Below, piece by piece: positions 1-33,515 of a stretch of 33,515 bases of DNA; the first letter of the stretch is position 1; each line of letters opens with the position of its first letter. The translations under genes and the position numbers were made by a program. The notes under the pieces were generated by a model. The model had not been told where the DNA came from. It saw only the letters and a program-made list of their open reading frames with translations, and made no database searches. The stretch lies in assembly GCA_029246505.1 (NCBI GenBank), contig JAQWNC010000015.1:211662-245176 (forward strand). Direction: 5' to 3'. This stretch comes from Arenicellaceae bacterium. Lineage in GTDB: Bacteria > Pseudomonadota > Gammaproteobacteria > Arenicellales > Arenicellaceae.

Positions 1-1
1 T

Positions 2-532
2 AAACAATTTATTCCTACCTTAAAAACATTTGGTGGGGCGTTACTTCAATCTGTTAAGTTTTCACAGTATTTACCACATTCTGCCGATAGTACCGGCCAA
101 GACTGGATGTTGAATATGTTTAAGGATTATACCGGAGAGCGATTGTCGACTAACTGGCAAGATATTGCGCCAACTAAGATTTATGTTGATAAGCAGATAC
201 GCGCAGAACGAGCATTATTGAAAATCCATAAGCAATATCGGCAGTGGGCTCCTTTTTGTGCGGTAGGACTAAGCATTCTTTTAATTTTTCAGCTTGTACG
301 TTGGAAGCATTTAGTGCTTCTAGATAAATTATTAGCGCTAAGTGCAGTGGCTGTTGTAGGTAATATGATGGTTTATACCCTTATGTTGTCATACATGGAG
401 GTAACCTCTGTCCTTACGATCAAGCATCAGTATATTTATCCAAACCATGCGCTTCTATGTTGGGTAATAGCTTTTGGTATGGTTAGTTTTCTTTCCGGCA
501 GTCGTGGTTACCTAGAAAAGAAAACTAATTAG
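2..532 (+). CDS. C-terminal part of an unidentified multi-pass membrane protein (5' end outside window)
   Basis: The reading frame is open from base 2 to the TAG at 530-532, so the gene starts before the window; about 176 residues are visible. The first ~70 residues are soluble and polar. Three hydrophobic segments follow, near WAPFCAVGLSILLIFQLV, LLALSAVAVVGNMMVYTLML and ALLCWVIAFGMVSFLSG, with a short basic tail ending EKKTN. An internal ATG at 107 is in frame but has no clear ribosome binding site and lies inside the open frame, so it is probably not the start. I recognise no family motif. A C-terminal membrane region of this kind would suit a polytopic transferase or a hypothetical inner-membrane protein, but no function is assigned. 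It is followed 48 bases later by the ABC exporter on the same strand. Confidence 0.6.
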   Translation, partial: KQFIPTLKTFGGALLQSVKFSQYLPHSADSTGQDWMLNMFKDYTGERLSTNWQDIAPTKIYVDKQIRAERALLKIHKQYRQWAPFCAVGLSILLIFQLVRWKHLVLLDKLLALSAVAVVGNMMVYTLMLSYMEVTSVLTIKHQYIYPNHALLCWVIAFGMVSFLSGSRGYLEKKTN

Positions 533-580
533 TTCGTTATCGTTCGTTGTAACAAAGTCTAAAAGATATAGGAAGTTAGA

Positions 581-2368
581 TTGAGGCCACTTCGTACCGA
601 AATGCCGGATGAAAACATTGATTTGCGTTTAGTGAAGCGCTTGCTTCCGTATCTGTGGAAGCATCGATATCGCGTAACAATTGCCCTTACTTTTCTTATT
701 TTGGCGAAACTAGCCAACGTTCTTGTCCCCATAGCACTAAAAAACATTGTCGATTCTTTAGACTCCCCACCTGACCTTGTAGTCTTGCCTATTGGGCTGT
801 TACTTGCTTACGGAGCTTTACGTTTTTCGACAACGCTTTTTCAGGAATTAAGGAATGCGGTGTTTGCCCGCGCTGCGCAGCGAACAACTCGAGAGCTAAC
901 TTTGGATGTATTTCGACATTTGCATGAGTTATCTATGCGTTTTCATTTGGATCGACAGACCGGTGGAGTATCACGGGATTTGGAGAGGGGCAGTCAAAGT
1001 GTTTCTCGATTATTAAATTATTTAACCTTTAGTGTGGTTCCCACTTTATTCGAGTTATTGCTTGTGTGCGGGATTTTATTTACGAGCTTTGAAATATCGT
1101 TTGCTTTGGTAACCATTGGAACGATCTTGATTTATGGGGTTTACACCATAAAAGTTACCCAATGGCGCTTAAAGTATCGAATAAAAATGAACAAGGCGGA
1201 TTCGGCCGCCAATACAGCAGCTATAGATTCTTTGCTTAATTATGAAACGGTAAAGTATTTTGGCAATGAAGGGTACGAGTTTGAGCGTTACAACTCCCAT
1301 CTACTGGAGTGGGAGTCTGACTCCGTTAAAAGCCAGCTTTCTTTGGCACTGCTAAATGTGGGCCAAGGCGCGATTATTGCTGGCGGCCTTATCGCCTTAA
1401 TGATCATGGCAGCAGCTAGTGTTGCGACGGGTGAAATCACCATAGGCGAGTTTGTTATGTTAAACGCCTTCATGATTCAACTAGTTATTCCACTAAATTT
1501 TTTGGGAACAATTTTTCGCGAAATAAAACATTGCCTTGTCGATATGGCACGGATGTTTGGGATTCTTGATGAACCGTTGGAGATAAAGGATATCGACAAC
1601 GTTAAAAAACTAAGTGCCACTGAGTATCCAATTATTTTTGACAAAGTTAGCTTTTCGTATCGCCCCGATCGTCAGATATTAAGTGACGTTAGCTTTGAGG
1701 TCCCCGCAGGAAAACGAGTTGCAGTAGTCGGCCCCAGTGGTTCTGGCAAATCAACAATTGCACGGCTTTTGTTTCGATTTTATCAATCCGACAGTGGTGT
1801 GGTATCGCTTAGCGGCGTACCGATTGACCAATTGCGGATACGTGATTTACGCGATGCTATTGGAGTGGTGCCTCAAGACAGCATACTGTTCAACGACACA
1901 TTGGCTTACAATATTGCTTATGGACGCCCAGGAGCTAGTGAAAGCGAAGTTCTAAAGGCGATTGAAAAGGCCAATTTATCTGGTTTGCTAGCGCGTTTAC
2001 CCGATGGTCTGGAAACCGATGTGGGCGAGCGAGGATTAAAGTTGTCAGGTGGAGAGAAGCAGCGGGTGGCAATTGCGCGTGCAATTATAAAGGATCCTCC
2101 GGTATTAATTTTGGACGAAGCAACATCTTCTTTGGACTCAATTTCTGAGCAGGCGATCCAGTCGGCGCTGGATAATGTATCCCGCCAACGAACAACTTTG
2201 GTGATAGCGCATCGCTTATCAACCGTAATAGATGCGGATAGAATCTACGTGTTAGATGCAGGTAAAATTGTTGAGTCGGGCGCTCATGACCAGTTATTGG
2301 CCTCGCGGGGCCAATATCATCAACTTTGGAAAATACAGCAAGAACAAGCCGAAACCGTAATCGGCTAA
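581..2368 (+). CDS. Atm1/HMT1-type ABC exporter, fused permease-ATPase
   Basis: This 595-residue half-transporter has an N-terminal six-helix membrane domain (about residues 30-320) and a C-terminal ABC ATPase. Walker A (GPSGSGKS) is at 384-391, the signature LSGGE at 488-492, Walker B VLILDE at 508-513 and the switch His at 544. Membrane-domain motifs NYETVKYFGNE (220-230) and PLNFLGTIFREIK (304-316) are typical of the Atm1/HMT1 subfamily. That family exports glutathione- or sulfur-linked compounds and metals across the inner membrane as a homodimer. The TTG start at 581 has a good Shine-Dalgarno (AGGAAG) five bases upstream; the alternative ATG at 602 lacks one, so TTG is preferred. The exact substrate cannot be read from the sequence. 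Confidence 0.93.
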   Translation: MRPLRTEMPDENIDLRLVKRLLPYLWKHRYRVTIALTFLILAKLANVLVPIALKNIVDSLDSPPDLVVLPIGLLLAYGALRFSTTLFQELRNAVFARAAQRTTRELTLDVFRHLHELSMRFHLDRQTGGVSRDLERGSQSVSRLLNYLTFSVVPTLFELLLVCGILFTSFEISFALVTIGTILIYGVYTIKVTQWRLKYRIKMNKADSAANTAAIDSLLNYETVKYFGNEGYEFERYNSHLLEWESDSVKSQLSLALLNVGQGAIIAGGLIALMIMAAASVATGEITIGEFVMLNAFMIQLVIPLNFLGTIFREIKHCLVDMARMFGILDEPLEIKDIDNVKKLSATEYPIIFDKVSFSYRPDRQILSDVSFEVPAGKRVAVVGPSGSGKSTIARLLFRFYQSDSGVVSLSGVPIDQLRIRDLRDAIGVVPQDSILFNDTLAYNIAYGRPGASESEVLKAIEKANLSGLLARLPDGLETDVGERGLKLSGGEKQRVAIARAIIKDPPVLILDEATSSLDSISEQAIQSALDNVSRQRTTLVIAHRLSTVIDADRIYVLDAGKIVESGAHDQLLASRGQYHQLWKIQQEQAETVIG

Positions 2369-2379
2369 AATAAACTGAA

Positions 2380-2502
2380 TTATGGTGCAATACCGGCCTT
2401 CGCCCCGGGCTTTAAGGCATCGCTAGCGCAAGGCAAACTCAGAATCTTATCCTCCATACGAAAGCTAAGCACATTACCGTGACTAAACACCTTGAAATAA
2501 AC
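2380..2502 (-). other. Possible minus-strand coding remnant, unidentified
   Basis: Read on the minus strand, an open stretch of about 40 codons runs from just after a TAA (2503-2505) to a TAA at 2380-2382. It has an internal ATG at 2457 that would give the peptide MEDKILSLPCASDALKPGAK and a few more residues. The composition reads like the end of a real protein, and it converges on the ABC exporter. I do not recognise it. It may be the tail of a decayed gene or chance. Confidence 0.2.
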
Positions 2503-2506
2503 TTAA

Positions 2507-3550
2507 CCTGTGTTTAAAGGTGCACCAAGTCGACTAGTTCTTTCAGCGAGCTATCTCTTGTTTACGGTTTTTGTTATAGAAGTTTTGGCAAGGTCATTGG
2601 TGCCTGTTGATTTACTTATCCACAATTTCTTTGGTCGAAGTGAGACTGTGTAGAGACTCGCTTGGGTGCAGGATATTGAGAATCAGACCGAAAGCGTTAA
2701 TTTTGTGCTGGATCAACACGACAACGCTCTTGGTTGGCGTTTAAAGCCCAATCTGGATTTACAGTATTAGGACAACAAAAATTTCAAACCAATAGTTCTG
2801 GAATACGGGGGGATAGAGAGTACTTGATTACCGCTAACTAAGCGATAACTAGAGTTGCAATGATAGGCGGCTTTTTACTCTGGGTGAGGAGGTCCGAGAA
2901 ATAGAAACATTTTCTTATCAACTACAGAAGTCATGAATTTTGGCGTCAGTGGCTACAGTATTAATCACATTTTATTATATATGGAGGACACCGTATTGCT
3001 GTATAGGCCCGAGGTGGTCGTAATGGGGTTTGTTCAGGACAATATGCGTCGCATCATGTGGCGTTTTCGGCACCACAGTAAGCCATTGTTAGTGCAAAGG
3101 GACAATCAGTTAGTGGCAACAAACGTACCCGTAGCAGATAATGAAACTATACTAGCGCAAGAAAAATATAGATTACGGAGTTGGGACACACTAAAGGTAA
3201 TTTGGGATGAAATACGTTGGCGTCTGGGACACTTTTAGGCAGATATGCTCAAATTGAGGGATTTGATAATGGCTCGGTTGCTTTTTGAAATAGACACAAT
3301 CGGCGCTCAAGCTGATTTAGTTTATTTACCTCATAGCGAGGACCCCTATTTGACATATGATCAATTCTATTCCATTGAGGAGCAGTACTTTGATCGTTTG
3401 TGTGAGGAGAAACAGTTAAGGTGTTTGAATCTTCGAGGTGAATTTCAACGCGAAACTTCGTTAGGCTATCAAATGAGAATTGGTGGACATTGGTTTTATA
3501 ATGGGCATGCTTCAGTAACGAAAGATATAAAATCATTTCTCGAAGCCTAA
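2507..3550 (+). pseudogene. Decayed SGNH/GDSL-type hydrolase gene
   Basis: No frame is intact, but joining three frames rebuilds a recognisable membrane-anchored SGNH hydrolase. Frame from 2507: a hydrophobic anchor (SYLLFTVFVIEVLARSLV), then DNALGWRLKPN. Next frame, from about 2782: FQTNSSGIRGDREYL and TRVAMIGG. Next, near 2874: FTLGEEV and ETFSYQLQ. Last, from 2933: NFGVSGYS, PEVVVMGFVQDN and, near the end, GGHWFYNGHASVTKDI, which holds the C-terminal His block of the family. Lesions seen are TAG at 2651, TAG at 2768, TAA at 2839, at least three frame changes, and TAG at 3236 in the final frame. Such proteins are usually de-acylases or esterases at the cell surface, often in polysaccharide clusters. 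The two remaining open pieces (2933-3238 and 3245-3550) are one frame split by the 3236 stop and should not be annotated as separate genes. Confidence 0.82.
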
Positions 3551-3624
3551 GGCCTTATAGATCTAAAACCGTTAGCGGAGTTTTAAGTTTAAATTAACCG
3601 AAACGTACTATCGCGCAATTTGAT

Positions 3625-4461
3625 ATGACCATAAGAACTTTAAAAAAATGGAATGTAGCACAGCATACTAGCGATGGTGATGGAGTACAGATATTGCGTG
3701 TCGCTGGGAGAGATTTAAACGTTCATTTGGATCCTTTTTTAATGTTGGACGAGCTGCGATCTGATAATTCCGATGACTACATTGGTGGATTTCCGGCACA
3801 TCCGCATCGTGGTTTTGAAACAATCACGTATATGCGACATGGTTCATTTATGCATAAAGACCATATGGGGAATGAAGGTTCGATCACTTCTGGAGGTGTT
3901 CAGTGGATGACCGCCGGTCGCGGAGTGATTCATTCAGAAATGCCTGGGCAACAAGACGGCGCCCTACATGGGTTTCAGATATGGTTAAATTTGCCCGCGA
4001 ATGAAAAAATGAAACCGGCGGCCTGGCAAGATATTCAAAGCGATTGCATACCAAAAAGTAGAAAGGATGACGGAAGCTCTATTGCAGTAATTGCTGGAAA
4101 AATAAAATTTGCTAGTGCATTACTCGAGGGACCAATAGCTGGATTGACCACTGAACCAGTATTGATTGACGTGTCAGTTGCGGCTGGTAAAACGCTTGAA
4201 TTAGAATTGCCGCATGATCATCAGGTGATGGTTTATTTATTCGATGGCGAAATTGAGGGAAAAAGTGCCCCCGGTGCTTTGTTCTATAATGCGGGAGACG
4301 TGCTTTCTTTAACTGCGACCGAAGCAGGTATTGGTGCGTTGGTGTTAGGTGGCAAAGCACTTAAAGAGCCAATCGCCCAGCATGGCCCATTCGTTATGAA
4401 TACTTTTGAGCAAATAGAGCAAGCGATTAGGGATTATAATGCGGGAACGCTAGCGATATAG
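3625..4461 (+). CDS. Pirin family protein
   Basis: The 278-residue product is a bicupin of the pirin family. The N-terminal metal-binding cupin carries HPHRGFET (59-66) and MTAGRGVIHSEMP (95-107), giving metal ligands His59, His61, His103 and Glu105, the same set as in human pirin. Length is normal for the family. Bacterial pirins bind Fe(II) or another metal; some have quercetinase activity and others act as redox-sensitive regulators, so the reaction here is not fixed by sequence. The gene stands alone between a decayed hydrolase and the lemA operon. The ATG at 3625 lies 74 bases past the pseudogene end, and no strong Shine-Dalgarno is visible. Confidence 0.93.
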   Translation: MTIRTLKKWNVAQHTSDGDGVQILRVAGRDLNVHLDPFLMLDELRSDNSDDYIGGFPAHPHRGFETITYMRHGSFMHKDHMGNEGSITSGGVQWMTAGRGVIHSEMPGQQDGALHGFQIWLNLPANEKMKPAAWQDIQSDCIPKSRKDDGSSIAVIAGKIKFASALLEGPIAGLTTEPVLIDVSVAAGKTLELELPHDHQVMVYLFDGEIEGKSAPGALFYNAGDVLSLTATEAGIGALVLGGKALKEPIAQHGPFVMNTFEQIEQAIRDYNAGTLAI

Positions 4462-4609
4462 CGTTGTAGTTCGACTTAAATCCCTATTTGGCTTGGAACT
4501 CTATGCGGCTTAGGATACTTTATAGTTGTTCAGGCACTAAATCACTTTAGCGATTAATGACAAGTTAGTTTGATAAGCTGTGTTTAAGTAATTTATTAGG
4601 AGCTTAGAA

Positions 4610-5206
4610 ATGAGTACAGGTTTAACGTTTTTGGCTGTAATGGCTGCAATAGTCGTATTTGGCATTGCCATATATAATCGCCTAATAACAGCACGCAATG
4701 GGTACAAAAATGCTTTCGCTCAGATAGATGTGCAACTAACGCGTCGTCACGATTTAATTCCTAATTTGGTTGATACAGCCAAAGGCTATTTGTTACATGA
4801 GCGTGAAACTTTAGAAGCGGTTATCCATGCGCGAAACTCAGCTGTTAGCGGATTGGAAAATGCTAAGATTGATCCGACTAACCCACAGGCGATGGAACAA
4901 TTAGCTCAGGCAGAACAGGGTTTAAGCGGTGCGTTGGGTCGCTTGTTTGCTCTTTCAGAAGCTTATCCGGACTTAAAAGCTAATGAAAATATGATGCAGT
5001 TATCGGAAGAGCTCACTACCACCGAGAACAAAGTCGCTTTTGCTCGTCAGGCATTTAATGATGGAGTGATGTTGTACAACAATATGCGGGAGCAATTCCC
5101 GAATAATTTTATTGCAGGTTGGTTCGGTTTTACTGCAGCGACCATGTTAGAAATAGAAGACGAAACCAAGCGTGAAGTGCCGAAGGTTTCATTCGGTAAT
5201 AGCTAG
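4610..5206 (+). CDS. lemA: LemA family membrane-anchored protein
   Basis: The 198-residue product has one N-terminal membrane helix (about residues 4-23) followed by the LemA helical bundle. The conserved block NGYKNAFAQIDVQLTRRHDLIPNLV begins near residue 31, and NMREQFPNNFIAGWFGF lies near the C-terminus. The family has a short periplasmic N-terminus and a cytoplasmic helical domain, and its biochemical role is poorly known. A Shine-Dalgarno (AGGAG) eight bases before the ATG supports the start. The M48 protease gene begins 27 bases downstream; LemA followed by a membrane M48 protease is a recurrent bacterial pair, so the two probably form an operon and act together at the inner membrane. 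Confidence 0.92.
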   Translation: MSTGLTFLAVMAAIVVFGIAIYNRLITARNGYKNAFAQIDVQLTRRHDLIPNLVDTAKGYLLHERETLEAVIHARNSAVSGLENAKIDPTNPQAMEQLAQAEQGLSGALGRLFALSEAYPDLKANENMMQLSEELTTTENKVAFARQAFNDGVMLYNNMREQFPNNFIAGWFGFTAATMLEIEDETKREVPKVSFGNS

Positions 5207-5233
5207 ACTAATTAAGCCAAAGGTTTTTGGGCG

Positions 5234-7186
5234 ATGAATTTTTTTGAGCACCAAAATCGTGCCAGACACCAGTCGCGTTGGCTAATCAGCGCTTTTTTGG
5301 TGGCGACTGCTGCCGTTATCCTGGCGGTAGATTTTATCGTGTTACTATTTTTGGGTGTATCGCCAGCTTCTAGTGGATTGGAAGAAGCGACCCTGCACTG
5401 GCTCGATCCGAATTTCATCGGCTCGAATTTAGACAGTTTGGCTTTGAGTAGTGCGGCCACTGGTGGCGTGATTGGTTTGTCGAGTCTATATAAAATAGCG
5501 TCTTTGCGATCTGGTGGTGGCAAAGTCGTGACAAGCCTTGGCGGCACACACGTCGATGCCGATACTCGCGACCCGTTATGTCGACGATTTAGAAATGTAG
5601 TTGAGGAGATAGCTATTGCGTCCGGGGTGCCCGCTCCAGATATTTATGTGCTTGAACAAGAATCAGGCATTAATGCATTTGCTGCGGGCTACTCTCCCAG
5701 CGATGCAGCGATTGCGGTGACTAGGGGTACTTTAGAAAAACTTAGCCGAGCCGAGCTTCAAGGCGTTGTAGCGCATGAATTTAGCCATATTTTTAATGGT
5801 GATATGCGTATTAATATCAGGTTAATGGGCCTCCTGTTTGGCATTTTACTGGTGTCGATAGTCGGTCGACATATTATGCATAGCGCTCGATTTATGGGTG
5901 GTTCTCGACGGAAAGAAGGAGGGGTTATTATCTTCGTAGGGATGTCACTAATGGTTGTTGGATATGCCGGGCTGTTTTTTGCTCGCTGGATTAAGGCTGC
6001 TTTATCTCGACAGCGCGAGTACCTTGCTGATGCCTCTGCGGTACAGTTTACTCGTGACCCTGACGGTATAGGCGGCGCACTAAAAAAAATTGGAGCTTAT
6101 AGCATCGGTTCTTACTTAGAGGCAGAGAGTGAGGAAGTAAGTCATATGCTTTTTGGTTCGGGCACCCAGGCAATAATATTTTCTACCCATCCCCCATTAG
6201 CAAAAAGAATTGCACGAATTGACCGGCAATTTAAAACATCGGATATTGCAGAATTAGCGTCTCAATTAGCAGACAATGTACGCAAAGAAAGAGAGCTAGC
6301 GATAAAGGAAATGGAGGCTCAGGAGTTAGCGAATCAGAAGTCAGCTGGCGGTGGATTTGCACTAGGGGTATTTAATCCAGCGGAACTGGCTGATGCGATC
6401 GGTAATCCACAATTGGATGCTCTACTAGCCGCAGCTACCGTGGCTGCGAGTATTCCATCTGAATTCGAGCAGGCAGCTCATAGCATTGCTGGGGCACCTG
6501 ACGTACTTATGTTGAGCTTGCTCGACAATGAGCCAAAAATTCGTGATAAGCAATTACTTATTATTGCTGAGCAACTAGGTAATGATATTGAGCGAAGGGT
6601 AAATTATTTAATGACAACGAACCCCCCTTTACAGCGAGCTCAGCGCATGCCGCTATATGAAATAACTTTTCCAGCGCTTAAGCGTCGGCCTAGAGATGAG
6701 CTTGAACGTATTTCCAAAACCGTGCGGCAAATAATTTTGATGGATGGCGAAGTGGAAGTATTTGAATATTTTTTGGCTAAGATGTTTCAATTGCATCTGG
6801 CGGATGCGATGACGCCATCGCAGGTAAGGTCATCAGGTCGCCGTCGTTTACAATCCGTCGCGAGCGACGTACATATTGTTATGTCGGTGCTTGCAGGTCA
6901 GGCTGGGGAAAAGGACAGAACAGAGGTAGTGTTTTCTGAAGCGCTGAAGGCGCTTGGATTAGAGCGAAAGCCGGCCGTTGCGCTTGGTCCTAATTGGGTA
7001 AACATCCTAGATCAGGCACTTAATCGACTTGATCAGCTGAGCCCCAAGGCCAAGCAACAATTGGTTGCTGAGTTGGGTAATGTTGCGATGGCGGACGATT
7101 CCGCAAATATTGATGAACGGGAGCTGCTGCGCGTTATTTGTGCAACAATTCATGCACCACTGCCAACCTTTATGCGTCGCCAATAA
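5234..7186 (+). CDS. M48 family membrane metalloprotease with long C-terminal TerB-like extension
   Basis: The 650-residue product has an HtpX-like core. Two membrane segments lie at about 18-41 and 70-90. The zinc motif is HEFSH (181-185), with the third ligand Glu262 in REYLADASAV. Two more membrane helices lie at about 194-213 and 230-252. The core ends near residue 330, after the Thr-His-Pro-Pro motif. HtpX itself is about 290 residues, so half of this protein is extra. The extension contains alpha-helical stretches such as ILMDGEVEVFEYFLAKMF and NVAMADDSANIDERELLRVI, whose acidic loops and helix pattern resemble TerB-like domains; that assignment is inference. M48 proteases of this type degrade misfolded membrane proteins. 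The gene follows lemA in an apparent operon. The ATG at 5234 has only a weak upstream purine stretch. Confidence 0.9.
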   Translation: MNFFEHQNRARHQSRWLISAFLVATAAVILAVDFIVLLFLGVSPASSGLEEATLHWLDPNFIGSNLDSLALSSAATGGVIGLSSLYKIASLRSGGGKVVTSLGGTHVDADTRDPLCRRFRNVVEEIAIASGVPAPDIYVLEQESGINAFAAGYSPSDAAIAVTRGTLEKLSRAELQGVVAHEFSHIFNGDMRINIRLMGLLFGILLVSIVGRHIMHSARFMGGSRRKEGGVIIFVGMSLMVVGYAGLFFARWIKAALSRQREYLADASAVQFTRDPDGIGGALKKIGAYSIGSYLEAESEEVSHMLFGSGTQAIIFSTHPPLAKRIARIDRQFKTSDIAELASQLADNVRKERELAIKEMEAQELANQKSAGGGFALGVFNPAELADAIGNPQLDALLAAATVAASIPSEFEQAAHSIAGAPDVLMLSLLDNEPKIRDKQLLIIAEQLGNDIERRVNYLMTTNPPLQRAQRMPLYEITFPALKRRPRDELERISKTVRQIILMDGEVEVFEYFLAKMFQLHLADAMTPSQVRSSGRRRLQSVASDVHIVMSVLAGQAGEKDRTEVVFSEALKALGLERKPAVALGPNWVNILDQALNRLDQLSPKAKQQLVAELGNVAMADDSANIDERELLRVICATIHAPLPTFMRRQ

Positions 7187-7197
7187 TAATACTTATA

Positions 7198-7857
7198 TCA
7201 GTCAAAGTGCATCTCAATAACATCGCCAGGTACGATTAGTGCGCCTTCGGTTTTCTGCTCTATTTCACTGATACTAACGCCCGGCGCTGTCTCGCGCAGG
7301 ACAAATGCGCTGTCCCTTATTTCGAGGTATGCCAAGTCGGTCAATACTTTAGATATGCAGCCAGCGCCAGTTAGCGGTAAGGTGCAATCTGATAATAATT
7401 TTGAGTTTCCATGTTTGTCGGCGTGCATCATGGTGACAATAATATCGTCTGCTCCAGCAACCAAGTCCATCGCACCGCCCATACCTTTAACCAGCTTTCC
7501 TGGGATCATCCATGAGGCAATATTGCCGTGGATATCGACTTCAAAGGCGCCTAGCACAGTGAAGTCTACATGGCCGCCACGAATCATTGCAAAAGACTCT
7601 GTGGAGGAGAAAATGGAAGCGCCTGTAGCGGCGGTAACTGTTTGTTTGCCGGCATTTATCATGTCGGGGTCGACATTGTCTTCGGTGGGGAAAGGCCCCA
7701 TGCCGAGTAAGCCATTTTCAGACTGAAGTATTACCTGTATATCATCTGGAATGTAGTTCGCAACTAAGGTTGGTATCCCAATTCCGAGATTAACGTAGTA
7801 TCCATCTTTTAATTCGTGAGCGACGCGTTCGGCCATTTGTTCTCGAGTTAATGACAT
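7198..7857 (-). CDS. scoB: Succinyl-CoA:3-ketoacid CoA-transferase, subunit B
   Basis: The 219-residue product is the B subunit of a class I CoA transferase. It carries the signature SENGLLGMGP, in which Glu47 is the residue that forms the covalent glutamyl-CoA intermediate. NLGIGIPTLVANYIP near the N-terminus is also typical. With subunit A it moves CoA from succinyl-CoA to acetoacetate, allowing ketone body or acetoacetate use. The ATG lies three bases after the scoA stop, with a Shine-Dalgarno (AGAGG) inside the end of scoA, so the two are translationally linked. Its 3' end converges on the M48 protease gene with only 11 bases between the stops. Confidence 0.95.
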   Translation of the reverse strand: MSLTREQMAERVAHELKDGYYVNLGIGIPTLVANYIPDDIQVILQSENGLLGMGPFPTEDNVDPDMINAGKQTVTAATGASIFSSTESFAMIRGGHVDFTVLGAFEVDIHGNIASWMIPGKLVKGMGGAMDLVAGADDIIVTMMHADKHGNSKLLSDCTLPLTGAGCISKVLTDLAYLEIRDSAFVLRETAPGVSISEIEQKTEGALIVPGDVIEMHFD

Positions 7858-7860
7858 TGT

Positions 7861-8562
7861 TTATGCCTCTGTTACGGTACGAAATTCAATGCGTTTCTCG
7901 GCGGTGGCTTGCACTACTCGTTGTACGTAAATGCCTGGAGTATGGATTTGGGCAGGATCTAAGGAGCCCGGCTTAACAATTTCTTCAGCTTCGACTACTG
8001 TAATCTTTCCTGAAGTGGCAGCAGCAGGGTTAAAGTTTTGCGCTGTGGCGTTATATATACAGTTACCGTACCGATCAGCCACTTTTGCATGGACTAGCGC
8101 AAAATCGCCAGTAATGCTTTCTTCCAGAATATATTTTTTTCCATTAAATTCGCGCACATCCTTTCCATCCGCAACTATTGTTCCGTAACCTGTAGCCGTG
8201 TAAAAAGCAGGAATTCCCGCGCCGCCAGCGCGCATTTTTTCTGCTAGCGTCCCTTGAGGCGTTAGCATTAGCTCCAATTCACCTTCCAGATACTGGCGTT
8301 CAAATTCCTTATTTTCACCGACATAAGAACTTATCGCCCTGGATATTTGCTTGTTTTTTAGCAACACACCTAAGCCCCACCTATCGACACCACAATTATT
8401 CGATACCGCGGTTAAATTTTTTGTGCCGCGCCGTGCGACCTCCTCTATTAAATTCTGGGGGATTCCACAGAGCCCAAACCCGCCAACAATAATTGTCATA
8501 TTGTCGGCTATGCCTTCCAATGCGGTTTCGTAGGAATCTACGACTTTGTCAAAACCAGGCAT
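7861..8562 (-). CDS. scoA: Succinyl-CoA:3-ketoacid CoA-transferase, subunit A
   Basis: The 233-residue product is the A subunit, with the family block [13 protein letters not shown] (about 27-39), the CoA-binding-side motif [15 protein letters not shown], and a C-terminal [12 protein letters not shown]. Length is normal for the separate-subunit bacterial enzyme. It is the first gene of a two-gene minus-strand operon with scoB. An AAGG purine stretch lies eight bases before the ATG. The 150 bases upstream also contain the terminator of hppA, so scoAB likely has its own promoter between 8563 and 8660, though no clear -35/-10 pair could be fixed. Confidence 0.95.
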
Positions 8563-8660
8563 ATATAAACCTTCATTGAAGAAATCAGTGGAATACCCTG
8601 TGGGGATATTATCCGCTCAATACACAGGTCGCTAGTATACAAAACACTTTAGCGAAATAT

Positions 8661-8692
8661 AAAAAGACGGCTCACATATGTAGGCCGTCTTT
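8661..8692 (-). terminator. Rho-independent terminator downstream of hppA
   Basis: A perfect nine-base inverted repeat (AAAGACGGC at 8663-8671 and its complement at 8684-8692) encloses a 12-base loop. Read on the minus strand the stem is followed by a run of T, immediately past the hppA stop at 8715. It separates hppA from scoAB. Confidence 0.8.
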
Positions 8693-8714
8693 GCTTCTTA
8701 GATTATCTGCAAAT

Positions 8715-10721
8715 TTATCCAAGCAATGGCGCAATTACTAGACTAACAATAGCCATTACATTAATTAGAATATTCATCGACGGGCCAGATGTGTCTTTAA
8801 ATGGGTCTCCGACCGTGTCGCCAACTACAGCGGCTTTATGCGCATCAGAGCCTTTACCACCGAGGTTGCCGCGTTCAATATATTTCTTGGCGTTATCCCA
8901 CGCCCCCCCTGCGTTAGCCATTGTGATGGCAAGAAACACACAACCAAGTAGCGCGCCGCCAAGCATGCCACCTAGAGCTTGCGGGCCTATTCCCAGGCCG
9001 ACGACAACTGGTGCCGAAACTGCGAGAACGCCGGGCAGCACCATTTTCTTTAGTGCTGCACGGGTTGCAATGTCCACACAACGTTCAGTATCTGGTTCGG
9101 CATTACCCTCCAATAGGCCCGGTATTTCCTTAAACTGTCTACGAACCTCTTTGATCATATCGAATGCGGCATCCCCGACTGCCGTCATAGTGATACTGGC
9201 AACCAAAAATGGGAAGATGCCGCCGATAAACATACCGATCAAAACCATCGGGTCGTTAATTTGTAGTGAAAAATCCTCGACTCGAGATGATACAACTTCA
9301 ATATAGGCACTAATAATGGCGAGCGCTGCTAGTGCCGCTGCGCCTATTGCAAAACCTTTGCCAATTGCAGCGGTAGTATTTCCAAGCTCATCCAAAGAAT
9401 CGGTAATTTTTCGTGTGTCTTCGCCAAGACCGGCCATTTCTGCAATGCCGCCTGCGTTATCTGCAATTGGGCCGTATGCATCGATCGCCATAGTAATGCC
9501 GACGGTGCCTAACATACCGACTGCAGCCATACCAACTCCGTATAAGCCGGACAATTCTGTTGATAGGAAAATTACCGCACAAAGCGTAAATACCGGAACT
9601 ACTACAGACTGCATACCAATAGCAAGACCAGCAATCATGACAGTGGCCGCGCCCGTTTCTCCGGCTTTAGCAATATCACGAATTGGTTTGCCAGCCGTAT
9701 AGTATTCGGTAATTAGTCCGATAATAGTGCCGCCTACAGCGCCTACAACAACTGCGCCCCAGACATTACTGCTTACGCCTAATTTACCAATTACAAAATA
9801 TGCAGCAGCGATAAATATAACCGTAGCACCAATGGTTCCTGAGCGAAGGGCTTTTTCGGGAGATGAGCTAGACATTAGTTTGACTAGAAGTATTCCTCCA
9901 ATCGAACACAGTAATCCAAGCGATGCCAGCCCCAATGGCAGAAACATAAGCATGTTCTGAGGGCCAAGTTGATTAAGCCATTCGGTATTTAGCGTTGCGG
10001 CTATGGCGATTGATGCAATCATTGCCCCACAATAAGATTCAAATATGTCCGATCCCATACCAGCAACATCGCCAACATTGTCACCGACGTTATCTGCAAT
10101 CACCGCTGGATTACGCGGGTCATCTTCAGGAATACCCGCTTCGAGTTTGCCCACTAAATCAGCACCCACGTCTGCGCTTTTCGTAAATATTCCACCGCCG
10201 ACACGTGAGAATAGTGCCACACTGGAGGCGCCCATGCCAAAGCCGTGAATTACCTCAGAACCGTGCGGGTCCGCACCAAAGAAAATATATAAAATACCTA
10301 AACCGAGTAAACCCATAGAGGCTACGCACAAACCCATTACCGAGCCTCCGAAGAATGCAACGGTAAGAGCTTCTGGAGCACCTTGCTCGTGTGCAGCTGT
10401 GGTGGTGCGCACGTTTGCTTTAGTGGCAGTAAACATGCCCATATAGCCAGCAATAGAAGAACAGGCTGCTCCAAGTAAGAACGCGTACATGGTGTTCAAG
10501 CCTAAGTCTGATACTGCAATTAAAACCGCAACAATGGCCACAAAAATACCAAGAATTTTGTATTCAGCGCGTATGAACACCATTGCGCCAAGGTGAATGG
10601 CATCGCCAATACTGGCAACCTTTCCGCCCGCACTCGGGTACTTAACTACAATGGAATAGACCACTAGTGCGGCAACTAACCCGATGACTCCTAAAATGGT
10701 CGGGATATACATCAAAGACAT
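8715..10721 (-). CDS. hppA: Membrane-bound ion-translocating pyrophosphatase, K+-dependent type
   Basis: The 668-residue polytopic protein couples hydrolysis of pyrophosphate to pumping of H+ or Na+ across the membrane. The substrate-binding loop [23 protein letters not shown] starts at 184, followed by [12 protein letters not shown] (210-221) and, near 417, [15 protein letters not shown]. At 447-454 the sequence is GNTTAAIG: Ala, not Lys, after GNTT plus Gly three residues on is the mark of the K+-dependent subfamily. Glu228 (IFESY) is the TM6-type gate glutamate of that subfamily, which includes Na+ pumps and K+-dependent H+ pumps, so the ion cannot be decided. A Shine-Dalgarno (AAGGAG) eight bases upstream supports the ATG at 10721. 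It is divergent from a broken soluble pyrophosphatase gene. Confidence 0.96.
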
Positions 10722-10844
10722 TTATATTTCTCCTTAGTGATTAGATTTCCCTAAAAAGTACAACGTAAATAACACCTACTATTATCAGGTGCTATAGCGG
10801 AATATATTAGGGGATAATAAGCGCTTATATTGCGCTGTAATTCG

Positions 10845-10850
10845 TATAAT
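10845..10850 (+). promoter_or_regulatory. Candidate -10 element upstream of the ppa remnant
   Basis: A consensus TATAAT lies 28 bases before the ppa ATG in the hppA/ppa divergent spacer. No good -35 hexamer is seen at 16-18 bases; the nearest upstream stretch is a small AAGCGCTT palindrome at 10819-10826. The -10 call therefore rests on one hexamer only. Confidence 0.3.
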
Positions 10851-10878
10851 ACCGCACTTTTTCCTGAGTACCACACTC

Positions 10879-11383
10879 ATGCAGCTCGATAAAGTCAATC
10901 CTGGCATTAACTCGTCAAATGATATTAACGTTATTGTTGAAATTCTGCGGTATGGCCTGGCTATTAAATACGAAGTAGACAAAGAAACCGGCGCTATGTT
11001 TGTCGACCGCTTCATATCTCCACCCATGCATTACCCGTGCAATTATGGGTACGTTCCGTATCCGCTATCTGAAGATGGTGATCCAGTAGATATTTTGGTT
11101 ATTACCCCTATTCTACTGGACGTAGGCATGTAGGCCCGGTTGTACGATATCGGCCTTTAGGGATACTGTAAATGGAAGATGATGCAGAAATACTGGCGGT
11201 ACCAGCCAATAAACTTACTAAACTATATGCCCGACGAAAGGGTTATACGGATATAGATCCTGAATTATTCATTTTTTTTGAACACTATAATAATCTTGAA
11301 GATGGTAAATGTTAGAAAGTTGGGCTGGTTTAGAAGCTGCGCAAAAGGAAATAATTAACTCAATTGAGCGTTATAGCGCATAG
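10879..11383 (+). pseudogene. ppa: Broken soluble inorganic pyrophosphatase (family I)
   Basis: The first 84 codons (to a TAG at 11131) encode the N-terminal half of a family I pyrophosphatase: IKYEVDKETGAMFVDRF, YPCNYGYVPYPLSEDGDPVDILV. The Asp residues of GDPVD and the Tyr/Asn of the YPCNYGY block are active-site positions. The rest is still readable in other frames. From 11151 a second frame gives RPLGIL, a TAA at 11169, then MEDDAEILAVPANKLTKLYA and FFEHYNNLEDGK. From 11312 a third frame gives WAGLEAAQKEIINSIERYSA and the natural stop at 11381-11383. The gene therefore has at least two frameshifts plus a nonsense codon, and the EILRYGLAIK segment also departs from the usual sequence. The protein would lack half of the active site. 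It is divergent from the intact membrane pyrophosphatase. Confidence 0.9.
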
Positions 11384-11416
11384 GCGATTTATGTCTGCTT
11401 GAATTGGGTTGAAACT

Positions 11417-12364
11417 CTATTTTTTCTCGTCGATTAAGGAAGTATGCTTTGCTCTTGGGTGTGCCTGGTCATAAATTTTGGCCAGGTGTTGGTAGTCTAG
11501 ATGTGTATAAACCTGGGTCGTGCTGATATTGGCATGACCTAAGAGTTCTTGCACGGCTCTTAATTCTCCGCTTGATTCGAGCAGATGGCTGGCAAAACTA
11601 TGGCGGAACATATGAGGGGTGACTTTGATATTCATGCCTTGACGATCAGCCCACATTTGTAATCGGCGTTGTACCGTTCGAGGATTTATTTCTTTTCCCT
11701 GCTTACTAATAAAAACGGCGTTAGTGTTGTCTTTTACAAAACGAACACGATATTTCAACCAATCTTTTAAAGCGATTAAGGCGTGCCGACCAATAAGCAC
11801 CTCACGAGTTTTTTGTCCTTTTCCAGTTACTCTGGCCAATCCTTCTGAGAGGCTTAATTCGCTATTTTCTAGGCTACACAATTCAGCCAGTCGCAAGCCT
11901 GAGGAGTAAAACAATTCCATGATTGCTTTGTCTCTGTAGCTTAGGGGGTCCTTTTCATTTAGTGGAATTTCGATTAATTTGGTTAATTGTTCTACATCCA
12001 ACGTTTTGGGTAATCGTGACGGGTTTTTTGGCGCACGAATATCTATAAATGGATTCATAGATGCCTTATTGTGTTGGCATAACCAGAAAAACAAGCTACG
12101 CAAACCTGATAAGGTCCGTTGCACGCTTTTTGGTGCCATACCCTTGCCATTTAAACTAGCTGTGAATCTACGCGCGTGGTGGGGGTTTAGCTCAGCCCAC
12201 AGTTTGATATTATGTTGGGCTGCGTATGCCAGCAGTTTACTTATATCAGCTTGATACGCGGTAAGAGTGTGGATTGATAGGCGCTTTTGAATGCGAAGGT
12301 GTTCGATAAAATCGCTGACCTCTCCTATTACAGCGGTTGTCGATCGTTGAGATGCTCTCGTCAC
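11417..12364 (-). CDS. xerC: Tyrosine recombinase XerC
   Basis: The 315-residue product is a Xer-type site-specific recombinase that, with XerD, resolves chromosome dimers at dif. The N-terminal SAM-like DNA-binding domain spans about 12-100. The catalytic domain holds Arg158 (SSGLRLAEL), Lys182 (TGKGQKTR), His251 and Arg254 (HMFRHS), His277 (LLGHANIST) and the nucleophile Tyr286 (QVYTH), so the full set is present. The start is a GTG at 12364, two bases after the stop of the DUF484 gene, and the gene order dapF - DUF484 - xerC is standard for gammaproteobacteria. This context favours XerC over XerD or an integrase. Confidence 0.95.
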   Translation of the reverse strand: MTRASQRSTTAVIGEVSDFIEHLRIQKRLSIHTLTAYQADISKLLAYAAQHNIKLWAELNPHHARRFTASLNGKGMAPKSVQRTLSGLRSLFFWLCQHNKASMNPFIDIRAPKNPSRLPKTLDVEQLTKLIEIPLNEKDPLSYRDKAIMELFYSSGLRLAELCSLENSELSLSEGLARVTGKGQKTREVLIGRHALIALKDWLKYRVRFVKDNTNAVFISKQGKEINPRTVQRRLQMWADRQGMNIKVTPHMFRHSFASHLLESSGELRAVQELLGHANISTTQVYTHLDYQHLAKIYDQAHPRAKHTSLIDEKK

Positions 12365-12366
12365 GG

Positions 12367-13089
12367 TTAACTGTTGTTGGTTATTATCCGGGACATTCCA
12401 GCAATCGCGATATCACCAATTCTTTCCAGGTGGTGGGTTCCCAGATTGGCACTAAACCGATCTTGTGAAATGGCCCCCAGCGCGAGCAAACCGGTTACAT
12501 CTTTATCGCCTAGTGAAAGTTTGAGTGGGAGCAACGCTGCCGAGCTAACATTTTTGGCGCCCTCCTCAAAAAGAAAGGCAAGTAATGACTGTGGATAACG
12601 TTGATCACAGCGAGCGGACATTTTACCAATTCGCTCCAGCGCCAATAAGAAGCATTCATCCTTTTGGTAGCTCGAATTGAATTCGGCCAGTCCATTATTA
12701 GTCAAGTTCAATGGGACCTTTATGGAGACAAAGTCTACAGAAAAACGATCTTGTAAGCAGTTGTAAAGGTTGCTTAAGAGGTTATCCAGTGAAGTTTCAC
12801 TCATAACTTCTATGGCAAGATCAAATACCCGGCCCTGAATCGACTCATTTTCTCTGGCCGAGGTAATTAGGCCATCCATTTGGCGATGAATTTTTGCCAA
12901 TTTTTCACGCAAAACAGCGGCTTGCTTTTCGATTAACGACGCGACTCCAGGGTTTTGCTTATCTGATAGTTGGATATGTTCCAGCAACTGAGGATACTGA
13001 GAGACAGCATCGGGATTACTTTTAAGATAAGCCAATACATCCTCAATATTGATGGATTGCGATGTTTCCTTAAGTTTTTGTTTGCTCAT
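12367..13089 (-). CDS. DUF484 family protein
   Basis: The 240-residue product is a soluble DUF484 protein, a family with a GAF-like fold and no settled function. The N-terminal part DVLAYLKSNPDAVSQYPQLL and the following coiled coil (about 55-85, rich in K, R, E, Q) are typical. It sits between dapF and xerC, 50 bases after dapF and two bases before the xerC start, so it is almost certainly co-transcribed and translationally linked with xerC. Confidence 0.9.
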   Translation of the reverse strand: MSKQKLKETSQSINIEDVLAYLKSNPDAVSQYPQLLEHIQLSDKQNPGVASLIEKQAAVLREKLAKIHRQMDGLITSARENESIQGRVFDLAIEVMSETSLDNLLSNLYNCLQDRFSVDFVSIKVPLNLTNNGLAEFNSSYQKDECFLLALERIGKMSARCDQRYPQSLLAFLFEEGAKNVSSAALLPLKLSLGDKDVTGLLALGAISQDRFSANLGTHHLERIGDIAIAGMSRIITNNS

Positions 13090-13139
13090 GCCGGATTGTT
13101 CACCGATTTTCTAATTGTGTTGGGTTCAGTTTTTAACTG

Positions 13140-13970
13140 TTATCTTGTCCAAATACCATCATAAACGAATTCTGCTGGGCCTGTCTTAAAAACTGAGTGG
13201 CCTTGCCCCTGCCAGGATAAAGTTAATTCACCGCCAGGCAAATAACCAGTCGCTTGCGTATCTATTATGTCCAACATTATGCCAGCAACTAAGGCCGCAC
13301 AGGCGCCGCTGCCACAGGCGGGCGTCTCCCCAGCCCCTCGCTCGAATACCCGCAACTTAAAGTTGTTACGATCTAATACTTGCATAAAACCAACATTTAC
13401 CTGCTTAGGGAAACGGTCATGGGATTGTAAGCTGCTACCGATACGGGTGACTTCTGCTAATTCAACGTCATCAACCTGAAAAATGGCATGGGGGTTTCCT
13501 AACGACAATATATTTGCGGTTAGTGTTTTAGAACCGATCTCGATTGAATAGCTATTGGCTACCTTGCCTGCTATGAATGGAATCGCAGAAAGTGTGAAAA
13601 TTGGAGCCCCCATATTAACCGTTATTAACCCTGTCTTCTCTAAAGTCAGCTCAAGTTGACCGGCTAGGGTTGATACGGAAATACGAGTATTTTGTGTCAA
13701 CCCTTTGTTACTGACGTACTTTGCGAAACAGCGAGCGCCATTCCCGCATTGTGAGACCTCAGAGCCATCTCGATTGAATATTCTGTAGCTAAACTCGGCG
13801 CCCTGTGTGTTGGGGCTTTCAACTAAGAGAATTTGATCACAACCGACACCAAATCGTCGATCAGCCATTGCTTGGGCCAGTGAGGCTGTCATATTGACCT
13901 TTTGGTTAATAGCATCGATGAGAACAAAATCGTTTCCCAAGCCGTGCATTTTGCTAAATTTTAACGACAT
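13140..13970 (-). CDS. dapF: Diaminopimelate epimerase
   Basis: The 276-residue enzyme converts L,L- to meso-diaminopimelate for lysine and peptidoglycan synthesis. The two catalytic cysteines are present: Cys75 in QCGNGARC and Cys219 in PACGSGACA. MHGLGNDFVLID near the N-terminus and FERGAGETPACGSG are family signatures. Length is normal. It is the first gene of the minus-strand dapF - DUF484 - xerC run. No lysA or small lipoprotein gene precedes it here; the 150 bases upstream contain only the spacer to a divergent small membrane protein. Confidence 0.97.
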   Translation of the reverse strand: MSLKFSKMHGLGNDFVLIDAINQKVNMTASLAQAMADRRFGVGCDQILLVESPNTQGAEFSYRIFNRDGSEVSQCGNGARCFAKYVSNKGLTQNTRISVSTLAGQLELTLEKTGLITVNMGAPIFTLSAIPFIAGKVANSYSIEIGSKTLTANILSLGNPHAIFQVDDVELAEVTRIGSSLQSHDRFPKQVNVGFMQVLDRNNFKLRVFERGAGETPACGSGACAALVAGIMLDIIDTQATGYLPGGELTLSWQGQGHSVFKTGPAEFVYDGIWTR

Positions 13971-14122
13971 ATGTTGTTTCCCATATTGGCCTCTAGGTTA
14001 GTGTAAGCACTAAACAGACTGTTAAATCTTGGTTATTCAATCCGTTTTAGATGTGAGGGTCAACTAGTATGGCTCAGATATTGGTCGCTTAGCTTACCTA
14101 GCGAAGATATCTCTTCATTTTT

Positions 14123-14383
14123 ATGGAATTTAAACGAATAATTGACCGAATATATGCGTATTTTAAATCGCATCCAAGTTTGCTTGTGCGGGCTGTAGTC
14201 GGTATTTCGCTTGTGATCGCTGGGGTACTCGGCCTTTTTCTACCTATATTGGGTATTTGGATGATACCAATGGGCCTAGTTTTGTTGTCTGTTGATTTTG
14301 CAGTAGCGCGTCGGCTAAGCGCTTATCTATTGCGTGGCTGGAATTCGGTTAAAAATTTATGGCAAGAAAAGGATAAACGATAG
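14123..14383 (+). CDS. Small membrane protein resembling the PGPGW family
   Basis: The 86-residue product has a basic N-terminus, two closely spaced membrane segments (about residues 22-40 and 42-58) joined by a Pro/Gly turn (FLPILGIWMIPMG), and a basic C-terminal tail. The pattern of Gly, Pro and a trailing VDFAVARRL resembles small inner-membrane proteins of the PGPGW type, though the name motif itself is not exact. Function is unknown. It starts 152 bases from the divergent dapF; no clear Shine-Dalgarno precedes the ATG, so the call rests on composition and membrane topology. Confidence 0.65.
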   Translation: MEFKRIIDRIYAYFKSHPSLLVRAVVGISLVIAGVLGLFLPILGIWMIPMGLVLLSVDFAVARRLSAYLLRGWNSVKNLWQEKDKR

Positions 14384-14476
14384 AAGGTATTCGTGGTTAT
14401 CTGCGGATTAAGCGCATTATTACTATCCGCTATTTGTTCTGCTGGTGTTGAGAACATCATTTTCTAGTAAATTTGA

Positions 14477-15149
14477 CTAGTCATATGTTCCTGCGCAGCA
14501 AGCGAAGAAGTTCGGGTTGATTAGCGATTACGTATTGTATTCAAGTTTTTGCATGGGATGTTGTAGTAAGGCGCCACTAGCTTCGCGCAATATAATATCA
14601 GCGTCGGCTGTACTCCCTTCGTCGGTTGGCCCAAAGCTTGGGTAGAGGATCAGACCGTAATTTTCGCCTATCTGACTGAAAAATAGGGCGTCGTAGATGC
14701 GTAGTATCGAGTGCTCTCAGTCTACAAAGACTCTGAGCGTGGGAAAATATCAGGCGGGCCAAACTAACCGTTAGGTACTACCAGTGTAAACACGGGTCAT
14801 GAATTCAGTGTTCGTTGGGGTGACCATCTCCAGCAGAGATGCTGGTCAGGAATCATCTTAAAAAATCTCTGGTTCCGTCCAGCGGGCCAATTCGCGAACA
14901 GATCGATCACTTTGCTCTATCCGTATACGGTATGTTTTGAGACTCTTCAGAGAGTACTGGCACGCCAGGTAACAGTTTGTCTAGTCCAGTGATAAGAATA
15001 TCATGTGATGATATATCGGCTTCAGTAACGGGCGAGCCGTCTTTCTTGGTTTCTGTCTTAAAATCCTGACTGTAAATGGTTAGAGTGTCTTCACAGGTAT
15101 GCCGGGCTAAGGCGGATAGCGGTGTTATAAAAAAGGATAGCTCGGTTAT
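14477..15149 (-). pseudogene. cysQ: Decayed 3'(2'),5'-bisphosphate nucleotidase gene
   Basis: On the minus strand, residues beginning near 15149 read ALARHTCEDTLTIYSQDFK, then DGSPVTEADISSHDIL and PGVPVLSEES, the N-terminal half of CysQ. A TGA at 14909-14907 interrupts it. The same frame continues with GPLDGTRDF, the metal-binding DPLDGT motif with its first Asp changed to Gly, then meets another TGA at 14855. The middle (about 14690-14850) is not recognisable. From about 14690 another frame gives YPSFGPT, DADIILREASGALL and, after a TAA, SLINPNFFACCAG to the end at 14477. CysQ removes PAP made during sulfate assimilation. The natural start seems lost (ATA near 15149). It is divergent from yrfG, a common neighbour of cysQ and nudE; no nudE is seen here. 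Confidence 0.85.
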
Positions 15150-15207
15150 AGTGCTGATATGACAGGAAAGGGACAGCTGCTTATAATAGGGTTTTATTTT
15201 ACGTGAT

Positions 15208-15873
15208 ATGAATACCAATATGCGAATAGACTGGCAGTGTATAGACCACGTTTTTTTGGATATGGATGGGACACTGTTGGATTTGCATTTTGATAACTAT
15301 TTTTGGCAGCAGGTGCTACCGCAAGAGTATGCTCGCATGAATGGTTTAACACTGGAGTCCGCAGTGGCGTCATTGAATCCTAAGTTTGAGGCCAAACAAG
15401 GGCAGCTTGATTGGTATTGTGTTGATTACTGGTCACGTGAGCTAAACATAGATGTGATGAATCTTAAATACGGTAACGCACAAAAAATTGCTTTGCGACC
15501 AGGCGTATTTGAACTACTTGACGATATAAAGAATAGAGCTGCGGAGCCTGCATTGTTGACCAATGCACACCGCAGTGTGGTTAATTTAAAATTTGATAAA
15601 ACCGGACTTGGCCGTGCTATTGATAAAATTCATTGCTCTCATGATTATGGTTTTCCGAAAGAAGCCCCAGCGTTCTGGGGTCGATTTGCAGGCATAGTGA
15701 GATTTGACCCTGAAAGGACATTATTTATTGATGATAATGAGGCCGTGTTAGAAGCCGCGGATCAATATGGGATTAAATGGCTGCGAAGCATTAGTGAGCC
15801 AGACAGCCAGCAACCTAGGAGTTCACGCAGTCGCTTTCTGGAGATTGATCAATTTCCCGAGATTTTCAGTTAA
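15208..15873 (+). CDS. yrfG: HAD-superfamily GMP/IMP nucleotidase, YrfG type
   Basis: The 221-residue product is a HAD hydrolase with the nucleophile motif FLDMDGTLLD (Asp18, Asp20), a Thr/Asn motif LLTNAH, a Lys in FPKEAP, and the metal-binding LFIDDNEAVL. The block LHFDNYFWQ directly after motif I and WYCVDYWSRELNID are diagnostic of YrfG, which dephosphorylates GMP and IMP. Length matches E. coli YrfG. Two in-frame ATG codons (15208 and 15220) are possible; the first is annotated. The divergent neighbour is a decayed cysQ. Confidence 0.93.
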   Translation: MNTNMRIDWQCIDHVFLDMDGTLLDLHFDNYFWQQVLPQEYARMNGLTLESAVASLNPKFEAKQGQLDWYCVDYWSRELNIDVMNLKYGNAQKIALRPGVFELLDDIKNRAAEPALLTNAHRSVVNLKFDKTGLGRAIDKIHCSHDYGFPKEAPAFWGRFAGIVRFDPERTLFIDDNEAVLEAADQYGIKWLRSISEPDSQQPRSSRSRFLEIDQFPEIFS

Positions 15874-15891
15874 TTTTAAATTCAGAAATTA

Positions 15892-16419
15892 TTATTGGTT
15901 TGATTGTGCTGTTAGGTAGGTTTTTGCCAGTTCTGTGTATCGAGAGGAATTGAGCACGATATATTCTGCTTCTTTGGTTCGAATATCGCGTATAAATCTG
16001 GCAGGGCTACCGCCCCATAATTGTCCTGTAGGCACGCGCTTACCTGGTGTTACCAGTGCTCCGGCAGCGACCATCGCGCCGCTTTCTACTACGGCATCAT
16101 CCATAACGCAGGCTTGCAGGCCAATAAATGCTGAAGCTTCTATGGTACAGGCGTGTAGCATCGCCATATGACCAACGGTTACATTGTCACCGATGTAACA
16201 CCCTTGCCCGTCAGTCGAGACATGGATTACCGCGTTGTCTTGAATATTAGTATTCTTGCCTATCTTGACATCGTTAACATCGCCTCTAATTACAGTTCCA
16301 AACCAAATACTACTATTCGAACCAATTTCAACATCACCAATAATGGTTGCGGTGCTGGCAATAAAAGCGGTTTTGTCTATGCGTGGCAATATGTTTTTGT
16401 AGGGTAGAATCGTGGACAT
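15892..16419 (-). CDS. Gamma-carbonic anhydrase family protein (YrdA type)
   Basis: The 175-residue product is a left-handed beta-helix of hexapeptide repeats. The three zinc-ligand histidines of gamma-carbonic anhydrases are present: His66 (AVIHV), His84 and His89 (GHMAMLH), with the same five-residue spacing as the archaeal Cam enzyme. GDVNDVKIGKNTNIQDN and QLWGGSPARFIRDI are typical. The frame stays open upstream to an ATG at 16509, but that extra segment is unlike the family and crowds the divergent zapE start, so the ATG at 16419, giving the usual MSTILPY-like N-terminus, is chosen. Many YrdA-type members have no measured carbonic anhydrase activity. The 3' end converges on yrfG. Confidence 0.9.
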   Translation of the reverse strand: MSTILPYKNILPRIDKTAFIASTATIIGDVEIGSNSSIWFGTVIRGDVNDVKIGKNTNIQDNAVIHVSTDGQGCYIGDNVTVGHMAMLHACTIEASAFIGLQACVMDDAVVESGAMVAAGALVTPGKRVPTGQLWGGSPARFIRDIRTKEAEYIVLNSSRYTELAKTYLTAQSNQ

Positions 16420-16525
16420 AGGAGCGTGGATTGGAATTATTGATGGTGACGCCAGAGATAGTAGCGTTAATGTCACACTTGTCCACAATTTATTGTCCCA
16501 ATAAACCAACTGTATAAACCTAAAA

Positions 16526-17629
16526 ATGCCCCAGCAAATAACGCCACTAGCCGCGTATCAGTGTGATCTAAATAAACCTGAATTTTTTGCGGACTCATCT
16601 CAGCAACAGGCGGTAGAAAAACTACAACGCTTGTTTGAGCAATTGCTTTCTGATCGTAGTAAGGAGACGTTATTTCAGCGGATAAGCCTGTTTAGTAGAA
16701 AGCCGCAAAAACCTTTGGTTGGTATATATTTTTGGGGGGGTGTTGGGAGAGGGAAATCCTGGCTGGTAGATACTTTCTACGACTGTTTGCCTATTGAAAA
16801 TAAACAAAGAATTCACTTTCATCAATTTATGTACGATGTTCATGCTGAGCTTAAGCAGTTGCGTGATGAATCGGATCCTCTGGATATTATTGCGCAACGT
16901 TGGGCGCGTCGCATTCAAGTGCTGTGTTTGGACGAATTTGTAGTGAATGATGTGGCTGACGCGGTAATTTTGGCTCGACTGCTACGCGGTTTATTTGCCC
17001 GCGGGGTTACACTTGTGGCCACTTCCAATGTTGAGCCCAAAAGCTTGTATAAGGGCGGTTTGCAGCGAGAGCTTTTCTTGCCCACGATAGATTTGATATA
17101 CCAGTACACCGAAGTATTTAATTTAGAAGGGGGTAGAGATTATCGACTTGAGTTTTTAGATCGCGCACAGACCTATCTTTATCCGTGCGAGGAAGAGGCG
17201 TTAGCAGGATTAGAATATGACTTTGAGCGCTTGGCGCTAGACGAAGGTGAGGCTAATACCACGATATTAGTAAACGATCGGCGCGTTCAGGTAGTGCGTG
17301 TTGCAGATGGTTTAGTTTGGATGGATTTTAAAGAATTGTGTGGCGGCCCTCGATCACAGTTTGACTATATAGAGTTGGCAATGTGTTATCACACTGTTTT
17401 ATTGTCCGCGGTGCCACAGATGACGCGTCATACAGATGATGAAGCGCGCCGGTTTATCAATTTAATTGATGTGCTATACGATCATAATGTGAATATTTTG
17501 ATAGCTGCTGATTGTGCTGTCGAAGCGCTATACACTGGGGTGCGATTGGAATTTGAATTTCGACGGACAGTTAGTCGCTTAACAGAAATGCAGTCTCACG
17601 ATTATCTGGCGAAGCAGCATATTGTTTGA
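16526..17629 (+). CDS. zapE: Cell division ATPase ZapE (AFG1 family)
   Basis: The 367-residue product is an AAA-type ATPase that acts with FtsZ during late division in gammaproteobacteria. Walker A is GGVGRGKS (71-78) and Walker B VLCLDEF (Asp136, Glu137). The N-terminal TPLAAYQ, the HFHQFMYDVH block after Walker A, the sensor region LVATSNVEPKSLYKGGLQRE, and the C-terminal FEFRRTVSRLTEMQS are all family signatures. Length is normal. It is divergent from the gamma-carbonic anhydrase and followed by a decayed channel gene. Confidence 0.95.
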   Translation: MPQQITPLAAYQCDLNKPEFFADSSQQQAVEKLQRLFEQLLSDRSKETLFQRISLFSRKPQKPLVGIYFWGGVGRGKSWLVDTFYDCLPIENKQRIHFHQFMYDVHAELKQLRDESDPLDIIAQRWARRIQVLCLDEFVVNDVADAVILARLLRGLFARGVTLVATSNVEPKSLYKGGLQRELFLPTIDLIYQYTEVFNLEGGRDYRLEFLDRAQTYLYPCEEEALAGLEYDFERLALDEGEANTTILVNDRRVQVVRVADGLVWMDFKELCGGPRSQFDYIELAMCYHTVLLSAVPQMTRHTDDEARRFINLIDVLYDHNVNILIAADCAVEALYTGVRLEFEFRRTVSRLTEMQSHDYLAKQHIV

Positions 17630-17683
17630 TTGTGACTAGAATACATTTAAGTTTAGTCGTGCTTCACAAGGGTTAAGTGAAAA

Positions 17684-18045
17684 ATGAATACTGTGTTTGA
17701 AAATATGACTGACTTTTTTTACGCACCCTGTGGTTTCGCACCCAGCCGCGCTCGCTGAGGTCGGGTAAACGGTTGATCGATGATCAGGTTATCGATCATT
17801 CTCATAAACCAGTGTTTTATACCGTGTTTGCAGTTGGAGCGATTTGCCGATTTCGGAGATTTGGGCCGTCAAGTGTGGATTATGAAATGATGGGTTGGGT
17901 CGAAGACCCTGAGTTTCGTGAGCAGGCCGTGCATTTTTTGAACCGAGAAGTTTATTTAGCGTTCGAAAAATCAGGAATAGAAATACCCTACTCCAAACAA
18001 CATCTATATATTAAATCTTTGCCTGATCAGGAGCGAATCGCGTAG
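17684..18045 (+). pseudogene. Internally deleted MscS-type mechanosensitive channel remnant
   Basis: The last ~65 codons before the TAG at 18043-18045 read FRRFGPSSVDYEMMGWVEDP, then FLNREVYLAFEKSGIEIPYSKQH, the C-terminal cytoplasmic domain of MscS-family channels. A likely original start is the ATG at 17684, with AAGGG upstream, encoding MNTVFENMTDFF. There a run of seven T shifts the frame; reading past it gives THPVVSHPAALAEVG, then a TAA. The membrane domain and pore helix, at least 150 residues, are missing between about 17763 and 17800. The open frame from the ATG at 17773 alone has no membrane helix and cannot be a channel. The N-terminal assignment is inference; the C-terminal similarity is clear. 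Confidence 0.65.
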
Positions 18046-18075
18046 GGGTGATGGTTTATCTACCTATCGCAAAAT

Positions 18076-18333
18076 TTATTCTGCAGGTAATTCACAATTC
18101 CAGAAGCCTCCTTGGAGAATCCATCTTCCACCTTGGTTCAAAATTGTTGCTTCCGGGCCATTACTAGACCATCGCGCGATTATTTCACTGCCCTCCGGGC
18201 AGCTACGTTCAGAATACAGTATGCAATATTTGTAGCCGACCTGATTGAAGCGAAAAGATCTAGGTTTATTAACAAGGCATCGCAGCCGGCATCGTTTTGA
18301 CCGCGCACTGAAATTCGCTCCTGTTGGCTACGT
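18076..18333 (-). pseudogene. Unidentified minus-strand coding remnant, Cys/Trp-rich
   Basis: On the minus strand, a frame that ends with TAA at 18076-18078 reads, in order, NQVGYKYCILYSERSCPEGS, ARWSSNGPEA and NQGGRWILQGGFWNCELPAE. The composition (Gly, Trp, Cys, Asn) looks like the end of a secreted or surface protein. A TAG closes this frame upstream, but an adjacent frame carries INVANRSEFQCAVK and AAMPC directly before it, suggesting one frameshift. A further stop lies just upstream (in ITK-stop-INVANR). I do not recognise the family. It lies between the mscS remnant and DUF2782. Confidence 0.4.
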
Positions 18334-18450
18334 TTATTTATTTGGTAATAGCGTATCGATGGATCCATAGCTGCATTAAGCAATGGTTGGTATTAGTGTA
18401 CCTAGAAGTGAAAATTGTCGTACCACGGGTATATAATTAAATTTTTCGGT

Positions 18451-18843
18451 TCAAAAAGAGCCGATTTTCCATTTTGGTATATTTGCGTTGCTTGTATCTA
18501 GACCTTCTTCAAACCTTTGGATTTTCCCATCCTTATTTTCATCTACAATATATTGGTCAGCACCTACACGAGGTGAAACCTTAACTTCATAGCGATGTCC
18601 TTCGCGTCGGTAACTTGTTTCTATAGGGTCTACCTCTTCGGTTACCACAGTTTCGTTTGTAGTTGATTTTTCGGGGACCTCTACAGTATCTATTATTTTT
18701 GTCGGTTCACCACGAGTGTTTTCGCCAAGGGAAGGTGGTGCTGGAATTTCTTGGGCTATGAGGGAGCTGCCAACACCGGGGATTACATAGACGAGCACAA
18801 TAGTGAATATAATCAGGGCAACTGAACGGGTAACATATTTCAT
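18451..18843 (-). CDS. DUF2782 family secreted protein
   Basis: The product (about 130 residues from the ATG at 18843) has a signal sequence (KYVTRSVALIIFTIVLVYVI), a low-complexity Pro/Glu/Thr linker (about 35-80), and a C-terminal DUF2782-like domain: RREGHRYEVKVSPRVGADQY, then IVDENKDGKI and IPKWKIGSF. The frame opens upstream to 18879, but the ATG at 18843 starts directly at the signal peptide and has AAGAG nine bases before it. In Pseudomonas and relatives a DUF2782 gene lies next to polA, and here too it is divergent from polA. Function is unknown. Confidence 0.85.
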   Translation of the reverse strand: MKYVTRSVALIIFTIVLVYVIPGVGSSLIAQEIPAPPSLGENTRGEPTKIIDTVEVPEKSTTNETVVTEEVDPIETSYRREGHRYEVKVSPRVGADQYIVDENKDGKIQRFEEGLDTSNANIPKWKIGSF

Positions 18844-18977
18844 AGCTAAGCTCTTGGTTAGGTTAATCTCTATCAACATTGTTAATTAATTTTTTGGCTA
18901 AGTACAGTTACCGCTGCGCAAGCACTCTATTTATATTGGTTGGTGCTTGTTTGATCCGCAGCCAGTAGAATGCCCAT

Positions 18978-21689
18978 ATGCCACAAAAACAACTTATTCT
19001 AATCGACGGCTCGTCGTATCTTTTCCGCGCATTCTTTCAACCTGCGCTTAAGCGTTTTTTTACTGAACAGGGACAGCCTACAGGGGCTGTATTTGGCGTT
19101 GTGAATATGCTGAAAAGTTTGTTGGCTGAATATCAGCCTGACTATGTCGGTGTTGTTTTCGATGCTAAAGGTAAAAATTTTCGGCATGAACTGTATGAGC
19201 AATATAAAGCTAATCGTCCACCAATGCCGGATGAGTTGCGCAGTCAAATTGACTATGTGCATAAGGTTATTAAGGCTTTGGGTTTACCATTAATTTCAGT
19301 ACCGGGCGTTGAGGCAGATGATGTATTAGGAACCCTCGCCCGACAGGGCGCGGAGGAAGGGTTGAGTGTTATCGTATCTACAGGGGACAAAGATTTAGCC
19401 CAGATTGTCAACGATAGCGTGGTGCTAATCGATACGATGAAAAATGCTCGCTACGACATTGATGGCGTAGTAGAAAAATACGGTGTTCGACCAGACCAAA
19501 TTATTGACTATTTGGCGCTCATTGGTGATAGTTCTGATAATGTGCCTGGGGTCCCTAAGGTGGGCCCTAAAACTGCTGTTAAGTGGCTTGAACAGTATGA
19601 CTCGCTCGATAGTATAGTTGAACATGCCAATGATATCACTGGCAAAGTGGGCGAGAATTTACGTGAGTTTTTACCAGAGTTACCACTGTCAAAAGATTTG
19701 GTAACGATTCGGTGTGAGCTAGGTCTTGATTTTGGCTTGGATGATTTAGTCCCCGAGGAACAGGATATACAAGGGTTAGCAGATTTATATAATGAATTGG
19801 ATTTCAAAAAATGGAGATCAGAACTAAATCTTGGCAGCGTATCTGAGTCAATATCCGATAAGATAGTAGAGTCCGAACTCCCAACCGAATATGACATAGT
19901 TCTTGATAAGGAATCATTCGGCATATGGTTGAAGCGGCTTAAGGAGGCGGAGCTATTCGCATTTGATACCGAGACGACCTCTTTAAACTTTATGTCTGCC
20001 GAGTTGGTGGGAGTATCGTTTTCGGTGGAGACCGGCAGTGCCGCTTATGTGCCGGTTGCGCACAGTTATATGGGTGCACCAGCGCAACTTAGCCGAGATT
20101 ATGTTTTAGAACAATTAAAGCCGCTGTTAGAGGATAAGTCGGCGTTAAAAGTTGGTCAAAATCTGAAGTACGATAGCTCGATACTAGCTAACTACGATAT
20201 CGAACTTGCGGGAATAGCGTATGACACCATGCTGGAGTCGTATTTGTTGAATAGTGTGGCGAACCGACATGATATGGATACCTTGGCAATGCGTCATTTG
20301 GGTATAAAAACCACAAAATTCGAAGAAGTTGCTGGTAAAGGTAAATCTCAGATTACCTTCGATCAAGTATCACTGGATCAGGCAGGGCCTTACGCAGCGG
20401 AAGATGCAGATATAACATTGCGACTTCATCACTCGATAATGCCGAAGCTGGCAGAGCATAAAAATCAAGCAAAGTTGTTTCATACGCTGGAAATACCTTT
20501 ACTGTCGGTGCTATCCAAAATGGAGAGAAATGGCGTTTATATCGATAGTGGGATGCTGCTATTGCAAAGCCAACAACTAGCGGCACGCATGCAGGAACTA
20601 GAATTACTTGCCCATCAAGCAGCGGGTGGCGATTTCAATCTATCTTCGCCAAAGCAAATACAAGAAATACTGTTTAAGCAGTTGAAGCTCCCGGTAATTC
20701 GCAAAACGCCAAAAGGGCAGCCGTCAACTGCGGAGGATGTGCTACAGGAGCTAGCGGAAGAGCACGATCTACCCAGAATAATTGTTGAGCATCGTGGTTT
20801 AGGGAAACTTAAATCTACTTATACCGACAAGTTGCCAATGTTGGTTAACCTGAAGACAAATCGGGTTCATACATCCTATCAGCAGGCGGTGACAGCAACC
20901 GGACGTTTATCATCGACCGACCCAAATCTTCAAAATATACCAATCCGTACAGTAGAGGGGCGTCGAATTCGCGAAGCTTTTATCCCTGAACCAGGGAATA
21001 TATTGGTAGCAGCGGATTACTCGCAGGTAGAATTGAGGATTATGGCTCATTTGTCTGGTGATACCACACTGGTCAAAGCATTTAGAAATAGGGCCGATAT
21101 ACATAGCGCCACCGCGGCAGAAGTTTTTGACTGCCCATTGTTAGAAGTAACCTCTGATCAGCGTCGCAGTGCGAAAGCCATTAACTTTGGGTTGATATAT
21201 GGAATGTCTGCGTTCGGCTTGGCAAAGCAGCTTGGTGTTCATCGTGGCGAAGCACAAGACTATATTAACGTCTATTTTGAACGATACCCTGGAGTCAAAG
21301 AGTATATGGATAGTACTCGAGTGAAAGCGCGTGAAAGCGGTTATGTTGAAACGGTCTACGGTCGAAGGTTGTATTTGCCAGATATAAAGGCGAGTAACGG
21401 CGCGCGGCGACAATATGCTGAACGCACAGCTATTAATGCTCCAATGCAAGGCACCGCAGCCGATTTGATTAAAATGGCGATGCTTGCTGTTGATAAATGG
21501 ACCACATCAGAGGCTCCTGAGGTAAAAATGATTATGCAGGTTCATGACGAGCTAGTATTCGAGCTGCCTGAGAATCAGCAAGCAGAGGTTATTGAGAAAG
21601 TATGTGGAATTATGGCGGGCGTAGGGACATTGTCTGTGCCACTGATAGTCGAAGCTGGCGCTGGTGCAAATTGGGCTTTGGCTCATTAG
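18978..21689 (+). CDS. polA: DNA polymerase I
   Basis: The 903-residue product has all three domains. The N-terminal 5'-3' exonuclease (1 to about 290) has LIDGSSYLFRAF and GVEADDVLGTLA. The 3'-5' proofreading domain appears active, with Asp330 and Glu332 in FAFDTETTSLNF and AAEDADITLRLH. The polymerase domain holds motif A AADYSQVELRI (Asp680), the O-helix RRSAKAINFGLIYGMSAFG, and motif C MQVHDELVFE (Asp857). Length is normal. The enzyme fills gaps and removes RNA primers in replication and repair. It is divergent from DUF2782 across 134 bases. Confidence 0.98.
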   Translation: MPQKQLILIDGSSYLFRAFFQPALKRFFTEQGQPTGAVFGVVNMLKSLLAEYQPDYVGVVFDAKGKNFRHELYEQYKANRPPMPDELRSQIDYVHKVIKALGLPLISVPGVEADDVLGTLARQGAEEGLSVIVSTGDKDLAQIVNDSVVLIDTMKNARYDIDGVVEKYGVRPDQIIDYLALIGDSSDNVPGVPKVGPKTAVKWLEQYDSLDSIVEHANDITGKVGENLREFLPELPLSKDLVTIRCELGLDFGLDDLVPEEQDIQGLADLYNELDFKKWRSELNLGSVSESISDKIVESELPTEYDIVLDKESFGIWLKRLKEAELFAFDTETTSLNFMSAELVGVSFSVETGSAAYVPVAHSYMGAPAQLSRDYVLEQLKPLLEDKSALKVGQNLKYDSSILANYDIELAGIAYDTMLESYLLNSVANRHDMDTLAMRHLGIKTTKFEEVAGKGKSQITFDQVSLDQAGPYAAEDADITLRLHHSIMPKLAEHKNQAKLFHTLEIPLLSVLSKMERNGVYIDSGMLLLQSQQLAARMQELELLAHQAAGGDFNLSSPKQIQEILFKQLKLPVIRKTPKGQPSTAEDVLQELAEEHDLPRIIVEHRGLGKLKSTYTDKLPMLVNLKTNRVHTSYQQAVTATGRLSSTDPNLQNIPIRTVEGRRIREAFIPEPGNILVAADYSQVELRIMAHLSGDTTLVKAFRNRADIHSATAAEVFDCPLLEVTSDQRRSAKAINFGLIYGMSAFGLAKQLGVHRGEAQDYINVYFERYPGVKEYMDSTRVKARESGYVETVYGRRLYLPDIKASNGARRQYAERTAINAPMQGTAADLIKMAMLAVDKWTTSEAPEVKMIMQVHDELVFELPENQQAEVIEKVCGIMAGVGTLSVPLIVEAGAGANWALAH

Positions 21690-21845
21690 CGCATGTTAAT
21701 TATAATAAATCGAAACCGGCACAAACGTTTGGATAACGCGGGCTATTTAAATGCTCTACAATATCTTGATCAAGTTTTTTATAATTAGCGATATGGTCGG
21801 ATTGAGTTTGTAAATCCTATTAATTTAATCGTATGTGATATTTTT

Positions 21846-22814
21846 GTGATTCGATATATTTTTGTTTTTATAATTTTTAATCTTTCAATTTCGTTGGTTT
21901 GGGCTACCGATGTTATTGAGGTTCGGCGACTCATTTCTGCGGGAGAATATACGCAAGCGCTGCAGGCGCTGGGTACTCTCGATAAAAGTATCAGCGGGCA
22001 AACTAGTCGAGCGAAATTGGAGTTTATCCGCGCTCAAGCCCTGTCCTTAAGTGGTGCGACGGACGAAGCGATTGATATTTATCAAAATTTGGCTCAGAAG
22101 TTCCCCGCTAATCCGGAATCCTATTTAAATTTGTCTGCCTTGTACGCGAACCGAGGTGATCTTGAGCTTGCCCGAGAGTGGGCGATTAGAGGTTTACGTT
22201 CGCAAGACAATTACAAGAAACTGTATGACAATCTGACAACTATTCATGGCGTTTTAGCGGCTAACGCTTATCGAGTGGCGCTTAGTGATTTATCGAGTGT
22301 AAATGTTCCGGCGTTAGCTATTAGCAATGAAATTGAGTTTCAGGAGCCGTCGTCAGTTGAAGTTGGCCCTGAAGTACCAGTTGAAACAGACTCTTTAACT
22401 GAAACAGCCGCTAATACCGAAGCAGGAGCTCAAGTTCAGGTAGTGAGTCAAGCTAAGGAGAACACTCTTTCAGAACGCACAGAATATGTAGAGATCAGGG
22501 CATTTGTTTTATCCTGGGCAGAGGGTTGGGCCAAACAAGACGTGGAGAGATATATTTCCAATTACACGGAGACATACGCTCCGGCGGGATTAACGCATAC
22601 TGAGTGGGTGGAGCAGCGTCGGGTAAGACTGACCAATAAAAGTTTTATCAAAGTTGCAGTGGAACAAGTGAATATCACTAATGTAGGTGATGTTTGGCAG
22701 GTGGAATTTTGGCAAATGTATGAATCTGATTCTATTGAAGACACGATCAGCAAGCGACTCAGTTTAGAAAAAGTGCTTGATAGCTGGTTAATCTCGGCTG
22801 AAGAGGTGCTTTGA
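21846..22814 (+). CDS. Secreted TPR protein with C-terminal NTF2-like domain
   Basis: The 322-residue product has a signal peptide (1-20, cleaved after VWA), TPR-like helical repeats (about 23-140; QALSLSGATDEAIDIYQNLAQKFPANP is a clear unit), a Pro/Glu/Thr/Ala linker (about 160-210), and a C-terminal domain (about 215-322) of NTF2/SnoaL type: SWAEGWAKQDVERYISNYTE and VWQVEFWQMYESD. The same kind of domain ends the next protein. The start is a GTG at 21846 just before the signal peptide; the nearby ATG at 21833 is out of frame. The downstream L,D-transpeptidase gene begins four bases after the stop, so the two are an operon. A role as partner or regulator of the transpeptidase is inference. 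Confidence 0.8.
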   Translation: MIRYIFVFIIFNLSISLVWATDVIEVRRLISAGEYTQALQALGTLDKSISGQTSRAKLEFIRAQALSLSGATDEAIDIYQNLAQKFPANPESYLNLSALYANRGDLELAREWAIRGLRSQDNYKKLYDNLTTIHGVLAANAYRVALSDLSSVNVPALAISNEIEFQEPSSVEVGPEVPVETDSLTETAANTEAGAQVQVVSQAKENTLSERTEYVEIRAFVLSWAEGWAKQDVERYISNYTETYAPAGLTHTEWVEQRRVRLTNKSFIKVAVEQVNITNVGDVWQVEFWQMYESDSIEDTISKRLSLEKVLDSWLISAEEVL

Positions 22815-22817
22815 GAT

Positions 22818-24005
22818 ATGCGCGCTGGTTGGCAACTTTGTGCGGCTTTCCCCGTATTTGCTTTTGTTTCAATAGTATCGGCGCTTGATCGCAGCCCGGA
22901 TCCTTACGAAGCTAGACTGCTAAGCGTATTGTCAGCAATTCAATCTGCTGAGCTTGAGCTTGCGCACGAACTTGCGATAGATTTAGTCGAAGATTATCCG
23001 ACCAGTCGAATTGGCGCAGCGTTGTTGGGCGATATCTACGCGGGGTTAAGCGCACCATTGGGCGACTTTGGGGCGCAGTTAAAAATTGACGGGCCCGAGC
23101 AGGCACAGGGGTTATATCAAGAGTTGCGGGCGCGTAAAAATTGGACAAATGTTTATTGGGATGAAGATTTAGTGCCAGCCGCTTTGTTAGATATGGGCGA
23201 TGCACCTTATGTCATGTTGGGCGATATGGAACATAGTCGTTTGTATGTTTTTCGAAATGAGGATGGCTATCCTAAACTGGCTGCTCACTACTATATGACA
23301 ATAGGCCTGAAAGGAATGGGCAAACAAGTTGAAGGAGATCGGCGCACGCCAGTAGGCGTTTATCATGTAACTCACTTTATTGATGATAAAGAGCTTCCAG
23401 ATCTTTATGGGTCAGGGGCCTATCCGATAGATTATCCAAATGTGTTTGATAAAGGGCTTAAACGTACTGGTTACGGAATCTGGTTGCACGGTACACCATC
23501 TGATCAGTATAACCGTGTGCCATATGCCAGCGACGGATGTTTTGTTGTTAGTAACCGGGACTTTGAAGACCTCGTGCAATACATTGAACCTAATGCCGGC
23601 ACGCCTGTGGTGCTTAGTGGCGAGGTCGAGGGGGTCTCTAAAAAACAGCTAGCGGAAACAAGAGATAGTTTTATGAATGCTTTTCGAGACTGGGAACTGG
23701 CTTGGGAGTCACTCGATGTTGAACGTTATCAAGAAATTTACGATGCTGGAAAATTTGGGTTTTCGTCTGATGCTTTTTCAAAATGGTTGGTTGGTAAGCA
23801 GCGCGTTATGCGTGCCGCTAAATTTATTCGTTTAGATACGACCGTTACTGGTTTGTTTGTCTACCCTGGAGAGAAAGATACCGTTTTGGTTAAGTATGTC
23901 CAGAAATTCGAAAGCGATACCTTTAAGGATGTCAGCCACAAACAGATGTACTGGCAACGTGATAATGCGGGTAAATGGCGAATTATTTACGAAGGTGATG
24001 CTTAA
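22818..24005 (+). CDS. L,D-transpeptidase (YkuD domain) with C-terminal NTF2-like domain
   Basis: The 395-residue product has a signal peptide (about 1-22), an alpha-helical N-terminal region, a YkuD catalytic domain (about 130-268) and an NTF2-like tail (about 285-394). The active site motif is intact: His224 (IWLHGTP) and the nucleophile Cys241 (SDGCFVV). YkuD enzymes make 3-3 peptidoglycan cross-links or attach proteins to the wall; members of this YafK/ErfK-like layout can also trim. The tail (WELAWESLDVERYQEIYDA) matches the end of the upstream TPR protein. The ATG is four bases after the previous stop. Its own stop TAA (24003-24005) overlaps the end of the convergent pilin remnant. Confidence 0.93.
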   Translation: MRAGWQLCAAFPVFAFVSIVSALDRSPDPYEARLLSVLSAIQSAELELAHELAIDLVEDYPTSRIGAALLGDIYAGLSAPLGDFGAQLKIDGPEQAQGLYQELRARKNWTNVYWDEDLVPAALLDMGDAPYVMLGDMEHSRLYVFRNEDGYPKLAAHYYMTIGLKGMGKQVEGDRRTPVGVYHVTHFIDDKELPDLYGSGAYPIDYPNVFDKGLKRTGYGIWLHGTPSDQYNRVPYASDGCFVVSNRDFEDLVQYIEPNAGTPVVLSGEVEGVSKKQLAETRDSFMNAFRDWELAWESLDVERYQEIYDAGKFGFSSDAFSKWLVGKQRVMRAAKFIRLDTTVTGLFVYPGEKDTVLVKYVQKFESDTFKDVSHKQMYWQRDNAGKWRIIYEGDA

Positions 24006-24481
24006 CGACACTGTCCCGGCAGGCTATCAGGGGGTGTCAGTTAAGATCTCTCCTGCGACATTCATCCCGGCGGGGATCTCATCTTGACCACAGACCCTGG
24101 AAATTGGCTAGTCTGGTGAATCGTAAACATATAAAGGCCTGGCCGAGAATATTTTGCCGACCAGCGAAGGATGAACCTTATTGCCCAGTGTTAGGTGTTT
24201 CGCCCCTTCTGATATTTTCGCTTGTTTGAGGTATTTTCCAATAATTCGCTCTGGCTCGGGAAGGCCCGCGGCTTCATTGTCAGCGGGAAATTGTTCGTCT
24301 ATTGCATAAAGTGTAGCAAATTCATCTTGGTAGGTGCTCAGTAGGGCAAGGAATTTCAAGACCTAAATTTGGGGAACCTCGCCAGTATAGCGACTACTCC
24401 AACCACCGCCATCAGTTCTAATAATGTAAAGCCGCGATAAGTGCGTAGCTCTTTAGGAGTCTGTGATGTAGTTCTAATCAA
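24002..24481 (-). pseudogene. Broken type IV pilin gene
   Basis: Read on the minus strand from a TTG at 24481, a prepilin leader with a basic end (TPKELRTYR) is followed by GFTLLELMAVVGVVAILA, the classic peptidase site and N-terminal helix of type IV pilins with Glu5. The frame is lost at about 24360-24385. A second frame reads LLSTYQDEFATLYAIDEQFP and HLTLGNKVHPSLVGKI to a TAG next to the DSPD codons, then VCGQDEIPAGMNVAGEILTD. A third frame restores TPPDSLPGQCR and a stop at 24002-24004, giving the two C-terminal cysteines of the pilin loop. Damage is at least two frameshifts and one nonsense codon. The intact product would be about 160 residues. The TTG overlaps the TGA of the upstream M14 peptidase gene, so the two were translationally coupled. 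Confidence 0.88.
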
Positions 24482-25452
24482 TTATTTACAAAAGCCTCAC
24501 TGTTAGAGAAACTATCTAGCCAATTTTGTAAGTCAGTCCACATATGTTGGGTGTCGGGGGTATCCGGGATTTCATAGGAATGTTTTAGTTCGATGGTAAT
24601 AACCGGTACGTTGCGCGTCATACCAGCATAGTTTCCTAAAGACCCAGGAAAAGTTCCCAATAGGTATAGATTAAGAGGCCCGAGCGTTCTAGGTGCCATA
24701 GATAAGTCCTTTGAGTCAAAGTCAAAAATGCCCAATGGTGCGTGAACGGAAATTATTGCATCAGGTTTAAACTCTTCAATTTGTTGCATAAGCCATTGTG
24801 TCTCAGGCTCACTTGCTGGCTCGACTCCCGGGAAGTAGCGTTGATTGCTGCCTTTCCCTACCCAATATTTATAAGCTTGGGTAAACCAATTCGGGGTGGG
24901 TAGATTACGATTTAAATCAATTCCATTAGCATTGGTTCGGGTCGCCCGGGCGCTTAGTGTTCCGTCTGGATTTGCTGCCGGTAACACTCGCCAAAGTGTT
25001 TTTGGTGATGGTGAATTGTTTAGTTGGGTGAGCCAATTGAATACCAATTTAACGGAAGACAGTTCGTCACCATGTTGCCCGCCTACCAACATGATCCGTC
25101 GGTTATCGGGTGTTTCGAATATTGGTTTTACTTCAGTAGATAATAGCGGACGGCCTTCAGTGGAGGTGAGTTTCGATGGCAATAGCCCATTACTAGTGCA
25201 GGCCTCTACCTTTAAGCCATTAAGTTTTTCCGCGAGGTCTTGGCAGAAACGATTAATTTGTATGCGTTCAGTAGGCATTAACTGCTGATAGGTGTTTTCA
25301 GACTTTTCAATTGTTAGGGGGTTAGCGAATTCCATGTCGCCTAATAATTGGTCTATGGGCTCTTCTAGCGCACTAATGCCGGCACTTGTGCAGGCAATTA
25401 GTGTAAAAATCCAAGTTTGATAGTATTTTGTGATTTTACTACTGTTAATCAC
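24478..25452 (-). CDS. M14-family zinc peptidase, MpaA-like, exported
   Basis: The 324-residue product has an N-terminal signal sequence and an M14 carboxypeptidase fold. Zinc ligands are His127 and Glu130 (GGQHGDE) and His237 (SVHAP). NGIDLNRN (about 176-183) is the substrate-carboxylate site, and Glu288 (TIELKHS) is the catalytic Glu. MpaA-type members cut the gamma-D-Glu-mDAP bond of murein peptides; here the signal sequence points to the envelope. The signal region ends TLIAC with Cys21, a possible lipobox, so it may be a lipoprotein, although cleavage after ISA is also possible. The start is a GTG at 25452. The stop overlaps the pilin start. Assignment to murein peptides is by family, not proven here. 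Confidence 0.85.
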   Translation of the reverse strand: MINSSKITKYYQTWIFTLIACTSAGISALEEPIDQLLGDMEFANPLTIEKSENTYQQLMPTERIQINRFCQDLAEKLNGLKVEACTSNGLLPSKLTSTEGRPLLSTEVKPIFETPDNRRIMLVGGQHGDELSSVKLVFNWLTQLNNSPSPKTLWRVLPAANPDGTLSARATRTNANGIDLNRNLPTPNWFTQAYKYWVGKGSNQRYFPGVEPASEPETQWLMQQIEEFKPDAIISVHAPLGIFDFDSKDLSMAPRTLGPLNLYLLGTFPGSLGNYAGMTRNVPVITIELKHSYEIPDTPDTQHMWTDLQNWLDSFSNSEAFVNN

Positions 25453-25617
25453 GCTTGCTTGATTGTTTCAAAGAGATAGTGAACGCAATCCTATCAAGCA
25501 TTGTTGGGCTATTCAAAAAAATTTGAAGAAATAGCGGGTGGTGAATCGTCCATAAGGTTTAAATTTAACTGTGCGTAACAAACACAAATGGTATTTACAG
25601 GAGCATTTTGCGGTTTC

Positions 25618-26232
25618 TCATCCAAGCCATTCAGTTATAACTGAGCGAATTGTGTCGAGGCCGCTACCATCTAGTGAAGAGAAAAGTTGTGCCGAAAAGT
25701 TTTCCGAATTATTCACGATGGTATTGTTAACCGTGAACAAACTTTGTGTAGCTTTATTGCGGCTAAGCTTGTCACTTTTGGTAATTAATAAATGAGTACG
25801 AATGGCATTGTCTTTGCACCGGGCGATCATCTGCTGATCCAGCTCAGTAAGCGGGTGCCGGGAGTCCATAAGTAAAATCAAACCGGCCAAGCTTTCTCGA
25901 GTGCTTAGGTATTCGAGAATCGATTGCTCCCATTGTTGTCTTACTTTTATAGGTACTTTCGCAAACCCATAGCCTGGCAGATCTACGATTCTCGCTGATT
26001 CTGATAATTCAAAAAAATTTATTTGTTGAGTTCTGCCGGGAGTTTTACTGGTTCTAGCAAGCTTTCGCCTGTTCATAATACGATTGATTGCGCTTGATTT
26101 CCCTACATTTGAACGACCTGCAAACGCTACTTCCGCTCCAACGTCTTCTGGCATGTGTGATTGTTTGGAGGCACCAAGTAAAAAAGTTGGGTTGCATAAA
26201 AGTGCGGGGATGGATGCGTTTGAGTCATTCAT
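25618..26232 (-). CDS. engB: Ribosome biogenesis GTPase YsxC/EngB
   Basis: The 204-residue GTPase carries G1 GRSNVGKS (39-46), G3 DLPGYG (84-89), G4 TKSD (151-154) and the switch stretch SKTPGRTQQINFFEL. Length is normal. YihA/YsxC/EngB is needed for assembly of the large ribosomal subunit. It is divergent from the cytochrome c4 gene, the arrangement seen near polA in Pseudomonas and relatives. The 165 bases between it and the M14 gene show no other feature. Confidence 0.96.
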   Translation of the reverse strand: MNDSNASIPALLCNPTFLLGASKQSHMPEDVGAEVAFAGRSNVGKSSAINRIMNRRKLARTSKTPGRTQQINFFELSESARIVDLPGYGFAKVPIKVRQQWEQSILEYLSTRESLAGLILLMDSRHPLTELDQQMIARCKDNAIRTHLLITKSDKLSRNKATQSLFTVNNTIVNNSENFSAQLFSSLDGSGLDTIRSVITEWLG

Positions 26233-26426
26233 ATTGGGTTTGTGGCTGTTTACGCCGAAAAATTGCTATGGATTTGCCGTAGCTATTGTCGCCTATTTCA
26301 CGACATGATATAAACCGTGCCTCGTTTTAATATCATGTTTTTTTGGTAAAATATTGGTTCAAACCACTTTTCGTTACTGGGTTTTGTAGGTTTAGAGTTG
26401 GTGCGGAATTTATGGAGCATTTATTA

Positions 26427-27044
26427 ATGTTGTTCAAATCAAAAATTTCAATTCTCGTGAGTTTGCTTATTCTATGCTCTCCGATTGTTAGTCATGCCGC
26501 CGGGAGTATCGAGGCAGGTAAGCAGAAAAATACTTTGTGCTCAGCATGTCATGGTGCGGATGGCGTTAGCCTTGTTCCACTCTACCCTAATCTAGCGGGG
26601 CAGGTGCCTGGTTATAATGCAGCTCAGTTAGCCAACTTTAAATCAGGCGAACGAGTATCGTTAATTATGGCGCCGTTTATTTTGGCGCTAACTGATGAAG
26701 ATATGGCAGACCTAGATGCCTATTATGCTTCATTGGACCCAGCGGCAAGGGCAATTCCTGTGGGGTTGGAGGAAGTTGCCCTTGAAGGTCAAAAAATTTA
26801 TCGTGGCGGTTTCGCAGAGCGCGAAATAGCCTCGTGTATGAGTTGTCATGGCCCTAGTGGGCATGGAATTCCGACTCTTTATCCACGTGTTTCGGCGCAA
26901 TCCCCCATTTACTTGGAAACTCAGTTGCTGGCATTTAAGAAGGGTGAAAGAAAGGGCCATAACGACATAATGTCTAACATTGCTTTTGGTTTGTCTGAGC
27001 AGCAGATTAACGCTTTAGCTGTTTATATGTCTGGTTTGAACTAG
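26427..27044 (+). CDS. Di-haem cytochrome c4
   Basis: The product (205 residues from the ATG at 26427) has a signal peptide ending VSHA and two cytochrome c domains with CSACH (38-42) and CMSCH (137-141). The distal Met ligands are probably Met81 (LIMAPF) and Met182 (NDIMSNI). Two tandem class I haem domains are the c4 pattern: a periplasmic electron carrier to the terminal oxidase. The frame stays open upstream to 26343 (TTG) and 26412 (ATG), but GGAG nine bases before 26427 and the signal peptide that starts there support the shorter form. Its neighbour is the divergent engB, and a terminator follows. Confidence 0.94.
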   Translation: MLFKSKISILVSLLILCSPIVSHAAGSIEAGKQKNTLCSACHGADGVSLVPLYPNLAGQVPGYNAAQLANFKSGERVSLIMAPFILALTDEDMADLDAYYASLDPAARAIPVGLEEVALEGQKIYRGGFAEREIASCMSCHGPSGHGIPTLYPRVSAQSPIYLETQLLAFKKGERKGHNDIMSNIAFGLSEQQINALAVYMSGLN

Positions 27045-27068
27045 GACAACCGTTAGAAATTGTAGATA

Positions 27069-27099
27069 GGCGGCTTGCAACAGCAAGGCCGCCTTTTTT
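27069..27099 (+). terminator. Rho-independent terminator after cytochrome c4
   Basis: A ten-base-pair GC-rich stem (5' arm 27069-27078, 3' arm 27083-27093 with one bulged G) and an AACA loop are followed by six T (27094-27099). It lies 25 bases past the cytochrome stop and separates it from the repair operon. Confidence 0.88.
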
Positions 27100-27155
27100 A
27101 TTGTCTGATTAACTCGTAAACTGAGATACTTTTTTTGCGCTGGGGTATTGTTTTA

Positions 27156-29759
27156 ATGGATGACTGGTTGGAGCAGATAGACGGAGACACGCTCGTTTTG
27201 GTGGCCACCAGCCGTTTGTTGAAAAGTGTGCAGCATGAGTATGCGGTTTTTCAGCAAAATCGTGGGAATCTGGTCTGGGAGAGCCCCAGGGTATACACCT
27301 GGTACGATTTTTTGGCTGAGCAGTATCGCTTGTGGTCACGACGACAAGAACACGTACCACTGTTATTAAGCGCGATTCAGGAACGATTACTTTGGCAGGA
27401 GGCGCTTGGCACAGTAATACGAAGTCAGACTGGCCCAAGTATTGGGCTGATGGATCAGACCAAAGCATCAAAAACGGCTCAGGGTAGCTATATGATGATG
27501 CAGGAGTGGCATATAGCTCATCAACAGTTGCAAGGTCTTGACGATCAAGATGGCCAGCTGTTCGCTGTTTGGATAACGGAATTTAAGCGGATGTGTGAAG
27601 CCAGCGGTTGGACTAATGCCGCTTCGATGAATGCTTGGGCGCTAAAGCAACTTAGTACTATCGAAAGTACTTCCCAATGCTTGTGGTTGGGGTTTGATTT
27701 GTTTACGCCCGCACAGCAATGCTGGCGAGAACTATTAGTTGACAGTGGTATGCGACATGCTGAAGCATCGGTAACCGAGGCCGCCGAACCAGAGCAAATT
27801 ACCAAGTATTCAAATTCTTTAGCTGAGTTAACTGCGGTATTTAGCAAATGTAGAACTGCACTGGAGCAAAATCAGAGTTTGCGGTTGGCCGTGGTAGTGC
27901 CGCGATTGGAACACCTATTACCTCAAGCTAGACGTGCTGCGCGACAAGTTTTTTACCCGGCAGTTGCACCACTAGCATTGCAGTCCAATCACCCGATATA
28001 TGAATTTTCTTTGGGTGAGAGTCTGGGTGATCAACCGCTGGTTGCTGCGGCACTCAATTTAATTGCGGCGCTTGGTCAAAGGCTACGTTTTGATCAAGTG
28101 ATAAAAATCTTTGACTGTCCTTGGTCTGCGATAGGAACAAGCTCGATAAATAGTAAACTGATTAGAGGTTTACGTAGGTATGCGAGTAGTACATTTACTT
28201 TGTCGTATTTACAGCGACAGTTGGCAAGCTTAGATGAATTTGGAGGCGCACCAGAGGAATTTAATTGTTTGGTTAAAATTCAGGCAGATTTGCCGCGCAA
28301 GCAGTCGCCTGACCTCTGGCGACAAGTTTTTTCTAGTGTATTAGACGGTGTCGCTTGGGGGCAAACCTGTGAGCTGGATTCCACGGAGTTTCAGCAAAAG
28401 GAGGCTTGGGAAGGTGTTTTGGGTGAGCTTTCTTGTTTGGGCAACATTAAACCGATGCTTGAATTTTCTGAAGCATTACAACTATTGCGTGAATTATCTA
28501 ATGCCCCATTTCAAATTCAATCAAGCAATGCCGCACTGCAAATTATGGGTACTCTTGAAATGGCAGGCCAAACATTTGATCGAGTATGGCTAACCGGACT
28601 GAACGAGCAGGATTGGCCTGGTCAAATGCAACCGTACCCATTTGTACCTGCCTATTTGCAACAATTAGCTGGCGTACCGGAAGCAAACCTTGAGAGTTTT
28701 TATACCAAAGCGCAAAAAATATCCGCTCGAATAATTGCTGCTAGCAAGAATGTGTCGCTTAGTTTTTCAGGTGGGAAGGATGAGCTTTCAGTTAGCCGAC
28801 TGCTAAGTGTAACGGAATCGCGGATTGCCGAGCTGCCGGGCAAAATCACTCAAGCCCCATTAACGGTGGTTACAGATTCCTCGGGCCCAACATACGGATC
28901 AGTAGGTGGCGGCTCTCAGATTTTTACAAATCAATCAAAATGCCCATTTAAGGCTTATGTTACGCATCGCCTGGGAGCGGTTAGGGTTCAGGACCAGCCC
29001 CTCGGGTTTGATACGGCTGAGCGTGGTACCTTAGTTCATCGCGTTTTGGAACGATTTTGGCAGGTAGGCGATGTCCAACAAGACCTGATTGACGAGGCAA
29101 CGGTTGAAGTTAAGCTCGAGCGCGCAGTAGATGACGTATTAGAGGAACAAAATTATTCAGCTGGTGATTTGCGCGGCGCGCAGTTAGAGCTAGAGCGTGA
29201 GCGGTTGAAGGAATTGATTCATGCCTGGCTGAAAGTTGAAAGGTCTCGCAAAGAGCCATTTACTATTAACGATACAGAGAAAAAGTTCAGCGGATCGATT
29301 TTTGGAATAGATGTCAATTTGAGTCTCGACCGAGTGGACCATTTAGACGACGGTAATCGTTTAGTAATCGATTACAAAACGGGTAAACCGGTACTAAGTA
29401 ATTTGTTTAGTGAGCGACCGGAGGAGCCGCAGCTCTTGCTCTATCAAGTCGCGCTAGATCAACAGGATCACAATAAAAATAATACCGGCATAGGCTATGG
29501 AGTTATTAATGTCGGCAAGCCTACTTTGGCCGCTGTGCTACCTCAAGGCCAGGATGTGTCGGTTATTGGTGGGCGTAAATCATCAGACTGCGGTGACTGG
29601 ACATTGCTGTCGCAGAGATGGATAAGCATTATAGAGCTGTTTGCTGAAGAGTTTAATGCAGGCCATGCGGCCATCACACCGTCTAAAAATGCTTGCCGCT
29701 ATTGTGACTTGAAAGCCGTTTGTCGTATTCAGCAGTCGCTACCGGAGGTCCAAGCTTGA
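27156..29759 (+). CDS. AddB-like PD-(D/E)XK nuclease, probable DNA repair protein
   Basis: The product is about 867 residues from the ATG at 27156. The N-terminal part lacks a proper Walker A, as in AddB-like proteins. The C-terminal nuclease domain has GTLVHRVLERFW, the catalytic Asp739 and Lys741 in VIDYKTGK, then QLLLYQVAL. Four cysteines fit the Fe-S cluster of AddB-type nucleases: Cys596 (SKCPFKAY) and Cys847, Cys850 and Cys856 (CRYCDLKAVC). The frame opens from a TTG at 27135, but the ATG at 27156 has a GGGG purine run ten bases upstream and starts at the conserved region. The AddA-like gene overlaps its stop, so the two form one double-strand break repair complex; the family is common in gammaproteobacteria. 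Confidence 0.88.
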   Translation: MDDWLEQIDGDTLVLVATSRLLKSVQHEYAVFQQNRGNLVWESPRVYTWYDFLAEQYRLWSRRQEHVPLLLSAIQERLLWQEALGTVIRSQTGPSIGLMDQTKASKTAQGSYMMMQEWHIAHQQLQGLDDQDGQLFAVWITEFKRMCEASGWTNAASMNAWALKQLSTIESTSQCLWLGFDLFTPAQQCWRELLVDSGMRHAEASVTEAAEPEQITKYSNSLAELTAVFSKCRTALEQNQSLRLAVVVPRLEHLLPQARRAARQVFYPAVAPLALQSNHPIYEFSLGESLGDQPLVAAALNLIAALGQRLRFDQVIKIFDCPWSAIGTSSINSKLIRGLRRYASSTFTLSYLQRQLASLDEFGGAPEEFNCLVKIQADLPRKQSPDLWRQVFSSVLDGVAWGQTCELDSTEFQQKEAWEGVLGELSCLGNIKPMLEFSEALQLLRELSNAPFQIQSSNAALQIMGTLEMAGQTFDRVWLTGLNEQDWPGQMQPYPFVPAYLQQLAGVPEANLESFYTKAQKISARIIAASKNVSLSFSGGKDELSVSRLLSVTESRIAELPGKITQAPLTVVTDSSGPTYGSVGGGSQIFTNQSKCPFKAYVTHRLGAVRVQDQPLGFDTAERGTLVHRVLERFWQVGDVQQDLIDEATVEVKLERAVDDVLEEQNYSAGDLRGAQLELERERLKELIHAWLKVERSRKEPFTINDTEKKFSGSIFGIDVNLSLDRVDHLDDGNRLVIDYKTGKPVLSNLFSERPEEPQLLLYQVALDQQDHNKNNTGIGYGVINVGKPTLAAVLPQGQDVSVIGGRKSSDCGDWTLLSQRWISIIELFAEEFNAGHAAITPSKNACRYCDLKAVCRIQQSLPEVQA

Positions 29760-32700
29760 TGCCAATACCAGCTGACTTGTTGGTTCGGGAGCAGGTGCTG
29801 AACCCGGCAATATCATTCATTGTCCAAGCTCCAGCGGGGTCAGGAAAAACATCGTTGCTTACGCAGCGTTATTTGGCGCTGCTGGCGCGAGTGAATAAGC
29901 CGGAAGAGATTTTAGCGATTACATTCACTCGTAAAGCCGCAGCAGAAATGCGTGAGCGAATTCTTGAGGCATTGCAATGTGCAGCAGATGGCAAGCCGGC
30001 GATCGAGCCGTATGAAAAACAAACGTTAATATTGGCGCGGGCTGCGCTAGCGAGAGATCGACTTCAGGATTGGGATGTTCTGACCCGGCCCGAACGCTTA
30101 AAAATAAATACGATAGATGGCTTTTGTGCTCAGATGGTTCGTCAAATGCCGTGGTTAAGTGGTGTTGGGGCGCCATTGAATACAACTGAGCAGCCCGATA
30201 GCTTGTACCTGGCATCGGCTCAGGCCAGCGTCGCTAGCCTGACTTATTCAAATGGTCGTTTTAATGATAGTTTGAAAGTAGTTTTACGGGCGCAGGATAA
30301 TAATGTTGATCGGGTCGTAAAACTAATATCGGCAATGTTAGCGCGACGCGACCAGTGGCTGCGGCATGTGTTCGACGGAGAGTTAGGTGACGGCCGGCAG
30401 CAGCTGGCAGGTGCATGGCGTGAGGTAATTGACGAACAAATTCAGCAGGTTTCCGGTGCACTGGGGCCGACGTTTGTAGAAAGAGCCATCAGCTTGGGTG
30501 CGGCAGCTGCCGAACGATTGCCTGAAAATAAAAGAGATTCTGAGATTATTAACTTACTGGGCGTCGAGCATCTACCTGAGAAAGGTAACGCGGCAATCCG
30601 CGTCTGGCGCGGACTGGCTGCAATGCTGCTTACTAGCGGAAAGCCGCGTAAAGCAGCTAATATGAATTTGGGGTTTCCAACTGGGGATGAATTTGCCGGT
30701 GCAAAAAAAGACGTTAAACAATTATTTGATGAGCTTGCTGGTGATGATTTAGCCGTAGAGGCTTTAAATAAGCTGAGTGTGCTTCCTGATAAGGAGTTTG
30801 ATGAACAACAGTGGTTGCAGTTACAGGCGTTGGCAGATGTTCTGAAATTAGCCGCTGCGGAATTAAAACTGCAGTTTATTGCAAATGGAGTAGTGGATTT
30901 TACAGAGGTGTCGCAGCGGGCATCAGATGCATTGGGCCGCATAGATGAGCCATCTGAACTGGCATTAAAACTTGATTATGTCTTGACACATATACTAGTG
31001 GATGAGTTTCAGGATACTTCACATAGCCAGTTTGAATTGTTGGAACGCTTAATTTCAGGCTGGCAGGTTGATTCTGGTAAGACACTGTTTTTTGTCGGCG
31101 ACCCAATGCAATCTATTTATCGATTTCGTGAAGCTGATGTCGGTTTATTCCTTCGAGTAATTGAAAAAGGCATTGGTGATATTAAGCCTGTTTACTGTCA
31201 ACTTTCTGCAAACTTTCGTTCTGATCCGGCCCTTATTAACTGGTTCAATCGGGTTTTTAAACAAAGCATGCCCGCAGAGAGCAATATTGCTTTGGGCGCG
31301 GTTAGCTATAGTGATTCCACCGCTGGACGTGACCCGTTCGAAACTAGTGGAGTATCTATTAGCGTTTGTGAAAACCAAGTGGCCGAAGCGGAGCAGTTGG
31401 TAAAGGCGATTAAAGAATGCATACAACGCGGCGATGCAAAAATTGCAGTGCTAGTGCGTAGTAAGGCACATTTAGCAGAGATATTGCCAATGTTGCGACG
31501 TCACCGCATTCCTTATCGTGGAGTGGACATAGACCCTTTGCAGCACCAATCCGCACTTATTGATCTGCGCTTGATTACGGTTGCGATTGTAGAGCCGGCA
31601 GACCGAATCGCTTGCTTGGGGCTGTTGCGTTCGCCACTGGTGGGCTTGTCCTTGTCTGATATAAAGGCGCTAGTACAAACCGACTATGACGGAAATATGT
31701 GGGAATGTTTACATAATAAAAGCCGCTCTGCGGCACTTGATCAAAGCGCCCGTACCCGCTTATCTCGTTTAACTTCGCTGATGGCTGAAGCGATGGTAAT
31801 GCGTAAAAAAATGTCCGTACAGCCGATAGTCGAATATGTTTGGCATGGTCTTGGAGGCCAATATTTGATGGGCGAGATCGGAGTATCGGATATAGAGGTC
31901 TATTGGCAGCTACTGGATCAGCTAGGCAGCAATGGTGAGCTATCAATCGCCGAGCTAGATTTACGTATAGAAAAACTAGCCGCCTCAACTGAAACCCTGC
32001 AAACCGATGAAGTTCGGGTTGAGTTAATGACAATTCACAAGTCGAAAGGGCTGCAGTTTGATTCCGTTCTTTTGCCAGGTCTTGCGCGCAAAACACGCAG
32101 TGACGACCATGCATTTTTAATGTGGTCGGAACAGCTTATCCGTAGTTCCGGCAAAAACCGACTGTTGCTTGCGCCACTCGCCGGAATTGAAACCGATGCG
32201 CATTACGCTTATTTGAGCGGTCAGCAAAAACTGCGATCAAAGTATGAATTGCAACGTCTTATGTATGTAGCTTGTACCAGAGCAGAGCAGCATTTGTATC
32301 TAACCGCCGAACTATCACCAGATAAAAATGGAGAGGCATATCAACCGCCTTCAAGCGACAAACCTTTGCATCAATTATGGCCTGCATTGGAAAAAGAGCT
32401 TCAATCTAGCGAGCTGTGTAAGGCTGTTTTACCAAGCGCTGAAGACAATGAAGTAAAACTAAGATATTTAGCTGATAGTTTTGAGATTCCAGAAATAGTA
32501 CCGATGTTATGGCAGCAGAATAGTACTGGCGTAGTTGATGCTGGGTCGGTGGAATATGATTGGGCTAGTGATTCTGCGCGCCTAGTTGGCCAATGGCTGC
32601 ACAATTGGCTGCAAGTCGCATCTGGTCCGAGGGCGCTTCAACAGATCCCTTCGCGAAACAAGTTGTCCAGTGAGTTGTCTATATTGGGCGTTACAAGTTC

Positions 32701-33076
32701 CGAGCTAGATCAGGCTGTTGACCGCATACTGAAGGCATTTTCAGCGATGCAAGGCGACAGCAAACTACACTGGATTCTTGATCAAAACAATATGGCTCAC
32801 AACGAATACGATCTAAGTTTTGTTGGTAATAATGGTATTGAACGAGTTCGAATCGATCGTACCTTTGTAGAAGACGGTGTTCGTTGGATAATTGATTATA
32901 AAAGTGGGCAGCATTTGGGTCAGGATTTGAATGATTGGCTAGATCAAGAGCAACAACGACATGCAGCACAACTCTATCGTTATGCTGAAGTACTTAGTAA
33001 AAAGCAAGCAATGCAAACGCGCTTGGGTATTTACTTCCCAATGCACGCGGGTTGGCGTGAGTGGGAGTATACTTAA
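29759..33076 (+). CDS. UvrD-type helicase-nuclease, AddA-like partner
   Basis: The product (1105 residues) is a superfamily 1A helicase. Motifs include Walker A APAGSGKTS (Lys30), ITFTRKAA, LVDEFQDTS, FVGDPMQSIYRFREAD, LSANFRSDP, TIHKSKGLQFD and LMYVACTRAEQ. The C-terminal nuclease-like end has WIIDYKSGQ (Asp1046, Lys1048) and QLYRYAEV, so it looks like a nuclease-fused AddA-type subunit. The ATG at 29759 is joined to the AddB-like stop by TGATG, with a strong GGAGGT about ten bases upstream, so translation is coupled; the TTG at 29720 in the same frame is ignored. With the AddB-like protein it should process broken DNA ends for RecA. Confidence 0.93.
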   Translation: MPIPADLLVREQVLNPAISFIVQAPAGSGKTSLLTQRYLALLARVNKPEEILAITFTRKAAAEMRERILEALQCAADGKPAIEPYEKQTLILARAALARDRLQDWDVLTRPERLKINTIDGFCAQMVRQMPWLSGVGAPLNTTEQPDSLYLASAQASVASLTYSNGRFNDSLKVVLRAQDNNVDRVVKLISAMLARRDQWLRHVFDGELGDGRQQLAGAWREVIDEQIQQVSGALGPTFVERAISLGAAAAERLPENKRDSEIINLLGVEHLPEKGNAAIRVWRGLAAMLLTSGKPRKAANMNLGFPTGDEFAGAKKDVKQLFDELAGDDLAVEALNKLSVLPDKEFDEQQWLQLQALADVLKLAAAELKLQFIANGVVDFTEVSQRASDALGRIDEPSELALKLDYVLTHILVDEFQDTSHSQFELLERLISGWQVDSGKTLFFVGDPMQSIYRFREADVGLFLRVIEKGIGDIKPVYCQLSANFRSDPALINWFNRVFKQSMPAESNIALGAVSYSDSTAGRDPFETSGVSISVCENQVAEAEQLVKAIKECIQRGDAKIAVLVRSKAHLAEILPMLRRHRIPYRGVDIDPLQHQSALIDLRLITVAIVEPADRIACLGLLRSPLVGLSLSDIKALVQTDYDGNMWECLHNKSRSAALDQSARTRLSRLTSLMAEAMVMRKKMSVQPIVEYVWHGLGGQYLMGEIGVSDIEVYWQLLDQLGSNGELSIAELDLRIEKLAASTETLQTDEVRVELMTIHKSKGLQFDSVLLPGLARKTRSDDHAFLMWSEQLIRSSGKNRLLLAPLAGIETDAHYAYLSGQQKLRSKYELQRLMYVACTRAEQHLYLTAELSPDKNGEAYQPPSSDKPLHQLWPALEKELQSSELCKAVLPSAEDNEVKLRYLADSFEIPEIVPMLWQQNSTGVVDAGSVEYDWASDSARLVGQWLHNWLQVASGPRALQQIPSRNKLSSELSILGVTSSELDQAVDRILKAFSAMQGDSKLHWILDQNNMAHNEYDLSFVGNNGIERVRIDRTFVEDGVRWIIDYKSGQHLGQDLNDWLDQEQQRHAAQLYRYAEVLSKKQAMQTRLGIYFPMHAGWREWEYT

Positions 33077-33250
33077 GAACCATGCAGCTGATAGCGGACA
33101 CTAAGCAGATAGTTGTTTTGCTTGTCTATCGCTGCTTTTGCTGAGCCAAGTTCTTTGTAGGTTGTTGTGAACTGGTTTGTTTTTAGAGTATTTCGCACAC
33201 ATCTACAATAACTAAAATATAATTTTAATAATTCAGTTGTAAGCCTGGAA

Positions 33251-33515
33251 ATGTCTGAAGAAATTAATCAACGTCTTGTTATCGCGATATCCTCACGGGC
33301 GCTGTTTGACCTGGAATCAAGCCATAAAGTGTATGTCGAGCAGGGCGTTGAAGCCTATTGGCAATATCAAATTGATCACGAGAACGAGATTCTAGATCCA
33401 GGTGGCGCTTACCGTCTTGTGACCAAGTTGTTAGGGTTGAATAGTATGGGTGAACCTCGCGATCGCGTGGAGGTGATTCTACTATCTAGAAATTCTGCAG
33501 ATACAGGCCTTAGAA
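33251..33515 (+). CDS. 5'-nucleotidase, cytosolic-type, 5' end only
   Basis: The first 88 residues are visible and run off the window. RLVIAISSRALFDLESSHKV, EQGVEAYWQYQIDHENE and, at the end, EVILLSRNSADTGLR match the N-terminal region of the 5'-nucleotidase family related to animal NT5C1A. This family dephosphorylates nucleoside monophosphates. The ATG at 33251 has only a weak purine stretch in front. The 174 bases between the helicase stop and this start show a TATAAT at 33218-33223 but no good -35. Confidence 0.85.
   Translation, partial: MSEEINQRLVIAISSRALFDLESSHKVYVEQGVEAYWQYQIDHENEILDPGGAYRLVTKLLGLNSMGEPRDRVEVILLSRNSADTGLR

Follow-up and report, generated by a model that had tools for sequence, protein, structure and literature searches.

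The locus described here raises the question of how a bacterium can do without a soluble pyrophosphatase, a textbook essential enzyme whose gene, ppa, is essential in E. coli, and of what then disposes of the pyrophosphate (PPi) from biosynthesis. In the window, i.e., the whole stretch of 33,515 nucleotides of an Arenicellaceae bacterium that was analysed, a broken ppa lies divergently next to an intact gene for a membrane pyrophosphatase, hppA. The genome it belongs to (G000) comprises 2.64 Mb in 30 contigs and is 97.5% complete, and the flanks of the locus are syntenic with those in the related genomes G002, G003 and G005:

8715-10721, minus strand: hppA, membrane pyrophosphatase of 668 aa, intact, K+-dependent type (GNTTAAIG), with TM6 motif (PF03030, motifs)
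10722-10878, no strand: intergenic region between the divergent starts of hppA and ppa (sequence, open reading frames)
10879-11383, plus strand: ppa pseudogene, family I inorganic pyrophosphatase, in three reading frames (PF00719 profile, DNA alignment, translations)
11417-12364, minus strand: xerC, conserved flank of the locus (TIGR02224, 341.6 bits versus a cut-off of 335.15; synteny)

The initial annotation had described a ppa with two frameshifts and a TAA, all three frames of which read as pyrophosphatase up to the natural stop, and its coordinates proved to be correct. The gene starts with the ATG at 10879, the open reading frame of the first frame runs past the first piece to a TAG at 11131-11133, and the natural stop is the TAG at 11381-11383. 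In a profile search the two main pieces match PF00719 (E = 3.3e-20 and 1.2e-5), and tblastn likewise yields pyrophosphatase matches on three pieces. Lesions were called from a DNA alignment with the intact ppa of six relatives, which allows for the distinction of the following parts, all on the plus strand:

10879-11118: first in-frame piece, 80 aa, YPCNYGY and DGDPVD kept (PF00719, E = 5.5e-20)
11119-11135: first frameshift zone, 8 bases more than in the six aligned relatives (DNA alignment)
11169-11171: TAA in the second frame (alignment and translation)
11180-11181: loss of 12 bases, in frame, within the catalytic acidic loop (DNA alignment, invariant columns)
11273-11274: 12-base in-frame deletion directly before FFEHY (DNA alignment, invariant columns)
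11311-11312: 7-base deletion, the second frameshift, at the KW motif (DNA alignment)

The damage to ppa is therefore real but had been understated, as the two 12-base deletions and the changes at invariant sites had been missed. Compared with 28 of the 31 genomes of the order having an intact canonical ppa (G041, G046 and G031 being absent from this reference, the last because the motif search gave no frame), 13 of the 64 invariant alignment columns are altered or absent in the window, versus 0 to 5 when each of the 28 intact genes is left out in turn. The affected residues include two lysines, K105 (now E) and K143 (now N) in the numbering of G002, which we equate with catalytic lysines of the E. 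coli enzyme. The invariant lysine after HY of the FFEHY region is an Asn. In the same alignment, the pieces are 61% identical to the G002 protein, versus 73-80% between G002 and 16 intact proteins of genus g3. The ppa of the window is thus confirmed as a broken gene, the homologous remnant of a family I ppa at the syntenic place, in which no single open frame spans the domain and active-site columns are lost. A recoded or frameshift-tolerant enzyme is ruled out, since invariant residues of the catalytic loop are missing too. Although the window stems from an assembly of 30 contigs and 97.5% completeness, it is extremely improbable that the cell carries an intact ppa and that the frameshifts arose in sequencing or assembly, given the 13 of 64 invariant residues altered or missing, the two 12-base deletions, the 8- and 7-base indels, the excess dN outlined below and the undamaged state of 49 of the 51 loci that could be compared on this contig; sequencing error in particular is rejected on the pattern of substitutions at invariant sites together with the multi-base in-frame deletions.

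With G002 being the nearest relative that has an intact ppa at the locus, the age of the loss can be bracketed by nonsynonymous divergence, synonymous sites being saturated or nearly so in these comparisons. For hppA, dN is 0.143 between the window and G002 and 0.161 between G002 and G003, and for the two parts of ppa it is 0.184 and 0.367 between the window and G002 versus 0.103 and 0.152 between G002 and G003, i.e., an excess over intact pairs of roughly 0.1 in the first and 0.2 in the second part. Because of this excess the loss is not a strain-level event: it postdates the split from G002, yet is old enough for many substitutions to have accumulated. The initial description of the loss as recent accordingly holds in that it followed this split, but not in the sense of a very recent event.

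Intact canonical ppa genes were found in 31 genomes of the order, four of which (G007, G013, G024 and G034) are without an hppA match. In 24 of the 27 with both genes, the two are divergent neighbours with 292-500 bases between the domain matches, the genes of the other three being on separate contigs, so that an intact ppa, for which the initial annotation had proposed to look in close relatives, does occur at the same place beside hppA, including the syntenic G002, G003 and G005. The locus of an uncultured Arenicella sp. (CANMNN010000008.1), present in two records (G003 and L078) with 100% identical ppa, has the same gene pair and flanks as the window, its ppa being intact whereas that of the window is broken; Arenicella is placed in the Arenicellaceae, Arenicellales, by the NCBI taxonomy. 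In G001, a genome of the same genus that is 88% complete, no PF00719 match was found; the assembly is interrupted on either side of the locus, contig C13 terminating in xerC and C175 inside hppA, and this genome is therefore uninformative on ppa at this place.

Remnants of ppa upstream of hppA were searched for by tblastn at 68 loci besides the window, 54 from order genomes in which hppA but no ppa is matched (57 in total, of which G001, G090 and G105 were omitted, as their contigs end there) and 14 from genomes with some ppa match. Such remnants were found in G021, G053, G060 and G062, and a reversed-sequence control of this upstream search gave no ppa match. Another PF00719 match is present elsewhere in G021, G053 and G062, and none in G060. 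Since, of the 54 scannable genomes that match hppA but not ppa, G060 alone retains a remnant, most losses of ppa in the order are old. In G021, which belongs to a different family of the order, the ppa beside hppA (L140, 3598-4124) is independently frameshifted and near full length, its usual start is lost and the tyrosine of HFFEHY is replaced by Asp. A weak tblastn match inside the hppA of G021 (E = 0.008) was taken as chance, as was the single weak match obtained for an hppA remnant at the ppa loci of the hppA-less G007, G013, G024 and G034 (in G024; E = 0.001, 25.5% identity over 94 residues).

In turn, the divergent neighbour hppA is intact with its motifs, as had been claimed: its 668 open codons cover positions 1-645 of 645 of PF03030 with 836 bits, and its translation carries GNTTAAIG as well as DNVGDNVGD, which we take to be the membrane pyrophosphatase signature. 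By sequence it resembles the solved plant and Thermotoga membrane pyrophosphatases. With Ala instead of Lys in GNTT(A/K)A, a position that we equate with K/A12.46, it falls into the K+-dependent subtype, and the glutamate located three residues past the aspartate of GMGSD in TM6 is presumably position 6.53. With respect to the transported ion, the protein matches the NCBIfam 'sodium-translocating' model and passes the cut-off of the V-type H+ model too, and the ATP synthase c subunit on the same contig reads, by our assumption, as H+-type. In the available part of PMC6882861, residue K/A12.46 is assigned a role in the K+ dependence of membrane pyrophosphatases, and glutamate 6.53 is tabulated for H+, Na+ and Na+/H+ pumps alike.

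A second soluble pyrophosphatase, which the initial annotation had named as a possible refutation, was not found in the 97.5%-complete window genome, where PF00719 matches the pieces of the broken gene only, so that there is no further family I enzyme, and DHHA2, representing family II, is without a match. Membrane pyrophosphatase thus appears to be encoded by the sole pyrophosphatase gene of family I, family II or the membrane type in this genome. It is quite unlikely that PPi is handled by a soluble enzyme of another kind, or by one encoded outside the assembled sequence, with HppA in an auxiliary role only: the assembly may lack about 2.5% of the genome, and some order genomes of family f2 hold a second, longer family I enzyme, but G000 itself has no other family I or DHHA2 match, and DHHA2 was found in 0 of the 109 order genomes. 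The longer enzyme of f2 (L234, L235 and L237) is a divergent family I pyrophosphatase of about 200 aa with the motif WRPHPWHGLEVGP, separate from canonical ppa; judging by match length and score, G028 and G066 of family f9 may carry a longer non-canonical enzyme too.

A further enzyme acting on PPi is encoded in the window genome about 64 kb from hppA:

G000:C17:155485-156423: PPi-dependent 6-phosphofructokinase (NF010675, 634 bits versus a cut-off of 273)

It carries NGGGDS and PKTVDND, i.e., Asp and Lys at two donor-site positions, which we take to mark PPi as the donor. Phosphofructokinase (PFK) matches are present in 100 of the 109 order genomes, donor type having been examined in G000 alone, and in many of them, e.g., G060:C14, G048:C1 and G044:C3, hppA and the PFK gene are no more than a few kb apart.

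From these observations it is probable that ppa became dispensable by way of HppA, with a contribution of the PPi-dependent PFK, and that the cell relies on HppA for most of its PPi hydrolysis. The ancestor would have had ppa and hppA as a divergent pair, an arrangement still present in most of the family members sampled. As HppA and, to some extent, the PPi-dependent PFK can remove biosynthetic PPi, the soluble enzyme would have become dispensable, and the dispensable ppa would then have decayed into the multiply broken pseudogene. HppA most likely hydrolyses most PPi at the membrane, part of the energy presumably being kept as an H+ or Na+ gradient, and the PPi-dependent PFK would be a second possible sink. 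The expression and activity of HppA, its share of the PPi load and the pumped ion are inferences here, as is whether the loss of ppa was neutral or selected. The proposal of the initial annotation that the pump may have taken over the whole PPi load, and so couple biosynthesis to membrane energisation, is partly supported.

The relative weight of the two sinks might also be reversed, PPi being used mainly by the PPi-dependent PFK and other users and the loss of ppa saving it for glycolysis. The PPi-type PFK of G000 and the PFK matches in 100 of 109 order genomes (PPi as donor in G000 only) are consistent with this, and a soluble pyrophosphatase has been argued to be futile alongside PPi-based glycolysis (PMC7657619, available part). 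However, PFK matches are near-universal in the order, with or without ppa, and therefore do not explain which genomes lost ppa, and in the gluconeogenic direction the enzyme produces PPi (PMC4287430, available part), so that a main sink in PFK is rather unlikely.

A takeover of PPi hydrolysis by HppA can be compared to several known systems. The membrane pyrophosphatase of R. rubrum is of the K+-independent type. In engineered E. coli, the R. rubrum H+-PPase replaces the essential ppa according to the available part of PMC9959109, and the first step of such a takeover is therefore feasible; this strain resembles the window genome in that the membrane enzyme is the only known pyrophosphatase of a gammaproteobacterium, but it is artificial and depends on the R. 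rubrum enzyme, whereas the window case is natural and of the K+-dependent type. Organisms with a membrane and without a soluble pyrophosphatase are known (PMC7657619, in part), such as Clostridium thermocellum and Thermoanaerobacterium saccharolyticum, which share with the window genome a membrane pyrophosphatase, a PPi-dependent PFK and the lack of a soluble enzyme. These are thermophilic anaerobes for which the available part of PMC7657619 mentions no decaying ppa, whereas the window genome is that of a gammaproteobacterium with a ppa remnant beside hppA. According to the same part of that paper, yields of C. thermocellum, where a soluble enzyme is absent, were unchanged after deletion of its membrane pyrophosphatase, and other PPi sinks can thus suffice. 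Gammaproteobacterial symbionts and methanotrophs also combine PPi-dependent PFK and membrane pyrophosphatase in one genome; in the Solemya velum symbiont the soluble enzyme is kept beside the PPi-dependent PFK, in contrast to the window genome, where it is lost and about 64 kb separate PFK from hppA (PMC4287430, available part). The window case is therefore a further example of a known replacement, and its special value is the mid-decay stage.

Neutral decay in a shrinking genome would not involve any functional shift, and it overlaps with the takeover by HppA. On the 245-kb contig, two of 51 comparable loci (genes having a relative at least 30% identical in the stretches of G002, G003 and G005) are broken, namely ppa and a cysQ-like gene, and the other 49 are without frame change or stop. 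The latter gene (14480-15152, minus strand), which we name cysQ by assumption, belongs to the inositol monophosphatase family and occupies two frames with five stops, versus an intact gene of 276 aa in G002 (PF00459, E = 1.5e-4, under the curated cut-off). Three other places in the window look like gene fragments. At 2933-3547 (plus strand), two open reading frames in the same frame and without a Pfam match are split by a stop at 3236-3238, perhaps representing a decayed gene; at 17773-18042 (plus strand), a short open reading frame weakly resembles the C-terminal end of MscS (PF21082, E = 0.054, under the cut-off), with no upstream part seen; and at 24008-24480 (minus strand), the start FTLLELMAVVGV, which we read as a pilin-like motif, is in one frame and an open stretch in another, possibly a broken pseudopilin.

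Since the nearby cysQ-like gene decayed too, part of the loss of ppa may be due to general gene loss, and these three apparent fragments as well as the genome size of 2.64 Mb, compared to 2.7-4.9 Mb in members of genus g3 that are at least 85% complete, point in the same direction. General decay as the whole story is nevertheless unsupported, with only two of 51 comparable loci broken, and G002 keeps an intact ppa with a genome that is smaller still (93% complete, 2.0 Mb). Furthermore, several lineages of the order have lost canonical ppa, and as ppa is essential in E. coli, a substitute must have preceded its decay. Neutral decay without a shift in function is therefore somewhat unlikely.

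How often ppa was lost can be estimated from gene content. Both families are matched in 39 of the 109 order genomes, ppa only in four, hppA only in 57 and neither in nine, where the 39 include the broken ppa of the window and non-canonical genes, and completeness goes down to 60%. With the order set restricted to the 31 genomes of at least 95% listed completeness, 12 are without a ppa match (G022, G029, G030, G038, G039, G043, G047, G048, G050, G060, G076 and G081), all of which have hppA and two of which (G043 and G048) consist of a single contig. G051 and G069, belonging to one genus and being 92 and 93% complete, match neither ppa nor hppA.

In a tree of HppA with 43 rows (38 order genomes and five named loci, with full-length hppA from part of the 96 order genomes having a match, families f4, f6 and f10 absent and the K+-independent-subtype rows G029, G023 and one copy of G028 omitted), intact versus lost canonical ppa requires four state changes, three of them forced by well-supported branches. 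Synteny suggests that canonical ppa is ancestral beside hppA, and if so, it was lost five times: in the window, in f11, in f2 together with f7, in f3 and in part of f9. A takeover of PPi hydrolysis by the pump is plausible and would seem to be recurrent in the order.

The class set comprises 187 genomes with a listed completeness of 95% or more, among which both families are present in 80 (the window included), ppa only in 70, hppA only in 26 and neither in 11, so that 37 are without a family I match, 11 of these being also without hppA; only family I and hppA were counted here, and some ppa-less genomes may carry family II. An intact ppa is missing in 27 of 106 genomes with and 11 of 81 without hppA (p = 0.066, Fisher's exact test, kinship ignored and the window counted as lacking), and in the unfiltered order set, which holds many incomplete genomes, in 58 of 96 and nine of 13, respectively (p = 0.76). 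A tight mutual exclusion of ppa and hppA is therefore unsupported; a membrane pyrophosphatase may ease the loss of ppa, the class-wide link being weak. Genomes without a soluble pyrophosphatase have been termed rare examples (PMC8575175, available part), a statement on which the 26 of 187 near-complete class genomes with a membrane pyrophosphatase and no family I match have some bearing, even though family II may be present in some.

More tentatively, and with somewhat less than an even chance, there might have been a repeated switch from soluble pyrophosphatase to a PPi-powered ion pump in the order of Arenicella, perhaps in the Gammaproteobacteria, each time proceeding from an ancestral pair of adjacent genes to the loss of the wasteful soluble enzyme, with the window caught in mid-decay. 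If true, ordinary marine bacteria would be using PPi to carry energy. The series of loci in which the same hppA lies beside an intact, a decaying or an absent ppa also poses the questions of whether a membrane pyrophosphatase is by itself enough to drive biosynthesis and under which conditions saving the energy of PPi benefits the cell. A literature search, in which subscription journals were thinly covered, found no paper on Arenicella together with pyrophosphatase and, among the titles and abstracts listed, none on the present case. With respect to the wider occurrence of the gene pair, a near full-length ppa (at least 170 residues matched) lies close to hppA in nine of 80 named loci, including Cycloclasticus, Methylophaga and a Mariprofundus bin; the pair is divergent in seven of the nine, and L057 and L094 have both genes on one strand; L058 and L078 duplicate order genomes already counted above.
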